A DNA stretch of 64,000 bases from Pirellulales bacterium (GTDB lineage Bacteria; Planctomycetota; Planctomycetia; Pirellulales; Thermoguttaceae). Under the pieces are notes generated by a model, which ran no database searches, had not been told where the DNA came from, and saw only the letters and a program-made list of their open reading frames with translations. The position numbers and the translations under genes were made by a program. The number at the start of each line of letters is the position of its first letter. Position 1 is the first letter of the stretch. The stretch covers positions 1 to 64,000 of the forward strand of contig JAFGDS010000151.1 of NCBI GenBank assembly GCA_016931995.1. Reading direction: 5' to 3'. Below, piece after piece: positions 1-64,000 of this stretch.

Positions 1-1
1 C

Positions 2-403
2 GGCTTGACAGCGGGCGATACCACCACCGTCTACGGCCAAGGCGGCACGGATACGGCCTACCTCTACGACTCGGCTGGCAATGATACCTTCACGGCCGAG
101 TACAACGAAGTCACGATGCAGTACAGCGACGGCCCCGTTGTCACGGCCCAAGCATTCGACGATATCTTCGCCGATTTTGGCCAAGGCGGGTATGACTATT
201 GCGACCTCCTCGACTCGTCGGGCGACGACGACCTGTATGTTGACTACGATACCGTCCTGCTCGACTGGATGAGCGCGGCGATTTCGTTGGCCATCGATAA
301 TCTAAATAACTCCGATATGGTCCACGCCTACAATCCCAATGGTGGAACTGACACAAAATACGTGGGCGACATCAACTTCTACTTCGATGACGAGTGGAGT
401 TGA
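2..403 (+). CDS. C-terminal fragment of a repeat-rich, probably secreted protein
   Basis: The reading frame is open from the left edge, so this is only the end of a longer gene; about 133 codons are visible. The fragment has two or three loose repeats of the type GG-x-D-x-A-x-LYDS-x-G-x-D, for example GGTDTAYLYDSAGNDTF and a diverged GGYDYCDLLDSSGDDDL. It is very acidic (many Asp) and rich in Gly, Thr and Tyr, with no lysine-rich or hydrophobic anchor at the end. Asp/Gly repeats of this kind occur in large extracellular planctomycete proteins related to RTX calcium-binding proteins. The last 40 residues do not fit the repeat. The function is unknown; secretion and calcium binding are inferred from composition only. 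Confidence 0.6.
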   Translation, partial: GLTAGDTTTVYGQGGTDTAYLYDSAGNDTFTAEYNEVTMQYSDGPVVTAQAFDDIFADFGQGGYDYCDLLDSSGDDDLYVDYDTVLLDWMSAAISLAIDNLNNSDMVHAYNPNGGTDTKYVGDINFYFDDEWS

Positions 404-488
404 GGATCGCCCGGCGAAGCCCGCGACTTGTGAGACGCACTTGACAACTTGCACGAGTCGCGTCTACAAACACGGTTGTACAAACGAC

Positions 489-531
489 ACGAGGTCCGGA
501 AGCCCATGGGCCAAGGACCTCGTGGCGTTTT
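489..531 (+). terminator. Probable hairpin terminator
   Basis: A perfect 9-bp inverted repeat (ACGAGGTCC / GGACCTCGT) encloses a second palindrome (GCCCATGGGC) and is followed by GGCGTTTT. It lies 86 bases after the stop of the repeat protein and 84 bases before the pseudouridine synthase start, a sensible place to end the upstream transcript. The T run is short, so termination is inferred. Confidence 0.5.
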
Positions 532-614
532 GGCGGTCCCACGTGGTCGGAAGTACGGCGACGCAACGCCGGCGGACGACCTCGTTCTCGTTTCACCTCC
601 TTCACCCCCGTCCC

Positions 615-1601
615 ATGTCCGGTTCCGACCCCCCCGCCGAACGCGTGACGTTGACCGTCGCCCCGGCGGAGGCGGGGTGGAGGTTGGATGCGTTTTTGGC
701 GCACCATTTGACGGACTATAGCCGGGTGCATCTGCGCAGGGTGATTGCCGTCGGGGCGGTGCGGGTGGACGGGGGCGGGTGCAAGCCGAGCTATCGGCTC
801 AAGCCGGGCCAGCGGGTCGAGCTCGAGTTGCCGGAGATCCCGCGCGAAGGGCCCCGGCCGGAGGAGATCCCGGTCGAAGTGCTCTACGAGGATCTGGAAA
901 TCGCCGTGGTCAACAAGCCGCCGGGCATGGTCGTGCATCCGGCGCGGGGGCATTGGTCGGGAACGCTGGCCGCCGCGCTGCAGTTCCGCTTCGGCGGAAG
1001 CTTGAGCACGGCGGGCGGGCCCACCCGGCCGGGCATCGTCCACCGGCTCGACCGCGACACCAGCGGCCTGGTCCTGGTGGCCAAAAACGATCAGGCCCAC
1101 GCCCGGCTGGCCGCGCAGTTCGAGAGCCGCACGATCCGCAAGGAGTATTTCGCGATCGTGGCCGGAGCGCCCCAGGCGGACCGCGACGTGATCGACGAGC
1201 CGATCGGCCTGCATCCGCACCATCGCGAAAAGATGGCCATCCGCCGGCACGATCCCGAGGCCCGGCGGGCCGAGACGTTCTTCGAAGTGTTGGAGCGATT
1301 TCGGGGGTACGCCGCGCTGCGCGTTTTGCCGCGGACGGGCCGGACGCACCAGATCCGCGTGCACATGGATCACATCGGCTGCCCCGTGCTATGCGACCGG
1401 CTCTACGGCGGCCGCGCGCGGATCACCCGGGCCGAGTTGTGCCCAGGCTCGGCGAGCGACGAGGTTCTGCTCGCACGTCAGGCCCTGCACGCCGGGCGGC
1501 TCGAAGTGGTCCATCCCAGCACGGGCGAGCGTATGACGTTCGAGGCCCCGCTCCCGCTGGATCTTTTGGCGGTGCTCGAGGCGTTGCGGGAGGGCGGGTA
1601 G
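615..1601 (+). CDS. RluA-family 23S rRNA pseudouridine synthase with S4 domain
   Basis: This enzyme isomerises specific uridines to pseudouridine in RNA, most likely 23S rRNA, in the cytoplasm. The 328-residue protein has an S4 RNA-binding domain at about residues 20-75 (GWRLDAFLAHHL), then the RluA catalytic domain. The family motif HRLDRDTSGLVLVAKN carries the catalytic aspartate (Asp146). The later GRTHQIRVHMDHIGCP and LYGG motifs are also intact. The length and S4 domain match RluC/RluD enzymes (about 320 residues); which uridines it modifies cannot be told. The open frame begins upstream at 339, but that extension overlaps a terminator-like hairpin and is unlike the family, so the ATG at 615 is chosen. 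It appears monocistronic. Confidence 0.93.
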   Translation: MSGSDPPAERVTLTVAPAEAGWRLDAFLAHHLTDYSRVHLRRVIAVGAVRVDGGGCKPSYRLKPGQRVELELPEIPREGPRPEEIPVEVLYEDLEIAVVNKPPGMVVHPARGHWSGTLAAALQFRFGGSLSTAGGPTRPGIVHRLDRDTSGLVLVAKNDQAHARLAAQFESRTIRKEYFAIVAGAPQADRDVIDEPIGLHPHHREKMAIRRHDPEARRAETFFEVLERFRGYAALRVLPRTGRTHQIRVHMDHIGCPVLCDRLYGGRARITRAELCPGSASDEVLLARQALHAGRLEVVHPSTGERMTFEAPLPLDLLAVLEALREGG

Positions 1602-1638
1602 ATTCGCGTTTCCCGGGAGTCGTGGGGTGGTCGAGCAG

Positions 1639-1775
1639 ACCGATTTCCCGGTGTCCGTGGCACGGCCGCCCGCGGCTGCGCAAATAGCCCCACACAGCCG
1701 AGGGCGGCCGTGCTACAACGGCTACGATCCGCAAGGCCCTTACCCCTTCCCCTCTCCCGGCGGGAGAGGGGGGCT
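1639..1775. repeat. Two dispersed inverted repeats between genes
   Basis: The 314-base gap between the synthase and the DUF1559 gene holds two palindromic repeats seen elsewhere in the window. One is an inverted pair built on GTGGCACGGCCGCCC and its complement (about 1657-1717), related to those at 13.3 kb and 56.6 kb. The other is a CCCTCTCCC...GGGAGAGGG hairpin (1741-1772), related to those at 13.4 kb and 44.3 kb. No gene is seen here. Confidence 0.75.
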
Positions 1776-1915
1776 GCGTGGAGCCGCCGAATGCTTGACG
1801 CAGACGTCAAACCTTGGACAGAATGAAATCTCAGGTGTCGGGGCGGCGGGTTTCCATGAGCATGGAGCCACCTTTGGCGCTGGAGGGGGCGACTCTTGTC
1901 GATTGGGGGAGGACT

Positions 1916-3100
1916 ATGTCGAGGTCCTGTCCGAAACCCGGACGGTCCGCCGGCCGCCGCGCCGCCGCGCGGTTCGGGGTGGCGCAATGGCCTCGCGACT
2001 GCTCCTTGCTCCGAGTGAGACATCGCCGGCCGCGCGGGTTCACGCTGGTCGAGCTTCTGGTGGTTATCGCCATTATTGGGCTGTTGATCAGCCTGCTGTT
2101 GCCGGCGGTGCAGGCCGCCCGCGAGGCTGCCCGGCGGATGCAATGCGCCAGCAATCTTCGGCAGTTGGCCCTGGCCGTGCACGGCTACGCCGGCGCGCAC
2201 GGGGTGCTCCCCGCGGCGGGCATTGTCGATCCGCCCGCCCCGCCGCCGTGGGCGCCAAAAGCGCAGCCGCTTTTCCAGAGTCGCTCGGGCAAGATGTTCA
2301 GTTGGCTCGTGCTCGTGTTGCCGCAGATGGAGCAGACGGCGCTTCACGAGCAGTTCGATTTCGATCGCGACGTGCTCGATCAGCCAGCCGAACCGCAGGC
2401 CAAGCAGCCGCCGCTGCTTTTGTGTCCCAGCGACGAGGCCATGGGCCGGTTTCTGATTGACCCCGAGCTGACCCGCGGCAAGCGCGTCGCCAAGGGCAAT
2501 TACGCCGCGTACGTGGGGCCGTACCACATCGACAATCACATCCGGTATCCCGGCGCGATTGTGGTCGGGGGCCAACCGATCGACGCGATCTCCGACGGCG
2601 TCTCGCAAACGCTGATGCTGGCCGAGGTCCGCACCCGCGACCAACAGCAGGACCAGCGGGGCGCGTGGGCGTTGCCGTGGACGGGGGCAAGCCTGCTGTC
2701 GTTCGACATGCATCACAATCCCTACTCCACGGCGCCCTATGAGGCGGACTCGTACACGTTTGGAATGGCGCAGAAGCCCAACGGCCAGGGCGTCTCGCTC
2801 GAATGGCATTCGTCGGAGGGCGAGGCTCCGCCGGAAGGGCAGCCGCCCGACATGATCTACAACTGCGTCGATCAGTATGACGCGCAGTGGCAGCGGATGC
2901 CTTGCGCGACGTGGGCAAGGACCTACCCCTACAATTTCCTCTCGGCGGCGCCGCGGAGCCTGCATCCCGGAGGGGTCAACGCCGCGTTCGCCGACGGCCG
3001 CGTCGTCTTCCTACCCGACGACATCAACGAGATCACGATGGCTTACCTCGTTAGTACCAACGACGGCCACGCGATCGACACGAGTGAGCTGTCTCGATGA
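1916..3100 (+). CDS. DUF1559 protein with prepilin-type N-terminus
   Basis: A pseudopilin-like protein of the large planctomycete DUF1559 family. A type IV prepilin cleavage motif ([18 protein letters not shown]) is followed by the hydrophobic helix, the family stretch [17 protein letters not shown], then [18 protein letters not shown] and a C-terminal domain ending in a [12 protein letters not shown] motif (the usual HP-GG...FADG signature). Such proteins are exported, processed by a prepilin peptidase and sit in or on the cell envelope; their exact role is unknown. The start is uncertain. ATG 1916 has a GGGGGAGG purine run just upstream but gives a 41-residue leader; GTG 2015 would give a typical eight-residue leader. 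The frame extends upstream to 1814. The stop codon overlaps the next gene's start by four bases (ATGA). Confidence 0.85.
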
Positions 3101-3471
3101 GCCGCCGCGACGCTTGGGTATTGGGGCTGCTCGGCGTGGGCGCGGTGCTCGTCGCGGTCTCGTACGCATGGCCTTGGCTGCGCGACCCACAGGCCGTGTG
3201 GACCGAGGAGGACGCGACGCGGCGAACCGAGGCGAACCTGAGGTTGCATGGTTTGGCCCACGAGATGGGCCACGCCCGCGACGAGCGCCATAAACAGGAG
3301 CTAACCTCGAGGATCGAGGTCGCGAGAAGGGAATTCGACGCCGTGAACCGGGAGCTGGCCGACGCCCGGCGGCGGTACGACCGGCCCGCCCGGTGGTTGT
3401 TTTGGACCGGTTGGGCCTGCGTGGCGGCGGGCGTGGCGGCTTGGGGGGTCTTCCGAGGTCGAGGGGCATGA
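3097..3471 (+). CDS. Small two-helix membrane protein with a central coiled coil
   Basis: This 124-residue protein is not a family I recognise. It has a membrane helix at residues 8-25 ([18 protein letters not shown]), a charged, heptad-like middle of about 65 residues rich in Arg, Glu and His, and a second membrane helix near the end ([20 protein letters not shown]). The hairpin design places the charged middle on one side of the membrane. Its ATG overlaps the stop of the DUF1559 gene (ATGA), so the two are translationally coupled and probably work together in the envelope. GC-rich third codon positions support it being real. Confidence 0.75.
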
Positions 3472-3507
3472 AAACGAACCGGCCAACCGACGCCCGCGTA
3501 CCGATAG

Positions 3508-3513
3508 TATAAT
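3508..3513 (+). promoter_or_regulatory. Possible -10 element (TATAAT)
   Basis: A perfect TATAAT lies in an otherwise GC-rich 349-base gap upstream of the Prc-like protease gene. No good -35 hexamer sits 16-18 bases upstream, and it is more than 300 bases from the ATG, so this is a weak candidate. Confidence 0.25.
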
Positions 3514-3681
3514 GATCGAAGGCGACGGCCCGACGGGTTCCCTTGATCGGGGCCTTCTACCCCCCCGTGGGTGAAGTAACCTGCCTTGTCCCAGGGGCAA
3601 AATGCCGATAGCATTCGACGCGCGTTTTTTTCCAACGGAAACGACTTCGAGCGTATCCCGGGACCGGATCCCACGGGGCGT

Positions 3682-3750
3682 GCCGAGCGAAGCGAAGCAT
3701 CTCAGAATTGTCTGGGGTCAACGGGATCCTTCGCTTCGCTCAGGATGACG
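3682..3750. repeat. Dispersed inverted repeat, CTTCGCTTCGCTCAGGATGAC family
   Basis: An imperfect inverted pair: GAGCGAAGCGAAGCATCT at 3685 faces GGATCCTTCGCTTCGCTCAG at 3724. Relatives occur at 5983, 17520, 31319, 43200, 47240 and 57868. It occupies the space before the protease gene. Confidence 0.75.
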
Positions 3751-3820
3751 CGTGGAGAGGAGGCTGGTTGTGGGAGGGGCTTCCATTCAGACTGTCAACG
3801 AGAACCGTAAGAGGTGTTGC

Positions 3821-5881
3821 ATGATGGGCGCGGCATCGGGTATCCGGCGTGGGGGGATCGGCTTCGTGTTCGTGGCGTGTCTGGTTTGGGCGTGGACCGC
3901 GGCGGCCGTGGCCGATCCGGTCGGCCCGACGTCGGCCGATCGCTACGTCACGCGGACGTGCGTCAAACTGCTGGGCGACCGGCATCTCTTGCGGCATCCG
4001 CTGGACGACGAGATCTCCAAGCGGGGTTTTGACAGTTTCCTGAAGATGCTCGATCCGATGAAGGTCTACTTCCACCAGTCCGACGTCGACGGGTTCGCTC
4101 CCTACGCCGACCAGCTCGACGACATGGCCCAGCAGGGCGACGTGAGCTTCGCGTATCGGGTGTTTCAGGTCTTCCTGAAGCGGGTGGACGAGCGGCTTGC
4201 ACTGGTGGACGAGTTCCTCGCGGCCAAGCACGACTTCACGGTCGACGAGGAGATGGTCGCCGATCCCGACGCGGCCCAGTATCCCAAAACTCCGAAGGAA
4301 GCCCGCGAGCGCTGGCGGATGCGGATCAAGTACGACCTCCTGGTGCTCAAGGCGGACGACATCACGGGCGAGGCGGCGATAACGAAGCTCTCGAAGCGCT
4401 ACCACAGCTTTTCCAAGCGAATGCACCAAACGGACGCCGAAGACCTGCTCGAGATGTACTTGAGCTCGCTCACCTCGGCGTTCGATCCGCACACGGCGTA
4501 CATGTCGCCCCAGACGTACGAGGACTTCCAGATCGCCATGCGGCTGAACCTGGACGGCATCGGGGCCTCGCTGATGTCGGAGGACGGAACGACCGTGATC
4601 AAGCGGGTTCTGCCAGGCGGAGCCGCCGACAAGGACGGCCGGCTCAAGGTGGACGATAAAATCGTCGGGGTCGGCGACGGCCGCGACGGCGAGATCGTCG
4701 ACGTCGTGGACATGAAGCTGCGCGACGTGGTGAAGCTGATCCGCGGCAAGCCCGGCACCATCGTTCGCCTCGAAGTGATTCCGGCCGACGGCTCGAAGCG
4801 CAAGATCGTGGACATCGCCCGGGCGACCATCGCCCTGACCGACAACGAGGCGACCAGCGAGATCTTCGAGGTGGGCCAGAAACCCGATGGAAAGCCGTTC
4901 AAGATCGGGGTGATTGACCTGCCCAGCTTCTACATGGACATGGAGGCATTTAGCCGCCGCCTGCCCGACTACAAAAGCACCACCCGCGACGTCCGCCGCA
5001 TCCTGGACGAATTCAACGCCAAGGGCGTGGACGCGGTCGTGCTCGACCTGCGTCTGAATGGCGGCGGGTCGCTCACCGAGGCGATCGACCTGACCGGTCT
5101 GTTCATCGACCAGGGACCGGTCGTTCAAGTGAAGGGTCCGGACGGCGAAGTGGTGCCCTATCCCGACGAGGACGAAGGCGTCGCCTGGGCCGGACCGCTG
5201 GTCGTGCTCACGAGCAAGTTCAGCGCCAGCGCCAGCGAGATCCTGGCCGGGGCCATCCAGGACTACGGCCGCGGGCTGATCGTGGGCGATCGCGCGACCC
5301 ACGGCAAGGGCACCGTGCAAAGCCTTCAGAATCTGACCGCCGCGGTGCGGTTGTTCCAGATCCCCAACGCGCCGCAGCTTGGGGCGCTGAAGGTCACCAT
5401 CCAGCAGTTCTACCGCCCCAGCGGCGAGAGCACGCAGAATCGGGGCGTGCTGGCCGACCTGGAATGGCCCAGCCTAACCACCCATCTCGACGTGGGCGAG
5501 TCGGACCTCGACCACCCGATCGCGTTCGACCGGATCGAGCCCGCCCCGTTCCGCCCGTTGGGCTACGTCAGCCGCCCGGTGCGCGAGCGGCTCCGCGAGT
5601 TGTCCGCCCAGCGGTGCCAGCAGTCGGAGGACTTCCAGAAGGTCGTCAACGACATCCAACTGTACAAAAAGCACAAGGAACGCAAGTACGTCACGCTCAA
5701 CGAGGAGAAGTTCCTCGCCGAACGGGCCCAACTGAACGCCGAGAAGGAGCGGGAGAAGAAGTTCGAACAAATGGCCGACCCGAACCACAAGGCCATCGAG
5801 CGCGACTTTTATCTCGACGAAGCCCTGGCCATCGCGCTGGACTACGTCCAACTGATGGACCACCTCGCCCGGGCGAACTGA
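3821..5881 (+). CDS. prc: C-terminal processing (tail-specific) protease, Prc/Tsp type
   Basis: An exported S41-family serine protease of 686 residues that degrades or trims envelope proteins from their C-termini. A signal peptide covers about residues 1-32 (hydrophobic GFVFVACLVWAWTAAAVA). Next come the N-terminal Prc domain, with the family stretch DPHTAYMSPQTYEDF, and a PDZ domain at about 230-330. The catalytic core follows: SASASE at 468-473 (nucleophile Ser470 by alignment) and the general-base lysine (Lys496) in THGKGTVQ. A long charged C-terminal helical region corresponds to DUF3340. Compared with E. coli Prc there is one extra residue between Ser and Lys. ATG 3821 is preceded by AAGAGG at good spacing; the frame opens at 3752 but upstream codons lie next to a repeat. 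A strong terminator follows, so it is probably transcribed alone. Confidence 0.93.
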   Translation: MMGAASGIRRGGIGFVFVACLVWAWTAAAVADPVGPTSADRYVTRTCVKLLGDRHLLRHPLDDEISKRGFDSFLKMLDPMKVYFHQSDVDGFAPYADQLDDMAQQGDVSFAYRVFQVFLKRVDERLALVDEFLAAKHDFTVDEEMVADPDAAQYPKTPKEARERWRMRIKYDLLVLKADDITGEAAITKLSKRYHSFSKRMHQTDAEDLLEMYLSSLTSAFDPHTAYMSPQTYEDFQIAMRLNLDGIGASLMSEDGTTVIKRVLPGGAADKDGRLKVDDKIVGVGDGRDGEIVDVVDMKLRDVVKLIRGKPGTIVRLEVIPADGSKRKIVDIARATIALTDNEATSEIFEVGQKPDGKPFKIGVIDLPSFYMDMEAFSRRLPDYKSTTRDVRRILDEFNAKGVDAVVLDLRLNGGGSLTEAIDLTGLFIDQGPVVQVKGPDGEVVPYPDEDEGVAWAGPLVVLTSKFSASASEILAGAIQDYGRGLIVGDRATHGKGTVQSLQNLTAAVRLFQIPNAPQLGALKVTIQQFYRPSGESTQNRGVLADLEWPSLTTHLDVGESDLDHPIAFDRIEPAPFRPLGYVSRPVRERLRELSAQRCQQSEDFQKVVNDIQLYKKHKERKYVTLNEEKFLAERAQLNAEKEREKKFEQMADPNHKAIERDFYLDEALAIALDYVQLMDHLARAN

Positions 5882-5909
5882 CGCCCCGCGGTTCATCCCG
5901 CAACCCCAA

Positions 5910-5945
5910 GCCCCGCGCGCCCAGACGGCGCGCGGGGCGTTTCTT
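5910..5945 (+). terminator. Rho-independent terminator after prc
   Basis: A perfect 12-bp GC stem (GCCCCGCGCGCC / GGCGCGCGGGGC) with a five-base loop is followed by GTTTCTT. It starts 29 bases after the prc stop codon. Confidence 0.85.
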
Positions 5946-5982
5946 GCGCGGCGCACGCGAGGGATCTCCTTGATTCACGGGC

Positions 5983-6015
5983 AACGGAGATGCTTCGCCG
6001 CGCTCGGCATGACGC
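5983..6015. repeat. Single copy of the CTTCGC-CGCTC-GGCATGAC repeat
   Basis: GAGATGCTTCGCCGCGCTCG followed by GCATGACGC, a half-site of the family seen at 3682 and elsewhere. It lies between the prc terminator and fliD. Confidence 0.6.
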
Positions 6016-6148
6016 ACCGCCCCCCCCACGGGAGCGGTCCCTCCCTCACAATGCGGAGAATTGGTGGACTTTTCCACCCCCGCAAGCCGATCCTTCTCGA
6101 AGTGACGCGGTAGCGAACCCGCGCGCACGTTCACATCCGAGGCGAGCC

Positions 6149-9100
6149 ATGGGAACCATCCAAAGCAGCATCGGTCTGGTCACCGGCATGGACATCGGGG
6201 CCACCGTCGACGCCCTGATCCAGCTCGCGGCCAAGCCCCGCGACATGCTCAACGAGCGGACCGAAACGCTCAAGACCGAGCAGTTGGCCGTCACCGAGCT
6301 TTCGGCGTTGTTGCTTGCGTGCCGGTACTCGTCGGACGCCCTGGGCAGGGCGGCGCTGTTTGACGAGCGCGCGGCCGCGTCGAGCAACGAGAGCGTCCTG
6401 TTGGCCACGGCGACCGGTACGCCCAACGTGGGCACGTACCAGTTCACGCCGGTTCGCATGGCACAAAACCAGCAGTGGCTCTCCAGCGGCTTCGCCAGCG
6501 ACACGAAGCCGATCGGCCAGGGAACCATCTCCCTCCGCTTTGGCAGCAACGTCCAGCGCAGCACGCCCGCGAACGTACTCAACGGCGGGGCGGGCGTCCA
6601 ACGCGGCAAGATCCGCATCACCGACCGCAGCGGCGCCAGCGCCCAGATCGACCTCACCGCGGCGCAGACCCTCGACGACGTCATCGAAGCCATCAACAAC
6701 AACACGTCGATCAACGTCACGGCCACGGCCCACGGCGATGGGCTGCGCCTCACGGACAACACGGGTCAGTCGACGGCCAACCTCCGCGTGCAGGAGGTCT
6801 CCGGAGGGACCACGGCGGCCTCGCTCGGACTGGCCGGCGTCAACGCCGCCGCGTCGGTCGTCGACGGAGAGGACATCGTGTGGCTCCACGACGACCTGGC
6901 GCTGGACGCGCTGAACGACGGCAACGGCGTGCGGATCGGCGACTACAACTTCGCCAATACCATGGCCAACCTCCGATACACGCTTCGCGACGGCACGACC
7001 GCCGACGTGAATTTCTATCCCGCCGACGCGGCGGGGACCGAAAACGGCGGCCAACTCACCCTGGGCGACGTCATCGAGGCGTTCAACCAGATCGCGCCGG
7101 ACAAACTCCGCGCGGAGATCGCTCCCGACGGCGACCGCCTCGTCATCCGCGACCTCACCGAGGGCAGCGGCGAGTTCAGCCTCTCGACGATCGAGAACCG
7201 GTACTCCGAATTGGTCGAGGATCTGGGCATCGGCGGCCCGTCCGCGGACGGGGTGATCGTGGGCCGCCGGCTCCTGGGCGGCGCGAAGTCCGTGCTCCTT
7301 TCAAGCCTTAACGGCGGCGCCGGCTTCGGAGAACTCGGCGCCGTCGAACTGACCGACCGAAGCGGTCGCTCCGACACCGTCAGCCTCGCCGGCGCCGAAA
7401 CGCTCGAGGACGTCATCGACGCCATCAACGCCGCCGACGTCGGGATCCGCGCCCAGTTGAACCAGGCCAAGACGGGCATCGAACTCGTCGACACGACGGG
7501 CAAGTCGGCCAGCAACCTGATCGTCGCCGACGCCGACGAACTGGGAACCGCCACGAAGCTCGGCCTGGCCGCCGACGTGGGCAAGTCGTCCTCCACCACC
7601 GGCGACATGCACCTGCAGATCGTCTCCCACAACACGAAGCTCAGCGACCTCAACGGCGGCGCCGGCGTCAGCCGTAGCTTCTTCACCATCATCGACGCGA
7701 ACGGGCGGCAAGACACCATCGACCTGCGCGACTCGTCCATCGTCACCGTCGGCGATCTCATGGACGCGATCCGCCGCGATACGGACCTGACCATCTCCGC
7801 CGAGATCAACGCCACGGGCGATGGGATCCAGATCCGCGACTACGTCAACGTCGATAGCCCCCTGAAGATTGTCGAAGGCAACGGCAGCACCGCCGCCGAC
7901 CTGCATCTCCTGGACGCGGCCAAGCGGATCAAGTACGAAGGCGAGGACGTCTACGTCATCGACGGCTCCGCCACCACGACCATCACGATCGGGCCCGAGG
8001 ACACGCTCGACTCGCTCCGCCAGAAGATCAATTCGATGGAGTTGGGCGTGATCGCCAACACGTTCAACGACGGCTCGAGCAAGCCTTTTCGCCTCTCGCT
8101 GCAGAGCCTGGTAAGCGGCAAGAATGGCGCGCTGGTGATCGACACGTCCAACGCCGGCTTCACGCTGGAGGAAACCGTCGAGGCCAAGGACGCCCTGATG
8201 GTTTTCGGCGATCCAGCGTCGGCCGGCCGAGGCGTGCTGGTCACGTCCCGCACGAACACGTTCTCGGGCGTCGTCACGGGGCTGCGGCTGGAAATCAAGT
8301 CGGCCTCGACCACGCCCGTCACGGTGACCGTCCAGCGGTCCGACGCCAACGTCGTCGCCAACGCGACGAAGCTCGTCGAGAGCTACAACAAATTCCGCGA
8401 CAGATACGACGCGCTGACCGAATATAACGTGGAAACCGACGAGGCGGCCGTGCTGTTTGGCGACGCCTCGGCGCTGCGGCTCGACCAGGCGCTCTCGGGG
8501 CTCCTGACCGGCCGATTCCTGGGACTTGGCTCGTTTCAGTCGCTCGCGCAAATTGGCATCAATATCCAGCAGGACGGCACGCTCAGCCTCGACACGGAGA
8601 CGCTCCAGGAGGCCTTCGCCAAGGATCCCGACGCGCTTCGGGATTTCTTCGTGGGCGCCAGCGACGGCCCTCTGCCCGCCGATCTTGGCATCACCATCTC
8701 CGGCGAGTGGATCCGCGTCGATCAGGAGAAGCTCAATGAAAAGTACGCCGAGGACCCCGAGGCCGTGATCGAGTATTTCGGGCGCGTGCGCGGGCAGTAC
8801 TCGCTCGAGGAATTGGGCGTCGCCTTCACGGAGGACGGCGTCGAGGTGAACGAAAACCGGCTTCAGGCCCTGTTCACGGCCGACGCCCAGATGGCCGCGG
8901 CCCTCAAGGCGGAAAAAACCGACGGCGTTTCCGCGCGGTTCGCGGACGTCGTGGACTCGCTTTCGGGAATCGGCAATTCTCTCCTGACGGGGCGGTTCAA
9001 TACGCTCGCCTCGAAGATCGAACGGAACGAGGAGAAGATCGCCTTCCACGACAAGCAGCTCGAAAACCAGCGATACCGGCTCACCCTCGAGTTCTACCGC

Positions 9101-9196
9101 ATGGAGCTGGCCATCGCCAAGCTCCAGACCAACATGGACGCCCTGGCGTCGATCAAATACATCTCCGCGGACGGTTCCACCGACGACGATTCGTAA
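6149..9196 (+). CDS. fliD: Flagellar filament cap protein FliD (hook-associated protein 2)
   Basis: FliD caps the growing flagellar filament and helps flagellin subunits fold in. The N-terminus is typical (SIGLVTGMDIGATVDALIQL, then coiled-coil residues to about 60), and the C-terminal coiled coil (LASKIERNEEKIAFHDKQLE) ends the protein. The middle is greatly extended: at least three flagellin-IN-type repeats begin with LNGGAG at nucleotides of about 6580, 7308 and 7650, each followed by a D-x-I-D-AIN-type helix. With 1015 residues it is about twice the length of enteric FliD. ATG 6149 follows GAGGCGAGCC. The frame extends upstream to 5990 but that stretch holds a repeat. fliS follows 99 bases downstream. 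No other flagellar genes are in the window. Confidence 0.92.
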   Translation: MGTIQSSIGLVTGMDIGATVDALIQLAAKPRDMLNERTETLKTEQLAVTELSALLLACRYSSDALGRAALFDERAAASSNESVLLATATGTPNVGTYQFTPVRMAQNQQWLSSGFASDTKPIGQGTISLRFGSNVQRSTPANVLNGGAGVQRGKIRITDRSGASAQIDLTAAQTLDDVIEAINNNTSINVTATAHGDGLRLTDNTGQSTANLRVQEVSGGTTAASLGLAGVNAAASVVDGEDIVWLHDDLALDALNDGNGVRIGDYNFANTMANLRYTLRDGTTADVNFYPADAAGTENGGQLTLGDVIEAFNQIAPDKLRAEIAPDGDRLVIRDLTEGSGEFSLSTIENRYSELVEDLGIGGPSADGVIVGRRLLGGAKSVLLSSLNGGAGFGELGAVELTDRSGRSDTVSLAGAETLEDVIDAINAADVGIRAQLNQAKTGIELVDTTGKSASNLIVADADELGTATKLGLAADVGKSSSTTGDMHLQIVSHNTKLSDLNGGAGVSRSFFTIIDANGRQDTIDLRDSSIVTVGDLMDAIRRDTDLTISAEINATGDGIQIRDYVNVDSPLKIVEGNGSTAADLHLLDAAKRIKYEGEDVYVIDGSATTTITIGPEDTLDSLRQKINSMELGVIANTFNDGSSKPFRLSLQSLVSGKNGALVIDTSNAGFTLEETVEAKDALMVFGDPASAGRGVLVTSRTNTFSGVVTGLRLEIKSASTTPVTVTVQRSDANVVANATKLVESYNKFRDRYDALTEYNVETDEAAVLFGDASALRLDQALSGLLTGRFLGLGSFQSLAQIGINIQQDGTLSLDTETLQEAFAKDPDALRDFFVGASDGPLPADLGITISGEWIRVDQEKLNEKYAEDPEAVIEYFGRVRGQYSLEELGVAFTEDGVEVNENRLQALFTADAQMAAALKAEKTDGVSARFADVVDSLSGIGNSLLTGRFNTLASKIERNEEKIAFHDKQLENQRYRLTLEFYRMELAIAKLQTNMDALASIKYISADGSTDDDS

Positions 9197-9295
9197 AGCG
9201 AAGCTCTTCGAAAAACGACAATGCGCGTCCGCGGCGCCACGGAAGGCCTCGGACCGCGGACGTCAGCAAACCCCATGGTCAGACAGGAGTCGTCC

Positions 9296-9808
9296 ATGTC
9301 CTCCACGCCCGGAAGCTATCTCGAAACCGAAATCATGACCGCGCCGCCCCAGAAACTCCAGCTCATGATGATCGAGGCCGCCATACGCTTTTGCCGCCGC
9401 GCCGCCGATCAGTGGGACGCCCAAAAGGACGACGAGGCCTGCGAATCGCTCATCCGCGCGCAGAAGATCGTCACCGAGCTGGTCGGCGGACTCAACCGCG
9501 ACAAGTCGCCCGAACTCTCCACCAAAATCACCTCCGTGTATCTCTTCGTCTTCCGCAATCTGATGGAGGCCAACGTCGAGCGCAGCCGGCCCAAGCTCGA
9601 CGGCGCCCTGCGGGTGCTCGAGGAGGAGCGGACCACGTGGCGCCAGGTGTGCGAGAAGGTCGGCGCGTCGGCCAGCTCGGAGAACGACGCGGCCGTCATC
9701 CTCGCGCCCAGGACCGTCACGTCGTCCGAGGCCACGCCGCTGGCCGGCTTCACCGGCGGCGCCGGCACGATCGACACGCCCCTGGCCGGCTTCTCGATCG
9801 AAGCGTGA
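9296..9808 (+). CDS. fliS: Flagellin export chaperone FliS
   Basis: FliS binds the C-terminal helices of flagellin in the cytoplasm and keeps it unpolymerised until export. The 170-residue protein begins with the family pattern SYLETEIMTAPPQKLQLMM and continues with the four-helix-bundle pattern (AIRFCRRAADQWD; SLIRAQKIVTELVGGL; IYLFVFRN-like segment YLFVFRNLMEAN). The last 45 residues (after about 125) are a low-complexity tail not found in short FliS proteins; it contains a repeat, TPLAGF, twice. ATG 9296 has an AGGAG site eight bases upstream. It is in the same direction as fliD and close to it, the common fliD-fliS arrangement. Confidence 0.9.
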   Translation: MSSTPGSYLETEIMTAPPQKLQLMMIEAAIRFCRRAADQWDAQKDDEACESLIRAQKIVTELVGGLNRDKSPELSTKITSVYLFVFRNLMEANVERSRPKLDGALRVLEEERTTWRQVCEKVGASASSENDAAVILAPRTVTSSEATPLAGFTGGAGTIDTPLAGFSIEA

Positions 9809-9959
9809 TCGGGCCCCGTGGCAAGATGGCGCGACGGATTGCCGGACGCGGGCGGAGTGCCCGACGAAGCCTCTTTCTCTTCCGGCCCCGCCGTTTCCTT
9901 CGAAAAGCCGGAGGACGAGTCTCTCCTCCAACGCCAAGAGCGGTTGGGCGGCGCGTCTG

Positions 9960-9986
9960 GTGGCGAAGCCGCAAGCGGCTCATGAG
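9960..9986. repeat. GCGAAGCCGCAAGCGGCT hairpin repeat
   Basis: A short hairpin (AGCCGC-AA-GCGGCT) in the 250-base convergent gap between fliS and the minus-strand DUF1559 gene. Copies occur at 14727, 15578 and 38428. It could act as a bidirectional terminator stem, although no T run follows. Confidence 0.65.
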
Positions 9987-10058
9987 CCATGCGCCAACAC
10001 ACTTGTCGGTGGACACAACGCTGCCCACCGAATACCCCTAACGTCTACTGCCTACCGC

Positions 10059-11615
10059 CTACTTCCACTCGACCGGCTTGCCGTCGTTGCGCTGGAACAT
10101 GCGGCGAAGCGTCTCGGGGTCGGTTTCGTTGTGCAACGCGCGGGCGGAGGCGTCGCAAAACAGGACGTTGACGAATCCCCGGTACAGCCCGGCGAGGTCC
10201 TTGGCGGGGTTCGCGGGGTCGAAGGGCCAGTCGTCCGGCTTGGTCCACGGCACGGCCGCCGCGTCGCTCGCCTCGACCAGCATGATCGTGTTGGACGTTC
10301 CGTCCGTGATGTCCTGGATCTTCGTGCCCTCGGCGCCCTCGAACACCGTGCCCGGCCCAACCGGCACGAGATAGTTCGTGTAGCCGGGTTTGGCCAGCTT
10401 CGAGGCGGGTGAACGGTACGCGGCGGGCATCTTCTCCAGGAGCTTGATGTTATGCGGGCTGTCCCACGGCTCGTCCAGATGGAACTGCTCGAAGAGCCCT
10501 GACTCGTCCACGTACGGCAGGATGAGCACCCGCCAGCTCAGAAGGGGCTTGCCCGAGGCGTCGCGAACGGCCGCGGGCGGAAACGTCTTCTTCGCCTCGT
10601 GGTAGTTGTGCATCGCGATGCCGATCTGGCGGAGGTTGTTCATCGCCTGCATGCGATGGGCGCTTGCGCGGGCTTCGGTGATGGCCGGCTGGAGCACGGC
10701 CGCGATTTTGGCCAGCCCCTGGTTTTCGCGATTCAAGTCGAGCACGAGCTGGTCGCCCTGCTGCTGGGGCACGAAGACGTCGAGGAGCTCCTTGGCGTTG
10801 GGCAGTTCGCGGGCGACTTCCTTCTGTTGGGCAATGAGGGCGAAGCCGCGCCGGATGAAGCCCAAAAACGCCTCGGCCGAGGCGGCGTCTTCCGATTGGA
10901 TCACCGCCCGCAGGCCCAGGTCGGGCGCGAGCGTCACCCCGGCGCTGGCCCAGAGCACGCCGCGGGTGAGCACGCTGCTGGGTCCGCCGCCGATTTCTTC
11001 CGGCAGGGTCGGCAACAGCTCCTCGAGCACGCGGCGGCTGTACTTGGGCGGCAGGAAGACGCCCTGCGCGGCCGTGTCGCCCGCCGCGGCAAAGCCCTTT
11101 TCCAGCTCCGGCCGGGGGTCCGGCTTAAGCGCCGCGAGCCGGGCGATCGTCTGCTCGCTTCCGACCACCAGGGCCGAGCCGATCCGCTTCCGCTGGGCGA
11201 ACATCTTCTCGTCAATCTGCGCCAACAACACGGCCAGCAGGTCCTCATTGCTTCCCTCGCTCGCCGGGAAGACGAGGAACAGGAAGTTCTCCTCGGCCAG
11301 CGGACCAGCCATCGTGATCACGGCGTAGACCTCCTTCACGCCGCCGTCGAGGATACCCTGGACCACGCCCTGGCTGGCCGCGCGGGGCATGGCCGATTGA
11401 CGCCGGATTTCCTCGGGCGCGATTTTTTCCACCTCGTCGAACAGCGGATTCAGGTCCACCTTGGCTAGGTTGACCCGTACGACGGCCACGGTTTGCTCGT
11501 CAATAAACGGCGCGACCAGCTTCGCCTGCGCGGCCGGGTCGAACCCCTCGGCCCGCGCCCACGCGGGGGCGAGCAACACGGACAAGAGGCAAACGGTTTG
11601 GATCAGGGTCTTCAT
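10059..11615 (-). CDS. Exported DUF1559-domain protein without a pilin helix
   Basis: A 518-residue protein with an ordinary signal peptide (MKTLIQTVCLLSVLLAPAWA, cleavage after ARA). A long N-terminal region of about 310 residues follows that I do not recognise. The C-terminus is a DUF1559 domain: NNLRQIGIAMHNYHEAKKTF, then LLSWRVLILPYVDESGLFEQ, LDEPWDSPHN, a TSNTIMLVEA motif and a final VLFCDASARAL signature. Most DUF1559 proteins carry a prepilin leader and membrane helix; this one has neither, so it is expected to be soluble in the periplasm or secreted. It stands alone on the minus strand between fliS (convergent) and the sigma module. Confidence 0.85.
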   Translation of the reverse strand: MKTLIQTVCLLSVLLAPAWARAEGFDPAAQAKLVAPFIDEQTVAVVRVNLAKVDLNPLFDEVEKIAPEEIRRQSAMPRAASQGVVQGILDGGVKEVYAVITMAGPLAEENFLFLVFPASEGSNEDLLAVLLAQIDEKMFAQRKRIGSALVVGSEQTIARLAALKPDPRPELEKGFAAAGDTAAQGVFLPPKYSRRVLEELLPTLPEEIGGGPSSVLTRGVLWASAGVTLAPDLGLRAVIQSEDAASAEAFLGFIRRGFALIAQQKEVARELPNAKELLDVFVPQQQGDQLVLDLNRENQGLAKIAAVLQPAITEARASAHRMQAMNNLRQIGIAMHNYHEAKKTFPPAAVRDASGKPLLSWRVLILPYVDESGLFEQFHLDEPWDSPHNIKLLEKMPAAYRSPASKLAKPGYTNYLVPVGPGTVFEGAEGTKIQDITDGTSNTIMLVEASDAAAVPWTKPDDWPFDPANPAKDLAGLYRGFVNVLFCDASARALHNETDPETLRRMFQRNDGKPVEWK

Positions 11616-11636
11616 CAGGCTATCTCCTTACACTTG

Positions 11637-11834
11637 CCCCGAAGGGGCTTCGTGGGTTAGCCCAGGGTTGCGGCGCGAGCCGCTACCCTGGGGTCGCAAA
11701 ACCTGTGTCACGAGAAACCCCACGGGGTTTCGTAGTCGGCGTTATTATGAAACCACGCTCACACAACGGACCCAAATATGTTAACGGCGTTGGGTGGCGC
11801 CTGGCGGGCACTGGCGGAGCCAGTGGCACCCGGC
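11637..11834. repeat. Two dispersed repeats upstream of the DUF1559 gene
   Basis: The 226-base gap holds a palindromic block with GGGTTAGCCCAGGGTTG and its partial complement CTACCCTGGG (11637-11735), and a hairpin GCACTGGCGGAGCCAGTGGC (11808-11827) of the family also at 17470, 37449, 39332, 42128 and 47810. No gene is seen. Confidence 0.7.
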
Positions 11835-11841
11835 ACATACC

Positions 11842-13494
11842 TTACTTTTCTCGAAACGTCACTATGTATCGCCGGACACGGTGGTCGGACCGTCCGTCGG
11901 GAAGGACCATCGACTCCAGCACGACCGTCCGACCGTCGCGACGATACGCGACGGGCTTGCCCGTGTACGGGTCGATCGGCATGGGCACTTCGGTCACCTC
12001 GTCGAGCCGGTCGGGCAGTTGGCCGTCGTGCCGGGCCGCATGGATCCGCACCGCCTCGACCGTGCGGAGCATCGCGACCTCTTGGGCGTTGCGGACCTCG
12101 GCCGACTTGGCCGCCTGGATCGCCGGTAGGAGCAGGCTGGCCACGGGCACGATTTCCCGCCGCCACGACTCGGCCTTCAGGAACTGCTCGGCCTCGTCCA
12201 TGCCCTTTTCGGCCTCCCAATACGGCAGCGGGAACCACCGGAACATCCGATCGCGGAACTCGTTAAACGTCTGGGACGTGTACAGCAGCACGACCTGGGC
12301 GACGGGCAGGGCCTCGACCTCCTCGCGGGAGCGGCCCTGGGCGATCAGGCTGTCGCGGGCACGCGGATAGCCAACCAGGGCCAGGCCGGCGACGATGACC
12401 CGCGCGTGCGATGCCTCCATTTGCCCGTTGGACGCGTACAGGGCCCATTGATTGGCCATCTGATCGAGGAACCCCCGCCAGTATTCCAGGCTGCGGGGGT
12501 CGGTCGGCACGTCGCGAAGCACCGGGAACATCATGTAAACGAGTTCCATCTCCGCCTCGAACGCGCCGCGGAGGTCGATCGGCGGATTGGGCAGGGCCGT
12601 CAGCGCCCAATACAGATTGGGACAGTCCGGTTGCTCCATGAGCGCATTGGCCTGCTCGAAGGCCATCCCGTGCATGGCGATGCCCACCAGGCCGCTGACC
12701 AGGAACGGCGCTTCGGCCACGTGCCGGCCCATGGCCAACTGGGTCTGAAGCGTCTCGACGGCCTCGTCGATCTTGCCCTCGGCGATCTCAACCCGGACTT
12801 TCAAGCACGTCAGCCGCGCCAGACTCCGCATCGACTGGATCTCGGGCAAGAGGATTCCAATAGGGTCTTTCGACTCGCGGACTGGCAGTTCCCAGTCGCA
12901 CTCGTCTCGCCGGGCCGCCATGTGGATCTCGTCCAACGTCGCCTGGTAGCCATCCAGGAGCTTCCTCGCATCCTTCAATGGGATCTTTGCCAGGGGCATT
13001 TCCAGCCAATCGCTGATGGTCTGCTGGTCCTTGTCGGAGTTCGTGTTCTGCATCATCGCGATCGCCCGATGGTAGTGCAGCGCGGCGTTGCCCGGCTTGC
13101 GGTCGAGGAAACCGGGCAGAAGCAGGTATTTGAGCGACTCGCGGGGCTCGTCGGCGGGAGAGACGGTCAGCCGGGCGGTGCGGATGTCGTCCTCGGGGGG
13201 ATTCGCGGGCGCCAGCGACGTTTGAGACGACGCCAGCGGCGCGATCAACGAGACGAACAACGCGGACAGCGCCACGAGCATGGCCACATGTGGCACCGCC
13301 GCCCTCGGCGGTGCGGACTGCCCAGCCGAGGGCGGCTGGGCCACAGGGCCGCAAGCAGCCCTTGGGGCCTCTTGTCTCCCATCCCCAATCCCCAATCCCC
13401 AATCCCTATTGGACACCCTCACCCCTGGCCCCTCTCCCGCAAGCGGGCGAGGGGAGCATGTGAAGGCACGCCTCAAGACATGCTTGGATTTCAT
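11842..13494 (-). CDS. Exported protein, third gene of sigma module copy 1
   Basis: Paralogue of the protein at 58068-59603. Shared landmarks, in order: KYLLLPGFLDRKPGNAALHY, DECDW, CPNLYWALTALPNPP, LLYTSQTFNEFRDR, and a C-terminal segment (HAARHDGQLP...VPMPIDPYTGKPVAY) resembling the loop of type II secretion pseudopilins. The family is unnamed to me; helix-rich and TPR-like by eye. ATG 13494 overlaps the preceding stop (ATGA) and has GGAG upstream, so it is the coupled start. It begins MKSKHVLRRA, a good signal-peptide n-region, but about 60 residues encoded by dispersed repeats intervene before the hydrophobic core (LVALSALFVSLIAPLASS). An internal ATG at 13281 could start just before the core but lacks positive charges. 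Confidence 0.75.
   Translation of the reverse strand: MKSKHVLRRAFTCSPRPLAGEGPGVRVSNRDWGLGIGDGRQEAPRAACGPVAQPPSAGQSAPPRAAVPHVAMLVALSALFVSLIAPLASSQTSLAPANPPEDDIRTARLTVSPADEPRESLKYLLLPGFLDRKPGNAALHYHRAIAMMQNTNSDKDQQTISDWLEMPLAKIPLKDARKLLDGYQATLDEIHMAARRDECDWELPVRESKDPIGILLPEIQSMRSLARLTCLKVRVEIAEGKIDEAVETLQTQLAMGRHVAEAPFLVSGLVGIAMHGMAFEQANALMEQPDCPNLYWALTALPNPPIDLRGAFEAEMELVYMMFPVLRDVPTDPRSLEYWRGFLDQMANQWALYASNGQMEASHARVIVAGLALVGYPRARDSLIAQGRSREEVEALPVAQVVLLYTSQTFNEFRDRMFRWFPLPYWEAEKGMDEAEQFLKAESWRREIVPVASLLLPAIQAAKSAEVRNAQEVAMLRTVEAVRIHAARHDGQLPDRLDEVTEVPMPIDPYTGKPVAYRRDGRTVVLESMVLPDGRSDHRVRRYIVTFREK
13282..13470. repeat. Three dispersed repeats inside the 5' part of a gene
   Basis: Within the coding frame of the preceding entry lie, in + order: an inverted pair of the GCCGCCCTCGGC family (13288-13345), four tandem copies of ATCCCCA-type heptamers (13381-13409), and a CCCTCTCCCGC...GCGAGGGGAG hairpin (13428-13456). 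All three families also occur between genes elsewhere in the window. The frame stays open through all of them. Confidence 0.85.
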
Positions 13495-14060
13495 AATGAC
13501 TTCTCCATCAAGAACCTCTGCCAGTCGCCTGAGCGGCGGGGACTGGCGGACGGGGCAGGTGAATCGGACGCGGGCGCCGCGGGCAGGGCGTCCACGCCGC
13601 ACCGCAGCACGTAGTCGCGAAACCGTGGATAAGGAAGCCTGCGAACCTCCGCGGCCGTGAGCCACTGGGGCGTGGGCGCTACCGAGGCCAGCACCGCCGA
13701 CTCGATCGACCAGCCCGGCGGCGCCGTGCGCCGCGGCGCTTCGCGCTCGGGCACGGCCGGCGCGACGGGCGCTGCGTCCTCGGTCGCCGGCGCGGCGGTG
13801 GTGACGGACGTGGGCAGGTAGACGATCCGATCGATGGTCTGGGGCTCGGGCCGCACGGCCAGCATCACGGCCAACGTGGCGGCCACGACACTCATGCCGG
13901 CGAAGGCCGCCGGCCACGCCCGCGAACGCCGCGCGGCCGACGCCTTTCCAGCCAGGTACATCACCCGGCCCGCGTCGAGCCGATCCGCCCGGGGCACCAG
14001 CGCGGCCAGCTCGGCCTCGAATGCCTTCAACTCGCTCGGGAGGTCTTCTTCTTGGGACAT
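13491..14060 (-). CDS. Small single-pass membrane protein, candidate anti-sigma factor, module copy 1
   Basis: A 189-residue protein with a cytoplasmic N-terminal part (residues 1-50), one membrane helix (AFAGMSVVAATLAVMLAV), then an exported Pro/Ala-rich part. It is paralogous to the protein at 57368-57844: both share a pre-membrane motif Y-x-AG-x-ASA-x-RRSRA, a post-membrane motif (D/E)RIV(Y/F), and a C-terminal G(V/I)DALP. The position directly after an ECF sigma gene, with a 34-base overlap, and the one-helix topology suggest an anti-sigma factor, but the usual zinc anti-sigma motif (H-x3-C-x2-C) is absent. Its stop overlaps the start of the third gene. Anti-sigma function is inferred from context. 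Confidence 0.75.
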   Translation of the reverse strand: MSQEEDLPSELKAFEAELAALVPRADRLDAGRVMYLAGKASAARRSRAWPAAFAGMSVVAATLAVMLAVRPEPQTIDRIVYLPTSVTTAAPATEDAAPVAPAVPEREAPRRTAPPGWSIESAVLASVAPTPQWLTAAEVRRLPYPRFRDYVLRCGVDALPAAPASDSPAPSASPRRSGDWQRFLMEKSL

Positions 14061-14542
14061 GGCACACCTAGCCTTTCTCGCAGCGCGGCCAATGCGGATT
14101 GATAACACCGCGCGGCCGTGCTCGACGACGTGCCGGTCAGTTCGGCGATCTGGGTGAACGACAACCCACCCCAAAGCCGGGCGACCAGCGTTTCACGTTC
14201 TTCAGGGGGAAGCCCGGCGAGCGCCGCCGTGGCCGCGCCGGCGTCGAGGGCCAGCTCGGCGCTCGGCTCGAACCACGGTTCTTCGCGCCACGCGACGGCG
14301 GCTTCGCGGCGGCGCCGTCGGCCCGCGCTGCGGCTCCGGCTGATCGCCCGGTTCCGAACGGCGCGATACAGCCAGCCCACCACGTTGGTCGGCGGGGTCG
14401 GCTGGCGAACCAGTTCGACCAGGGCCTCTTGGACCACGTCCTCCGGTGAATCGGTCCAGCCGCGGGCGTAGAGCACCAGCGGCCGGCCGTGCCGGGCCAA
14501 TAGGGCCTCGATCAATTCGGGTTCCAGACCGTTTGGGCTCAT
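14027..14542 (-). CDS. ECF-type RNA polymerase sigma factor, module copy 1
   Basis: A 171-residue sigma-70 family protein with only regions 2 and 4. Region 2 includes DSPEDVVQEALVEL and VVGWLYRAVRNRAI; region 4 includes LPPEERETLVARLWGGLSF and TQIAELTGTSSSTAARCYQS, the helix-turn-helix that reads the -35 element. It directs RNA polymerase to a small set of promoters, probably including its own. It overlaps the next gene by 34 bases, so synthesis of the two is coupled. Compared with the paralogue at 56868 the region 2 and 4 motifs are alike (CPEDVVQEALVELG; RIWGGLTFQQIA). ATG 14542 is preferred; the frame opens at 14758 but runs through a repeat. Confidence 0.9.
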   Translation of the reverse strand: MSPNGLEPELIEALLARHGRPLVLYARGWTDSPEDVVQEALVELVRQPTPPTNVVGWLYRAVRNRAISRSRSAGRRRRREAAVAWREEPWFEPSAELALDAGAATAALAGLPPEERETLVARLWGGLSFTQIAELTGTSSSTAARCYQSALAALRERLGVPCPKKKTSRAS

Positions 14543-14621
14543 CCGCGGCGTCTCGTCGGGGCTTCCCTCAGTATAGACGCCAGCCAGGCCCGGATGACCC
14601 AAAAATCCGCCAGTGGGGGGG

Positions 14622-14747
14622 CCAGGTGCCATGTCCACGCTCGCGTGGTCATGGCACCCGGGCCAGGGCATGGCGTCTCGCGGTGACGCACACCGGCGAA
14701 GCCAGTGACACACGGCCGATTCTTGTTGCGAAGCCGCAAGCGGCTGC
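14622..14747. repeat. Two hairpin repeats upstream of the sigma gene
   Basis: A hairpin built on GGTGCCATGTCCACGC and its complement GCGTGGTCATGGCACC (14625-14658), also seen twice near 57960-58033, and an AAGCCGCAAGCGGCT hairpin (14730-14745). The 212-base gap holds no gene. Confidence 0.7.
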
Positions 14748-14754
14748 GCCCCCC

Positions 14755-15537
14755 TCACCCGGCTCGGCGGCGCTCGACGAAGACGCGGTAGTCTTCGGGC
14801 GTGTCGATGCCGAAGGTGGGCTCATCGACCACGCCGACCACGATCGCGTGGCCGGCGTCGAGCACGCGGAGTTGCTCGAGCTTTTCGAGCTTTTCGAGCC
14901 GTGCCTCGGGCAGGCCGGCGAGTTGGAGCAGAAACTCGCGGCGGTAGGCGTATAGGCCGACGTGTTGATAGAAGTGCGGCGGTTCGGCCGCGAGGAGATC
15001 GTCGCTCCACGCGCGGGCATGCGGGATCGGGCTGCGGCTGAAGTACATCGCCCGGCCGCGCGCGTCGAACACGACCTTCACGCACGCGGGGTCCTCCAAC
15101 TGTGCCCGGCCGCGGATCGGCGTGGCCAGCGTGGACATCACCGCGTCCGGGTTGTCCTCCAACAGGTCGATGGCCAGGTCGATCGACTGGCCGGACAAAT
15201 CCGGCTCGTCGCCCTGGACGTTGACGAAGACGTCCACATCGGGCATCCTTCGGGCGACCTCGGCGACGCGGTCGGTGCCGCTGGGGGCGGCGGGATCGGT
15301 CATTTCCACCCGGCCGCCATGCGCCCGAACCGCCTCGGCGATCTCGACGTGATCGGCGGCCACGCACACGCCCCGGGGTCGGCGGGCACGGAGCGCCGCC
15401 TCGTACGTGTGGCAGATGAGCGGCTTGCCGGTCTGGGCTAGAAGCAGCTTGCGGGGCAGCCGCGTCGAGGCGAGCCGCGCCGGGATGACGATAAAACTCG
15501 TGCCACAAACCCGCAGCTTGGGGGTCGGTTGAGCCAT
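14755..15537 (-). CDS. kdsB: 3-deoxy-manno-octulosonate cytidylyltransferase (CMP-KDO synthetase)
   Basis: KdsB activates KDO with CTP to give CMP-KDO for the inner core of lipopolysaccharide, in the cytoplasm. The 260-residue protein has the nucleotide-binding start IPARLASTRLPRKLL, the VAADHVEI and PSGTDRVAEV motifs, the metal/substrate site NVQGDEPDL, and YFSRSPIPHAR and HVGLYAYRREFL segments, all classical for KdsB. The length equals the family's usual 250-260. GGAGG lies eight bases before the ATG. Its presence indicates a Gram-negative type outer membrane with LPS, consistent with planctomycetes. Other KDO genes are not in the window. Confidence 0.95.
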   Translation of the reverse strand: MAQPTPKLRVCGTSFIVIPARLASTRLPRKLLLAQTGKPLICHTYEAALRARRPRGVCVAADHVEIAEAVRAHGGRVEMTDPAAPSGTDRVAEVARRMPDVDVFVNVQGDEPDLSGQSIDLAIDLLEDNPDAVMSTLATPIRGRAQLEDPACVKVVFDARGRAMYFSRSPIPHARAWSDDLLAAEPPHFYQHVGLYAYRREFLLQLAGLPEARLEKLEKLEQLRVLDAGHAIVVGVVDEPTFGIDTPEDYRVFVERRRAG

Positions 15538-15577
15538 GGCGGGGTCCTCCGGAGATGGGACGACGTGCCGGAGTCGT

Positions 15578-15826
15578 TCGTTGCGAAGCCGCGAGCGGCT
15601 CTTATTACGGGTTCAATAGATACCTTTTTTGCTGCTTTCGGGGTAGAGCAGATCCGGCGGCTTGCCCCCCCGGAGGAGTTTACGTCCGGCTCCTTGGGTG
15701 CTACGATCAGGGGATTGTCGGCCGGGGGTGTTCCCGGTGATCGCGTGGGGACTTACCCGGTTTTCGCCGGGGACTGTCCCAATTTTCGCGCAGCGAAAAG
15801 GGGACTGTCCCCCTCGCGCCGACGCA
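15578..15826. repeat. Repeats between kdsB and the protease gene
   Basis: The 312-base divergent gap carries a GCGAAGCCGCGAGCGGCTC hairpin (15580-15601) and two direct copies of GGGGACTGTCCC (about 15770 and 15814) separated by CAATTTTCGCGCAGCGAAAA, itself an inverted repeat. Promoters for both divergent genes should lie here, but no convincing -35/-10 pair was found. Confidence 0.65.
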
Positions 15827-15849
15827 CCCCATGACGAAAGGACCGAGCG

Positions 15850-17343
15850 ATGAGACTGGGTGGTTGGCTTTTGGGCGGGTTGATGGTGGTGTTGGCGGCG
15901 AGCGGCGGCTGGGCGAAGGACGCCATCCGGGATTCGGTGGTCAAGCTGCACGTCACGCAGCGCCCGCCCGACTTTTTGCGGCCGTGGACCAAGGCCAACC
16001 CGGCGACGGGCTCGGGCTCGGGCGTGGTGATCGAGGGCAAGCGGATCCTGACCAACGCGCACGTGGTGACGCACGCCAGCCAGCTTTTCGTCCAGGCCAG
16101 CGAAACGACCGACCGCGTGCCGGCGAAGGTGTTGATCGTCGCCCCGGACATCGACCTGGCGCTGGTGACGGTCGATGACGAATCGTTCTTCGACAACCGG
16201 CCGGCCGTGCCCTTGGCCGAGGCGATTCCCGACATGAAAGCCACGGTGAACGTCTACGGCTACCCGATCGGAGGCGATCAGCTTTCGATCACCGAGGGGA
16301 TCATCTCGCGGATCGAGTGCATCCGCTCGGCGCTGAGCCCGCCGGTGCTGCGGATCCAGATCGACGCGGCGCTGAACCCCGGCAACAGCGGCGGACCGGC
16401 CATCGTGGACGGCAAGATCGCCGGGTTGGTGTTCAGCAAGGTGCAGCAGGCCGAGAACGTCGGCTACTTGATCTCCGCGGAGGAAATCGCCACGTTCCTG
16501 GCCGACTGCGCCGACGGCGACTACAACGGCAAGCCGATGATCCGCGGCATCGCGCTGCAGACCACCGACAACGAGGCCCTCAGGGCAAGACTCCAGTTGC
16601 CCAAGGACGCCGGTGGGTTGATGATCTCCAAGATCGACACGACCGGCGGCGAGGAGTCGCCGTTTAAGGCGTGGGACGTGATCACGCACGTCGGCGAGGA
16701 GCCGATCGACCAGCAGGGAACCGTGAAGATCCGCGAGGATCTGCGGCTGTCGTTCTTCTATCTCGTTCCGAAGCTGGCCAAGGACGGCGCGGTGCCGATG
16801 AAGGTATGGCGCGACGGGAAGCCGATCGACGTGATGGCGCCCACCCCGACGAAGGCCCCGCGGTTGGTGCCCGCGCTGGGCGACGGCTACCCCCGGTATT
16901 TCATCCACGGCCCGATGGTCTTCACCACGGTGACGCAGGAGCTGGCCGTGCAGATCGTCGGTCCGATGGAGATGTACCTTCGGGCGCTGCGGAGTCCGCT
17001 TCTGTCGCGGCAGTTCGACCGGCCGGCCTTCGAGGGCGAGGAATTGGTGATTATCGCCTACCGGCTGATTCCCCATCGCATCACCAAGGGCTACGACGCG
17101 ATGACCCTGGCCCTGGTCGATACGATCAACGGCACAAAGGTGAAAAACCTCGCCCACCTCGTCGAGCTGATCCGCGACGCCGACGGGGAGTTCCTGACGG
17201 TGACGTTCGCGGGCGACTTCGCCACGCTCGTCTTCCGCCGCCAGGAGCTGATCGACGCCACGGAGGAAATCCTCGCCGACGAGGGCATCCGCAACCAGTA
17301 CTCGCCCGACCTGGAGGAGGCGTGGAAAGGGAAGAAGGAGTAA
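15850..17343 (+). CDS. Exported HtrA/Deg-type serine protease with PDZ domains
   Basis: A periplasmic quality-control protease of 497 residues. Signal peptide: residues 1-22 (WLLGGLMVVLAASGGWA). The trypsin-fold domain shows the triad His71 (ILTNAHVV), Asp102 (PDIDLALV) and Ser180 (NPGNSGGPA). PDZ-like regions follow at about 235-320 and 340-480. The second, with GPMVFTTVTQELA and later GYDAMTLALVDTINGTKVKN, resembles the PDZ2 of Deg9/Deg2 proteases better known from plants than that of E. coli DegP. AAGGA lies eight bases before the ATG. The gene stands alone between a divergent kdsB and a downstream methyltransferase separated by a repeat-filled gap. Confidence 0.9.
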   Translation: MRLGGWLLGGLMVVLAASGGWAKDAIRDSVVKLHVTQRPPDFLRPWTKANPATGSGSGVVIEGKRILTNAHVVTHASQLFVQASETTDRVPAKVLIVAPDIDLALVTVDDESFFDNRPAVPLAEAIPDMKATVNVYGYPIGGDQLSITEGIISRIECIRSALSPPVLRIQIDAALNPGNSGGPAIVDGKIAGLVFSKVQQAENVGYLISAEEIATFLADCADGDYNGKPMIRGIALQTTDNEALRARLQLPKDAGGLMISKIDTTGGEESPFKAWDVITHVGEEPIDQQGTVKIREDLRLSFFYLVPKLAKDGAVPMKVWRDGKPIDVMAPTPTKAPRLVPALGDGYPRYFIHGPMVFTTVTQELAVQIVGPMEMYLRALRSPLLSRQFDRPAFEGEELVIIAYRLIPHRITKGYDAMTLALVDTINGTKVKNLAHLVELIRDADGEFLTVTFAGDFATLVFRRQELIDATEEILADEGIRNQYSPDLEEAWKGKKE

Positions 17344-17374
17344 CGTTCCCCATTAGGACTGCCCAATGGGATTA

Positions 17375-17657
17375 CACCACGGAGACACGGAGAACACGGA
17401 GGAGGGCAACTTGTTCCAGGGCGAAGGATGTGATCGGCCTTGCCAGTGTCCTGCGGCAAGGGAGATTCAGCACTGGCAGAGCCAGTGGCACACGTCGATA
17501 TTTGCCCCACAAGTCAGCCTAAGCGAAGTGAAGGATCTCCCCGGCGAGGCAGGTTCTTCGCCGCGCTCAGACTGACGGTATAGATTGACTCCGAGACGGG
17601 GAGCTACCGACACTTCACAATCGTCGTTCTCCGTGTCCTCCGTGTCTCCGTGGTGAA
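17375..17657. repeat. Nested dispersed repeats, inverted pair flanking a short block
   Basis: The 371-base gap starts with CACGGAGACACGGAGAACAC (17378) and ends with its near-complement GTGTCCTCCGTGTCTCCGTG (17633-17652). Between them are a CACTGGCAGAGCCAGTGGC hairpin (17470) and a half-site of the CTTCGC-CGCTCAG-CTGAC family (17520-17576). No gene is seen. Confidence 0.75.
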
Positions 17658-17714
17658 CTCCCTTTTTTCGGCGTTGGCGATGGAAGGGCACGTTGTATTC
17701 GGGTGTGCCAAATC

Positions 17715-18467
17715 ATGAGCGAGAGAGGTCCCCTGGGCGATCTTGCCGACGTGTACGACGCGCTGGTCGACTGGCCCAAGCGGCTGGCCCGCGAGGCGCC
17801 GTTTTACCGGGGGCTCTTCGAGTCGCTCGGCGCGCGTCGCGTGCTGGACGCGGCCTGCGGCACGGGCCGGCACGCGGCCATGTTCCACGCCTGGGGGCTC
17901 GCGGTCGAAGGCGCCGACCTGAGCCCCGGGATGATCGAGCGGGCGCGGCGGGCGTTCGGCGAGCCGGAGGGATTGCGGTTCGTCGTCCGCGCGTTCGATG
18001 AGCCGATCGGCGCGGAGGAGCCCTTTGACGCGGTCGTTTGCGTGGGCAATTCGCTGGCATTGGCGCCGGACGGGGCTGTGGCCGCGCGGGCGGTCGAGGC
18101 GATGCTGGCCGCGGTGCGGCCGGGCGGCGCCGTCGTAATACACGTGTTGAATCTCGACGCCCTGCCCGACGGACCTTGCGTGTGGCAAAAGTGTCTGCGG
18201 ATCGCGCTTGCCCGGGGCGACGCGCTCGTGGCCAAGGCCGTTCATCGTTCGGGCGAGCGGGGATTTGTCGAGCTGCTGGTCGTGCCTTGGGACCGGCCGG
18301 AGGCCCGCCAGATCGAGTCCGTACCGCTTCTGCGGTTGACCGAGGCCGACCTGGAGCGGGCCGCCCGGCGGGCCGGGGCGGCCCAAACCGAAACGTACGG
18401 CGGCTACGCCCGCGAGCCGTTCGATCCACGCCAAAGCACCGACCTGATTTTTATCGCGCGGAGGTAA
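17715..18467 (+). CDS. Class I SAM-dependent methyltransferase
   Basis: A soluble 250-residue methyltransferase. Motif I is VLDAACGTGRHAAMFHAWG, the acidic end of strand 2 is VEGADLSPGMIERARRAF, and motif IV is FDAVVCVGNSLAL. The core is preceded by DVYDALVDWPKRLAREAPFY, as in small-molecule methyltransferases of the glycine/sarcosine type, but the substrate cannot be told. ATG 17715 is chosen over the GTG at 17703 four codons upstream. A phosphoesterase gene follows 85 bases downstream in the same direction. Confidence 0.82.
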   Translation: MSERGPLGDLADVYDALVDWPKRLAREAPFYRGLFESLGARRVLDAACGTGRHAAMFHAWGLAVEGADLSPGMIERARRAFGEPEGLRFVVRAFDEPIGAEEPFDAVVCVGNSLALAPDGAVAARAVEAMLAAVRPGGAVVIHVLNLDALPDGPCVWQKCLRIALARGDALVAKAVHRSGERGFVELLVVPWDRPEARQIESVPLLRLTEADLERAARRAGAAQTETYGGYAREPFDPRQSTDLIFIARR

Positions 18468-18493
18468 TCTCGCCACGTCCGTCGCACGACGTG

Positions 18494-18499
18494 TATAAT
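18494..18499 (+). promoter_or_regulatory. Possible -10 element (TATAAT)
   Basis: TATAAT lies 54 bases before the phosphoesterase ATG in an otherwise GC-rich spacer. The position fits a promoter, but no recognisable -35 hexamer is present. Confidence 0.3.
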
Positions 18500-18552
18500 A
18501 CCGGGCAGCGCGTCCCCACCTCCACGCTTCCCACCTTCCTGGAGACCAACTC

Positions 18553-19527
18553 ATGCCCGGGCTCTCGCGGCGGCAATGGTTTCTTTTGGCGATTCTCGCG
18601 GCGTGTCTGGCCGGCGCGCCGGGCGTGGGTCTCGGCGGCGAGCGGGAATCGTTCCGCGTGGTCGTCCTGCCCGACACGCAGGGCTACGCCGAGTCGTTCC
18701 CCGACGGGTACCTCGCCCAAACCGAGTGGATCAAGCGCGAGGCCCAGGCCCAGAACATCAAGTTCGTCATCCACCTGGGCGACGTGGTGCAGCACGTCTC
18801 GGCGAAGAAGGAATGGCGCGTGGCCGATCGGGCGCATCGCGCGCTCGACGGAGTGGTGCCCTACAGCATGTTGCCGGGCAACCACGACATGCGGCCCGAC
18901 GACACCTCGCCCAAGCTCCGCGACACCACGATGTACAACACGTTCTTCCCGCCCAAGCGATTTGAGAACTTCGACTATTACGGCGGCAACGAGGACGGCA
19001 CGAACGACAACAACTACTGCCTGTTTTCCGCGGCCGGCATGAAGTTCCTCGTGCTGAGCCTCGAGTTCAATCCGAACGACGCGACGCTCGATTGGGCGGG
19101 CAAGATCGTCGACGCGAATCCCGACTGCCGCGTGATACTCGCCACGCATTGCTACCTGGGCCGGGACGCACGCCGCGAGATGGGCGATCGGATCTGGGAG
19201 CGATTGGTCCGCAATCGGCCGAGGATCTTTCTGATTCTCTGCGGCCACGTGCTGGGCGTGAACCATTACACGCGCCCCAACGACGCCGGCCGGCCGGTGC
19301 ACGAGATCCTGGCCGACTACCAGGGCCTGCCCAACGGCGGCGACGGCTGGCTCCGCGTGCTCCACTTCTTACCCGGCGAAAACCGCATCGACGTCGAGAC
19401 GTTCTCGCCCACCCTGAACCGCCACGACCGGACCCCCGCCCAACAATTCACCCTTCCCTACAACATGTCGCCTGCCGCATCCGAGGGAGAGAGGGAACCA
19501 CAGATGAACACGGATGAACACAGATGA
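18553..19527 (+). CDS. Exported calcineurin-like metallophosphoesterase
   Basis: A metal-dependent phosphoesterase, 324 residues. The N-terminus has RRQWFLLAILAACLAG, a Tat-like twin-arginine signal. The metallophosphoesterase motifs follow: VVLPDTQGYAES (D-x-Q variant of D-x-H), IHLGDVVQH (GD-x2-x), LPGNHDMRPD (GNHD), an ATHCYLG histidine and ILCGHVLGVNH (GH). The substrate is unknown. The last ten residues (REPQMNTDEHR) and the stop codon are encoded by a dispersed repeat that begins about 19494, so the original C-terminus has been replaced or extended. A GGAG site precedes the ATG. Confidence 0.85.
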   Translation: MPGLSRRQWFLLAILAACLAGAPGVGLGGERESFRVVVLPDTQGYAESFPDGYLAQTEWIKREAQAQNIKFVIHLGDVVQHVSAKKEWRVADRAHRALDGVVPYSMLPGNHDMRPDDTSPKLRDTTMYNTFFPPKRFENFDYYGGNEDGTNDNNYCLFSAAGMKFLVLSLEFNPNDATLDWAGKIVDANPDCRVILATHCYLGRDARREMGDRIWERLVRNRPRIFLILCGHVLGVNHYTRPNDAGRPVHEILADYQGLPNGGDGWLRVLHFLPGENRIDVETFSPTLNRHDRTPAQQFTLPYNMSPAASEGEREPQMNTDEHR

Positions 19528-19827
19528 AAGGAGGGAGAAGGAACCGCGGATAAACGCGAATCAGAGGCAAAATGACGATAAGGAACCGCAGATGAACGCG
19601 GATGAACGCAGATAAAGTTGAGATGAGGATGGAAAACCAGAGGCGATGAAAGAAAGAATGAGCGAATCGCGACTCCACACGCCCCCCCGCCCCACACTCG
19701 CCGTCTCTCACTCCTATCCGCGTTTATCTGCGTTCATCCGCGGTTCCTTTCCTCCCCCCTTCATTCATGAGCATCCGTGTTCATCCGTGGTTCCTTCCCC
19801 TCCTTCTTCGTGTCTCCGTGGTGAACC
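19494..19827. repeat. Cluster of GAACCGCAGATGAACGCGGA-type repeats in inverted halves
   Basis: Three copies read in + direction (19494-19527, 19540-19562, 19582-19616) and two read as the complement (19715-19748, 19771-19794), followed by a CTCCGTGGTGAACC half-site (19811). The first copy ends the phosphoesterase gene. The 333-base gap has no gene. The same family flanks the gene at 27641-28123 and occurs at 47338-47410. Confidence 0.85.
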
Positions 19828-19860
19828 TTCCCTAACCGATCCTCACAGGAGGACCCTGCC

Positions 19861-21705
19861 ATGAAAGCGCGTCTGTTTGTCGGCGTTCTTCTTGCCGCGT
19901 TGTGCTGCGGCGCGTTGTGTTCTGTTTGCCGGGCGGCCGACCAGCCCGAGTATTATCGGACGGACTACGGCAAGCGGATCGAAGGCGAGAAAGGGCCGGT
20001 GGCCGTGTGGTGGTGCCGGGCGACGTGGAAGGTGGCGCCGGCGCGGCCCGCGCCGACCGAGACCACCGTGGCGGCCGAACTCTCCGCCGCGCGGAACGAC
20101 CGCGAGGCCGTGCAGATCATCGTCCGCCCGGAGCAGAAATTGGTGGGCCTCACGGCCGTGGCCAGCCCGCTGACCGGGCCCAACGGCGCGCTCATTCCGG
20201 CGGAGAATATCCAGGTTTTGCGGGTGTACTACCACGCGGTCGAGCATCCCACTGATCGCGTGGGCGTCCGCGATCGGTGGCCCGACGCGCTGCCACCCCT
20301 GGCCGAACCCATCGACGTGGCCGCGGGCGAGAATCAGCCGCTTTGGGTCCTGGTGTACGTTCCCGCAACCGCCGCGCCGGGCGATTACCGCGGCACGGTC
20401 GAACTCTTGGCGCGGGATTACGCCGAGGTGGTTCCGATCCAGTTGCACGTCTGGAACTTTGCCTTGCCCGAGCGAAACCATCTTGAAACGGCCTTCGGAT
20501 TCGACCACGGGCTGGCGTTTCGCTATCACGGCGTGAAGACCGAGGCGGACAAGCGGCGGCTGTTGGACTTGTACTTCCGCTCGTTCGCCGAGCACCGCAT
20601 CAGCCCGTACGACCCCGCGCCCTTGGACCCGATCGGCGTGACGTTCGAGCCGAAGGCCGATCCGCCGCGGGCGGTCCTGGATTTCGCGGGATTCGACGCG
20701 GCCATGGCCCAAGCGGTCCAGGAGTATCACTTCACGGGCTTGCGCCTGCACCTGGCCGGCATGGGCGGCGGTACGTTCCACGATCGCTACGAGCCGAAGA
20801 TCCTCGACTACGGCGAGGACACGCCCGAGTACAAGGCCATGTTCGCCAGCTACGTCAAACAGATCGAGGAGCACCTGCGCGCGAAGGGGTGGCTCGACAT
20901 GGCATACGTGTATTGGTTCGACGAGCCGGACTCGAAGGACTACGCGTTCGTCGTGGCCGGCATGAAGCGGCTTCGCGCGAACGCGCCGGGCCTGGCCCGG
21001 ATGCTCACCGAGGAGCCCAACGAGCGGTTCGTGAAGCTCGATCCGGCGGTGAACATCTGGTGCCCGGTGAGCGAGAACTACAAGCACGAGGCGGCCGAAG
21101 CCCGGCGTGCCCAGGGCGAGCGGTTCTGGTGGTACGTGTGCTGCGTGCCGAAGGCGCCGTACTGCACGCTCTTTATCGACCACCCGGCCACGGACCTGCG
21201 CGTGTGGCACTGGCAGACGTGGCAGCGCGGCATCGTCGGCACGCTCGTCTGGCAGACGAACTACTGGACGTCCGACGCGGCCTATCCCGACCAGCCGCAG
21301 AATCCCTACGACGACCCGATGGGCTACGTGAGCGGGTATTCCACGCCCAAGGGCGAGCGGCGTCATTGGGGCAACGGCGACGGCCGGTTTATCTATCCAC
21401 CGCTGGCCGCGGCCGTGCCCGGCAAGTCCGGCGACCAGCCGGTGCTGGAGCCGCCCGTCTCGAGCATCCGCTGGGAGATGCTCCGCGAGGGCGTGGAGGA
21501 CTACGAGTTCCTGTACCGCCTCCGCGAGCTGCTCGAAAGCCGCCGCGGCGGGCTCCCCGCAGACGAGGCCGTCCGGATCGAGTCGCTCCTCACGGACCTC
21601 GACTCGATCACCCGCGACATGACCACCTTCACCACAGACCCCGAGCCCATCTACCAGCGTCGCGCCGCCGTGGCCGAGGCGATTGAGAAGCTGGGGAAGC
21701 CGTAG
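19861..21705 (+). CDS. Exported DUF4091 protein, glycoside-hydrolase-like
   Basis: A 614-residue secreted protein. Signal peptide: residues 1-25 (LFVGVLLAALCCGALCSVCRA). An N-terminal beta-sandwich-like part (TTVAAELSAARNDREAVQII; GDYRGTVEL) precedes a TIM-barrel-like body with WLDMAYVYWFDEPDSKDY and a C-terminal DUF4091 region (GRFIYPPL, SSIRWEMLREGVEDYEFLYR). The Asp-Glu of WFDEP resembles the acid residues of glycoside hydrolases. Proteins of this kind are frequent in planctomycetes and Bacteroidetes polysaccharide loci, but the substrate here is unknown. A strong AGGAGG site precedes the ATG. The gene stands alone. Confidence 0.88.
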   Translation: MKARLFVGVLLAALCCGALCSVCRAADQPEYYRTDYGKRIEGEKGPVAVWWCRATWKVAPARPAPTETTVAAELSAARNDREAVQIIVRPEQKLVGLTAVASPLTGPNGALIPAENIQVLRVYYHAVEHPTDRVGVRDRWPDALPPLAEPIDVAAGENQPLWVLVYVPATAAPGDYRGTVELLARDYAEVVPIQLHVWNFALPERNHLETAFGFDHGLAFRYHGVKTEADKRRLLDLYFRSFAEHRISPYDPAPLDPIGVTFEPKADPPRAVLDFAGFDAAMAQAVQEYHFTGLRLHLAGMGGGTFHDRYEPKILDYGEDTPEYKAMFASYVKQIEEHLRAKGWLDMAYVYWFDEPDSKDYAFVVAGMKRLRANAPGLARMLTEEPNERFVKLDPAVNIWCPVSENYKHEAAEARRAQGERFWWYVCCVPKAPYCTLFIDHPATDLRVWHWQTWQRGIVGTLVWQTNYWTSDAAYPDQPQNPYDDPMGYVSGYSTPKGERRHWGNGDGRFIYPPLAAAVPGKSGDQPVLEPPVSSIRWEMLREGVEDYEFLYRLRELLESRRGGLPADEAVRIESLLTDLDSITRDMTTFTTDPEPIYQRRAAVAEAIEKLGKP

Positions 21706-21783
21706 ACGGCCTTGGAGTGCGGCGACGAGGTGCGGTCGCGTGATCGGTCACGTAGTCGAGCGGCACCAAGTTATCCGTGGTTG

Positions 21784-22476
21784 TCATTCGTACCGCGGCG
21801 TGTGCTCATCTGCGGTGGGAATGTGAAGAAGGAGATGATGGCACGTGAATTCACGCGGAGACCCTGGGTGTGCTACGTCGTCGCGTCGGTGACCGCTAAT
21901 TCGGTGGGGGCGATCGGGGAAGCGCGGATGCGGTTTGGGTGTCTGTTGCAGCCCGGCGGCAATTCCCGCAAAGATGACCTCCGCGTTTCCTCGAAAGAAG
22001 TAGCCGAGCATTGCGCCCTCACTGGAGAACGTTGCGTAGCGACCCGTGACAAAGTTGTTGTTGATTTCGTCGAGATAGGGGCCCGTGTCCGTCTCGCGGG
22101 CTAGGACCTTCGCTTCCAGCGGCCAGATCGTCCTTGGATAAGCGTATAGCACGAATCCGATATCTGGCTGGGGCGATCTCCCCTTCCCTCGTTTTCGCTT
22201 GGTTTGCTCCGGTGGTTGATGGACGACGGAAAACGGTGCGTCCCCGCTCTTGCACTGATCGATCCGGATGGCCAAGAGAAAGTTGAGCGATTCCTCTCTT
22301 GCCTCATCGTCCCCGGAGAACAGAACTTCGCTCAGATCCTGCGATAGGAGTTGATCGTAACCTCGCCAGATCAAGTCGAGAAGCAGGCATGATTGATCTT
22401 GGCACCAGTCTCGGGCAATCTGTTGAAATGGCGGTGAATCAGGCCATCGCCGATCGATGAAAGTCAGTCGCGTCAT
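21784..22476 (-). CDS. Predicted PD-(D/E)xK nuclease partner of the DNA methyltransferase
   Basis: A 230-residue protein I cannot place in a named family. Residues 103-123 show a PD-(D/E)xK-like site: Asp105 in QPDIGFVL and Glu121-Lys123 in WPLEAKVL, with hydrophobic strands around both, the layout of restriction endonuclease active sites. A helical N-terminal region precedes it and YATFSSEGAMLGYFFRG follows. The ATG overlaps the stop of the methyltransferase by four bases, so the pair is translationally coupled. This supports a restriction role, inferred from motif and context. The C-terminal 50 residues are Pro/His/Arg-rich and may be read-through sequence. Base composition is lower in GC than neighbours. 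Confidence 0.65.
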   Translation of the reverse strand: MTRLTFIDRRWPDSPPFQQIARDWCQDQSCLLLDLIWRGYDQLLSQDLSEVLFSGDDEAREESLNFLLAIRIDQCKSGDAPFSVVHQPPEQTKRKRGKGRSPQPDIGFVLYAYPRTIWPLEAKVLARETDTGPYLDEINNNFVTGRYATFSSEGAMLGYFFRGNAEVIFAGIAAGLQQTPKPHPRFPDRPHRISGHRRDDVAHPGSPREFTCHHLLLHIPTADEHTPRYE

Positions 22477-25400
22477 TTCCGCTTTCTGCCCCCGCGTTGT
22501 GCGTGCTGCCTCCAGAGCTGTACGTCGGATGCCACTTCATCTGCATCGCGCAGCGCGGCCGATCGCGTCCAATAGCGAATGCGGTCGGGTTTGATGATGT
22601 AGACCGTGGGGATTGATCGTCCCTCATGCACATATTCCGAGTATACGAGGGCGACCCGCTGATAGAATATGCCACCGCGTAACGGGCCGCCGGTCTGTAG
22701 CCACTTCTGATCGAGTTCCAGCAGGCGATCGCAGAGTTCCGCCGAGTCGATCCGCTCCACGACGACGTCCTTTTCGCGAGCCCAGTCCAGATGAATCGCG
22801 ACCAACCGAACGGGAAGCGGCGCGTCGGCCGCATCCTGGAAGATTGTCGCAGAGACCCTTTTGTCCTGCCCGAAACCGGCCTTAAGTACGCGGGCGAAGA
22901 AGTCGCAATAGGCCGATAAGTGCGGCTCTGACTTGGCCGCTTGGGTGCAACGCTGAATTCTCTCCGTTGGCTGGCGTCCGGGAGACGTTTCGTCGCCCTT
23001 GAAATCGGGGAGGGTGTATTCGCACAAATCCTTGACCAGTAACCATTCAGCGTCCTTCAAGTCAAATGCACGATGAACGCGCGCATCAACTTCTTCCGGA
23101 GTATCAAGGCCCTCGAGAATCCCAATCTCGGGTTCGGGCATCGGAACAGCCAGTATCTCGTCCACAAGAGCCTCAGGCCGGTAAGAAGCCAGCCTGCCGC
23201 TCGTCAGCAATAGAAAGTAGACTGCGAGAACGCTGTTGTAGCTAAGACATGCAGATTGCAGCCACGCTTCATACTCGTGTGGGGCGTGAACTGAAACATA
23301 GCTTTGCGTGCATACTATGCCGCCGGTGTGGCTGTCGGCCTTCGTCATCACTGCTTTGACTCGGCTGGATGTGAGCTGCCAGGCTTTCTTGAGGATGAGC
23401 TGAGGCAGATCGAATGGCTTCATTGTAGTTGAGGAAGCAGATTCAGTGCAATCATCGTCGTTGACAGGCAGTCTCAATGCTTCAAGTTGCAGGAATGAGT
23501 TGACTGGAAAGTCTGGGCTCTCCAAGATGCGGCGCCCAAGCAATAGCGGCTGCCTCTTGAGCCTGTCGCCGCGGACAATACCCTTTCGACGATAGATGAT
23601 CTTCTTGTCATCCAACTGTTTAAGACTTCGCTCTCCCCTTAGTCTGCGAATGAACGCCAAGTCTCGTCTTCCACCCCAAGCCAAAGCCGTCCACACGAGC
23701 GGTTCTGTTGCCGCTTCCTCGGGCCAGATCCGAGAGATGTCGTGAGGCTCGATGACAATCGCGTACTGACTCTCGGCGACTTCCGCGCCGCCGGCTTCCT
23801 TCACCTGTTTTGGCGAAATATAGAGCAATGGCTCGTCGTCGGGCTCCGTCGGCCGCAGGGTCACAATGCACGGAGGCGACGTGGCTCCCTCGAATAACTC
23901 AAATCGAAGTGTTGAGAGATTGACGACTTCTTCAACCTTGAACCGAGAGAAAAGTTGCTCCCGAAAACGGTTGGCCGGTCCACTTCGATTGAACAGAAGC
24001 GAGCTAGCGGGCTGAATCATCGACACGCGACCGTCGGGTTTCGTCAAAGTGGCGGCCTTGGCCAAGAACAACGTTCCCACTTGTTTGTTGGCAATCGGCC
24101 ATAGATGATCCGGATCCCTGGCCCATTGGGTTGCGGGTTTGGTCTCTGTTCCCTTGCCCCAGGGCGCATTACCGATGACGAGGTCGTAGGTTGGCCCGTC
24201 CTGTTCCGTACTGAATCCGCCAGTGTCTTCCTGGAAGAAGTCGGCGTGAATCAGGCGTTCATCGCGAAGCAGTGGGAACTTCGTTGACCTTAGATAGGTC
24301 TTTGGGTCTAGTTCGTCGCACATCGTCAGATAAAGGCTGAACGACGCGACACGCACGGCATGGGGGTCGATGTCCAGCCCGAAGAGATTCCGCTCCAAGA
24401 GCCTTTTCAGCAACGGCGTCGATGGTCTTTCGCCAGGATGGGCATTCTTCCAGCGTTCGATGAGCCGCTGATAGGCCTTGACCAAGAAGATCCCCGATCC
24501 GCAAGCCGGATCGAGAATCTTGAGATCCCACTCGCTGCCACCCCAGGGCAAGACCTCGTCGAGCATGAAGTCAACCAGATATCCCGGCGTATAGTGCGCT
24601 CCCTTGGCCGTGACGAATTCCTCGTAAATGCTGCTAATGAACTCCAGCGGGATCACGTCGAAGGAGTACAGTCGCCAGAGCGTCCGCTGCTGACCGCGCC
24701 ATTTGCCGCTGACGAAGCCGGCCAGCGTCTGAAGGTGCTGCGGCTTGACCTCATTCATTTCCTCTTGCCACTCGGCCTCACGCTCTTTCGGCGTGCGCCC
24801 CTTGCCAGGGAAGAGGTCTCCGTTGAACTTGTCGTTGAGCCAATGGAAGAATCTGTATGCTTCGTCATAGTCCTTGAGAATGGAGCCCAACTCCTTGTGG
24901 ATTCGAGCCAACAGCCCCTCCTTGTGGAGACGCTGCAGCAGCGCGGGGTTGATCGCCGCTTGACCGTCGGAGTCTTTGCGATCAAAAAGGAATTGACTGA
25001 ACACCACCCGAGCCAACAAATCGTGGATTCGATCGTCAGCGAGCTCCTGATTCCTCAACCGTTTGTGAACCGACTTCAGTTCTTGGAGGAGAGCGAAGTC
25101 GGCTCGACCATCACGGCGAAAACGATCGGGAAACCGCCGGTAGAAATCACCCGACGCGAGACGAACCCAATGCAGAGCGTGCGCTGCTTGCTGCGAAGGA
25201 CTGAGGTTGTCCTGGAGAGGGAGTTCCGCCTCTGTGATTTCGGCGCCGCCGAGAAAATCACCCTCTGGTGGCGGTTCGCAGCACGTCCAGGTTCGAACCC
25301 GATGTGGCTCAACCGTGACGAGCAGCGGCGATCGAGCGAAGTTCCATGCCAGCCTGTGACAGAAAGCAAGAGTCCTGTCCGAAACAGCCCCTGCAAATTC

Positions 25401-25634
25401 GCATATTACTGCCAGCGGCGCTTCGGTATTGTCGGACTTCGGGTTCTTGGTCAGAAGGCCAACATGAACGTCTGGAGCATCCTCCGCCGACCTTCGAATG
25501 GCGTCCTCAATCTTCCGTTTGGCCAGTTCGACGAGGACGCGGGGGCCGGAACCCGATGGCGAGAGAATCGCCTCTCTGGCCGGCCATCTCATCCGTTCGT
25601 GGAGTAGGCGAAGCGGCGATTTGTGGCGTGCCAT
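22473..25634 (-). CDS. N6-adenine DNA methyltransferase, Eco57I/type IIG-like
   Basis: A 1053-residue DNA adenine methyltransferase. Residues 1-350 are a helical N-terminal region with AICEFAGAVSDRTLAFCHRL and IYEEFVTAKGAHYTPGYLVD, the latter typical just before the catalytic domain of Eco57I-like enzymes. Motif I (AdoMet site) is LDPACGSGIFLVKAYQRL near residue 374, followed by NLFGLDIDPHAVRVA. Motif IV is NAPW (residues 489-492), a variant of NPPY/W. A long C-terminal part is probably the DNA target recognition region. Size fits a single-chain type IIG or BREX/PglX-like enzyme, but no nuclease motif is obvious in it; the next gene may supply it. ATG 25634 is favoured; the frame opens at 25718. 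Neither start has a clear ribosome site. Confidence 0.85.
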   Translation of the reverse strand: MARHKSPLRLLHERMRWPAREAILSPSGSGPRVLVELAKRKIEDAIRRSAEDAPDVHVGLLTKNPKSDNTEAPLAVICEFAGAVSDRTLAFCHRLAWNFARSPLLVTVEPHRVRTWTCCEPPPEGDFLGGAEITEAELPLQDNLSPSQQAAHALHWVRLASGDFYRRFPDRFRRDGRADFALLQELKSVHKRLRNQELADDRIHDLLARVVFSQFLFDRKDSDGQAAINPALLQRLHKEGLLARIHKELGSILKDYDEAYRFFHWLNDKFNGDLFPGKGRTPKEREAEWQEEMNEVKPQHLQTLAGFVSGKWRGQQRTLWRLYSFDVIPLEFISSIYEEFVTAKGAHYTPGYLVDFMLDEVLPWGGSEWDLKILDPACGSGIFLVKAYQRLIERWKNAHPGERPSTPLLKRLLERNLFGLDIDPHAVRVASFSLYLTMCDELDPKTYLRSTKFPLLRDERLIHADFFQEDTGGFSTEQDGPTYDLVIGNAPWGKGTETKPATQWARDPDHLWPIANKQVGTLFLAKAATLTKPDGRVSMIQPASSLLFNRSGPANRFREQLFSRFKVEEVVNLSTLRFELFEGATSPPCIVTLRPTEPDDEPLLYISPKQVKEAGGAEVAESQYAIVIEPHDISRIWPEEAATEPLVWTALAWGGRRDLAFIRRLRGERSLKQLDDKKIIYRRKGIVRGDRLKRQPLLLGRRILESPDFPVNSFLQLEALRLPVNDDDCTESASSTTMKPFDLPQLILKKAWQLTSSRVKAVMTKADSHTGGIVCTQSYVSVHAPHEYEAWLQSACLSYNSVLAVYFLLLTSGRLASYRPEALVDEILAVPMPEPEIGILEGLDTPEEVDARVHRAFDLKDAEWLLVKDLCEYTLPDFKGDETSPGRQPTERIQRCTQAAKSEPHLSAYCDFFARVLKAGFGQDKRVSATIFQDAADAPLPVRLVAIHLDWAREKDVVVERIDSAELCDRLLELDQKWLQTGGPLRGGIFYQRVALVYSEYVHEGRSIPTVYIIKPDRIRYWTRSAALRDADEVASDVQLWRQHAQRGGRKRK

Positions 25635-25878
25635 GCCGCGGGTGTACCTAATGAGACCCCTGGCTCCCTTCCCAACCCCGTGGACAACGAGGATGGTCGC
25701 ACATACAGCGGCGGTCATTCATTCGCCGCAGACAGCAACGCGACGAACCGCAAGCCAACAAGCGACACACCCGACACCCCCTGAAAAACTAGCAGAAAGG
25801 TGCTCGGAAGGCGGGAGGTTCTTGAACGAGCAGACGTTCTGCCCGCCACTCGACAGTTCGCCCTTTTGTTCCTTCGAG

Positions 25879-25950
25879 AGGCGCCGCCCGGATTCGAACC
25901 GGGGATGGCGGATTTGCAATCCGCTGCCTTAGCCGCTTGGCTACGGCGCC
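25879..25950 (-). tRNA. tRNA-Cys (anticodon GCA)
   Basis: Read on the minus strand, the 7-bp acceptor stem GGCGCCG pairs with CGGCGCC. The anticodon loop TTGCAAA is closed by GCGGA/TCCGC, and the T arm contains GGTTCGAATCC. Anticodon GCA and a U discriminator base are cysteine identity features. The 3' CCA is not encoded. The 3' end points towards the restriction-type gene pair. Confidence 0.96.
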
Positions 25951-26232
25951 GTGGTCGGGCCCTTAGCGTAGGGAATCCTAACAGCCCGGTCAAGAGGCCC
26001 GGCAGTTTGCCCACGCGGCAACCCTTCGCCACGTATCGTCCAAACCGCCGGCCCTCGTTCAGTCGCGCGGCGCGAATCCCCGAGTGCGCGTAAACGCAGG
26101 ATAGACAAGCGTTTTGCGACCTTCGGGAAACCTGGGGAATCCCTCCGCGGGTATCGCCCGGCTCGTTGTCGGTTTTCGGCTGGGCTGGTACAATTCTGGC
26201 TTTTTGCAGGCTGTCTGAAGGTAGGAAGGGTG
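25951..26232. other. Gap between tRNA-Cys and the phosphofructokinase gene
   Basis: About 280 bases with no gene on either strand. No repeat family recognised elsewhere in the window was found here. The promoters of the divergent tRNA and of the phosphofructokinase gene must lie within or near it, but none is clear. On the other side of the tRNA, 25635-25878 likewise holds no gene. Confidence 0.5.
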
Positions 26233-27528
26233 ATGAGCAGGCCACGCAACTTGGTGGTCGCCCAAAGCGGGGGACCCACCGCGGTCATCAACAGCAGTCT
26301 TCGCGGCGCTATCGAGGCCGCCAGGGCGTCGGACCAGATCGGCACGGTCTACGGCGCTCGGCACGGCATCGAGGGCGTCCTGAAAGAGGAGCTTCTGGAT
26401 CTCTCCGCCCAAGACGAGCAGGAGGTGGCCCTGCTCCGCTATACCCCGTCGGCGGGATCGATCGGCACGTGCCGCTACAAGCTCAAGTCGGGCCAGGACG
26501 AGGACTTCGAGCGGGTGATCGAGGTTTTGAAGGCCCACGAGGTCGGGTATTTCCTCTACAACGGGGGAAACGACTCGATGGATACGGCCAACAAGATCGC
26601 CTTGTTGGCCCACGAGCGAGGGCTGGATCTTGTCGGCGCGGGCGTGCCCAAGACGATCGACAACGACGTCGGCGACAGCCAGTTCAAGCTGATCGACCAC
26701 ACGCCCGGCTACGGCTCGACGGCCAAGTATTGGATGCACATGGTCCAGGCGGCCAACGAGGAAAACGCCGGCTCGTGTCCGGCCGACCCCGTGCTGGTGA
26801 TGCAGGCGATGGGCCGCAAGATTGGGTTCATCCCGGCGGCAGCCCGGCTGGCCGATCCGAAGCACGAGATGCCTCTGCAAATCTACCTGGCCGAAAGCCC
26901 TTGCACGCTCGAGCAACTGGCCGATCAGGTGAACGATCAGCTCCGCCGCGACGGGCGGTGCATTGTCGTTATAAGCGAGGGATTCAACGTCGGCGATCTG
27001 GGCGAGGTGAAGGACTCGTTTGGCCACGTGTCTTTTAGCGCGAGCCAGATCACCGTCGGCCAGATTGTGGTGAACTACCTGAACAAGGTCGGTCTGGCCG
27101 CCAAGGGCGCGGCGCGGGGGAACGTCTCGGGCACGGATCAGCGGCACGCCATCGCGTATGCCTCGACGGTGGACCTGGACGAGGCCTATCGCGTAGGGCA
27201 GAAGGCCGTCGAGCTGGCCGCCTCGGGCACGAGCGGCTTCATGGCCACGATCCTCCGCGACCCCGGATCGATCTACTCCGTGCGCTACGACAAAGTGCCC
27301 CTGCCCGAGGTGGCCAACAGCGAGCGGACGTTCCCGGCCGGGTGGATCGCGCCGGGTGGCTTTGACGTGACGGACGATTTCCTCCGCTACGCCCGACCGC
27401 TGGTGGGCGACGAGATGGTGAGTCTGCCCATGCTCGACGGCCGCCAGCGGATGGCCCGGCTCGCGCCCATCTTCGCCGAGAAGAAGCTGCCGGCGTACGT
27501 TCCCCAGGCGGATCGGAAGAAGAAATAG
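26233..27528 (+). CDS. pfp: 6-phosphofructokinase, probably pyrophosphate-dependent
   Basis: Phosphorylates fructose 6-phosphate to fructose 1,6-bisphosphate in glycolysis. The 431-residue protein begins VAQSGGPTAVINSSLRG. The phosphoryl-donor loop reads GGNDSMD with Asp114 where ATP-dependent enzymes have Gly, and PKTIDND has Lys140 where they have Gly. Both changes mark the pyrophosphate-using branch, whose reaction is reversible. Asn113 replaces the more common Asp of the GGDD loop, as in the GGNDS subgroup. The substrate motif PGYGSTAKYW and MGRKIGFI are present. ATG 26233 follows an AGGAAGG site; a GTG lies one codon earlier. It heads a group of sugar-metabolism genes but is separated from them by repeats. 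Confidence 0.87.
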   Translation: MSRPRNLVVAQSGGPTAVINSSLRGAIEAARASDQIGTVYGARHGIEGVLKEELLDLSAQDEQEVALLRYTPSAGSIGTCRYKLKSGQDEDFERVIEVLKAHEVGYFLYNGGNDSMDTANKIALLAHERGLDLVGAGVPKTIDNDVGDSQFKLIDHTPGYGSTAKYWMHMVQAANEENAGSCPADPVLVMQAMGRKIGFIPAAARLADPKHEMPLQIYLAESPCTLEQLADQVNDQLRRDGRCIVVISEGFNVGDLGEVKDSFGHVSFSASQITVGQIVVNYLNKVGLAAKGAARGNVSGTDQRHAIAYASTVDLDEAYRVGQKAVELAASGTSGFMATILRDPGSIYSVRYDKVPLPEVANSERTFPAGWIAPGGFDVTDDFLRYARPLVGDEMVSLPMLDGRQRMARLAPIFAEKKLPAYVPQADRKKK

Positions 27529-27534
27529 ACGTAA

Positions 27535-27571
27535 GAGAACCGCGAATGAACGCGAAAAGACGCGAATGAAG
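27535..27571. repeat. GAACCGCGAATGAACGCGAA repeat, left flank
   Basis: A repeat copy directly after the phosphofructokinase stop. Its complement lies at 28180-28211 on the far side of the next gene, so the small membrane-protein gene sits between inverted copies. Confidence 0.8.
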
Positions 27572-27640
27572 ACGTGCAAAGGGATGTGGATTGGGACAAA
27601 TCCCCCCCAAAGAAACGGGCTCGGCTTGATCGCTCGCGCC

Positions 27641-28123
27641 ATGTCCAAGCTGGTTTTCGAACACCGCCGCCGAACGAAGCGCGAGGGCTTGTGGGCGTTG
27701 GTGGCGAGCGTTTTGACGATGGGCGGTCTGGTCACGTTTGAGATGGTGTTGTTTCCCTGGGTGCGAGAACGGGATCCCGTTTTTCACTATATCTTCTGTG
27801 GAATGGCCCTTTTGATCGGATGTGGTATTATTTTCCTTTACGCCATTCCCAATATGCGGATGGATCGCGAGTTTCGGTTTTTGCTGTTTGACGATCACAT
27901 GGAGTGCCGTTGCCCGGCGGAGGCGTTTGGCGAGTCGTACTCAATCGCGTTGAACGAGATCGTCATGCTGGAAGAGGACACGACCCCGGAGACGAGTGAA
28001 TGGTACTTCATCACGCGGGACGACCGGAGAATCAGGATCAACAGGAACTACGGGAATCGCGTTCGAAGAGTCGTCAACGAGCTGCGCGCGTTGAGGCCGG
28101 AGTTGCCCGTCAAGCGGGTTTGA
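27641..28123 (+). CDS. Small membrane protein with a PH-like C-terminal domain
   Basis: A 160-residue protein of no recognised family. Residues 15-65 form two membrane helices (GLWALVASVLTMGGLVTFEM; FHYIFCGMALLIGCGIIFLY). The C-terminal 90 residues (FRFLLFDDHMECR..., YSIALNEIVMLEED, EWYFITRDDRRIRINRN) look like the beta-strand-rich membrane-associated PH-type domain found in many bacterial two-helix proteins. ATG 27641 is used because the upstream codons come from a repeat. Flanked by inverted copies of a dispersed repeat. Codon use is GC-rich but a little less so than neighbours. Confidence 0.7.
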   Translation: MSKLVFEHRRRTKREGLWALVASVLTMGGLVTFEMVLFPWVRERDPVFHYIFCGMALLIGCGIIFLYAIPNMRMDREFRFLLFDDHMECRCPAEAFGESYSIALNEIVMLEEDTTPETSEWYFITRDDRRIRINRNYGNRVRRVVNELRALRPELPVKRV

Positions 28124-28179
28124 CTGTTCCCGGCGGAGTTTCCCCAATGGCGTCTTGTTTTGGGTAGGGTTCTTGAACC

Positions 28180-28211
28180 CTTCGCGTGCATTCGCGTCAT
28201 TCGCGGTTCCC
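28180..28211. repeat. Inverted copy of the GAACCGCGAATGA repeat, right flank
   Basis: CATTCGCGTCATTCGCGGTT and neighbours, the complement of the copy at 27535. It lies between the small membrane protein and the HAD gene. Confidence 0.8.
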
Positions 28212-28264
28212 TTTTTGGTTTTTTCAAGACGACTTAACTTCGACACGAGACTCTGACAAGAACT

Positions 28265-29128
28265 ATGCTCGACTTCACTCGCAAGCACGACTATCTGGTG
28301 GGCATTGACTCGGACGGGTGCGCGTTCGACACGATGGAGCTGAAGCACAAGGAATGCTTCATTCCGAACATCATCAACTACTTCGAGCTGCAGGGGATCA
28401 GCAAGTACGCCCGCGAGGCGGCCGAGTTTGTCAACCTCTACAGCAAGAGCCGCGGGATCAACCGGTTCCCGGCCCTGGTCGAGGCGATCGAGTGGCTGCA
28501 AAAGCGGCCCGAGGTGAAGGCGCGGGGCTACGAGCTGCGCGTGCCGGATTCGCTCCGGGCATGGATCGGGCGGGAGACGAAGCTGGGCAATCCGGCGCTC
28601 AAAAAGGCCGTCGAAGAGACGGGCGACCCGGATCTCACCAAGACGCTCGCGTGGTCCGAGGCGGTCAACGCGTCGATCGCCGGGATGGTCCGCGGCGTGC
28701 CGCCGTTTCCGTGCGTCCGGGAGAGCATGAAGAAGCTGTCCACCCAGGCCGACATCCTGGTCGTCTCCGCCACGCCGCAAGAGGCTCTCAAGCGCGAATG
28801 GGAGGAGCACGACCTGGACCAATACGTGGTGGCGATCTGCGGCCAGGAGGTGGGCACGAAGAAGGAATCGCTTGCCGTGGCCGTACAATATGAGAAGGAC
28901 CACGCCCTAATGATCGGCGACGCCCCCGGCGACCACAAGGCGGCCGTGGCCAACCACACGCTCTTCTACCCCATCAACCCCGGGGCGGAAGAGGCCAGTT
29001 GGAAACGGTTCTTCGAAGAAGCCATCGATCGGTTCCTCGGCGGCACGTTTGCCGGTCCGTATCAGCAGCAGTTGCTCGAGGAGTTTGAAAGCTATCTGCC
29101 GGAGAGGCCGCCGTGGGAGAGAGTGTAG
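28265..29128 (+). CDS. HAD-superfamily hydrolase
   Basis: A 287-residue haloacid-dehalogenase-fold phosphatase. Motif I is VGIDSDGCAFDTMELKH (nucleophile Asp and second Asp), motif II is the serine in DILVVSATPQEA, a lysine follows in EVGTKKESLA, and motif IV is ALMIGDAPGDHKAAV. A large cap of about 140 residues lies between motifs I and II. The real substrate is unknown; a sugar phosphate is plausible because the gene sits between phosphofructokinase and 6-phosphogluconate dehydrogenase genes, but that is inference. No clear ribosome site is seen before the ATG. Confidence 0.85.
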   Translation: MLDFTRKHDYLVGIDSDGCAFDTMELKHKECFIPNIINYFELQGISKYAREAAEFVNLYSKSRGINRFPALVEAIEWLQKRPEVKARGYELRVPDSLRAWIGRETKLGNPALKKAVEETGDPDLTKTLAWSEAVNASIAGMVRGVPPFPCVRESMKKLSTQADILVVSATPQEALKREWEEHDLDQYVVAICGQEVGTKKESLAVAVQYEKDHALMIGDAPGDHKAAVANHTLFYPINPGAEEASWKRFFEEAIDRFLGGTFAGPYQQQLLEEFESYLPERPPWERV

Positions 29129-29168
29129 GGACTGGGGGCTGGGGACCGAGCGTGTTGGGGCTTGTGCT

Positions 29169-29543
29169 GTGGTCATAAAAAGCTACCGTGATCTTGATGT
29201 CTGGCAGCACGGCATGGAACTGGCCAAGGCGGTTTATGAGCTTACCCATGGTTTCCCCGGTCACGAAAGGTACGGCCTGACGAGTCAAGTCCAACGAGCG
29301 GCGGTCTCCATTCCAGCGAATATCGCGGAAGGTCATGCGCGGTCAACTACGAAGCAGTATCTATATCACGTCTCGGTGGCCATGGGTTCCGTCGCGGAAC
29401 TGGAAACGCTGCTCGCATTAGCCCGGCAGTTTGAATACGGCAATCCAGAATCGATTGTGGCGGTTTCACGGCAATGCGAGTGTGTCGGCAGAATGCTGCA
29501 GAATCTCCACAAACGACTCAAGGTCAGACTCAACGACACGTGA
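29169..29543 (+). CDS. Four-helix-bundle protein of the 23S rRNA intervening-sequence family
   Basis: A 124-residue protein with the family start (V)IKSYRDLDVWQHGMELAK and the hallmarks QVQRAAVSIPANIAEGHARS, QYLYHVSVAMGSVAELETLL and a final helix. Such proteins (TIGR02436, S23-like) are encoded within 23S rRNA intervening sequences, near reverse transcriptases, or alone; they are thought to bind nucleic acid or partner proteins. Here it stands alone and is bordered by CTGGGGGCTGGGG-type sequence before (29130-29145) and tandem CCCCCAG/TCCCTAA units after (29586-29701). Start is GTG at 29169; the frame extends upstream into the HAD gene. Confidence 0.85.
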   Translation: MVIKSYRDLDVWQHGMELAKAVYELTHGFPGHERYGLTSQVQRAAVSIPANIAEGHARSTTKQYLYHVSVAMGSVAELETLLALARQFEYGNPESIVAVSRQCECVGRMLQNLHKRLKVRLNDT

Positions 29544-29585
29544 CCGAGGTTGTGCGGCAAGATGATGATGTGACGCTTCAAGCGA

Positions 29586-29701
29586 CCCCAACCCCCAGTC
29601 CCTAGCCCCCAGCCCCCAGCCCCCAGCCCCCAGTCCCCAGTCCCTAATCCCTAATCCCTAATCCCTAATCCCTAATCCCTAAATTCCCAGCCCCCAATCC
29701 C
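29586..29701. repeat. Tandem heptamers CCCCCAG then TCCCTAA
   Basis: About five copies of CCCCCAG/CCCCAGT units run into six copies of TCCCTAA, ending 19 bases before the gnd ATG. Similar units occur at 13381 and 45268. They are not a CRISPR array, since there are no spacers. Confidence 0.9.
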
Positions 29702-29719
29702 TCACCGGAGCACATAATC

Positions 29720-31159
29720 ATGTCTGACACATGCGATTTCGGCCTGATCGGTCTGGCCGTGATGGGCGAGAATCTGGCGCTGAACGTCGAGAGCCGCGGC
29801 TACCGCGTCGCGGTGTTCAACCGAACGACGAGCAAGGTGGACGAATTCATGGCCGGTCGGGCCCAGGGCAAGCAGTTCGTCGGGGCGCATTCGCTCGAGG
29901 AGCTGGTCGGAAGCCTGGCCGCGCCACGCAAGGTGATGCTCATGGTCAAGGCCGGTCCCGCGGTCGATGAGTTCATCGAGAAGCTCATTCCGCTGCTCTC
30001 GCCCGGCGACGTGATTATCGACGGCGGCAACACGCACTTCAGCGAGACCGAGCGGCGCACGAAGTACGTCGAATCGAAGGGCCTGCTCTACATCGGCACG
30101 GGCGTGTCCGGCGGCGAGGAAGGCGCGCTCAAGGGCCCCAGCATCATGCCCGGCGGAAGCGAAAGGGCCTGGCCCCTGGTCAAGGACGTCTTCCAAGCCA
30201 TCTCGGCCAAGGTCGGTCCGAAGGGCGATATTCCGTGTTGCGAGTGGGTTGGCCCGCGCGGGGCCGGCCACTACGTCAAGATGGTTCACAACGGCATCGA
30301 ATACGGCGACATGCAGTTGATCTGCGAGGCCTACTGGATGCTCAAGCAGGCGTTGGGCCTCTCGAACGCCGAGCTGTACGACGTCTTCGCCGAGTGGAAC
30401 CGCGGCGAACTGGACAGCTACCTGATCGAGATCACCCGCGACATCTTCAGCGTCAAGGACCCGGACACGGGCAAGGACCTGGTCGATTTGATTCTCGACA
30501 CGGCGGGCGCGAAGGGGACGGGCAAGTGGATGAGCCAGTTGGCCCTGGATCTCGGCGTGCCCAGCACGCTGGTGACGGAGGCCGTCTACGCCCGGTGTCT
30601 CTCGGCGATGAAGGACGCCCGCGTGCGGGCGAGTAAGCGCCTGACCGGCCCGTCCGGCGCGTACCAGGGCGACCGGAAGGCGTTTGTCGAGAAGGTCCGC
30701 CAGGCCCTGTACGCCTCGAAGATTTGCAGCTACGCCCAGGGTTACGTCCAGATGCAAGCGGCCGCCAGGGAGCACGACTGGCCTCTGAAGTTTGGGCCGA
30801 TCGCCCTGCTGTGGCGCGGCGGGTGCATCATCCGCGCGACGTTCCTGGAACGGATCAAGGAAGCGTTCGACGCCGATCCGAAGCTGGAGAACCTGCTTTT
30901 GGCGCCGTATTTCAAGGACGCGGTCGAAAAGGCCCAGCCCGCGTGGCGCGAGGTCGTGGTCGCGGCCGTCCAGCTTGGCATTCCCGTGCCCGCGTTTGCG
31001 GCCGCGTTGGCCTACTACGACGGCTACCGCAGCGAGCGGCTGCCAGCCAACCTGCTGCAAGCCCAACGCGACTACTTCGGCGCGCACACGTACAACCGCG
31101 TGGACAAAGAGGGCACGTTCCACAGCGAATGGCTGCAGTTGCGCAAGAAGCCCGTGTAG
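29720..31159 (+). CDS. gnd: 6-phosphogluconate dehydrogenase, decarboxylating
   Basis: Oxidises 6-phosphogluconate to ribulose 5-phosphate and CO2 with NADP+ in the pentose phosphate pathway. The 479-residue protein has the nucleotide fold GLIGLAVMGENLALN with FNRTTSKVDEF, the family signature IGTGVSGGEEGALKGPSIMPGG (split here as IGTGVSGGEEGAL and KGPSIMPGG), the active-site VKMVHNGIEYGDMQLI, and a C-terminal GTFHSEW tail. Length is the usual 470-480 of the long form. The stop codon TAG lies within the first base pairs of an inverted repeat that fills the space downstream. The ATG has no strong ribosome site because tandem repeats abut it. Confidence 0.97.
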   Translation: MSDTCDFGLIGLAVMGENLALNVESRGYRVAVFNRTTSKVDEFMAGRAQGKQFVGAHSLEELVGSLAAPRKVMLMVKAGPAVDEFIEKLIPLLSPGDVIIDGGNTHFSETERRTKYVESKGLLYIGTGVSGGEEGALKGPSIMPGGSERAWPLVKDVFQAISAKVGPKGDIPCCEWVGPRGAGHYVKMVHNGIEYGDMQLICEAYWMLKQALGLSNAELYDVFAEWNRGELDSYLIEITRDIFSVKDPDTGKDLVDLILDTAGAKGTGKWMSQLALDLGVPSTLVTEAVYARCLSAMKDARVRASKRLTGPSGAYQGDRKAFVEKVRQALYASKICSYAQGYVQMQAAAREHDWPLKFGPIALLWRGGCIIRATFLERIKEAFDADPKLENLLLAPYFKDAVEKAQPAWREVVVAAVQLGIPVPAFAAALAYYDGYRSERLPANLLQAQRDYFGAHTYNRVDKEGTFHSEWLQLRKKPV

Positions 31160-31345
31160 GGTGGGTCGAGCAAACCATGGTCCCGGTGGGGCTTCGGCCG
31201 CCGGCACGTCGTGATACCCGCGATAGACTGTTGTTGAACGAGAGACTGGTTTGCGAAGCCCCACCAGAATGTTGACGGCCTCGACCCACCCTACTCTTGT
31301 GATGGATGAACACCGGTGAGATCCTTCGCTTTGCTCAGGATGACG
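31156..31345. repeat. Nested inverted repeat after gnd, plus a CTTCGC-GCTCAGGATGAC half-site
   Basis: GTAGGGTGGGTCGAG (31156-31170) faces CTCGACCCACCCTAC (31280-31294). Inside them GGTGGGGCTTCG faces CGAAGCCCCACC (31254-31265). A GATCCTTCGCTTTGCTCAGG half-site follows (31320). The first base of the outer repeat overlaps the end of gnd. Confidence 0.85.
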
Positions 31346-31368
31346 TTGACTCACAGGAGATCAAACTC

Positions 31369-32151
31369 ATGTCCGCGGAATTCCTCAAGGAGATGTTCGG
31401 CATCGAGGGCCAGACGGCCGTCGTGATCGGGGGGGCCGGCGTGCTGGGCGGGGCGCTGTGCCGGGGCTTGGTGGGCGCGGGGGCCGGCGTGGTCGTGGCC
31501 GACGTGACCGAAGACGGCTGCAAGGCCCGCGTCGAGGAGCTGCGCATGCTCGGCGGCGCCGCCACGTGGGCGCTGGTGGACGTCACCCAGCGGGCGTCGC
31601 TCGAGGCGCTCCTGGTCGAGGCCAAAAAGCCGACAGGCCGGTGCGATATCCTGGTCAACTGCGCCGGCGTGAACCACGGCACCGCGTTCCTCGATCATCC
31701 CGAGGAGGCCTGGGACCGCGTGCTGGGAATCAACCTCAAGGGCACGTTCCTGGCCTGCCAGGTCTTCGGCGGGCACATGGTCGAATCCGGCGGCGGCGCG
31801 ATCGTCAACATCGGCAGCGTGACATCGCATCTGCCGCTGTCGCGGGTGTTCGGCTACGCCGCCTCGAAGGCCGGCGTGCTCAACCTGACGCGCAACATCG
31901 CCGATGACTTCGGCCAAAAGGGCGTCCGCGTGAACTGCATCTGCCCCGGGTTCTTTCCCGCCGAGCAGAACCGCAAGCTCCTGGACAAGGACCGCATCGA
32001 CAACATCATGCGCGGCACGCCGATGCGCCGCTTCGGCGAGCCGGAGGAGCTGGTCGGCGCTCTGCTGCTTTTGGTCTCGCCCAAGGCTGGCTCGTTCATC
32101 ACCGGCACGCACGTGAACGTCGACGGCGGCTTTACCGCGGCATGGTTTTAG
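31369..32151 (+). CDS. Short-chain dehydrogenase/reductase (SDR)
   Basis: A 260-residue NAD(P)-dependent oxidoreductase. The Rossmann glycine motif is GGAGVLGG (residues 21-28), ILVNCAGVNHG is the NNAG-type element, and the catalytic set is Ser150 (GSVTSH), Tyr163 and Lys167 (YAASKAG). The C-terminal GTHVNVDGGFTAAWF is typical of classical SDRs acting on sugars or sugar acids; such proteins near gnd are often annotated as fructuronate or mannonate reductases, which I cannot confirm. AGGAGA lies eight bases before ATG 31369. It ends one base before the convergent J-like gene ends. Confidence 0.88.
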   Translation: MSAEFLKEMFGIEGQTAVVIGGAGVLGGALCRGLVGAGAGVVVADVTEDGCKARVEELRMLGGAATWALVDVTQRASLEALLVEAKKPTGRCDILVNCAGVNHGTAFLDHPEEAWDRVLGINLKGTFLACQVFGGHMVESGGGAIVNIGSVTSHLPLSRVFGYAASKAGVLNLTRNIADDFGQKGVRVNCICPGFFPAEQNRKLLDKDRIDNIMRGTPMRRFGEPEELVGALLLLVSPKAGSFITGTHVNVDGGFTAAWF

Positions 32152-32152
32152 G

Positions 32153-33838
32153 TTATTGCCCCCGGCCGAGGATTTGCTGGATCTCGGCCAGGCGGGCTTG
32201 GACGCGGGCGCGTGGGGCGTCCGGCAGTTGCCGCTCGCTCCGCCGATACCAATGCCGCGCCCGCGCGTAGTAGTCGGCGCGGAAGTCGGACGGGGCCGAG
32301 CGCGCGGCGTTCCACCAGGCGTCGGCCAGCGCGACCATCGCCTCGGGCGAATCGGCGCCCTTTTGTTCCTGCGAGGCCAGGTAGCGCAGCCGCCCGTCGA
32401 CGCCCTGGGCCAATTGCTCGCAGCCGCGGCGCCAGTCGCCGCGAACGAAGCAAAGATAGCGACCAACCATCAGGCTGGCGGCCGCGTTGCCGGGCTCCCG
32501 CGCGAGTGTCCGGTCGGCCTGCTGGAACGCCTCGTGCATCTCGCGCCGCGAGGCCAGCGCCTTCTGCCAAGCCACGGCCTGCTTGACCGTTGGGGCGTCG
32601 TGGGATTTTCTCGCCAGTTCGACCGCGCGATCGAGCATCTTTTGGGCCGCGTCAAACGATTCCTTCCTTGCGGCCTCGCCGGCCAACTCCGCCACGACCA
32701 TGGCCGCCGCGCGGCTCCACACCGCGCCGCGCGGCCGCGCGGCCAGATCGTCGACCACGTCCGCCGTCGCGGCGTCCACGGTGGTGTCAAAGTATTGGGC
32801 CATCACTTCGGCCGTGCCGCGCACAAGCTCCGCATCGCCGGCCTCGGCCGCCAGGCCCCCCGCTTCCAGAAGCAGTGCGTGGCGAAACGCGGGCTCGTTG
32901 GCCGTCTGGTGACCCCGGACAATCAGGAACCGCGCCGCCGCGACCTTTTGCTCCGGCGTGACCGCCCTGGACAGACGGGGGGCGATCAGGGTTTGAACCC
33001 GCAGACGCGCCGGCGCACGATCGGCAACGTCCGGAACCGGCTCCTTTCTTGTGGAGGGAGCCGGTGGTGGCGACGGAGCAGGAAACGCCGGGGTCGGCGG
33101 CGGCGTCTCGAGATGTCCGACTACGGGGGTGGGCGGCAGTGGATTGCGAACCACGACCCCCGGCCGCGAGGGACGCGACTTCGGCGGCGCGCGCCAATCC
33201 CACGGCATGTCCGGCCGAATGTCCACCGGCGGCCTGGCGAAAGGATCCGACGGCGGCGCGGACGGCTCCGTGTTCTTCGGTGGCGGCTCGTCTTCCGGCG
33301 GTGTTGGGGCGGGCTCGGCCTTGATCGGAATCGGATCCTCGGGCGGTGGAGCGGCTTTGGGCTCGACCGCCACACCCGGCGCGACCGCCGGCTCGACCGG
33401 ACCCGTCGAATTCGCCAGGACCCAGATCGCTCCCCCCACTAGAGCTAACGCCACGACAATCGCGACTGCCGTGGGAACCCAGCGTGACTTCGATACTCGA
33501 CACTGCCTGGGCGAAGGCGCAACAATCTTCGGCCCTTCCGCGGCGGGTGCGTTACCCCGCCGCCGGGCCAAAAGCTCCGCGTCGTAGGCCGCCTTCTTCG
33601 CTGGGTCCAACAGGCAGAGCTTCGCGGCGGCCAGCTCGTTGAGCAACTGCTGCGACTCGATCGAATGCGGGCCGGTCTGGAACGTCCGCACGTGGGCCAT
33701 CTGCCGGTCGGCTGTGTGCGCGAGCACGTCCGGGTGGTCCTCGAAAAGCTGGACCCCCAAAAGAACGTAGTGGTTCGGCGGCCGCTCGGGATCGCGGATG
33801 CCCAACCAATTCAGATAGGGGTCGAACGTTTCCGACAT
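32153..33838 (-). CDS. Membrane protein with a J-like N-terminal domain and Pro-rich linker
   Basis: A 561-residue protein. Residues 1-90 look like a degenerate J-domain: FDPYLNWLGI, NHYVLLGVQLFEDHPDVL, LLNELAAAKLCLLDPAKKAAYD. The HPD tripeptide that activates Hsp70 is not between helices II and III; an HPD occurs earlier, in a different place. A membrane helix (AVAIVVALALVGGAIWVLA) lies at about 118-136, then about 150 residues rich in Pro. A helical, TPR-like region of 230 residues ends the protein. This architecture is seen in planctomycetes, role unknown. It converges on the SDR gene, stops only a base apart. Confidence 0.75.
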   Translation of the reverse strand: MSETFDPYLNWLGIRDPERPPNHYVLLGVQLFEDHPDVLAHTADRQMAHVRTFQTGPHSIESQQLLNELAAAKLCLLDPAKKAAYDAELLARRRGNAPAAEGPKIVAPSPRQCRVSKSRWVPTAVAIVVALALVGGAIWVLANSTGPVEPAVAPGVAVEPKAAPPPEDPIPIKAEPAPTPPEDEPPPKNTEPSAPPSDPFARPPVDIRPDMPWDWRAPPKSRPSRPGVVVRNPLPPTPVVGHLETPPPTPAFPAPSPPPAPSTRKEPVPDVADRAPARLRVQTLIAPRLSRAVTPEQKVAAARFLIVRGHQTANEPAFRHALLLEAGGLAAEAGDAELVRGTAEVMAQYFDTTVDAATADVVDDLAARPRGAVWSRAAAMVVAELAGEAARKESFDAAQKMLDRAVELARKSHDAPTVKQAVAWQKALASRREMHEAFQQADRTLAREPGNAAASLMVGRYLCFVRGDWRRGCEQLAQGVDGRLRYLASQEQKGADSPEAMVALADAWWNAARSAPSDFRADYYARARHWYRRSERQLPDAPRARVQARLAEIQQILGRGQ

Positions 33839-33937
33839 TGCAATACGCAAGGTGTTGTGTCTGCCAAGCGGCTCCCGGGCGTCTCTCCCTAATGATACCC
33901 CAATCCCCACCGGTTTGTTGAGGGGATGGTGGCCAAA

Positions 33938-34070
33938 CCCGGAGGCGGGAGGGCGAGGCTCCCGCCGAGCCGTGGACCCTGCTTTGACGAAGGGACGGCG
34001 GGAGTTGGTTCCCGGCTTTGCCCGGAAGGGCTTCGAGGCCAATGCCCACCACGCCCTTTCAGGGCGTGCC
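33938..34070. repeat. Repeats upstream of the J-like gene and downstream of nikO
   Basis: GGGCGAGGCTCCCGCCGAGCC (33949, also at 42868) and a hairpin CACGCCCTTTCAGGGCGTG (34049-34067). The gap of 264 bases holds no gene. Confidence 0.6.
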
Positions 34071-34102
34071 ACCCAAAATCCGACAACGTTTTTTCTCGCG
34101 TC

Positions 34103-34765
34103 CTAACCCCGCGCGTCCCACAGCCGCCCCTCGGCCAGGCGGAGCCGACGGGTGGTGGTGCGGGCCAGCAGCCCGGCATCGTGCGTCACGACGAGCATCG
34201 CCTGGGGTAACCCGGCCAGTAGTCCGGCGAGATTCGCCGCCGCGTCGTCGGCCAGACCGGCGCAGGGTTCGTCCAGCAGCAAGACCTCGGGCTCCATGGC
34301 CAACACGCCGGCCAGGGCCACTAGCCGTTTCTCGCCGCCGGAGAGCCGATGGGTCACGCGATCTTCAAAACCCGCCAGGCCCAGCCGCGAAAGAGTATCC
34401 CGCGCGATTTCGCGAGCCTCGTCGCGCGGGCGGCCCAGGTTGAGCGGCCCAAACGCCACGTCGGCCAGCACCGTGGGGCAGAAGAGCTGATCGTCGGACT
34501 CCTGGAACAGCAGGCCGACGCGACGCCGGACGTCGTGGAAATCAGCCTCCTCCGTCCGGGGGCGGCCGAACGCCACGACCCGGCCGGCCTGCGGCCGCGC
34601 CAGGCCGACGATCAGGTGCAAGAGCGTGGTCTTGCCGCTGCCGTTGGGACCGGAGAGGCCCACGCGATCGCCGGGCGAGAGGGTGAGCGAGCATTGCCGC
34701 AGCACGGGGCGCTCGGGATCGTAGTGGAAATCGATTCCGTCGAGTTGGACGAGGGGTTCGGTCAT
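34103..34765 (-). CDS. nikO: Nickel/cobalt ECF-type transporter, ATPase subunit
   Basis: The ATP-binding subunit of an energy-coupling-factor transporter, at the inner face of the membrane. The 220-residue protein has Walker A (GPNGSGKTT), the Q-loop (LLFQESDDQLFCPTV, typical of CbiO/NikO), the ABC signature LSGGEKRLVALA, Walker B (VLLLDEPCAGL) and the switch histidine (VVTHDA). Its ATG overlaps the stop of nikQ by four bases. Nickel rather than cobalt is inferred from the nearby nikR and nikL-like genes. Confidence 0.9.
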   Translation of the reverse strand: MTEPLVQLDGIDFHYDPERPVLRQCSLTLSPGDRVGLSGPNGSGKTTLLHLIVGLARPQAGRVVAFGRPRTEEADFHDVRRRVGLLFQESDDQLFCPTVLADVAFGPLNLGRPRDEAREIARDTLSRLGLAGFEDRVTHRLSGGEKRLVALAGVLAMEPEVLLLDEPCAGLADDAAANLAGLLAGLPQAMLVVTHDAGLLARTTTRRLRLAEGRLWDARG

Positions 34766-35511
34766 GTCCACTCCAGGAAAACGATCGCGGCAATCACGCC
34801 GACGGTCGCCGCGGCAAACGGCACGTCGATGCGCGAGAAGACGAAATGATCCAAGAGGTAGAACCGCCCGCGGAAGCCGCGGCACTTCATGGCGGCGGCG
34901 ATGCGTTCGGTCCGGTCGAAGCCGCGGGCCAACAACATGCCGACCAGGTAGCCGTAGGTTTGGCAGGTGTGCCGGTTCGGGCCCGGCCGGAAGCCGCGAA
35001 CCCGCATGGCGTCGGTCAGCCGGCAGTGTTCGTCCCGCAGCACGCCGAGATAGCGGACGGTGAACAAGAGCAGATGGGCCAGCTTGTCGGGCACGCGGAG
35101 ATGGAGCAGGGCGTGGCCCAGGCGGATCTCGTCCATCGTGCCCAACAGACCCAAGAGGGCGAGCATGATCGCGTTGCCCTTCACGGCGATCGCGGCGGCC
35201 AGGGCAAGGCCGTGTTGCGAGACGTCAAACGGCCCGATCGCGATGGTCGCTCCCGAGGCAGTCCATGGCAGCACGACCACCAACAGGAGCATGAGCAGCT
35301 CCAGTGGCGCGAGCCGGCGGAGGACCTCGCCGGGCCGTAACCCGGCCAGCCCAACCGCGGCCACGCCCGCCGCCAACCCCACGCCCAGCGCCGCCGGCCG
35401 ATGGCACAGCGCGACGATGACGGAGAAGCCCACGGCCGCGAGGATCCGCGAACGCGGATCCACGCGAGCGAGCGTTTTCGGCCCTGCGGCGCGTGGTTGC
35501 GGAGAAGTCAT
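34762..35511 (-). CDS. nikQ: Nickel/cobalt ECF-type transporter, transmembrane T subunit
   Basis: The T component (CbiQ/NikQ) that couples the ATPase to the substrate-binding membrane protein. It has 249 residues with five or six hydrophobic segments (for example LGVGLAAGVAAVGLAGL; LLMLLLVVVLPWT; AAATVGVIAAIVFLEW). The two coupling motifs of T subunits are visible as AMRVRGFRPG and AMKCRGFRGR (A-R-G pattern). ATG 35511 is preferred; the frame extends to 35640 through an inverted repeat. Overlaps nikO by four bases. Confidence 0.9.
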   Translation of the reverse strand: MTSPQPRAAGPKTLARVDPRSRILAAVGFSVIVALCHRPAALGVGLAAGVAAVGLAGLRPGEVLRRLAPLELLMLLLVVVLPWTASGATIAIGPFDVSQHGLALAAAIAVKGNAIMLALLGLLGTMDEIRLGHALLHLRVPDKLAHLLLFTVRYLGVLRDEHCRLTDAMRVRGFRPGPNRHTCQTYGYLVGMLLARGFDRTERIAAAMKCRGFRGRFYLLDHFVFSRIDVPFAAATVGVIAAIVFLEWT

Positions 35512-35550
35512 GGCGTCAGCGTCATAAGAACACGGATAGCGATTCCCGTT

Positions 35551-35621
35551 GTAGGAGGCGACTCCCGTCGCCGATGGGGAACCCGATCCGCGGGGGATCG
35601 GCGACGGGAGTCGCCTCCCAC
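35551..35621. repeat. Perfect inverted repeat GGAGGCGACTCCCGTCGCCG
   Basis: GTAGGAGGCGACTCCCGTCG and following bases (35551-35575) face their exact complement at 35597-35621, with a 21-base loop. It separates nikQ from the nikL-like gene, which are otherwise co-directional. Confidence 0.9.
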
Positions 35622-35640
35622 AAGTCCGGTTGGTTGGCAC

Positions 35641-36255
35641 TCAGCGGCGTTTGGCCAGGAAGTAGAAGGCGACGCCGGCGATGCCGAAGATGAAGCCGAT
35701 TCCGCCCAGGACGTCGCGGAAGCGGGTTGTCCGCTCGAGCGACGCCACCTGGCGGCGCAGGGCGTCGATCTCCTGGGCCAACGTACCGAGCGAGGCGTCG
35801 CCGTGGGTGTGGGGGTGATCGACCGTTTCACCATCGCCATGGTTGGCCGAATCGCCGTGATCGTGCGCCGGCGGCTCGGCGTCGCGGTCGCGATCCGCCT
35901 CTTCGTCACGATCGGCCGGCGGCGGCAAATCGGAGGGCAGATCGCCGGCCAGCACCACGCACCGAGCCGCGTGGCCTCCGCCCGCGTTGACCACGAAGAA
36001 ATGATCCACGCGGACGCGCGGCGTGAAGGTGAATTCGCCTTGGGCGTCGGTCTTGGTTTCGCCCAGCACGTGGCCCGCGATATCGCGGGCGGTGACGATC
36101 GCATCGGCCACCGGTTGGCCGTCGGCAAAGGCCGCCTCGCCGTGGATCGTTCCGTCGTGGACGTGCGCGGAGGCGTCCACGCGATGGGCCCAGGCGGGCA
36201 GGGCCAGAAGCGACCATGTTATCACGGCAAAGAAAGGCAGACGAATGGGTGGCAC
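35641..36255 (-). CDS. NikL-like accessory protein with His-rich linker
   Basis: A 204-residue exported, membrane-anchored protein. Signal sequence at residues 1-23 (FFAVITWSLLALPAWA), then a beta-rich domain (DASAHVHDGTIHGEAAF; FTFTPRVRVDHFFVVNAGG) of the carboxypeptidase-regulatory/DUF4198 kind. A linker with many His and Asp (HDHGDSANHGD; DHPHTHGD) could bind metal, followed by a short coiled coil and a C-terminal membrane helix (VLGGIGFIFGIAGVAFYFLA). NikL/NikK proteins of nickel ECF transporters share this layout. Start GTG 36255 is used because upstream codons lie in a repeat. It sits between nikM and nikQ in the same direction. Confidence 0.7.
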   Translation of the reverse strand: MPPIRLPFFAVITWSLLALPAWAHRVDASAHVHDGTIHGEAAFADGQPVADAIVTARDIAGHVLGETKTDAQGEFTFTPRVRVDHFFVVNAGGGHAARCVVLAGDLPSDLPPPADRDEEADRDRDAEPPAHDHGDSANHGDGETVDHPHTHGDASLGTLAQEIDALRRQVASLERTTRFRDVLGGIGFIFGIAGVAFYFLAKRR

Positions 36256-36295
36256 GCCCCGAAAAACGAAGGCCGCGCCGCCACGGATTGCGCTG

Positions 36296-36479
36296 CCGGT
36301 GCGGCTGCGCCGCAGGATTTTTTGAGGCATGGCTCCGGTGTCCAATGGGCATGGAAACTGCACGGCCATCGGCGGAGATCCCAAGAAACGAACAATCGCT
36401 GTTCCATCACAAGTACCATTGGACACCGGAGTCATGCCTCCCAAAATCCCCGGGGGTGCGGGGGCAGAGCCCCCGCACG
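36296..36479. mobile_element. MITE-like composite inverted repeat, copy 1
   Basis: Left end CGGTGCGGCTGCGCCGCAGG, then GGCATGGCTCCGGTGTCCAA (36328-36347). The right half mirrors it with CCATTGGACACCGGAGTCAT (36417-36436) and a different end (GGGGTGCGGGGGCAGAGCCC). About 65 bases of unrelated sequence lie between. A second copy in the opposite orientation lies at 42981-43138. It does not encode a transposase. Confidence 0.7.
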
Positions 36480-36538
36480 TCTTTTTGAGTCGGATGGACC
36501 TATGGATAGATGCGCATCGTAAGGCAACGGTTAAGGAC

Positions 36539-36653
36539 CGGCGAATCAACAAGTGTCACATTCTCCAACGTACTCCTCACGCTCCGCGTGAGGTCGTGTC
36601 GGTCGCCTGGCCTCACGCGGAGCGTGAGGAGTACGACACTTTTTGATTCGCCG
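36539..36653. repeat. Long nested inverted repeat around CTCCTCACGCTCCGCGTGAG
   Basis: Outer arms GGCGAATCAACAAGTGTC and GACACTTTTTGATTCGCC enclose inner arms TACTCCTCACGCTCCGCGTG (36571) and its complement (36612-36634). Each inner arm is itself a hairpin. A copy of the inner part lies at 55647-55716. The 401-base gap between nikL-like and nikM holds only this and the element at 36296. Confidence 0.9.
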
Positions 36654-36656
36654 ATC

Positions 36657-37319
36657 CTAACCACGCGAGACCTCCAGGCGGCGCGGGGCGTCCAACGGGG
36701 CGCGGAGCAGCTCCGGGCGGACCAGCCGCAGAAAGTGAACGGCGGCCACGGTCACGGCGGCTTCGAGAACGGCCAGGACGGCGTGGACCGCCAGGGAAAG
36801 CTGGCTGAGCCAGACGAACGCCTCGCCCGCGGCCAGCAGGGCGGCGGCCACGATCAACCCGGCCAGAAGCATCCCCGTCGCTCCGGCCGCCGCGGCGCCA
36901 GCCAGCGCGGTTCTGGGCCGCGCGCCGCGGACCAGGGGGCCGAACAGGTAGTGGCACGCCACGGCCGGCGCGGCCATCGCCAGGGTGTTGATCCCCAAGG
37001 TGGTGAGTCCCCCGTACTGGAAGAGGACGGCCTGAAGCAGCAGTGCCACGAGCAAGGCCGGAAAGGCGGCCCAGCCCAACAGCAAACCCATCAGGCCGTT
37101 GAGCACGAGATGGACGGACACCGGCCCAATGGGGAAATGGATCAACGAGACCACGAAGAACGCGGCCGAGAAGACCGCCACCCGCGGGATCTGCTCGTGG
37201 TCGAGCCGGCGCAGCCCGATGGCCGTGCCGACGGCCGTGAGAGCCCATCCGGCCCCGAGGATGACCAAGCCCGCGGCGGGGTTTTCCGGGTTGGGCAGGA
37301 TGGCTTCGGCGATGTGCAT
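36657..37319 (-). CDS. nikM: Nickel/cobalt ECF-type transporter, substrate-binding membrane protein
   Basis: The S component (CbiM/NikM) that binds the metal ion in the membrane. The 220-residue protein starts MHIAEAILP: the N-terminal Met-His pair coordinates the metal in this family, so the start at 37319 is firm. Six to seven hydrophobic segments follow, including HLVLNGLMGLLLGWAAFPAL and QYGGLTTLGINTLAMAAPAV, which carry the conserved His and Asn. The C-terminal segment is ordinary. It is the first transport gene after nikR in the direction of transcription, with the NikL-like gene next. Confidence 0.92.
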   Translation of the reverse strand: MHIAEAILPNPENPAAGLVILGAGWALTAVGTAIGLRRLDHEQIPRVAVFSAAFFVVSLIHFPIGPVSVHLVLNGLMGLLLGWAAFPALLVALLLQAVLFQYGGLTTLGINTLAMAAPAVACHYLFGPLVRGARPRTALAGAAAAGATGMLLAGLIVAAALLAAGEAFVWLSQLSLAVHAVLAVLEAAVTVAAVHFLRLVRPELLRAPLDAPRRLEVSRG

Positions 37320-37338
37320 GGCCGGACCGCGCGGGGGC

Positions 37339-37470
37339 TTGGTAATACGATCCAGGTCATTGTAACACCCGCCGAACGGCCTATCAAGCCGGTCGGGTGT
37401 GCCACTAGCTGTGCCAGTGTTCTTTCCGAGTCCTCCGCACTCCAAAGGACTGGCAGAGCCAGTGGCACGC
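37339..37470 (-). promoter_or_regulatory. Spacer upstream of nikM with a weak AT-rich dyad and GCCAGTGGCAC repeats
   Basis: An AT-richer stretch (GTAATACGA and TCATTGTAAC separated by six bases, 37340-37365) lies 20-45 bases before nikM, where a NikR site would be expected, but only about half of the dyad matches. Further upstream are two GCCACT...GCCAGTG repeat copies (37397-37420 and 37449-37470). Operator function is a guess. Confidence 0.25.
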
Positions 37471-37489
37471 GGAATGGCCAGTCCCCGGC

Positions 37490-37915
37490 CTAATGCTCGT
37501 GCCCATGGACGGGGCCGCTGGCCATGACGAGCTCCCCCCGATAGATGCCTTTCAGGCCGGTCAGTTGGGAGGCGATCCGGCGCAGCCGGCCGGCGGGACC
37601 CCGCAGGACAATCACCTCCAGGCACAGGGCGTGGGTCAGATGCGCGTGCAGCGTCGAGACGACCAGATCGGTGTGGTCGTGCTGCACTTTGGTGAGCCGG
37701 GCGCGGAGCTGGGGGCGGTGGTGGTCGTAGACCAACGTGAGCGTGCCGGCCACCTCGCTCGCGTCGGCCTCCCACGCGCGATGGGCGAGCTTTTCATGGA
37801 GCAACTGCCGAACCGCCTCGCTCCGGGTGGCCAGGTGTTCCTCGCGGCAATACCGATCGAACTGGGCCAGGAGGTCCTCTTCGAGCGACACGGAGAAGCG
37901 TACGATCTCGGACAT
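37490..37915 (-). CDS. nikR: Nickel-responsive transcriptional regulator NikR
   Basis: A 141-residue ribbon-helix-helix repressor with an ACT-like metal-binding domain. N-terminal RHH: EIVRFSVSLEEDLLAQFDRY and RSEAVRQLLHEKL. The nickel site is complete: His79, His90, His92 and Cys98 keep the same spacing as His76, His87, His89 and Cys95 of E. coli NikR. The C-terminal His-rich tail (GPVHGHEH) is common in the family. It lies directly upstream of and in line with nikM, so it probably represses the transporter when nickel is sufficient. Confidence 0.95.
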   Translation of the reverse strand: MSEIVRFSVSLEEDLLAQFDRYCREEHLATRSEAVRQLLHEKLAHRAWEADASEVAGTLTLVYDHHRPQLRARLTKVQHDHTDLVVSTLHAHLTHALCLEVIVLRGPAGRLRRIASQLTGLKGIYRGELVMASGPVHGHEH

Positions 37916-37953
37916 GGATTATCCTTCGGTCAACGAGGGATTGCGGGGCGGCC

Positions 37954-38379
37954 TCAAAACACGTTCAGCAACCGGGGCAACAAGCCCAACGCGATCGCGG
38001 CGATTCCCAGGCCGCCGCCCAGCACGCTCAACGCGATGCCGGCCATGGCCAGGCCGCGTTGGGCGGAACGCCGGCCGCGGATGCCCAGGACGAGCCCCAC
38101 CGCCGCGCAAGGGAGCCCCGCCGGAAAGCAGCAAAAGAAACCGACCGACGCCGCGCCCAACACGAAGGCGGAAACCGCCTCGTTTTCCCGGCCGGTTGGC
38201 TCGCGCCGGGGGCGGCTCGGGACCGGCGCAGCGGGCAGAGGGCGGGGGGGCGCTTTGGCGCCCACGGCGGGAACGGTCAGATCGGCGCCGCATTCCGGAC
38301 AACGCGCCGCTCGCCCGGCCGCCTCGTCCGGCGTCCGCAAAAGCACCTGACACTCGACACAACGGAACTCGATCGGCAT
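37954..38379 (-). CDS. Zinc-ribbon membrane protein (DUF4190-like)
   Basis: A 141-residue protein. The N-terminus is a zinc ribbon, FRCVECQVLL and ARCPECGADL (C-x2-C twice), followed by a Pro-rich linker and two membrane helices with small residues (AFVLGAASVGFFCCFPAGLP; GLAMAGIALSVLGGGLGIAA), as in DUF4190 proteins. Such proteins are common in planctomycetes and have no known function. It is transcribed towards nikR, 38 bases upstream of it, so it could share a transcript. Confidence 0.75.
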   Translation of the reverse strand: MPIEFRCVECQVLLRTPDEAAGRAARCPECGADLTVPAVGAKAPPRPLPAAPVPSRPRREPTGRENEAVSAFVLGAASVGFFCCFPAGLPCAAVGLVLGIRGRRSAQRGLAMAGIALSVLGGGLGIAAIALGLLPRLLNVF

Positions 38380-38427
38380 GGCGTCCCCACGGTAGGTCCC
38401 TCCACGATACCAAACCCCGTGGGATAC

Positions 38428-38457
38428 GCAAAGCGAGCCGCTTGCGGCTTCGCACAA
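38428..38457. repeat. GAGCCGCTTGCGGCTTCGCA hairpin
   Basis: Inverted-orientation copy of the AAGCCGCAAGCGGCT family (9960, 14727, 15578), between two minus-strand genes. Confidence 0.65.
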
Positions 38458-38459
38458 CG

Positions 38460-39320
38460 TCAATCGGTCGGATCGGCCGGCGCCGCGCCGGCCAGATGGT
38501 CCGGCTCGGGCTCGAACGCGGAAGCGACGGGCGACTCCGCCTCGAGCGCCGGCAGAACGAGCTTCCGCAAGGGCGCGGTCCGCTCGGGCCGCAGGGCCGC
38601 CCCTTCGCCGGGCAGTGGCGACGATGTCGTGGGAAGACGCGTGGCGGGCGGACGGAGAGTCTCCAACGGCAAAAACGGCGCCGGCTCGTCCGACAACGGA
38701 GAGACAGGCAGCGCGGGCGCGTCCGCTTCACCCTTCTCGGGCGCCGGCTCGGACGTTGGCGACGTTCCCTCCCGCGGCGTCGGCTGCTCCTTCGATGGGG
38801 GCTCTCCGCCGGGGCCGGGCTTGTCGCCCGCGCCACGCGGCGACTCCGTGCCGGTCGGCTTGTCCGCATCCGTCGGGTCGGTGGGCCCGAGGGGCAAGGG
38901 ACCACTTCGACCGGGAATGGCCGGAATCTCATCGAGCGCGTGGGGCGGTTGGGTGAGCGGGGCTTCCTCGGGCGGCGGCGGAATGATGACTTCCTCTACC
39001 TCCTCGCGCGCCGGGAGCGTCGGGCTTTCGGTTCGCGGCGCGCCTTCGCCGGCGGGGAGCATCGTTTCTTGCGGCACGGGACAGGGCTGGTCGTCCAGCG
39101 GACGCCATTGGGTGCGGTGGTACACCAGGGGGCAGGCCGGATCGGCCGCCGGGCAACCCTCGGGACCCCCGACCACCTCGCCCCCACTGCCCAGGCATGG
39201 CAGCGGCGGCCAGACGGCGATCGGCATTCCTTCGGGCATGGCGCAGCCCAAGGCGCTGGCGAGCAGCATTGCCGCCATCGGAACGCCATGCCTTTGGAGA
39301 CGCCGTCGTTGATCCATCAT
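38460..39320 (-). CDS. Proline-rich lipoprotein
   Basis: A 286-residue protein beginning with a lipoprotein signal (AAMLLASALGC, lipobox Cys at about residue 26). The mature part starts with six cysteines in about 45 residues (LPCLGSGGE, EGCPAADPACPL, QPCPVP), then over 180 residues of Pro/Glu/Gly/Thr-rich low-complexity sequence with no fold visible. It is probably an envelope-anchored linker-like protein; no function is proposed. It precedes a polysaccharide-export lipoprotein gene transcribed in the same direction, 126 bases away. Confidence 0.65.
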   Translation of the reverse strand: MMDQRRRLQRHGVPMAAMLLASALGCAMPEGMPIAVWPPLPCLGSGGEVVGGPEGCPAADPACPLVYHRTQWRPLDDQPCPVPQETMLPAGEGAPRTESPTLPAREEVEEVIIPPPPEEAPLTQPPHALDEIPAIPGRSGPLPLGPTDPTDADKPTGTESPRGAGDKPGPGGEPPSKEQPTPREGTSPTSEPAPEKGEADAPALPVSPLSDEPAPFLPLETLRPPATRLPTTSSPLPGEGAALRPERTAPLRKLVLPALEAESPVASAFEPEPDHLAGAAPADPTD

Positions 39321-39331
39321 CCGCACTCACC

Positions 39332-39401
39332 CTGTGTGCCACTGGCTCCACCAGTGCCTTGGAATACTGAGAAATTGGCACTGGCAAAGCCAGGGGCACT
39401 C
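39332..39401. repeat. Inverted pair of GTGCCACTGGCTCCACCAGT repeats
   Basis: GTGCCACTGGCTCCACCAGTG (39336, shown here in part) faces GCACTGGCAAAGCCAGGGGC (39380). It fills the space upstream of the lipoprotein gene. Confidence 0.8.
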
Positions 39402-39446
39402 TCGAACAGCCCGTGATTACGATTCTCCAATGATTGTCGCGCTACG

Positions 39447-40499
39447 TCAGAAGTTGTTCGTGCGGTTGCCGCCGCCGCGCAGCACGGGGCCGGACAGCCG
39501 GGTGGCCGTGCCCGTGCCCAGCAACGTGAAGCCCATTACCCGCTCCAGCGGCGCGATGATCTTGGCCAGGCTGTTGTCCAGGGCAATCAGCTTGTCCTCG
39601 GCGATGTAGATGCGGTCGCCCGGCAGAATCTGGTAGTTCGTTTCGACGCCTCCGTACTGCGTGATGGCGTTCCAGTCGATCGGCAGGACCTGAATCTCGC
39701 CCTGGCAGTTTCGTCCGGCCCGGGCGATCCAGAGCCGCTTCGAGGAGACCTGTTCCAGCCCGTTGATTTGGGAAATGGCGTCCAACACCGTTTCGTTGCC
39801 CGTCACGGGGAATCGAAACACGCCGTCGCCCGTGCCGGCGCCCTGCGTGATGACGTAGTAGACCTTGCTGTTGTATCCGAACACGTCCAGTGAGATTTCG
39901 GGCTCCTCCAGCGACGTGGAGAGGTGCTCCTCGATGGTTTCTTTCGCCTCGGCCACGGTCATGCCCACGACGGACACGCTGCCGTAGCTGCCCAGGGTGA
40001 CGGTTCCATCGGGCGCGACGAGGTGTTCGCCGGCGATTTGCTGTTGGGCGGCCATGCCGGCCAGTTGGACGGAGACTTCGGGTTTTTTGAGGTGTTTTTG
40101 GAGATGTTCCTCCAGGGCGAGCTGGACCTCTTCAATGGTTTTGCCCGCCACGGCCAACGAGCCGTAGGTTCCGCCTAGATTGATCGTTCCGCCAGGCTGA
40201 ATCTCAAAGACGCCGTGAAGCGGCGCCTCGGCCAGGGTTCCCTCGACTTGGATGGCCAGCGCGTCGAGCGTCCTCAGCCGGTAAGGCGACTTTGGAACCA
40301 GGTGCACCGTGTCGATCAGCAGCACGTCCGGCGGCTCGATCACGTAGGATGGCAGAATCGCCTTGTCGAGCTCGCGGGGGGCGGCGGCCGGGGTCGTCGC
40401 GGGCAGCGCCGCCGGCTGCGGCACGATCTGGCAGCCCGCCGTGCCCATCAGCAGCAGGATCCATGCGACCGCCTGTAAGCCGCGACGTTGATCTCTCAT
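39447..40499 (-). CDS. Polysaccharide export outer-membrane lipoprotein (Wza-like)
   Basis: A 350-residue lipoprotein. Signal and lipobox: VAWILLLMGTAGCQ. A poly-export domain follows (LPSYVIEPPDVLLIDTVHLV), then two soluble ligand-binding beta-grasp domains with the tandem motif IQPGGTINLGGTYGSLAVAG and VAPDGTVTLGSYGSVSVVG, and a third (GNETVLDAISQINGL). Wza-type proteins form the outer-membrane channel for capsule or exopolysaccharide. The rest of the export machinery (Wzc, Wzx) is not in the window, so the partner is elsewhere or the role is different. The frame extends upstream to 40754 without features. Confidence 0.87.
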   Translation of the reverse strand: MRDQRRGLQAVAWILLLMGTAGCQIVPQPAALPATTPAAAPRELDKAILPSYVIEPPDVLLIDTVHLVPKSPYRLRTLDALAIQVEGTLAEAPLHGVFEIQPGGTINLGGTYGSLAVAGKTIEEVQLALEEHLQKHLKKPEVSVQLAGMAAQQQIAGEHLVAPDGTVTLGSYGSVSVVGMTVAEAKETIEEHLSTSLEEPEISLDVFGYNSKVYYVITQGAGTGDGVFRFPVTGNETVLDAISQINGLEQVSSKRLWIARAGRNCQGEIQVLPIDWNAITQYGGVETNYQILPGDRIYIAEDKLIALDNSLAKIIAPLERVMGFTLLGTGTATRLSGPVLRGGGNRTNNF

Positions 40500-40790
40500 C
40501 GCGATGACGCAACCCCTCTGCGAGTGCCGGCCAAGCGACCCCGGGCGCACGCCCAGAGCAAGTCGCCAGACCGGTCTCCGTCTCACCCTAATCGGAAAAC
40601 CCGACGCAATCGGACCAGCTATTCCAATCAGAAAAACCGGCACGATTTGCAGGACGGAGACAAAATGGGCCACTTGAGGAAGATGGGGCGACAGGTGGAT
40701 GCCGCATGCGCGGTATGCAGCCCTTTCGACGTCTCGTCGGCGCCGCATCCACATGCATTGGTGGCAGTGCGGACGCCGCGCCCCGCGAGG

Positions 40791-42035
<1,245 letters not shown>

Positions 42036-42127
42036 GCGGACGGCTCCCGGGAAGAAAGGGCCTGGCGGCCGGCGCGGCAGCCGGCACACCTTTAATGTGG
42101 TGCATCATGCTGATGTGACATTATCCG

Positions 42128-42198
42128 CGTGTGCCACTGGCTCCGCCAGTGCTGAACGGTCCGTGTTTCCGGGCACTGGCGGAGCCAGTGGCACACGG
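42128..42198. repeat. Perfect inverted pair of GTGTGCCACTGGCTCCGCCA
   Basis: CGTGTGCCACTGGCTCCGCC (42128) faces its complement (42173-42198) across a 20-base loop, with each arm itself a hairpin. It lies between moxR and pyrE. Confidence 0.9.
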
Positions 42199-42266
42199 TC
42201 GCACGTCCCGCGCCCCTCGCTGGAGACCGTGCCGCCCATTGGCGTGGAGACCATGACACTTCCACC

Positions 42267-42824
42267 CTACGCCACGGGCGGGGCGATGCCGAAGTCGGTG
42301 ATGGCCAGGAGGCTGCGCAGGGGGTAGCCGGCGCGGGCGAAGGCTTCCGCGCCGCCTTCCATGCGGTCGATGATGGCCACCACGCCCGTCACCTTCAATC
42401 CAAAGGCGGTTGCCCGCTCGATGGCCGCCAGCGACGAGCCGCCGGTGGTCACCACGTCCTCGACGATCGCCACGCGGTCGCCCGGCGCGACCGGGCCCTC
42501 GATGTACTGGTTTGTCCCGTGGCCCTTGGCCTCCTTGCGGACCATGAAGCCCCGCAGCGGCGTGCCGCGGACCGCGGACATCGTGACCACGGCCGACGTG
42601 ATGGGATCGGCCCCGATGACCATGCCGCCCACCGCGTCGGGCAGACGATCGGCGGCGAGCAGGTCGAGGATGCCCTCGGCGATGAGCCGGGCGCCGTGCG
42701 GGTCGAGCGTCACCTGCTTGCCGTCCAGATAATACGTTGCCTTCTTGCCCGACGTGAGTGTGAAATCGCCGAACTTGAGGGCCTTTTGCCGGACCAACGC
42801 GATAAGGGCTTCTTTATCGTACAC
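42267..42824 (-). CDS. pyrE: Orotate phosphoribosyltransferase
   Basis: Joins orotate to PRPP to give OMP in de novo pyrimidine synthesis. The 185-residue protein has the PRPP-binding motif VAIVEDVVTTGGSS, the loop MVRKEAKGHGTNQYIEG, and the N-terminal FTLTSGKKATYYLDGKQV typical of PyrE. Length is the short bacterial form. No other pyr gene lies nearby. Confidence 0.95.
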   Translation of the reverse strand: MYDKEALIALVRQKALKFGDFTLTSGKKATYYLDGKQVTLDPHGARLIAEGILDLLAADRLPDAVGGMVIGADPITSAVVTMSAVRGTPLRGFMVRKEAKGHGTNQYIEGPVAPGDRVAIVEDVVTTGGSSLAAIERATAFGLKVTGVVAIIDRMEGGAEAFARAGYPLRSLLAITDFGIAPPVA

Positions 42825-42867
42825 GGATGGGCCTTTTGGTTATGTGGGCGTGTTGGAAGACGGGAGG

Positions 42868-43227
42868 GCGAGGCTCCCGCCGAGCCATCAGGTAGAGTTA
42901 CGTCGAGCGATACGTCATACTGAGCCATACTCATGCTGAAGGAAGCGAAGCATCCAATTTCCGGTTCATCCGACACAAGAGTGCGCGGGGGCGCTGCCCC
43001 CGAACCCCCGGGATTTTCCAAGGCATAACTCCGGTGTCCAATGAGATTCGTGACGGGAAGTTGATTGCTCGCGATCGTGTCGTGCCCATTGGACACCGGA
43101 GTCATGCCTCACAAAATCCTGCGGCGCAGCCGCACCGGCATCACAAGTTGTGGTCGCGCACCCTTTCGTCGGATGAACCTGAATTCCCTACAGTGTCACC
43201 GAGATCCTTCGCTTCGCTCAGGATGAC
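42868..43227. mobile_element. MITE-like composite inverted repeat, copy 2, with flanking repeats
   Basis: The 414-base gap holds GGGCGAGGCTCCCGCCGAGC (42868), then the composite element 42981-43138 in opposite orientation to that at 36296: the G-rich end is on the left, and the right end is CTGCGGCGCAGCCGCACCGG. Its inner arms are CTCCGGTGTCCAATG and CATTGGACACCGGAGTCATG. A GATCCTTCGCTTCGCTCAGG half-site follows (43202). No gene is seen. Confidence 0.7.
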
Positions 43228-43238
43228 GTTGGCTCCTC

Positions 43239-44084
43239 TCAAGATGACGCATGGAACGCGCGGATCGCCCGCCAGGCTTCCTCGGGGGTATCGACGAACC
43301 GGATCAAGTCCAGATCGCGGTCGTCGATCGTGCCTTCGTCGGCCAGGAAGCGGAAGTTCACCGCGTTCTCCCAGTACTTCCGACCGAAGAGGATGACGGG
43401 GATTTCCTGCATCCGGCCAGTCTGCCGCAGCGTCAGGGCGTCGAACAGTTCGTCGAACGTGCCAAACCCGCCGGGAAACACCACCAGGGCCTTCGCCCGA
43501 AGGAGGAAATGCAGCTTGCGGATGGCGAAGTAGTGGAACTGGAAGCACAACTCCGGCGTGATGTAGGGATTGGGCGATTGTTCCTTGGGCAGGCGGATAT
43601 TCAGGCCGATCGACTTCGCCCCGACGTCGAATGCGCCGCGGTTGGCCGCCTCCATGATGCCCGGCCCGCCGCCCGTGATGACGACGTAGTCGCACCGCCC
43701 GGCCGCCTGACACTCCGACGAGACGAGCCGGGCGAATTCGCGGGCGATGTCGTAGTACTGGCTCTTGGCGGCGATCCGCTCCGCCCGGGCGACGTCGCGC
43801 CGCCGGCGCGGATCGTCGGGCGCCGCGGTCAGGGCCGCGCGGGCGCGGTCCAGACGCCGCTGCGCCTCGGCTGGCTCGACGATCTGCGTGCTGCCAAAAA
43901 CCACGATCGTCGATTCGATGTCAAACGCGCGGAACGTCAGCTCCGGCTTGAGCTGCTCGAGCTCCATCCTCGCGTGCCGCAGCTCCGGCGACGCCAGGAA
44001 CTCGATGTCCTTGTACGCCACGACGTAGCTGCGCGAATGCAGGATTCGCTGTAGATTCTCTTGCCGCGTCTTTTCGTCGTTCAT
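43239..44084 (-). CDS. LOG-family protein (possible nucleoside-monophosphate phosphoribohydrolase)
   Basis: A 281-residue protein with the lysine-decarboxylase-like (LOG) fold. The signature is complete: GGGPGIMEAANRGA and PGGFGTFDELFDALTLRQ. Members release the base from cytokinin or purine nucleotide 5'-monophosphates; earlier annotation as lysine decarboxylase is wrong. An N-terminal extension of about 80 residues (SRSYVVAYKDIEFLASPELR) is longer than in minimal LOG proteins. The exact substrate is unknown. Confidence 0.88.
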   Translation of the reverse strand: MNDEKTRQENLQRILHSRSYVVAYKDIEFLASPELRHARMELEQLKPELTFRAFDIESTIVVFGSTQIVEPAEAQRRLDRARAALTAAPDDPRRRRDVARAERIAAKSQYYDIAREFARLVSSECQAAGRCDYVVITGGGPGIMEAANRGAFDVGAKSIGLNIRLPKEQSPNPYITPELCFQFHYFAIRKLHFLLRAKALVVFPGGFGTFDELFDALTLRQTGRMQEIPVILFGRKYWENAVNFRFLADEGTIDDRDLDLIRFVDTPEEAWRAIRAFHASS

Positions 44085-44105
44085 GGCGGGGTCAGTTGTC
44101 GTTGC

Positions 44106-44338
44106 GTAAACCGGGCGGGCGAGGCTGCCACGGGGTGCCACTGCTGGCTTGTCCAGCAGTGAATCTCCCTGATATCGCGTTCACACTGCTGGATAAGCCA
44201 GCGGTGGCACTCAGCAGGGCCAACCGGTACCCAACGTACACCGATCGAGCCGGGTGGGCAAGGGTGCTCCACGCCGGGCCGCGACGGCAACACCCCTCAC
44301 CCCCGGCTCCTCTCCCGCACGTCGGGAGAGGGGAGAAC
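44106..44338. repeat. Inverted repeats between the LOG gene and the peptidase-like gene
   Basis: GTGCCACTGCTGGCTTGTCC (44137) faces AAGCCAGCGGTGGCAC (44197), and a CTCCTCTCCC...GGGAGAGGGG hairpin (44306-44335) of the family at 1741 and 13428 follows. The 257-base gap holds no gene. Confidence 0.75.
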
Positions 44339-44341
44339 GTT

Positions 44342-45205
44342 TCAAAACGGCCAGAGCCGCTCGAGGTGGTTCCAAGCCAGGAGCCAGGCGAAGGAGAGGA
44401 TCAGAACAGCGAAGCCGGGCGGGACGCCGCGGCGCACGACACCCGAGCGGCGAAGGACCGCGTCGACGGCGAGAACGGCCACCAGGGGCACGGCCACCAG
44501 CGCGACCGGCTGCACGCCCAGGAAGAGGCCGACGCTGCCCACGGTCCAGCCCAGGTTTTGCCGGTGCGCCGGCGCGGCGAGCCGTCCGACGAGCCAGCCG
44601 ATCGCCATGCCCACGACCAGACCGGCGCCGCCTTCGAGCAGCCCAACCAGCGGCACGTCCCAGCCGGGCCACAGCGCGGCGGGGTGCAGAGCGGGCCAGA
44701 GGGCGGGGGCAAAAAGGCCGACCAGGCCCACCAGCCGCATCGAGACGGGATGGCCATCCCACTCGACCAGCGCCGCGGCCAAGAGCCACGAGAGAAACAA
44801 CAGATGGTACGCGAAGACACCGATCAGTTCGCCGGAGGAGACGGGCGGATAGACGAGCCCACCGGGCACGGCCACCGCGCGGGCCGGCAGGTTGGCCCCG
44901 CCCGAGAGCAGCTCGACCCAACCGAGCGCGAGGAACATCCCGCCCGAGACGGCCTCGACCAGTGGATACCGGGCGGAGATCGGCCCGCGGCAGTCGCGGC
45001 AGCGGCCTCGCAGGAGGAACCAACTCGCCACGGGCACGTTGTCGTACCAGCGGATGGGATGGCCGCACGCGGGGCAGTGCGACCCGGGCCGGATCAGGCT
45101 CAATCCCCGCGGCAGCCGATAGACCACGACGTTCAAGAAGCTGCCGATCGCCGCGCCCAGCGCGAAAAGCCAGAGAGCCCAGAGCAACGTTGGCAGTTTG
45201 TTCAT
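44342..45205 (-). CDS. Prepilin-peptidase-like membrane protein lacking the GxGD motif
   Basis: A 287-residue integral membrane protein. The N-terminus is that of type IV prepilin peptidases: GAAIGSFLNVVVYRLPRGLS, then two zinc-type cysteine pairs (HCPACGHPI; GRCRDCRGPI) and RYPLVEAVSGGMF. Several membrane helices follow. One aspartate sits at the first catalytic position (ALVEWDGH), but the second active-site motif G-x-G-D is missing; after GGAGLVVGMAIGWLVG comes NLGWTVGSVGLFLG with no Asp. So it may be inactive, or use another residue. A catalytically normal peptidase would then be needed for the DUF1559 leader at 2.0 kb. Confidence 0.75.
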   Translation of the reverse strand: MNKLPTLLWALWLFALGAAIGSFLNVVVYRLPRGLSLIRPGSHCPACGHPIRWYDNVPVASWFLLRGRCRDCRGPISARYPLVEAVSGGMFLALGWVELLSGGANLPARAVAVPGGLVYPPVSSGELIGVFAYHLLFLSWLLAAALVEWDGHPVSMRLVGLVGLFAPALWPALHPAALWPGWDVPLVGLLEGGAGLVVGMAIGWLVGRLAAPAHRQNLGWTVGSVGLFLGVQPVALVAVPLVAVLAVDAVLRRSGVVRRGVPPGFAVLILSFAWLLAWNHLERLWPF

Positions 45206-45267
45206 GGCGTGAGAAGTCGCAAGCGGATGGGCCAAAGCGGAAAGCCGAAAGCGGAAAGCGGTGGAGA

Positions 45268-45324
45268 ATCCCCGATCCCTAAATCCCTAAATCCCTAAAT
45301 CCCTAAATCCCTAAATCCCTAAAC
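45268..45324. repeat. Tandem octamer repeat ATCCCTAA
   Basis: Six copies of ATCCCTAA, the last of which supplies the TAG stop codon of the minus-strand UbiD-like gene. Preceded by an AAGCGGAAAGCCGAAAGCGG stretch (45236). Confidence 0.9.
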
Positions 45325-47151
45325 AATACCGTGCAACGGACCGCCGGGTGCGGCCAGGGCGTCGACGCGGCGGGTGATTTCGGGGTCCTCGACCAGCGGC
45401 GGGGCGTGGTGCGGCTTCGCGCGGGCGTCGATCGCCAGCGACCCGCGGCAACCCCAGTGCTTCTGATGCGTGAAGGCCCCGATCCCATGCACGTCGGCCG
45501 CCGGGTTGCTCCGGGTGAACGTGGTCCACAGCAGGTTCTCGAGCGATCGGGCGGCAAATTCGCTGTCATCGACGACGACGACCAGCGGAAACCGGTTCAC
45601 CGGCGCGGCCGGATCGACGCGTTGGCAGAATCGCTCCACCGCGCCGGCGTCGGTGGCGTACGCTGGCCCGGCCAGCACCAACACGCCCGGCAGACCCACG
45701 CGCGGCTCGCCCAGGCCAAGCCCCTCGGGCAGTCCCAGTGGTCCATCGAGAAAGCGGGGCAACTCGCGCACGGCCGGACCCGCCGCGGCGATCACGAGCT
45801 TCGACCCGCGATGGAGCCCCGGCCCGCTGTAGTCGAGCGTGTCGATCGTCGTTTCGGTTTGGAAGTGCAGATCGCGGGTCCAATCCACTCGGGCCAGCAC
45901 GTGCGCTAGGAACGCTTCGACCCGGCGGACGTCTAGCGCGGGATCATCCTCGACCGCGGCGATCCAGAGGTATTTGGCCAGCGAGAGCTGCCCCTGGCCC
46001 AATAGGGCGTTGGCCTGGGTCAAGAGCTCGCGCGGCCGGCGGGGCTCATAGGGTACGTAGCGTTCGCTGCCGAGGGCCAGTAGCAGCGGGTGGACGCCCG
46101 CCGCATCCACGGCGTGGACGGCGCGGACGCCCGGCACGGTTCGCGACATGACCGGGCCGACCAGCTCGTGGATCAATTCGGCGAAGACGGTGTCCTCCTG
46201 CGGCGGCCGGCCGACCACGGTGAACGGCCAGATCGGGTCCGGCCGGTGATACACCCGCTCGACCCGCATCACGGGGAAATCGTGCGCCAAGCTGTAGTAG
46301 CCCAAGTGATCGCCAAAGGGCCCCTCGGGCAACTGGCGATTGGGTTCCAAGTAGCCCGTGATGCAGAAATCGGCCTCGGCGTGGATGGGCAGCGCGCTCG
46401 CGCCAACAATCATGGGCACGCGGCGGCCGCCCAGGACGCCGGCGAAGGCCAGTTCGCTTGCGCCTTCGGGCAGGGGCATCACGGCGGCCACGGTCATGGC
46501 GGGCGGGCCGCCGATGAAGACGTTCACCGGCAGCGGCTCGCCGCGGCCGAGGGCGGCGGCGTGATGCGCGGCGATGCCGCGGTGGATCTGGTAGTGCAGC
46601 CCGACTTCTTCACTCGGCCGATACTGCCCGCCGGAAAGCTGCACGCGGTACATGCCCAGGTTCGAGTGGGTCAAGCCGGGGGCGTCCGGGTCTTCGGTGT
46701 AGACCTGGGGGAGCGTGACGTACGCGCCGCCGTCGCCAGGCCACGAGACCAGTTGGGGCAACTGGTCGATCGTGGTCGCATGGGCCAGTATGGGGCCCGA
46801 GCGGACGCGGCGCGGCCGTGCGTGCCAGGCGTGCCAGGGCGTCTTCAGGTACAGCCGCGGGCGCTCGAGGAGATCGGCCGGATCGGCCTGGAGCCGCGCG
46901 AGCCGGGCCAGGGCGTCGAGCGTGTCGCGAAACAGATACCGCACGCGCTGGATCGTGCCGAACAGGTTCGAGACCATCGGGAAGCGGCAGCCGCGGACGT
47001 TGGCGAAGTAGATCGCCGGCCCGCCGGCCCGGTAGACCCGGCGCTGGATCTCGGCGGCTTCGAGCCTGGCGTCGATGGGCGCGTCGATCCGCGCGAGCTG
47101 CCCCCGGGCGGCCAGGTCATCCACGCATTGGCGGAGCGTGCGGTAGGGCAT
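45319..47151 (-). CDS. UbiD-family decarboxylase
   Basis: A 610-residue member of the UbiD family, which decarboxylate aromatic acids with a prenylated flavin. Conserved regions include RVYRAGGPAIYFANVRGCRF, VNVFIGGPPAMTVAAVMPLP, EGPFGDHLGYYSLAHDFPVM and HWGCRGSLAIDARAK. The size and the last segment are like the menaquinone (futalosine-type, MqnP/MenX) and UbiD lineages; the substrate cannot be told. The stop codon lies in a tandem repeat, so the last residues may have been altered. Confidence 0.85.
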   Translation of the reverse strand: MPYRTLRQCVDDLAARGQLARIDAPIDARLEAAEIQRRVYRAGGPAIYFANVRGCRFPMVSNLFGTIQRVRYLFRDTLDALARLARLQADPADLLERPRLYLKTPWHAWHARPRRVRSGPILAHATTIDQLPQLVSWPGDGGAYVTLPQVYTEDPDAPGLTHSNLGMYRVQLSGGQYRPSEEVGLHYQIHRGIAAHHAAALGRGEPLPVNVFIGGPPAMTVAAVMPLPEGASELAFAGVLGGRRVPMIVGASALPIHAEADFCITGYLEPNRQLPEGPFGDHLGYYSLAHDFPVMRVERVYHRPDPIWPFTVVGRPPQEDTVFAELIHELVGPVMSRTVPGVRAVHAVDAAGVHPLLLALGSERYVPYEPRRPRELLTQANALLGQGQLSLAKYLWIAAVEDDPALDVRRVEAFLAHVLARVDWTRDLHFQTETTIDTLDYSGPGLHRGSKLVIAAAGPAVRELPRFLDGPLGLPEGLGLGEPRVGLPGVLVLAGPAYATDAGAVERFCQRVDPAAPVNRFPLVVVVDDSEFAARSLENLLWTTFTRSNPAADVHGIGAFTHQKHWGCRGSLAIDARAKPHHAPPLVEDPEITRRVDALAAPGGPLHGIV

Positions 47152-47180
47152 CCATCTCTCGCTGAAAAGGAGAAGGTGAA

Positions 47181-47410
47181 TTCACCACGGAGACACGGAG
47201 AGCACGGAGGAAGAAAGATGGGAGATACCGCCTCGCCATGTCATCCCGAGCGCAGCGAAGGATTTGGTCGGCCGACCAGATCCTTCGCTGCGCTCGGGAT
47301 GACCTGCTGCGGCACACCTGGAACTACTGTCACTCGCCCTTCGCGTTCATTGGCGTGAATTCGCGGTTCCCGATCTTTTGAACCGCGAATACACGCGAAG
47401 CCGCGCGAAT
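47181..47410. repeat. Three repeat families in the gap before a small gene
   Basis: CACGGAGACACGGAGAGCAC (47185), then a perfect inverted pair CATCCCGAGCGCAGCGAAGG / CCTTCGCTGCGCTCGGGATG (47242 and 47282), then two inverted copies of the CGTGAATTCGCGGTTC family (47352 and 47379). No gene is seen in 47152-47454. Confidence 0.85.
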
Positions 47411-47454
47411 GGTTTTTCCATTTGGAATACGTAACCGGCCGAATAGTGGCAAGT

Positions 47455-47586
47455 TTATCCCTTCGTCTTCTTCGTCGTCGGCACGTACGGACGCCGCGTT
47501 TGAGTTGCTTTCTTCTGCATATGCGCGAACTTCGTGGCCGGGGCGCGGACGATCTGACGTCCTTTGCCGGAGGAGTTTTTGCCCAT
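47455..47586 (-). CDS. Very small basic protein (43 residues)
   Basis: A short frame that starts MGKNSSGKGRQIVRAPATKF and ends RPYVPTTKKTKG. It has about 14 Lys/Arg in 43 residues and no acidic residue, and codon third positions are mostly G or C, as in the real genes around it. These features suggest a nucleic-acid-binding or ribosome-associated peptide. I know no family for it. No strong ribosome site precedes the ATG. It lies in an otherwise repeat-filled gap, transcribed away from mfd. Confidence 0.55.
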   Translation of the reverse strand: MGKNSSGKGRQIVRAPATKFAHMQKKATQTRRPYVPTTKKTKG

Positions 47587-47640
47587 GGCGGAGTCCACCC
47601 GTGTTAGGTTGACGTTGCGGACGTTGTCTGGAAGATTGCG

Positions 47641-47850
47641 GTCCTCTCTCCGCGCCTCCGCGCGAGAATCCCCTGGCGTTGCCGGTCTCGCGCAGAGGCG
47701 CGGAGACGCGGAGTTCGAAGGTCACGTCGTACCTGACGATTGTTCAGTCGTGTTGTCAGACAAAACCCTGACCTATCGTTTTCGCCTCTGGCGCCCCCAC
47801 CATACCCGATTGCACCGGCAAAGCCAGTGGTGCCCAGCCCCGGCAAGGCC
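47641..47850. repeat. Inverted repeat of CTCCGCGCCTCCGCGCGAGA plus a GCCAGTGGTGCC copy
   Basis: CCGCGCCTCCGCGCGAGAAT (47652) faces CTCGCGCAGAGGCGCGGAGA (47692). A GCACCGGCAAAGCCAGTGGT copy follows (47814). They precede the mfd start at 47935. Confidence 0.75.
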
Positions 47851-47934
47851 CGTAGTACCCACCTCACACGGAGGAGGAGTACTGGGCCTTGCTCTTCCTC
47901 CCGGGCGGGCCTTCCCGTACAATCATCCTCGAAA

Positions 47935-50900
47935 ATGGCCCACGCTGTCGAGGCTGCCAGTACGGAAAAGCGGCTGTTCGCGTTGGCCGAGCGGCTTGCA
48001 CGGCGGGAGGACTTCGCCCAGGTCGTCGCGGAGCTGGGGACAGGGCACGCGGCGACGTTGGACGGCGTCTGGGGCTCGAGCTGCGCGCTGGCCGCGGCCG
48101 CCGTTGCTCCCGCGGCGCCCGGCCCGCTGGTGGTCGTCTGCCCCTACGTCGATGACGTCGAGGCGATGCTCGACGACCTGGCGCTCTTCTCCCCCATCCC
48201 GACGGAGAGGTTTCCGGCGTGGGAAACCGTGCTCGACGAGCGGGTGATCCACGACGAGGTATTCGGCGATCGGGTCCGGCTGCTGAAACTGCTGGCCGGG
48301 CCTCGGCCGCCGAAGATCCTCGTCACCAGCATCCAGAGCCTGCTGCAAGGCGTGCCCGATCGGGCGGCGCTGGCCGCGCAAACCCGGACGCTGGGCCTGG
48401 GCGATGCGCTCGGCCTGGACGCGTTCGGTCGGTGGCTGGTCGAGTGCGGGTTTCACGGGACCACGGCGGTCGAGCTGCCGGGCGAGTTCGCCCTGCGGGG
48501 GGGAATTCTCGATATCTTCGCGCCCGACTGGTTCGACCCGGTCCGGGTGGAGCTGTTCGGCGACCAGATCGAGTCGATCCGGCGGTTCGAGGTTGCCAGC
48601 CAACGCAGCCTGGGGACGCTTGAGAGCGTCGAAGTGACGATGCTCGACCCCAACGGCCGGCATCGGGCCCATCTGGCGGATTATCTGCCGGCGACCAGTT
48701 GGTTTTTACTGGTCGAGCCACGCGAATTGGAGGACGAAGGGCGGCATTACCTCGAGCGCCTCGAGCGGCCGGAAGACGCCCTGCACGTGTCGGACGTGCT
48801 CGCGCGGATTCTGCAATTCCCGTCGATCACCACGTCGGCCGTGGCGGCCGGGTCGTTCGAGCGGACGTGCCGGCTGGCCGTCGAGTCGGTCGAGCGCTTT
48901 AGCGGCGATATCCACCGGGTCCGCGACGAGCTGGACGCGGTCGGCACGGGCCAGCAGGTGGTCGTGGTTTGCCCGACACAGGCCGAGATCGAGCGGCTGG
49001 CCGAGGTGTTTGGGCCCACGAAGCTCGCCCAAGAGGGCCGGCTCCATTTCCAATTGGGCTCGCTGCGGAGCGGGTTCCGGCTCACGGCGGAGTCGATCGC
49101 GCTGGTGAGCAGCAGCCAGCTTTTCGCGCGGTCCGACCTGCGGCGTCCTTCGCAGCGGCGGCTGGGCCGGGTGATCGACAGCTTCCTCGAGCTGCGCGAG
49201 GGCGATCTTGTCGTCCACGTCTCGCACGGGATCGCGCGCTACCGGGGCATGACGCTGCTGGAGAAGAACGAGCAGGTCGAGGAGCACCTCGCCCTGGAGT
49301 TCGACGGGGGAACGAAGCTCTACGTGCCCAGCTCAAAGATCGGGCTGGTGCAGAAGTACGTCGGCGGGACGAAGAGCCGGCCGACGCTGGCCAAGCTCGG
49401 CGGGAGCGTTTGGGAGCGGCGCAAGGCGGCCGTGCAAAAAGCCGTCATGGACATGGCCGCCGACATGCTCGAACTTCAGGCCGCGCGGCAGGCCCGGCCG
49501 GGCATCGCCTTCCCCGCCGACACGCACTGGCAGCGGGAATTCGACGCGGCGTTTCCCTACAGCGAAACGCCCGACCAAATGGCCACCATCGAGGCGGTCA
49601 AGACCGATATGACCGGCCGCCGGCCCATGGACCGGCTCCTCTGCGGCGACGTGGGCTACGGCAAGACCGAGGTGGCCATGCGGGCGGCGTTCAAGGCCGT
49701 GGACGCCGGCTACCAGGTGGCCGTGCTCGTGCCCACCACCGTTTTGGCCGAGCAGCACCACCGCACGTTCACCGGCCGCATGGCCGCGTTTCCGTTCGAG
49801 ATCGCGGCGCTATCGCGATTCGCCACCCGCAAGCAGCAAGCCGAGATTCTCCAACGTCTGGCGGCCGGGGCGATCGACATCGTGATCGGCACGCACCGGC
49901 TGGCGCAGAACGACGTTTCCTTCCAGAACCTCGGCCTGGTGGTGATTGACGAGGAGCAGCGGTTTGGGGTGGAGATCAAGGAGCGGCTCAAGGCCCTGCG
50001 ACAGACGGTGGATGTATTGACCATGACGGCCACGCCCATCCCGCGGACGCTGCACATGTCGCTATTGGGCCTGCGCGACATCTCGAACCTGGAGACCCCG
50101 CCGGCCGACCGCCTGGCCATCGAGACGCGGGTGACGCGGTTCAACGCCGACGCGATCCGCCACGCCGTCTTGCGCGAGCTGGGCCGCAACGGGCAGGTGT
50201 ACTTCGTCCACAATCGGGTCCGCGACATCGACGTGGTCGCCCGCAAGCTCCGCCAGGCCGTGCCGGAGGCCTCCCTGCGCGTCGGCCACGCCCAAATGCC
50301 CGAGGGCCGGCTCGAACGCGTGATGCTCGACTTCGTCGATCACAAGTTCGACATTTTGCTTTGCACGACGATCGTCGAGAGCGGGCTGGACATCCCGAAC
50401 GCGAACACGATGTTCATCGACGAGGCCGACCGCTACGGCCTGGCCGACATGCACCAGCTTCGCGGGCGCGTGGGACGGTACAAGCACCGGGCGTACTGCT
50501 ATCTGCTGGTCGATCCGAACAAGTCGCTCTCCCCCAGCGCCGCGCGACGGCTGCACGCGATAGAGGAGTTCAGCGACATGGGCGCGGGATTCGCCATCGC
50601 GATGCGCGATCTGGAAATTCGCGGGGCGGGCAACATCCTGGGCACGCAGCAAAGCGGCCACATCGCCGCCGTGGGATACGAGCTGTACTGCGATCTGTTG
50701 GAGCGGGCCGTCCGGGCGCTAAGGCAATTGCCGCCGCGGACGTCGATCGACGTGGACGTGGATTTGCCCTGCAAGGCGTACATCCCGCGGAAGTACGTGC
50801 CCGACATGCGGGCGAAGATCAATCTGTACCGCCGGTTGGCCCGGGTTTCGGACCACGCGGAGCTGGCCGACCTCGTTGCCGAGATGCACGACCGCTTCGG

Positions 50901-51168
50901 CCCGCCGCCGCCGCCGCTGGAACAGATGCTCGCGCTGGCCGCGCTGCGGATCGACGCCCAGCACTGGGGGATCGGCGCCATCCACCTGGAAGACCAGTAC
51001 GCCGTGCTCCGTTACGGCTCGGCCCGGCGGATGCGCGACCTGGTGGCCACGGGCCGGGCCGATCTGCGGATCGCGGACGCCCGAAGCGCGTATCTACCAC
51101 TGGTGGGTGGAATGGATGATCCGGCGGTGTTGCTCGCGCGGCTCAAATCTCTGTTGCGGCCGGCGTAG
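47935..51168 (+). CDS. mfd: Transcription-repair coupling factor Mfd
   Basis: Mfd removes RNA polymerase stalled at DNA lesions and recruits UvrA for repair. The 1077-residue protein has the UvrB-like N-terminal region (LPGEFALRGGILDIFAPDWF), the RNA-polymerase-interacting domain (LREGDLVVHVSHGIARYRGM), the RecG-like helicase core with Walker A GDVGYGKTEVAMRAAF (about residue 575) and Walker B DEEQRFG (residue 672), MTATPIPRTLHMSL, and the TRG region. The C-terminal domain follows. Length is the family norm (about 1100). ATG 47935 is chosen; the frame opens at 47740 but passes through repeats. Confidence 0.97.
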   Translation: MAHAVEAASTEKRLFALAERLARREDFAQVVAELGTGHAATLDGVWGSSCALAAAAVAPAAPGPLVVVCPYVDDVEAMLDDLALFSPIPTERFPAWETVLDERVIHDEVFGDRVRLLKLLAGPRPPKILVTSIQSLLQGVPDRAALAAQTRTLGLGDALGLDAFGRWLVECGFHGTTAVELPGEFALRGGILDIFAPDWFDPVRVELFGDQIESIRRFEVASQRSLGTLESVEVTMLDPNGRHRAHLADYLPATSWFLLVEPRELEDEGRHYLERLERPEDALHVSDVLARILQFPSITTSAVAAGSFERTCRLAVESVERFSGDIHRVRDELDAVGTGQQVVVVCPTQAEIERLAEVFGPTKLAQEGRLHFQLGSLRSGFRLTAESIALVSSSQLFARSDLRRPSQRRLGRVIDSFLELREGDLVVHVSHGIARYRGMTLLEKNEQVEEHLALEFDGGTKLYVPSSKIGLVQKYVGGTKSRPTLAKLGGSVWERRKAAVQKAVMDMAADMLELQAARQARPGIAFPADTHWQREFDAAFPYSETPDQMATIEAVKTDMTGRRPMDRLLCGDVGYGKTEVAMRAAFKAVDAGYQVAVLVPTTVLAEQHHRTFTGRMAAFPFEIAALSRFATRKQQAEILQRLAAGAIDIVIGTHRLAQNDVSFQNLGLVVIDEEQRFGVEIKERLKALRQTVDVLTMTATPIPRTLHMSLLGLRDISNLETPPADRLAIETRVTRFNADAIRHAVLRELGRNGQVYFVHNRVRDIDVVARKLRQAVPEASLRVGHAQMPEGRLERVMLDFVDHKFDILLCTTIVESGLDIPNANTMFIDEADRYGLADMHQLRGRVGRYKHRAYCYLLVDPNKSLSPSAARRLHAIEEFSDMGAGFAIAMRDLEIRGAGNILGTQQSGHIAAVGYELYCDLLERAVRALRQLPPRTSIDVDVDLPCKAYIPRKYVPDMRAKINLYRRLARVSDHAELADLVAEMHDRFGPPPPPLEQMLALAALRIDAQHWGIGAIHLEDQYAVLRYGSARRMRDLVATGRADLRIADARSAYLPLVGGMDDPAVLLARLKSLLRPA

Positions 51169-51269
51169 CATGCCCGTATACTCCCGCCTCGCGATGGGGG
51201 GTACACGCTGGGTCAATGTCGCATCGGCGTGAAACACCAACTTGGGTTCGTGCCTGGGGAACACCGCGG

Positions 51270-52580
51270 ATGGTGAGGATTCCGCTGGGAAGTCTGGTGA
51301 CGGCCGTTGCCATCCTCGCCGCGCGGGGATGGGCGGACGAGTATCCGGGCGCGCCCGGCTCGTTCGAACGTCTGCCGCCGATTGGCGCGGCGACGCCCTA
51401 TCCGGGCTGGAACAACGGGCCGGGCTATCTGGGCCCGCCCAGCGCGCCGGTCGCGCCCGCGCGCCCGGACCACTGGCCGGGCGGTCCGAGCGACGTCGCC
51501 CCGCCGCCCGAGGCCGGCGCGCCGCCCGTCGTTCCGCCGGGCGCGGCGTTGCCGCCGCCCCAGCCATGCGAGAGCGCCCAGATCATGGGTCGGGTAGGCA
51601 CGGAGCCGATTTTGGCGGGCGAGGTTCGCGCGTTTGCGGTGCAGACGGTTCTTGCCGAGCTGAAACGCCGGAAGATCACCCCGCCGATGGAGGAAGTCCG
51701 CGATTTGGTCGATCGCATCTGGCCGTCGTACCTGGACCACGCGGTCGAGGCGAAGCTGCTTTACGTTGCCGCCCGGCGCGGCGTGCCCGACGAAGCGATC
51801 GCCCAATTCAAGGACCGCATCGCCAAAATCTTCGCGGAGGAGCCCAGCGGGCTGAAGCAGCTCGAGGAGACGTTGGGCGTGAAGACGCGCGAGCAGGTCG
51901 AGGAGAAGCTCGAGGCATTGGGCACGTCGCTAGCGTGGCAGGAGCGGCTGTTCGGCGAGCGGATCGTCTCGCAGCAGGGGCTCATGGAGGAAGTGAAACA
52001 GGACGACCCGATCACGCACGAACAGATGCTGATCCACTACCGGGAGCATCTGGCCGACTTCGAGTCGCCCGCCCAGGCCCGCTGGGAGCAGCTCATGGTC
52101 CGTTTCTCCCGTTATCCGGACAAGGCGCGGGCGTGGGACGCCTTGGCGAGGATGGGCAATCTTGTCCAGGACGGGGCCGATTTTGCCGAGGTGGCCCGGA
52201 AGTGCTCCGACGGACCGACTGCCCACAACGGAGGAGCGCGCGACTGGACCCGGCCGGGCAGCCTCGTCTCCGAGACGCTCGACCACGCGATCTTCGCGCT
52301 GCCCGTCGGACAGCTCAGCCCTATCATCGAGGATGCCCAGGGCTATCACATCGTCCGCGTCGTCGAGCGCAAGGACGCCCACCGCACGCCCTTTGCCGAG
52401 GCCCAGGAGAAGATCCGCGACGAGATACGCCGCGAGCGCTTCACCGAGGGGTTCGCCGCGTACGTGAAGCGGCTGAAGAAAGAAACGCCCGTTTGGACGA
52501 TCCACGACGAAGAGACCGCCGGCTCGCCCGCCGCCAACGCGCCGCCGCAAGTCGGTTCGCGCCCCGCCGGGCGGTATTAG
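51270..52580 (+). CDS. Exported parvulin-type peptidyl-prolyl isomerase
   Basis: A SurA/PpiC-like folding factor of the periplasm, 436 residues. Signal peptide: residues 1-22 (IPLGSLVTAVAILAARGWA). A Pro/Gly-rich linker of about 75 residues follows, then a SurA-like chaperone helix region (EPILAGEVRAFAVQTVLAEL) and one parvulin domain (QARWEQLMVRFSRY, GGARDWTRPGSLVSETLDHA, GYHIVRVVERKD). ATG 51270 has GGGGA nine bases upstream; ATG 51216 is an alternative. It follows mfd by 101 bases and converges on cysK. Confidence 0.87.
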   Translation: MVRIPLGSLVTAVAILAARGWADEYPGAPGSFERLPPIGAATPYPGWNNGPGYLGPPSAPVAPARPDHWPGGPSDVAPPPEAGAPPVVPPGAALPPPQPCESAQIMGRVGTEPILAGEVRAFAVQTVLAELKRRKITPPMEEVRDLVDRIWPSYLDHAVEAKLLYVAARRGVPDEAIAQFKDRIAKIFAEEPSGLKQLEETLGVKTREQVEEKLEALGTSLAWQERLFGERIVSQQGLMEEVKQDDPITHEQMLIHYREHLADFESPAQARWEQLMVRFSRYPDKARAWDALARMGNLVQDGADFAEVARKCSDGPTAHNGGARDWTRPGSLVSETLDHAIFALPVGQLSPIIEDAQGYHIVRVVERKDAHRTPFAEAQEKIRDEIRRERFTEGFAAYVKRLKKETPVWTIHDEETAGSPAANAPPQVGSRPAGRY

Positions 52581-52596
52581 TCGGACCCTCCCCGGG

Positions 52597-53556
52597 TCAC
52601 TCGGGGAACAGCGCGGTGGAGAGATAGCGCTCGCCGAGATCGGGCAGAATCACCACCAGCAGCTTGCCGCGGTTCTCCGGCCGCCGGGCCACCTCCAGCG
52701 CCGCCCACGTGGCCGCGCCGCAACTGATCCCGCACATGGCGCCTTCCAGCCGGGCGAGCCGCCGGGCCGTCTCCAAGGCGTCGGCGTCTTGCACCTGGAC
52801 CACGTCGTCGATAATATCCACGTTGAGCACGTCGGGGATGAAGCCCGCCCCGATGCCCTGGATCGCGTGTTTGCCCGGCGCCAGCGCCTGCCCGGCCCGC
52901 CGCTGCGTGATGACCGGGCTGGCGGCCGGCTCGACGGCGATCATGCGGACGCTGGGTTTGCGGGCCTTCAACGCCTCGCCCACGCCGGTGATCGTCCCGC
53001 CCGTGCCCACGCCGGACACCACGATGTCCACCCGGCCCTCCGTGTCGCGCCAAATCTCCTCGGCGGTGGTCCTTCGGTGGATCTCCGGATTGGCGGGGTT
53101 TTTGAACTGCTGGGGAACGAAGAACCGCGCGTCGTCGGCCGCCATCCGCTCCGCCTTGCGGATCGCGCCGGGCATGCCCTCCGCCGCGGGCGTCAGGACG
53201 AGTTCGGCCCCGAGCGCCTTGAGCATCCGGCGGCGTTCGAGGCTCATGCTCTCCGGCATGGTCACGGTCAGGCGGTAGCCCCGCGCCGCGCACACGTACG
53301 CCAGGCCAATGCCCGTATTGCCGCTGGTCGGCTCCAAAACCACCGTGTCCTTCTCGATCCACCCGTCCCGCTCGGCGGCGTCGATCATCGCCCGGGCGAT
53401 TCGATCCTTCACGCTCCAGAGTGGGTTGAAGCTTTCCAGCTTGCCGCAGACGGTGGCCTCGCAACCCTCGGCAACACGCCGCAGCCGCACCAGCGGCGTG
53501 TTGCCAATGCATTGCGTGATGTCGTCGCGGACGCGCCGGAGGGCGGAGGCTTCCAT
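52597..53556 (-). CDS. cysK: Cysteine synthase (O-acetylserine sulfhydrylase)
   Basis: Makes cysteine from O-acetylserine and sulfide with pyridoxal phosphate. The 319-residue protein has the PLP lysine Lys50 in [15 protein letters not shown], the phosphate-cradling [37 protein letters not shown], and the late [25 protein letters not shown] precedes the ATG. The minus-strand frame continues open for another 2 kb upstream, antisense to the kinase gene, but that is not coding. Confidence 0.95.
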
Positions 53557-53688
53557 TTCCTTCTCCTTCGAAAAACGTCGAATGCCGTGGCAATTGTAGG
53601 CAACCGGGCAAGAGGCCGCCAGAACCGGCCCTGGAAACGCCGACCGCTTTGTGGTACGCTCGGCGAAGACCCCCGTGCGGCACGGCCG

Positions 53689-55626
53689 ATGAACTCCCTC
53701 GTCCACGTCCTCCAAACCGATCGGCAGAAGGTGCTCGACGCCTTCGCCCAACGGCTTCGACGCAGCGGCAACGCCGCGGTCGCGGCGGCCGCCCCGCGGG
53801 CGGAGGAGCTGCTCGATGCGTTGTTCGCCCTGGTCGAGCGGGCCGATCCCGCGCCGGCCGCCGCCTGGCTCCGGCAATTCCGCCGCGGCCATTCTCCAAA
53901 GGCCGCCGACGCCTGGTCGGCGTCGTTGGCGGTGCTGGCCGCGCTGGAGCGGGCCGTGCGGCTGGCCGTCGTCCGGCGGGCCAAAGGCAAAAAGGCCATC
54001 CTCGGCCTTTTGGGTCAGCTTGCCCGGGCGACCGACGCGCTGCGCGCCGAAGCGGCCGACGCCTCCGCGGCGCTCGATGCGCGGAGCGATCGCCGCGACG
54101 CGGACCCGTTGGCCCGCGGATTCCAGGCGGTGATCGAAAACAGCCGGGACGTGATCTGTCTCGCGTCGCTGCACGGAAAGCCGTTCTACCTCAATCGGGT
54201 TGGCCGGCGGTTGGTGGGAATGAACGAGGGCGACGAGATCCCCATCACCAGTCTTCATGGGTATCACGACGAGGAAGCCTGGGCCATGCTGCGCGACGTG
54301 GCCGTGCCCGAGGTGAAACGGACGGGCCGCTGGGACGGTCCCGACCGGCTCCGCGTGGCCGGCAGCGGCGAGACGATCGACGTCGACACAACCTTGCTGA
54401 TCGTGCCCGACGAGGACGACAAACCAAGCTGTCTGGCCGTGATCCACCGCAGTCAGGGTCGGGAGACGCGGTACCGCCGCGCTCTGGAAGAGGCCGAGGC
54501 CCGCAAGCACGCCATCCTCGAAACCTCGCTCGATCCGATCCTCACGGTCAACCACGAGGGCGTGATCACCGAGTTCAATCGCGCGGCCGAGCAGGTTTTC
54601 GGGCGCAAGCGCGAGGAGGTCCTCGGCACGAGACCGTCCGAGGTGCTCTTCCCGCCGTCGAAGATCGAAGGCCACCAGAACCGGATCGACCGCTACCTCG
54701 ACGCCGGGGAAGGATCGCTTTTGAGCAAACGGACCGAGGTGGTCGCCGTCCGCGCGAGCGGGCTGCCGTTCGAGGCCGAGCTGACGATGACTCTGAGCCA
54801 GGAGCGCGGCAAGCCCGTGCTCACGTTCTTCGTACGCGACATCAGCCTGCGCAAACGCGCGGAGGAAGAGCAGCGGCGCCACGCCGTCGAGCTCGAGCGC
54901 TCGAACCGGGAGCTCGAACAGTTCGCTTACGTCGCCTCGCACGATCTGCAAGAGCCGCTTCGCAAAATCCGCACGTTTGGCGAACGGCTGCAAACGGCCT
55001 GCGGCGACGCGCTGGATGAGACGGGCCGCACGTGCATCGAACGCATGAAGAACGCCGCCACGCGGATGCAGGCGCTCATCAACGGACTGTTGACCCTGTC
55101 GCGCGTCACCACGGCGGCGGCCGACTTCGAGCCGGTGGACCTGAACAAAACCGTCCGCGAGGTGCTCTCCGATCTCGAGGTGAAGATCGAGCAGAGCCAG
55201 GCCCGGCTCGACGTGGGCAAGCTGCCCACGCTTCAGGCCGACCCGCTGCAAATGCGGCAGCTCCTGCAAAACCTGATCGGCAACGCGCTGAAGTTCCACG
55301 CCCAGGGCGAAACGCCGCGGATCCGCGTGTCCGGCCGCTACGTGGGCCGGCACGACCGCGTGCTGGGCGACGCGCCCGCCAAGGAACAGTGTGAGATCAC
55401 GGTCGAGGACGACGGGATCGGCTTCGACGCGAAATACCTGGACCGGATCTTCGACGTGTTCCAGCGGCTGCACCCGCGCGAGGCACACGAGGGGACGGGC
55501 GTGGGCCTGGCGATCTGCCGCAAGATCGCCGAGCGCCACGGCGGCGCCATCACCGCCCGCAGTCAACCCGGCCAAGGCGCCGCGTTCGTCGTCACCCTCC
55601 CCGTCCGGCAATCCAAGGAAGTGTGA
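53689..55626 (+). CDS. PAS-domain sensor histidine kinase
   Basis: A 645-residue soluble histidine kinase with no membrane segment or signal. The N-terminal 140 residues are helical; two PAS domains follow (about 145-270 and 275-400; second: [20 protein letters not shown]). The dimerisation/phosphoacceptor box [16 protein letters not shown] places the phosphorylated His at residue 418. The ATPase boxes are N ([10 protein letters not shown]), G1 ([10 protein letters not shown]) and G2 ([18 protein letters not shown]). It resembles phytochrome-like bacterial kinases without the chromophore domain. No response regulator gene is adjacent. It is divergent from cysK with 132 bases between starts. 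Confidence 0.9.
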
Positions 55627-55646
55627 CGGCGTCGCGCGTGCAATCA

Positions 55647-55716
55647 AGTACTCCTCACGCTCCGCGTGAGGAATCGTGAAGCAACGCCTTTCCCTCACGC
55701 GGAGCGTGAGGAGTAC
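55647..55716. repeat. Inverted pair of CTCCTCACGCTCCGCGTGAG
   Basis: TACTCCTCACGCTCCGCGTG (55648) faces its complement (55693-55716). A copy of the inner part of the repeat at 36539. It sits in the convergent gap between the kinase and the zinc-ribbon gene. Confidence 0.9.
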
Positions 55717-55723
55717 GGGGGCG

Positions 55724-56392
55724 TCAGATCCGCTCGATGTGCAGTCCCCGGCTGAGGCGTTCGGCGTGACGGGCCTCTTGCATCATGCCGGCCACGGCCT
55801 GGACGTTTTCGATGCCCGGGACCGATAGGTCGGGATGCGACCGGTCGGACGACACGATGCGGATCGTGCCCACCCCCACGAGCCGGTCGATGATCGTCTG
55901 CCGGAAGGTGATGTCGTCCATGTCGATCACCTCGATCAGATCGGTCGTGTGGACCAGGATGCCGGATTCGTGGAAAAACCGCAGCGACGTGAGCTTGTAG
56001 CGGACGCCGAGCCACCGCCGCGCGAAGACGACGAGCTGATAACCCCACAGCAGCACGACGGCGGCCAGGGCCGTCCACCGGACGGCGGCGTTGTCCCAGA
56101 ACCAAATGGCCAGCGTCACGAGCAGCGCCGTGGCCACGAGGCTTGCCACCCACGCGCCAGCCATCGCCTTGGCGCTATAGCCGCCTTCCCAAAGGGTCTT
56201 TTCCTCGTCGATGCCCTGGCCCGCCGCGCCGTTGCGGAACCGCTGCGCCGGCGAGGAGAGCCCCGGCGAGGCGGTGTCGCCCGTCGGGGCCGCGCCGGGG
56301 GGACCATCGCCCAACCCGTCGAGCCGCGCGCCGCACTTGTGGCAAAAAACCGAATCGCTCTTCACGTCAGTTCCACATGCAGGACATTCCAT
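55724..56392 (-). CDS. Zinc-ribbon protein with membrane PH-like domain
   Basis: A 222-residue protein. Residues 1-25 form a zinc ribbon ([19 protein letters not shown]). A Gly/Pro/Ala linker and two membrane helices follow ([38 protein letters not shown]), and the rest ([54 protein letters not shown]) is the bacterial PH-like (bPH2/YdbS) domain. Proteins of this type are frequent in planctomycetes and of unknown role. Confidence 0.78.
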
Positions 56393-56867
56393 CGATCGAG
56401 GCCCTCGTGGTGGCTGGTTGGGCGGGATCCGCGGCGGGTATTATAGCGACCAGACCGGCGCGACGGCCAGACCGCCGCCGTCCGGAGTGCGCAACCGGGT
56501 CCAGTATGGGATGTTCGTCAAACGACGGGCGACATTGGCCGGATCGGCCACGCATCCGAGGGCTACCGCATGTTCCGATTCGTCCGTTTACCCCGTGGCA
56601 CAGCCGCTCTCGTCACGTTGTGGCACAGCCGCCCTCGGCTGTGCTGGGCAATTCTTACAGCCGAGGGCGGCTGTGCCACGGGGGAACAATACCCCTCTTT
56701 GGGTGTGAAATTGCTGTGGATTCTCACTGACCACAACGTAGGGAGACTCAGGAGCCGTTGCGCCGTACCGGCAGTCATATAACCCCGTGAGGGGTTTGCG
56801 CGACCCACGCGGCGTCTTTCTTCTTAACTCAGCGGGATGAACTGCGTTGGCAGACGTCTTGAAAGCG
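56393..56867. repeat. Gap with three copies of the GTGGCACAGCCGCCCTCGGC repeat
   Basis: The 475-base gap before the second sigma module holds a truncated copy (56595), then GTGGCACAGCCGCCCTCGGC (56620) facing its perfect complement (56655-56679). The remaining sequence, including 56393-56590 and 56690-56866, shows no gene. A promoter for the sigma gene is expected here but was not recognised. Confidence 0.8.
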
Positions 56868-57371
56868 ATGGACGACTCGAGCCCAGGGCGAAACGGAGCG
56901 TGCGACGCCGAGCGGCTCGGCGCGCTGTTCGACCGGCACGCGGCCGCGCTCGCCTTGTTCGCCTCGCAATGGTGCGATTGTCCGGAAGACGTGGTGCAGG
57001 AGGCCCTGGTCGAGTTGGGCCGCCGGGGTGGGGGGCTCGACGATCCGGCGGCGTGGCTTTTTCGCGTGGTCCGCAATCGGGCGATCGACCGCGGCCGGGC
57101 CCTGCGGCGACGCCGGCGGCACGAAACGGCTGCCGGCCAGCAGCGTGCCGGCTGGTCGCCCGCGGTCGAGTCCGACCGGCTCGACGCCGCCGCGGCGCTG
57201 GCCGCGGTGGAGAGGTTGCCCGAGGAGGAGCGCGAGATCGTCGTCGCCCGGATTTGGGGTGGGCTGACGTTCCAACAAATCGCGGCGATGGCGGGCGTGT
57301 CCGACAGCGCGGCCCATCGCCGCTACGAGAAAGCGCTCGCCTCGCTGCGAGAACACTTGAGGTTGCCATGA
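56868..57371 (+). CDS. ECF-type RNA polymerase sigma factor, module copy 2
   Basis: A 167-residue ECF sigma factor paralogous to that at 14027-14542. Region 2: CPEDVVQEALVELGRRGGGL and AAWLFRVVRNRAIDRGRALR. Region 4: LPEEEREIVVARIWGGLTF and QQIAAMAGVSDSAAHRRYEK. Region 3 is absent, as in all ECF factors. It overlaps the next gene by four bases (ATGA). ATG 56868 is preferred over the TTG at 56847; neither has a strong ribosome site. It probably switches on its own operon, inferred from the usual behaviour of ECF factors. Confidence 0.9.
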   Translation: MDDSSPGRNGACDAERLGALFDRHAAALALFASQWCDCPEDVVQEALVELGRRGGGLDDPAAWLFRVVRNRAIDRGRALRRRRRHETAAGQQRAGWSPAVESDRLDAAAALAAVERLPEEEREIVVARIWGGLTFQQIAAMAGVSDSAAHRRYEKALASLREHLRLP

Positions 57372-57844
57372 CGGAATTCAACTTGAACGACGAACTCCGG
57401 GCAGTCGAGACGGCCCTGCGGTCCATCCGGCTCGCTCCGCCGGGATTGGACCGCGACCGGCTGTTGTACGAAGCCGGCCGGGCGTCCGCGCGGCGGTCCC
57501 GAGCAGGGCGGCTGGCGGGCGTCCTGGCCGCGGCGGCGGCGGTTGCCGTGGCGTTTGTCGCGGGCCGAAACGCGGCCGGGCCAACGTCGGTCGAGGTCGT
57601 CGAGCGGATCGTCTTCGTCGCCGACGACAACCAACCCGACCTGGGCTTCGCCGCCGCGCCGTCGGCAAGTCCGCGGCGCGAGTCGCCGGACGAGCGCGGC
57701 CTGGCCACGGTCGGGATGTTGAATCGTTTGATTGCCGAGGGCGGCATCGACGCGCTGCCGCATGCGCCGCTGGTGCTACCGATCGGCCCGCCCCCGGATC
57801 GCGCGCCCACCGTCCGCGGCTGGCGCGGCGACGCGCCGGGGTAG
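57368..57844 (+). CDS. Small single-pass membrane protein, candidate anti-sigma factor, module copy 2
   Basis: A 158-residue protein, paralogous to that at 13491-14060. Residues 1-50 are charged and probably cytoplasmic (LDRDRLLYEAGRASARRSRA), one membrane helix follows (LAGVLAAAAAVAVAFVAG), and the exported tail contains VVERIVFVADD and a late GGIDALPH. No zinc anti-sigma motif and no cysteine is present. Translational coupling to the sigma gene (ATGA overlap) suggests a regulatory partner. The third gene of the module begins 223 bases downstream. Confidence 0.75.
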   Translation: MTEFNLNDELRAVETALRSIRLAPPGLDRDRLLYEAGRASARRSRAGRLAGVLAAAAAVAVAFVAGRNAAGPTSVEVVERIVFVADDNQPDLGFAAAPSASPRRESPDERGLATVGMLNRLIAEGGIDALPHAPLVLPIGPPPDRAPTVRGWRGDAPG

Positions 57845-57867
57845 GGCAGCCGGGAGAGCCGTTTCCC

Positions 57868-58033
57868 GTCATTCTGAGCGCAGCGAAGAATCTCTTCGGA
57901 CGCGTCACGGAGATCCTCCGCTTCGCTCAGGATGACCAAATTGCCGGCCGCCATGGTCGGGCGCCATGGCCACGCTTGCGTGGCCATGCGCGGCCCGAGA
58001 GAACATGCCCACGCAAGCGTGGGCATGGCACCC
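57868..58033. repeat. Two inverted repeats between the second and third module genes
   Basis: CATTCTGAGCGCAGCGAAGA (57870) faces CTCCGCTTCGCTCAGGATGA (57916). Next GCCATGGCCACGCTTGCGTG (57963) faces ATGCCCACGCAAGCGTGGGC (58004). They occupy the only gap inside this module. Confidence 0.85.
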
Positions 58034-58067
58034 AACACGGAACCCCTTCCGAATGGAGGATACTGCC

Positions 58068-59603
58068 ATGCGTTATCTCCTCACACTATGTTCTATCGCG
58101 ATGGTCTTGTTCTGTGTTGCGCCGGCTCGGGGAGACGACGCGGCAAAGCCGCCCTCGGAGGCGTCGCCCCCCGCGCCCACGCGGGTGGACCTCGCGCTCC
58201 ATCCGGCCGAGCCGCCGGCCGCGGCGCTAAAGTATCGCCTGACGCCCGACTACCTGGAACAAACGCCCGGCAACGCGGCGACGTTGTACTTGCGCTTCAC
58301 CATGCGGTTTCACGATCAATGGGCCCGCGCGATGGGCATGACCATGGACAATCCGGAGTCGCAGAATCGTTTTATGCAATTGAGCAACCAGATGGAGGTG
58401 TGGCTGCGTCAACCGCCGTCGGAGTTGCCTTGCGACGAGGTGGAGCAATTCCTGTCCCACTTCGACCGTTCGTTGGACTACGCCCAGGCGGCCTCGCGCC
58501 GCGTCGATTGCGACTGGGGACATCTCCTACGAGAAAGCGGCAACGACGTGCTGAGCGTCGAGATTTACGAATTCGACGCATTGCACGGGTTGGACCGCAT
58601 CATCGCGCTTAAGGCTCGCCTTCGCGTGGCCAAAGGCGATTTCGACGGCGCGTGCTCGTGGCTACGAACGGCATACTGCCACGCGAGACACCGAAGCATG
58701 GCGCCGTTCCCCGTGAACAAGATATTCGGCATGCAGTTGGTTGGTCGCGTGGCCGATCAACTGGAAGCAATGTCGCAACAGCCTGGCGCGCCCAATCTTT
58801 ATTGGACCGTCGCGGCCCTCCCGCGGCCGCCCGTCAACATTGAGGACGAGATTGAACTCGATGCGTCCATGCTCTACATCGAGTATCCTCAATTCCAGGA
58901 GGCTCGCCGCACCGGCCTCACGGCGCGTCAGGCGCAGGACCTTGTCGACCGAGTCATCGCGCGCGTCCGCAAACGGCAAACCTTCATGTCCCATCCGGAG
59001 GCCGAGACGAAGGCGTTCGAGGATTGGACTGACGGGCTCGATCCTGCAGAGTTCGTCAACCGGAACTACGCGGAAGCCAGCAAGGGCTTAGCGGCGGCCG
59101 GGCGCAACGAACAGGAAATCACCACAATGCCGGCGGCGCAGGCCGTGTTGCTGTACACGGCGATGCGGTACGACCAAGCTCGGGACGCCGATCAGAAGTG
59201 GATCTATGTACCGTATTGGCAAGCCGAGAAGCAGGCCGAGACCGAAGAGAAACGCCTGGCCGAAGAGATCAGGAAGTCGGAACCGCTGCGCCTGGTGTGT
59301 GGCTTGCTGCCGAATTCCCGAATCCTCCACTACTACCTTGCCCACACCGAGCGTCGCCTGGCCACGCTTCAAGTAATCGAGGCGATCCGGTTCCACGCGG
59401 CCAAGCACGACGGCAAGCTACCGCCGAGCCTGGAGGCGATCACGGAAGTGCCCGTGCCGATCAATCCGGTGACCGGCCGGGCGTTTCCGTATCAGCTTGA
59501 CGGCGACGTGGCGATCCTCAAGGCCGACGGCGGGCCGGCCAAGCACGCGGCGGACCAACGCGAGTACCACATCCGCATCGCGCCGCGCCGCGGGATTCGT
59601 TGA
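58068..59603 (+). CDS. Exported protein, third gene of sigma module copy 2
   Basis: A 511-residue protein, paralogue of that at 11842-13494. It has a clean signal peptide (MRYLLTLCSIAMVLFCVAPA), then KYRLTPDYLEQTPGNAATLY, VDCDW, APNLYWTVAALPRPPV, VLLYTAMRYDQARD, and a C-terminal HAAKHDGKLPPSLEAI and VPVPINPVTGRAFPY segment like the C-terminal loop of GspG-type pseudopilins. The protein is mostly helical by eye. No enzymatic motif was found. AATGGAGG lies before the ATG. It is expected to act in the periplasm or envelope; the activity is unknown. Conserved neighbourhood with sigma and candidate anti-sigma genes makes it a probable signal sensor or output. Confidence 0.75.
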   Translation: MRYLLTLCSIAMVLFCVAPARGDDAAKPPSEASPPAPTRVDLALHPAEPPAAALKYRLTPDYLEQTPGNAATLYLRFTMRFHDQWARAMGMTMDNPESQNRFMQLSNQMEVWLRQPPSELPCDEVEQFLSHFDRSLDYAQAASRRVDCDWGHLLRESGNDVLSVEIYEFDALHGLDRIIALKARLRVAKGDFDGACSWLRTAYCHARHRSMAPFPVNKIFGMQLVGRVADQLEAMSQQPGAPNLYWTVAALPRPPVNIEDEIELDASMLYIEYPQFQEARRTGLTARQAQDLVDRVIARVRKRQTFMSHPEAETKAFEDWTDGLDPAEFVNRNYAEASKGLAAAGRNEQEITTMPAAQAVLLYTAMRYDQARDADQKWIYVPYWQAEKQAETEEKRLAEEIRKSEPLRLVCGLLPNSRILHYYLAHTERRLATLQVIEAIRFHAAKHDGKLPPSLEAITEVPVPINPVTGRAFPYQLDGDVAILKADGGPAKHAADQREYHIRIAPRRGIR

Positions 59604-59739
59604 CCACTGCGCATGCAAGGGGTCGTCTCCCGGCCGTGGCGCGAGGACGTCGGGGTCGGCGCGGGCGGGAAGATGGGCCCCACGCTGGCGGTCATGGCGC
59701 AGCGCGCGACGGAGGCGGCCGGCGCTTCGCCGGCGGCGG

Positions 59740-62154
59740 CTACCGGTCGGGACCCTTCACTCGTGCCAGCCTCGCTCTTAGCTCATTCCGCACGTCCGGT
59801 GGCGCGTCCGGCGCGGCCAGGGCCTTGCGATACACAATGGCCGCCGCTTCCATGTTGCCCTTGCGCTCCAGGATCTCGCCGAGAAGGAGATACGCCTTCC
59901 ATGCCGCCGGCCGCCGGTCGAGCAGCCGGCGAAGGACCGCGACGGCCTCGTCCAACTCGCCCTTTTCGCAAAGGTAAAAGACGAGCACGTGCGCGTATCG
60001 GGCGTTGTCGGGCTCCAACTCGTGCGCCCAGCGGGACCACGCCATGGCTTCATCGATCCGGGCCTTGCCGCAGATCGCGCTAAGATTAACCGCGGCCGCG
60101 GCCATCTTCGGATCGGATTTGAGCGCCGCCCGCAGGGCCGCCTCCGCCTCGCCCATCCGGTGCTCCTCGGCCAGCAACAGGCCGAGATTGAACAGCGCCG
60201 CGGCGCTGGCCGGCTCGACCTTCAGGGCCTCGCGAAGGCACGACTCGGCCTGGTCGTTTTGCCGTAGATTGCTATGGGCAAGCGAGGCGTTGACCCACGC
60301 GCCGATCGCCCGGGGCTCCAGCCGCGTCGCCGTCTGAAAACACTCGACCGCCCTTTGGAATTCGCCCCGTTCCATGAAGAACGTGCCTAGGTTCGCGTAG
60401 CCGGCCCAGTCGTCCGGGCGGGCCTGCATGGCGGTCTTGAACTCCTCGATCGCCCGCCCAAGCGACGCGCGAAGCTCGACGTCGCGGATGGACTCGTGCG
60501 GAATCGGCGCCAACGCCGCCGCGGCGCGGATCCGCACGAGCCGGCGGGGGTCGCGCGTAGCCTCCAGCAACGCCGGGACGGCGCGCTCGTCGAGACGCTC
60601 CGCCAGGGCGGCCGCCGCGCTGGCGCGAACCAGCGGCGACGCGTCGGCCAGCACCGCCACCAGCGCGGGCGGTATCGACTCGTCCTGGCAGCCCCCCAGC
60701 GACCGCACGAGCGAGGTCCGATATACCGCGTCTTCCTCTTTGTCCACGATCCTCTCGAGCATCGCCGGAAGGCGCGTCCAGTCGCTTTTGCGCGCGGCGT
60801 CCAGCAGCGACGCCCGTTGGACAACCGGGGCCTGATAATCCCGCGGATACCATTGGCGAACCCACGAGTCCGCCCACCGCGCGTCCTTGTCGGCGTGGCA
60901 CACGTTGCAGGCGTTGGGTGATTCGAAGGCGATCGTCGTCGCCGGCGTGGGCGGCCGCATCGAGTGGTCCGAACGGTTCATCGCCGCGAAGCGCGTCATG
61001 GGCATGTGGCACCCGATGCAGCCGTTGCCTTCGCTTCCGGGCTCGTGGTGGCCGTGGGCCGCCGGATCGTCCACGTGCTTCTGATGGCACGGCGCGCAGG
61101 ACTTGTTCGCTTCGGCGCCTTCAAAACGCTGTCTGCCGCTGGGCGTGTGGCAATGGTTGCAGTCGAGCTTTCCCGACTTCGCGCACGGGCTCATCATCCA
61201 CGTCGTGTGCGTGTAATTCTCGCCCAGATCCCGGCCGTCAGGATAAAAGTCGATATGATCCAGCACGATCAGGTCGAAGTGGTCGAAGAACTCGTCGCCG
61301 GGGCGAAACGCCAGCGACAGGGGCACCAGCTTCGCGTGGCACGTCGCGCACGTGTCGTTGATTTGCCGGGGCGAAAAGGCCTTGGTGCGGATGATCTTGA
61401 CGTCGCCCACGGCCTTCGGATCGGCGGCGTTCTCCATGACGCGGACGTGCTCGCCCGCGGGCCCGTGGCACGATTCGCAATGGATTCCCGGCTCGCCCCA
61501 CGTGGTATTGTACGCGTCGGTGGTCAGATCGTAATTCGTACGGAGCTGACTGACGTGGCAATTGAAGCACGTGGTGTTGAACGTGAACATCCGATCGGTC
61601 CACGGCAGCGCTTCGTCGGTCCGATCGGGAAAGTGCCGCACGCCGCTGGCCGCCGTATCGTACCACGTCCTTTTGTGGACGTCGTACGCCAGCGGAAGAA
61701 CCTGCAGACGCCCTCGCGCCAAAGGCGTAAGAAAGTAGTAGATGTTCTTTCCGCCCATGGCGTGCGCGATGGGGTAGGTCTTTTCGCCATCGGGACCGCG
61801 CTGGCGGACCCGCCCTCCTCGCTCGTCGATCTCGGCGGCGTAGCGCAGCGGGCCAATCGCGATCTCCTCGGACGAGCCGAGGCGATTCTCGCGGGCGAAC
61901 GCGGCCGTGTACGGCTGCATGGCCAGCCCGTGCCGCGACGTTGCCCAGAGCTTGTAGAAGTCCTCGTGGCAATCGCGGCAGGTTTTGGAATGGGCAAGCG
62001 GGCGGGGCTGCGCGGCCTCGCCGGCGCTTTGAACCGATTCGCGACGGATCGAGTCCGCGCCCGGCTCCCCGTCGTCGCGCGCCGCCCGTTGGCAGCCCGC
62101 CACGACGACCAGCAACGCCACCACGGCGACCTCGGCAACCGTCTCGAATCGCAT
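59740..62154 (-). CDS. Octaheme cytochrome c lipoprotein with HEAT and TPR repeats
   Basis: An 804-residue electron-transfer protein. Lipoprotein signal: VVALLVVVAGC. The first 420 residues hold eight heme-binding motifs C-x2-C-H (CRDCH, CFNCH, CESCH, CATCH, CNHCH, CAPCH, CIGCH, CNVCH), in the cytochrome c554/multiheme style. Residues of about 470-570 are HEAT-like helices (ALAERLDERAVPALLEATRD). The last 230 residues are TPR-like (WAGYANLGTFFMERGEFQRA and following). It is anchored to the outer side of the inner membrane or to the outer membrane. Its redox partners are not in the window. ATG 62154 with GAGGAG upstream is preferred to 62178. Confidence 0.88.
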   Translation of the reverse strand: MRFETVAEVAVVALLVVVAGCQRAARDDGEPGADSIRRESVQSAGEAAQPRPLAHSKTCRDCHEDFYKLWATSRHGLAMQPYTAAFARENRLGSSEEIAIGPLRYAAEIDERGGRVRQRGPDGEKTYPIAHAMGGKNIYYFLTPLARGRLQVLPLAYDVHKRTWYDTAASGVRHFPDRTDEALPWTDRMFTFNTTCFNCHVSQLRTNYDLTTDAYNTTWGEPGIHCESCHGPAGEHVRVMENAADPKAVGDVKIIRTKAFSPRQINDTCATCHAKLVPLSLAFRPGDEFFDHFDLIVLDHIDFYPDGRDLGENYTHTTWMMSPCAKSGKLDCNHCHTPSGRQRFEGAEANKSCAPCHQKHVDDPAAHGHHEPGSEGNGCIGCHMPMTRFAAMNRSDHSMRPPTPATTIAFESPNACNVCHADKDARWADSWVRQWYPRDYQAPVVQRASLLDAARKSDWTRLPAMLERIVDKEEDAVYRTSLVRSLGGCQDESIPPALVAVLADASPLVRASAAAALAERLDERAVPALLEATRDPRRLVRIRAAAALAPIPHESIRDVELRASLGRAIEEFKTAMQARPDDWAGYANLGTFFMERGEFQRAVECFQTATRLEPRAIGAWVNASLAHSNLRQNDQAESCLREALKVEPASAAALFNLGLLLAEEHRMGEAEAALRAALKSDPKMAAAAVNLSAICGKARIDEAMAWSRWAHELEPDNARYAHVLVFYLCEKGELDEAVAVLRRLLDRRPAAWKAYLLLGEILERKGNMEAAAIVYRKALAAPDAPPDVRNELRARLARVKGPDR

Positions 62155-62418
62155 GAGTCTCCTCGCAAGCCCCGACACCCACTAGTGTGACGGCCCGGCG
62201 GCCCCGTGACAAGTGGTTTCCGGCGCAACGTCCGGCGGGCACGAACGCCTGGACGAGCCGTCGGCCGCGGGCGCGGCAGCCGGCGCGTCTGCAAGAGTCG
62301 CCGGCCGGCGCCGGGTCCCGGGCACAAAAAAACGCCCTCCACGCGGCCTGGGCCACGTACCGGGCGTTGCGCGTCCCGCAGTCGCGCACGGGACGACGGA
62401 AGACGAAACGAGCCGGGG

Positions 62419-63999
62419 CTACGCGTCCGCCTCGATCATGGTGAAATGGACGATGTCTTCCGGGTCCTTCCGGATGTCGTCCTCGTTGTCGGCCCAAATC
62501 TCGTCAAGCATGCCGTCCATGGCGAAAATCAGGTCGCGTCCGCGCCCGCCGTGGAACCGGTCGTAGCCGATCCCGCCCACGAGCACGTCGTCGCCCTCGT
62601 CGCCCTCCAGCAGGTCGTCACCGTCCTCGCCGAGAAGCAGGTCGAGGCCTTCACCACCGTGGAGTTCGTCGTCGCCGGCGCCGCCGAAGAGCTGGTCGTC
62701 GCCCCATTGGCCGTAGAGCGCGTCGTGGCCGGCGCCGCCGCGGAGGACGTCGTTGCCCACGCCGCCGTCCAGCGAGTCGCGTCCCAGGCCGCCGTCGAGA
62801 ACGTCGTCGCCCCAGACGCCGCGGAGCTTGTCGTCGCCGTCGCCGCCGTAGAGCGTATCGAATCCCATAAGGACCGTAATGACGGGCACGTCATCCTCCG
62901 GATCGCCGACGATGAGGTCGTTGCCGGCGTCGCCGTGGAGAACGTCGTCGCCCCACCCGCCTTGGAGTTCGTCGTCGCCGACGCCGCCCGAGACGCGGTC
63001 GTTGCCCGCGCCGCCATCGACGAAGTCGTCGCCGGCGCCGGCGCGGATCGAGTCGTTGCCGTTGCCACCGAAGATGCGGTCGTCGCCGCGGCCGGCATTG
63101 GTGAAATCGTCGCTCAGCGCGGCGGTGTCGTTGTAGCGCTGGTTATACGCTCCGCCGTCGCCGACGATCCAGTCGTCGCCGTCGCCGCCGTCGAGCGCGT
63201 CGTTGCCGTCGCCGCCCACCAGGGCGTCGTTACCCCGGCCGCCCAGCAGCTTGTCGTTTCCGCGGCCGCCCCACAGGGCGTCGTTGCCGGTTCCGCCGTC
63301 GAGGCGGTCCTGGCCGTCGTCGCCGGACAGGCTGTCGTTGCCCGACCCGCCGTCAAGCGTGTCGTTACCCAACCCGCCGCTGAGCCGGTCGTTGCCGATC
63401 ATGCCGTAGAGCGTGTCGTCGCCGTTGCCGCCGACGAGCACGTCGTTGAATCGCCGCGTGGGCGCCACGTCGTTGGCCGGCGTCAAATCGGGCCGCAGCG
63501 AGGCGATGGCGTCCGCCTGGCTGGTTTCGACAAGTTCCGGCTCGATGTCGGCCGGATCGCCGAGGAGCGAGTCGTTCCCGTCGCCGCCGTTGAGCAGGTC
63601 GTTGCCCTCGCCGCCTTGGAGCCGGTCGTCCTGGCTGCCGCCGTAGAGCCGGTCGTCGCCCTGCTGGCCGTCCATCACGTCGCTGCCCGACCCGCCGTTG
63701 AGGAAGTCGTTCCCCTCGCCGCCGAGCAAGACGTCTTGCCCCAACATGCCGTAAAGCACGTCGTTGCCGGCGCCGCCGTCGATGGTATCGTTTCCGCGAA
63801 GCGGCAGGACGTCGGGGCCTTGGCTGGTCGAAGCCTTGCCAACCTTCTTCACGATTTTGTCGACTTGGATCACCACGGCGTCGATGGGATCGCCGACGAG
63901 GGAGTCATTTCCTTCGCCGCCGTTGAGGGTGTCGTCGCCCAATCCGCCGTGGATCCGATCGTTGCCCCAGCCGCCATCGACGTAATCGTCGCCGTCCTG
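62419..63999 (-). CDS. RTX-type calcium-binding repeat protein (5' end beyond the window)
   Basis: About 526 residues of a larger protein; the frame is open to the right edge. Nearly all of it is RTX nonapeptides GG-x-G-x-D-x-(L/V/I)-x, with over thirty repeats (for example LDGGLGRDSLDGGVGNDVLR, GGEGLDLLLGEDGDDLLEGD). A short unique tail (IDEIWADNEDDIRKDPEDIV and EADA end) follows. Such repeats form a calcium-stabilised beta-roll and often direct type I secretion; the C-terminal tail has the acidic look of a secretion signal, but no type I ABC transporter is in view. The DNA repeats make this region look like a tandem repeat on the nucleotide level. Confidence 0.85.
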   Translation of the reverse strand, partial: QDGDDYVDGGWGNDRIHGGLGDDTLNGGEGNDSLVGDPIDAVVIQVDKIVKKVGKASTSQGPDVLPLRGNDTIDGGAGNDVLYGMLGQDVLLGGEGNDFLNGGSGSDVMDGQQGDDRLYGGSQDDRLQGGEGNDLLNGGDGNDSLLGDPADIEPELVETSQADAIASLRPDLTPANDVAPTRRFNDVLVGGNGDDTLYGMIGNDRLSGGLGNDTLDGGSGNDSLSGDDGQDRLDGGTGNDALWGGRGNDKLLGGRGNDALVGGDGNDALDGGDGDDWIVGDGGAYNQRYNDTAALSDDFTNAGRGDDRIFGGNGNDSIRAGAGDDFVDGGAGNDRVSGGVGDDELQGGWGDDVLHGDAGNDLIVGDPEDDVPVITVLMGFDTLYGGDGDDKLRGVWGDDVLDGGLGRDSLDGGVGNDVLRGGAGHDALYGQWGDDQLFGGAGDDELHGGEGLDLLLGEDGDDLLEGDEGDDVLVGGIGYDRFHGGRGRDLIFAMDGMLDEIWADNEDDIRKDPEDIVHFTMIEADA

Positions 64000-64000
64000 C

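Follow-up and report, generated by a model that had tools for sequence, protein, structure and literature searches.

Rickettsia palindromic elements (RPEs) are small dispersed elements that are translated within their host proteins with the frame preserved, and the sections of the RPE work drawn on here describe them as encoding a conserved peptide and sitting in unrelated metabolic genes (PMC10969869). REP palindromes with GTAG/CGTC tags are present in tens to hundreds of copies, mostly intergenic with some in ORFs, and planctomycetes are included. The sections of the REP study drawn on suspect start misannotation behind N-terminal REPs, and in them signal peptide, leader, secreted and pilin have 0 occurrences (PMC3733652). 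REPs within genes and RPEs are already known. That leaders are hit recurrently seems to be new; searches of one open-access library turned up no description of such repeats in signal or prepilin leader peptides, which does not prove absence. The signal extension of autotransporters is a conserved region. Their long signal sequences, as portrayed in the part of the source used, place an extended n-region ahead of an ordinary core (PMC2805444).

The repeats described here resemble RPEs by in-frame insertion inside genes, and resemble REPs as hairpin repeats lying mostly between genes and partly within ORFs (PMC3733652). However, in comparison with RPEs as so described, several families of ~20-110 bp are involved, read in differing frames and strands and recurring in cleaved leaders. 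The doubt about misannotation in the REP sections cited (PMC3733652) is removed by prepilin leaders for 7 genes here. The likeness to autotransporters lies in the extended n-region, but the extension here is lineage-specific repeat DNA and is not conserved among orthologues.

Layout of the module and its third gene

The window analysed was a stretch of 64,000 nucleotides of a Pirellulales bacterium (assembly GCA_016931995.1, contig JAFGDS010000151.1, positions 1 to 64,000). It carries two copies of a module, and the features needed below are as follows.

14027..14671 (called extent), minus strand: ECF sigma-70 factor gene, first gene of the module (Pfam Sigma70_r4_2, r4 and r2 above cut-off)
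13491..14060, minus strand: second gene, putative anti-sigma-like protein (from translation; role assigned by position; no match in a Pfam search)
13491..13494, minus strand: ATGA stop/start overlap in the sequence, probable ancestral start of the third gene
11842..13494, minus strand: third gene, 550 codons, predicted exported protein of unknown family with in-frame repeat insert
13465..13494, minus strand: n-region MKSKHVLRRA (translation)
13416..13456, minus strand: repeat A, hairpin CCCTCGCCCGCTTGCGGGAGAGGGG plus tail, translated as PRPLAGEGPGVRV (locus matches; genome count)
13381..13407, minus strand: repeat B, 7-bp array GGGGATT, translated as DWGLGIGD
13285..13350, minus strand: repeat C, twin hairpin, translated as VAQPPSAGQSAPPRAAVPH
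GTG 13296 and GTG 13287, minus strand: possible starts just ahead of ATG 13281
13222..13281, minus strand: signal peptide, hydrophobic core and c-region, starting at internal ATG 13281 (translation; helix 69-87 in the model)
10059..11615, minus strand: fourth gene, DUF1559 protein (Pfam PF07596, E 2.6e-36)
57867..58035, plus strand: dispersed repeats at the equivalent junction, outside the paralogue gene
58068..59603, plus strand: paralogue with intact signal peptide (33% identity, E 3e-70)

The third gene's ATG at 13494 shares bases with the anti-sigma stop codon, TGA. An earlier note on this DNA had placed the hydrophobic core about 72 residues behind the n-region, and translation from ATG 13494 indeed put the core MLVALSALFVSLIAPLASS at codon 72 (13281), with ~61 codons in between that are mostly copies of repeats A, B and C. 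Its further claim, that three repeat families make up this DNA, agreed with our matches genome-wide: ~130 of the ~183 bp are repeat and the rest is linker, as judged by which bases match 167 loci fetched from the same genome, which partly overlap. Positions ~13456-13416 matched 49-62 of these loci, 13406-13381 matched 35-36 and 13350-13285 up to 32, while the bases sampled at 13412, at 13372-13356 and on either flank (above 13460, below 13284) matched none of the 167. The paralogue opens directly with its signal peptide MRYLLTLCSIAMVLFCVAPARG, and in module copy 2 much of 57867-58035, which lies outside that gene, is taken up by repeats, both as the note had said.

By parting charge from core, the insert of ~61 residues could have abolished export and left the third gene heading for decay. 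This is improbable, however, as the frame stays open over 550 codons without a stop, mature residues are conserved, the codon score is good, and R64, encoded by repeat C, lies only 8 residues ahead of the core. In an AlphaFold2 model built with 12 sequences, residues 1-100 scored a pLDDT of about 30 and included a helix at 69-87, the insert was modelled without structure (~30), and the rest of the protein was mostly at pLDDT 80-97. For the function of this protein, Pfam gave no match and PDB no fold match at E<=0.001.

The genome is a draft of 153 contigs (5.43 Mb) and some repeat copies lie at contig ends, so that the insert might be an assembly artefact at repeats. But the site lies 13 kb within a 72.6-kb contig and the pattern returns in many genes and in other genomes, which makes an artefact very improbable.

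Repeat families and orthologues of the third gene

Repeat A (CCCTCTCCCGCNNGCGGG) had 110 exact matches in the 5.43-Mb genome (reversed-pattern control, 0), repeat B (AATCCCC 7-mers, <=1 mismatch) 101 (control 0) and repeat C (<=2 mismatches) 122 (control 36). When repeat A was counted with 3 mismatches in the window only, it was no commoner than by chance (18 versus 19.4); the case for repeat A therefore rests on the exact copy and the genome count. Copies of repeat C in L136, L089 and L125 share 92-97% identity over 60-72 bp with 13285..13350, and its RNA fold reached -65 kcal/mol (z -3.8). Our survey around the repeats covered 156 sites in 127 clusters, 124 of them fetched besides the window, with 657,900 bases including the window. 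Of the 143 distinct A/B/C clusters, 84 fell in gaps separating called genes, 40 stood 5' of a called gene in open frame, 11 were intragenic and 8 at edges; the open-frame clusters were mostly uninformative because an ordinary start follows the repeat. As in REPs, A, B and C are short palindromic units with many dispersed, mainly intergenic copies, although repeat B is not palindromic but an array of 7-bp units. An AATCCCT 7-mer array was also seen in the window at 29632-29680, just upstream of a gene called near 29720.

Across four leaders, repeat A reads in three different frames, as PRPLAGEG or PLPLAGEG, as PLSRLR and as PSPACGRG. The unit is therefore the DNA and not a conserved peptide, and in this repeat A departs from the RPE pattern. 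Taken together, six units had 35/36 frames open versus a shuffled mean of 29.3, and 5/1000 shuffles were as high, but these units were hand-chosen and palindromic, so their frames are not independent. There were 7 matches to Y1_Tnp in the genome (G000:C34:13606-13947, C119:48531, C13:5995, C109:20668, C45:414, C134:21608 and C1:18961), and these transposases are candidate movers of some repeats. CATGCTC occurs on both sides of the insert, 178 bp apart by hand count. Because this spacing is not a multiple of 3 and would break the frame, one insertion event duplicating a 7-bp target was not supported.

The third gene had a match in 41 of 60 relatives. Apart from the third gene itself, the repeat segment was absent from all 26 orthologue loci examined, most of which open with a short signal peptide, e.g. 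MKRILIGIVVTAAVLAAGPARAQV; a weak match in G040:C211, apart from these 26, aligned from residue 38 but across 2 stops. This agreed with the proposal in the earlier note that an insertion had split n-region from core without breaking the frame; conservation of the segment as protein, which would have spoken for an old part of the protein, was found in 0/26. Long bacterial signal sequences do exist, as far as the part of PMC2805444 used here describes them, and the segment could on that ground be an old functional extension like those of autotransporters. That is hardly conceivable and we rejected it, because the segment is absent from the 26 orthologues, and its DNA matches repeats that read elsewhere in other frames.

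In five of the 26 orthologues (L033, L037, L043, L045, L056) the ATGA overlap with the anti-sigma stop recurred. ATG 13494 and its n-region are therefore probably ancestral. Furthermore, orthologue L037 in G018 carries an independent insertion: MKPRR is followed by a different palindromic element in frame and then by LVAALVLALVPLAGA. In G018 this element, which by eye starts with CGTAGGG, gave 33 matches at E<=1, a figure that includes the element and its own arms; most were pieces of 24-35 bp on many contigs. By eye, such elements lie just ahead of the start codon in L032 and L035 instead. Since an unrelated dispersed repeat stands in frame at the same place in G018, the same junction has been struck repeatedly, twice within the leader.

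Prepilin and Sec-type leaders

A type IV prepilin must retain the glycine before its cleavage site. TIGR02532 gave 60 matches in the genome, 58 of them above cut-off, and the N-termini of all 60 were inspected. Most, chiefly of the stand-alone type, have a leader without repeats. In seven, an in-frame repeat is followed by no ATG, GTG or TTG up to the cleavage glycine:

C46:101132: repeat A in the leader
C97:7081: degenerate repeat H in the leader (by eye)
C116:12610: repeat E in the leader
C116:13760: repeat B in the leader
C116:15202: repeat E in the leader
C150:17765: repeat A variant plus GGGACTGTCCC type, leader of 101 residues
C136:26572: repeat A variant in the leader

Three of these seven starts overlap the upstream stop. 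Because no start codon lies between repeat and cleavage glycine, as read from the DNA the repeat must be translated in these seven genes, or the gene is dead. The standing doubt, whether N-terminal repeats are translated or misannotated, gets a clean answer here, since no prepilin can do without its cleavage glycine. Possible starts inside the repeat were found at C46:101827 (array of D), C97:6341, GspK-like L135 2420 and L151 5462. A GTGA-coupled prepilin frame at L093:2978-3245 (G000:C46) runs through several repeat D units (VPLALPVPWRDVC...) and then reaches RRG/FTLLEL, and at C8:4589, C66:82194 and C112:70418 the repeat is near a prepilin but out of frame.

We traced the GspK-like pseudopilin gene of C97 in 61 genomes, with matches in 44, and in 80 named loci retained from 344; its relatives in named records belonged to Pirellulales, Thermoguttaceae and Pirellulaceae MAGs. 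The start overlapped the upstream stop in 52 of 78 loci, and in these 52 the leaders measured 3-87 residues (median 17.5). The leader in G013 (89 residues counted to +2) holds at least 3 dispersed elements, and that in G080 (71 residues) a 110-bp element with dozens of copies among the matches listed. For these two genomes 40 each of 335 and 359 first-look candidates, respectively, were scored, with 82-94% identity over ~80-130 bp. The leader in G018 is short, coupled and without insert (MKRRG/MVL). Copy number was checked for G018, G013 and G080, and the leader repeats of L230, L235, L238 and L239 were seen by eye; in L229 (G013) an ATG inside the repeat could be the start, so this is not a forced case. 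One orthologous pseudopilin gene has different dispersed repeats in its leader by genome, and none in others. Inverted-repeat content was tried on the 17 coupled GspK-like leaders of at least 25 residues: 3 beat all 30 shuffles (L264, L289, L323), L301, L275, L307 and L305 were equalled by 1-3 shuffles, and the remaining 10 gave nothing clear. The outcome of this test was thus mixed.

Sec-type leaders of the same genome contained such repeats as well. In a glycosidase-like gene (L165/L342), MKALTKIL is followed by repeats A and H and then by PLRVMALIVALIMAGLSS, and the repeats were absent from the seven orthologues examined (L343-L349). In L096 (MTGSPHPR-PLSRRR-AGGALGLVLLI) the arginines of the n-region are supplied by repeat A itself. 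L163 has start codons inside the repeat, so translation through it is not forced.

Start of the third gene and proposed origin of the insert

Use of ATG 13494 as the start of the third gene is likely from the layout of the junction: the coupling persists, the reading frame runs open and unshifted from this ATG, and the n-region is undamaged. A start at the 3' edge of repeat C (GTG 13296, GTG 13287 or ATG 13281), with the repeats an untranslated junction and the old start a relic, would speak against this. Anti-Shine-Dalgarno energies were -6.4 at 13494, -7.1 at 13287 and -6.3 at 13281; the two internal sites thus match or exceed 13494, and AGGG in the loop of repeat C stands 5 nt before GTG 13296. 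Moreover, many N-terminal REPs are held to be misannotated starts in the REP sections consulted (PMC3733652). However, the internal candidates lie in or beside the -65 kcal/mol fold, and such a start implies a signal peptide without lysine or arginine, as neither occurs between the internal starts and the core. We regard an internal start as unlikely, though the least so of the rival readings. Strength of the ribosome site was dropped as an arbiter, since the energies fail to discriminate 13494, 13287 and 13281.

The probable reading, in our judgement, is that REP-like elements land at packed, coupled junctions and persist if they are in frame in a cleaved leader, and that the third gene restarts at 13494 and exports its product. 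Short dispersed REP-like repeats would have piled up, probably stepwise, right after the coupled ATGA start. With hardly any stop codon in any of their frames, and a fitting net length, these elements would have left the reading frame intact. Ribosomes ending the anti-sigma gene would restart at ATG 13494 and translate across the repeats, and the product would have a signal peptide with an n-region of ~70 residues whose core still engages the export machinery. The mature protein would be unchanged because the entire leader is removed. More generally, elements copying into packed operons would hit junctions without spacer; landing in a gene body would kill the gene, whereas in-frame landing in a cleaved leader would cost little. 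Cleaved leaders, of both Sec and prepilin type, at packed, coupled junctions may thus be tolerant landing sites. The sequences themselves show the insert and its frame, its absence from the orthologues examined, the independent insertions at that place in a relative and the prepilin leaders without a start behind the repeat; we infer that translation restarts at 13494, that export works and that tolerance is the cause.

A possible rule emerges for the places that selfish repeats can occupy in packed operons. Gene finders may set starts wrongly and miss signal peptides in these genomes, which also offer natural tests of the maximum length of a signal peptide n-region or a prepilin leader.

Only tentatively do we extend this to leaders as a genome-wide refuge for intragenic repeats in Pirellulales. 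As the sole discarded spacer at overlapping junctions, they would favour repeat families open in nearly all six frames, and some repeats may now provide n-region charge or the start codon (L096). Against the probable reading given above, repeat-bearing junctions genome-wide had in-frame coupled starts in 9 of 57 cases before leader-type genes and in 5 of 61 before others (Fisher p 0.26), which is no significant excess for leaders; at least one of the 'leader' genes (L107 1561, ABC-transporter-like) is misclassified. A frame open back to the upstream stop was equally common (23/57 versus 24/61). Counting ATG only, a choice made after seeing the data, gave 6/57 for leader-type genes and 0/61 for others (p 0.011).

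Tolerance is not confined to leaders, as other proteins have in-frame repeats in their loops, linkers and tails. A membrane protein gene (M56-like by eye) at L170:2501-2722 (G000:C137) has a linker of two copies of repeat A and GGGGACAGTCCCC-type repeats in frame, and A, C or both stand in frame in apparent interdomain linkers or loops at L139:3237-3260, L162:2502-2523, L164:2501-2524 and L079:2502-2608. Because of these cases, tolerance belongs to flexible segments at large, of which leaders are the clearest class. At L106:2501-2640 (G000:C66), repeat A precedes a gene whose product has an N-terminal membrane helix; the open frame there offers no ATG, GTG or TTG ahead of the helix.

What the first reader, a model, noticed from the sequence alone, without database searches (positions are those of the whole stretch)
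56868..59603. Two paralogous copies of a three-gene sigma module with an unnamed exported protein
Genes at 14542-11842 (minus) and 56868-59603 (plus) have the same order: ECF sigma factor, small one-helix membrane protein, exported protein of 510-550 residues. All three pairs share specific motifs (for example NLYW-x-(V/L)-(T/A)-ALP-x-PP in protein 3, ASA-x-RRSRA in protein 2). The first two genes overlap in both copies (34 and 4 bases). A whole-module duplication, or a module family with many copies, is implied. ECF sigma factors with dedicated membrane partners are known; I know of no described group with this third gene. Whether protein 3 is a sensor, a co-regulator or the regulated output is open.
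Basis: partly seen in the sequence, partly recalled or inferred. Interest (0 to 1): 0.82.

Follow-up and report, generated by a model that had tools for sequence, protein, structure and literature searches.

The report
Conserved planctomycete sigma-factor signalling operon
The window holds two ancient versions of a small signalling operon, widespread in planctomycete bacteria but not described in any source I could read, in which a gene-switching sigma factor comes with its own membrane partner, one or two exported helper proteins, and a shared promoter that probably lets it switch itself on.

Summary
Both modules (A, 14542-11842 minus; B, 56868-59603 plus) carry ECF sigma, one-helix membrane protein (P2) and exported protein (P3) in that order. 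The sigma factors share 52% identity, P2 35%, P3 31%. This is a large family: 69 of 75 untruncated P3 loci from public genomes have the sigma gene just upstream, mostly with P2 between. New here: (1) a bipartite promoter, TGGGAAAA-N12-GGCGTCTT, lies just before the sigma gene in about two thirds of loci, against 0.07% of shuffled controls, and before both window copies. (3) P2 is predicted as two short cytoplasmic helices, one membrane helix and a flexible tail, the layout of class II (CnrY-type) anti-sigma factors. (4) P3 is a confidently modelled helical-repeat protein without a clear structural relative. Modules A and B belong to different old subfamilies. Best reading: an autoregulated sigma/anti-sigma switch whose exported proteins carry or tune the signal. 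Binding, signal and direction of control are untested.

The parts
14573..14602 (-). Predicted autoregulatory ECF promoter of module A: TTGGGTCAT-N12-GGCGTCTAT
   Evidence: 20.9 bits, the best hit of this motif in the window; also one of six hits with at most one mismatch in the 5.43 Mb genome
14027..14542 (-). Module A ECF sigma factor (171 aa)
   Evidence: Pfam sigma-70 regions 2 and 4; 52% identical to the module B sigma
13491..14060 (-). Module A P2: predicted class II-like anti-sigma factor, two cytoplasmic helices, one membrane helix, flexible tail
   Evidence: AlphaFold model: helices 9-19, 30-43, 48-69; family profile and position between sigma and P3
13285..13490 (-). Repeat-bearing stretch between P2 and the signal peptide of P3 A
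   Evidence: Inverted repeats; 16-base unit shared with 56626 and 56658
11842..13494 (-). Module A P3, exported helical-repeat protein; likely true start ATG 13281
   Evidence: Alignments A1, A4, A5; signal peptide at 13281
10059..11615 (-). Module A P4: signal peptide, about 290-residue new N-terminal domain, C-terminal DUF1559 (PF07596); fourth gene of the operon
   Evidence: PF07596 E 2.6e-36; downstream of P3 in 45 of 67 sigma-bearing loci; 82 of 106 P4 genes lie just after P3
56832..56861 (+). Predicted autoregulatory ECF promoter of module B: GCGGGATGA-N12-GACGTCTTG; the -10 box ends 6 bases before the ATG, so the transcript may be leaderless
   Evidence: 18.7 bits, second best hit in the window
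56868..57371 (+). Module B ECF sigma factor (167 aa)
   Evidence: Pfam sigma-70 regions 2 and 4
57368..57844 (+). Module B P2, predicted membrane anti-sigma factor (158 aa)
   Evidence: 35% identical to P2 A; family profile
58068..59603 (+). Module B P3, exported helical-repeat protein (511 aa); no P4 follows
   Evidence: AlphaFold pLDDT 90.3, pTM 0.89; its clade (L089, L094, L053) is the one without P4

Best explanation
Each module is a self-contained, autoregulated transmembrane switch. SHOWN by sequence: the gene order, the tight gene overlaps, the conserved promoter before the sigma gene, the layout of P2, the signal peptide and helical-repeat model of P3, and the frequent fourth gene P4. 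INFERRED: P2 holds the sigma factor inactive through its two short cytoplasmic helices, as CnrY does with CnrH. Its flexible extracytoplasmic tail carries conserved short helical motifs (YxxxRxxxLxxGxDxLP and a C-terminal helix) that dock on the helical-repeat surface of P3, which works alone or with P4. A change in the envelope sensed by P3/P4 alters P2, the sigma factor is freed, and it transcribes its own operon from the TGGGAAAA-N12-GGCGTCTT promoter, so that all parts rise together.
For: Sigma just upstream of P3 in 69/75 untruncated loci, P2 usually between; sigma/P2 overlapping in 61 of 65 called modules, P2-P3 spacing -4 to +380 bp. Promoter: 65% of 74 upstream regions score 18 bits or more by leave-one-out against 0.07% of dinucleotide shuffles, with a 12-bp inner gap in 60 of 64; in 1.69 Mb (both strands) of fetched loci 54 of 77 hits lie before a sigma gene, none before P3. 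P2: two cytoplasmic helices plus membrane helix; membrane helix starts at residue 50 (median), with more K/R before it than after. P3: pLDDT 90.3, all-helical repeat body. P3-P4 fused with DUF1559 in two genomes of different families, without an inner signal peptide.
Against: No binding data of any kind; complexes could not be modelled. P2 has no detectable sequence kinship to a known anti-sigma factor. Mirror-tree correlations are modest (sigma-P2 0.38, sigma-P3 0.48, P2-P3 0.45), below the 0.82 reported for ECF/class I anti-sigma pairs (PMC7406223), although identity-based distances on very divergent proteins blunt such a test. P3 also exists without sigma and P2 in roughly one locus in twelve to one in five, so it can serve without them.
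Confidence: 0.55

Rival explanations
1. P3 and P4 are the output, not the input. The sigma/P2 pair senses something by itself and the operon exists to make P3 and P4, which build or guard an extracytoplasmic structure; co-transcription is simply how the output is made.
For: The only conserved promoter is the one before sigma, so sigma activity directly sets P3 and P4 levels. P3 also occurs without sigma, at times in tandem. P4 carries DUF1559, a domain known from many planctomycete surface-type proteins (general knowledge).
Against: P3 and P4 are dedicated: 82 of 106 P4 genes lie just after P3. Sigma-less P3 copies lack the promoter, so they are not separate targets. Even distant P3-domain proteins have a sigma gene upstream in 7 of 12 evaluable cases, which fits a signalling role better than one fixed product.
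Confidence: 0.3
2. P2 is not an inhibitor but a positive, activity-giving partner or an assembly factor (FecR-like requirement) for the sigma factor or for P3.
For: No sequence kinship to any anti-sigma family; P2 is very variable (15% mean column identity).
Against: Short cytoplasmic two-helix domain, one membrane helix and translational overlap with sigma are the usual marks of an anti-sigma factor (PMC7406223 for the class II layout).
Confidence: 0.1
3. The module regulates or belongs to a pseudopilin-type secretion or filament system: P3 and P4 end in pilin-like caps.
For: The P4 profile start (DUF1559 region) weakly matches the P3 C-terminus (iE 0.0009 and 0.015); P3 ends in a long helix and strands.
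Against: No prepilin signal in P3 or P4; no secretion genes recur beside the module. The C-terminal part could not be folded or searched alone.
Confidence: 0.07

Closest known systems
RpoE-RseA-RseB (E. coli sigma-E system)
   Same: Gene order sigma, one-helix membrane anti-sigma, exported partner; autoregulated promoter; the exported partner binds the anti-sigma's outer part in E. coli (PMC8103513).
   Different: P2 has two cytoplasmic helices instead of the class I four-helix domain; P3 is a 450-residue all-helical protein; often a fourth gene. A likeness in logic, not kinship.
CnrH-CnrY-CnrX (Cupriavidus metallidurans)
   Same: Minimal two-helix cytoplasmic anti-sigma on one membrane helix (class II) plus a separate extracytoplasmic protein.
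   Different: No sequence match; different gene order; CnrX is a small metal sensor (my knowledge), P3 a large helical-repeat protein.
Planctomycete ECF sigma groups with C-terminal extensions or kinase partners (such as ECF59, 61, 62, 217)
   Same: Planctomycete expansion of ECF sigma factors with unusual partners (PMC8999054).
   Different: Here sigma is of plain length without extension or kinase; control is predicted through a membrane protein. The ECF group number could not be assigned.
DUF1559 (PF07596) proteins
   Same: P4 carries this domain (E 2.6e-36).
   Different: Usual members start with a prepilin-like segment (my knowledge); P4 has a signal peptide and a new 290-residue domain instead.

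Membership tests
ECF sigma factors | sigma-70 regions 2 and 4 only, about 170-200 residues | tested here: met
   Pfam PF04542, PF08281/PF04545 above cut-offs, lengths 167 and 171; NCBIfam superfamily TIGR02937 above cut-off
ECF sigma factors | Membership of a numbered ECF group of the 2021 classification | not testable with these tools
   Group models and the paper are not held; no NCBIfam subfamily reaches its cut-off
ECF-type promoter | CGT in the -10 box | tested here: met
   GGCGTCTT consensus, C-G-T-C at 65, 91, 85 and 93%
ECF-type promoter | AAC in the -35 box (PMC8103513) | tested here: not met
   Consensus is TGGGAAAA; AAC is a minority form
Class II (CnrY-type) anti-sigma factor | Two-helix cytoplasmic domain under about 50 residues before one membrane helix | tested here: met
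   Helices 9-19 and 30-43, membrane helix 48-69; median membrane start at residue 50 in 67 sequences
Class II (CnrY-type) anti-sigma factor | Sequence kinship to CnrY or another known anti-sigma factor | tested here: inconclusive
   Profile search of PDB sequences and Pfam gave none; such short domains diverge fast
Class II (CnrY-type) anti-sigma factor | Binds sigma domains 2 and 4 and inhibits | not testable with these tools
   No complex prediction or assay
Class I anti-sigma domain (RseA, RskA, ZAS) | Four-helix cytoplasmic domain of about 100 residues | tested here: not met
   Only two helices before the membrane. An Hx3Cx2C motif occurs in L112; I also read one in L066
RseB family | RseB sequence or fold | tested here: inconclusive
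   No Pfam hit for P3; the model is all-helical; no clear structural match
TPR / helical-repeat proteins | TPR signature | tested here: inconclusive
   3 of 79 members hit TPR models weakly; best VIA Z 8.5 to designed repeat proteins, within the background for helical models
DUF1559 (P4) | PF07596 above cut-off | tested here: met
   126.5 bits against cut-off 23.3

The most novel reading that the evidence does not exclude
P3 defines a planctomycete-wide superfamily of extracytoplasmic helical-repeat signalling domains that are the standard input partner of ECF sigma factors. It is plugged in as a separate exported protein (with P2, often with P4) or fused to membrane helices next to a sigma gene (L256, L260, L262). 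This would be a whole class of envelope signalling, with a new minimal anti-sigma family, that current classifications do not record.
Probability: 0.3. Interest if true: 0.8.

Novelty: new variant of a known kind. Interest (0 to 1): 0.62.

Why it matters
Planctomycetes carry very many ECF sigma factors whose partners and signals are mostly unknown. Here is a recurrent, compact operon with a predicted promoter, a candidate anti-sigma factor of the minimal type and one or two dedicated exported proteins. It also occurs in cultured strains (Singulisphaera acidiphila DSM 18658, Zavarzinella formosa DSM 19928, Aquisphaera insulae, Roseimaritima sediminicola). Promoter and anti-sigma predictions can be tested with a reporter in E. 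coli, so the question of sensor versus output becomes directly testable.

Tried and rejected
Recent local duplication of the module: rejected; A and B fall in different supported clades of the P3 tree and differ in P4. P3 as an independently regulated target of the same sigma: no promoter motif before P3 inside modules or before sigma-less P3 genes. Wider regulon in the own genome: the first pattern had the wrong inner spacing (of use only as a control: 83 hits against 64 for the reversed pattern). The corrected pattern gave 70 hits against 26, with module A among the six best; no other target was picked out. Fold relatives of P3: Foldseek best E 0.6, VIA Z up to 8.5 to designed repeats, no call made. 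Signal from conserved neighbours: apart from P4 no neighbour family recurs. One-ORF P3+P4 in Aquisphaera insulae (L153) keeps the P4 signal peptide inside, so it may be a lost stop or read-through; not counted as a fusion. Papers defining planctomycete ECF groups (Jogler 2012, Wiegand 2020, Casas-Pastor 2021) are not held, so the absence of a prior description could not be fully checked. The careful tree did not finish; the quick tree was used.

Full report
WHAT IS THERE. Both modules are present as described. Module A (minus): sigma 14542-14027, P2 14060-13491, P3 13494-11842. Module B (plus): sigma 56868-57371, P2 57368-57844, P3 58068-59603. Only the sigma factors match Pfam; P2 and P3 match nothing in Pfam or NCBIfam. 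The three pairs are 52, 35 and 31% identical. The sigma factors are nearest kin in the genome, the next sigma being 32% identical to B. The genome (5.43 Mb, 153 contigs) holds two modules plus a decayed P3 piece at the end of contig C30, beside an mraZ-like gene.

HOW WIDE IS IT. Profile searches found P3 at E 1e-20 or better in 150 of 397 genomes of the order, 80 of 145 genera. A scan of named genomes gave 80 loci, nearly all Planctomycetota with a few records labelled Verrucomicrobia. Of the 75 loci not cut by a contig end, 69 have a sigma gene of this type directly upstream on the same strand. P2 could be called in 65 of these modules, overlapping the sigma gene in 61. The result is not limited to the best hits: 16 of 20 weaker order-level loci and 11 of 12 strong phylum-level loci also have the sigma gene. 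Proteins sharing only the first helical domain of P3 (E 1e-19 to 1e-26) have an ECF sigma upstream in 7 of 12 evaluable cases; in L256, L260 and L262 that domain is joined to membrane helices.

PROMOTER. Aligning the DNA before the sigma genes gave TGGGAAAA-N12-GGCGTCTT. By leave-one-out, 65% of 74 upstream regions score 18 bits or more against 0.07% of dinucleotide-shuffled copies; the inner gap is 12 bases in 60 of 64. In 1.69 Mb (both strands) of fetched loci, 50 of 77 hits of 17.5 bits or more are tagged as before sigma. Four more (L093, L098, L107, L109) are by my reading also before sigma with a misplaced start, and none is before P3. In the window the two best hits lie before the two modules (14602 minus, 20.9 bits; 56832 plus, 18.7 bits). 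The -10 box of B ends six bases before the ATG, so a leaderless transcript is likely; several relatives look the same. The -10 fits the ECF rule (CGT); the -35 is GGGAAA rather than the usual AAC.

FOURTH GENE. Module A continues into P4 (11615-10059 minus): signal peptide, about 290 residues without any family, then DUF1559. P4 (one of them in the ambiguous one-ORF locus L153) follows P3 in 45 of 67 sigma-bearing loci with enough sequence downstream, at -1 to 352 bp. Of 106 P4 N-domain genes in 397 genomes, 82 lie just after a listed P3 on the same strand, and some of the rest lie at contig ends. In two genomes of different families P3 and the DUF1559 part form one protein without an inner signal peptide, one of them lacking the P4 N-domain (L263, L264). 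Module B has no P4. On the P3 tree A lies among P4-bearing modules and B in a supported group without it (L089, L094, L053). P4 presence needs 12 changes against 22.8 in shuffles, none of 500 as low. So the two copies are old subtypes, not a recent duplication.

STRUCTURES. P2: helices 9-19 and 30-43, membrane helix 48-69, a loose tail with short helices near 120-127, 144-154 and 177-188. Two cytoplasmic helices and under 50 residues before the membrane is the layout given for class II anti-sigma factors (CnrY) in PMC7406223; class I domains have four helices. P3: mean pLDDT 90.3, pTM 0.89; signal peptide, an all-helical repeat body (70-446) and a small strand cap. It has no convincing match among solved structures. 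Its C-terminus shows weak likeness to the start of the P4 DUF1559 region.

INTERPRETATION. Known steps elsewhere (a membrane anti-sigma holding an ECF sigma, and a periplasmic partner on the anti-sigma as in RseA-RseB; PMC8103513) fit this anatomy well. I therefore read the module as an autoregulated sigma/anti-sigma switch with dedicated extracytoplasmic partners. That P2 inhibits sigma I put near 0.8; that P3 (with P4) acts on P2 rather than being only the product, near 0.55 to 0.6. Mirror-tree correlations are positive but modest and do not settle it.

LIMITS. No binding or expression data; complexes could not be modelled; the ECF group could not be assigned, and the defining papers are not held. 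P3 occurs without sigma in about 8 to 20% of loci, depending on the sample. The named-genome scan was seeded by one conserved peptide, but the profile searches over whole genomes were not.

Noticed in passing
window 10059-11615 (minus): Fourth gene of module A: new N-terminal domain plus DUF1559, conserved after P3 in about two thirds of sigma-bearing modules.
   Followed up: yes
window 13285-13490 and 57845-58067: In both modules the P2-P3 junction carries intergenic inverted repeats; in A they are read as about 70 extra codons of P3, so annotated starts there are doubtful.
   Followed up: partly
L005 (G000 contig C30) 9018-9612: Decayed P3 copy with an inner deletion at a contig end, next to an mraZ-like gene; a third module may have been lost or lie beyond the contig end.
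   Followed up: partly
L112 5276-5899; L066 5918-6745: In these P2 proteins the second cytoplasmic helix is replaced by a stretch with Hx3Cx2C, the zinc signature of class I anti-sigma domains: a possible link between anti-sigma classes.
   Followed up: no
L256, L260, L262: Distant P3-domain proteins fused to four or one predicted membrane helices, directly beside an ECF sigma gene.
   Followed up: partly
L073, L080, L130, L162: P3 genes in tandem pairs without sigma in some genomes.
   Followed up: no
L153 6001-9078: Aquisphaera insulae: P3 and P4 in one ORF with the P4 signal peptide kept inside; lost stop, read-through or real fusion.
   Followed up: partly
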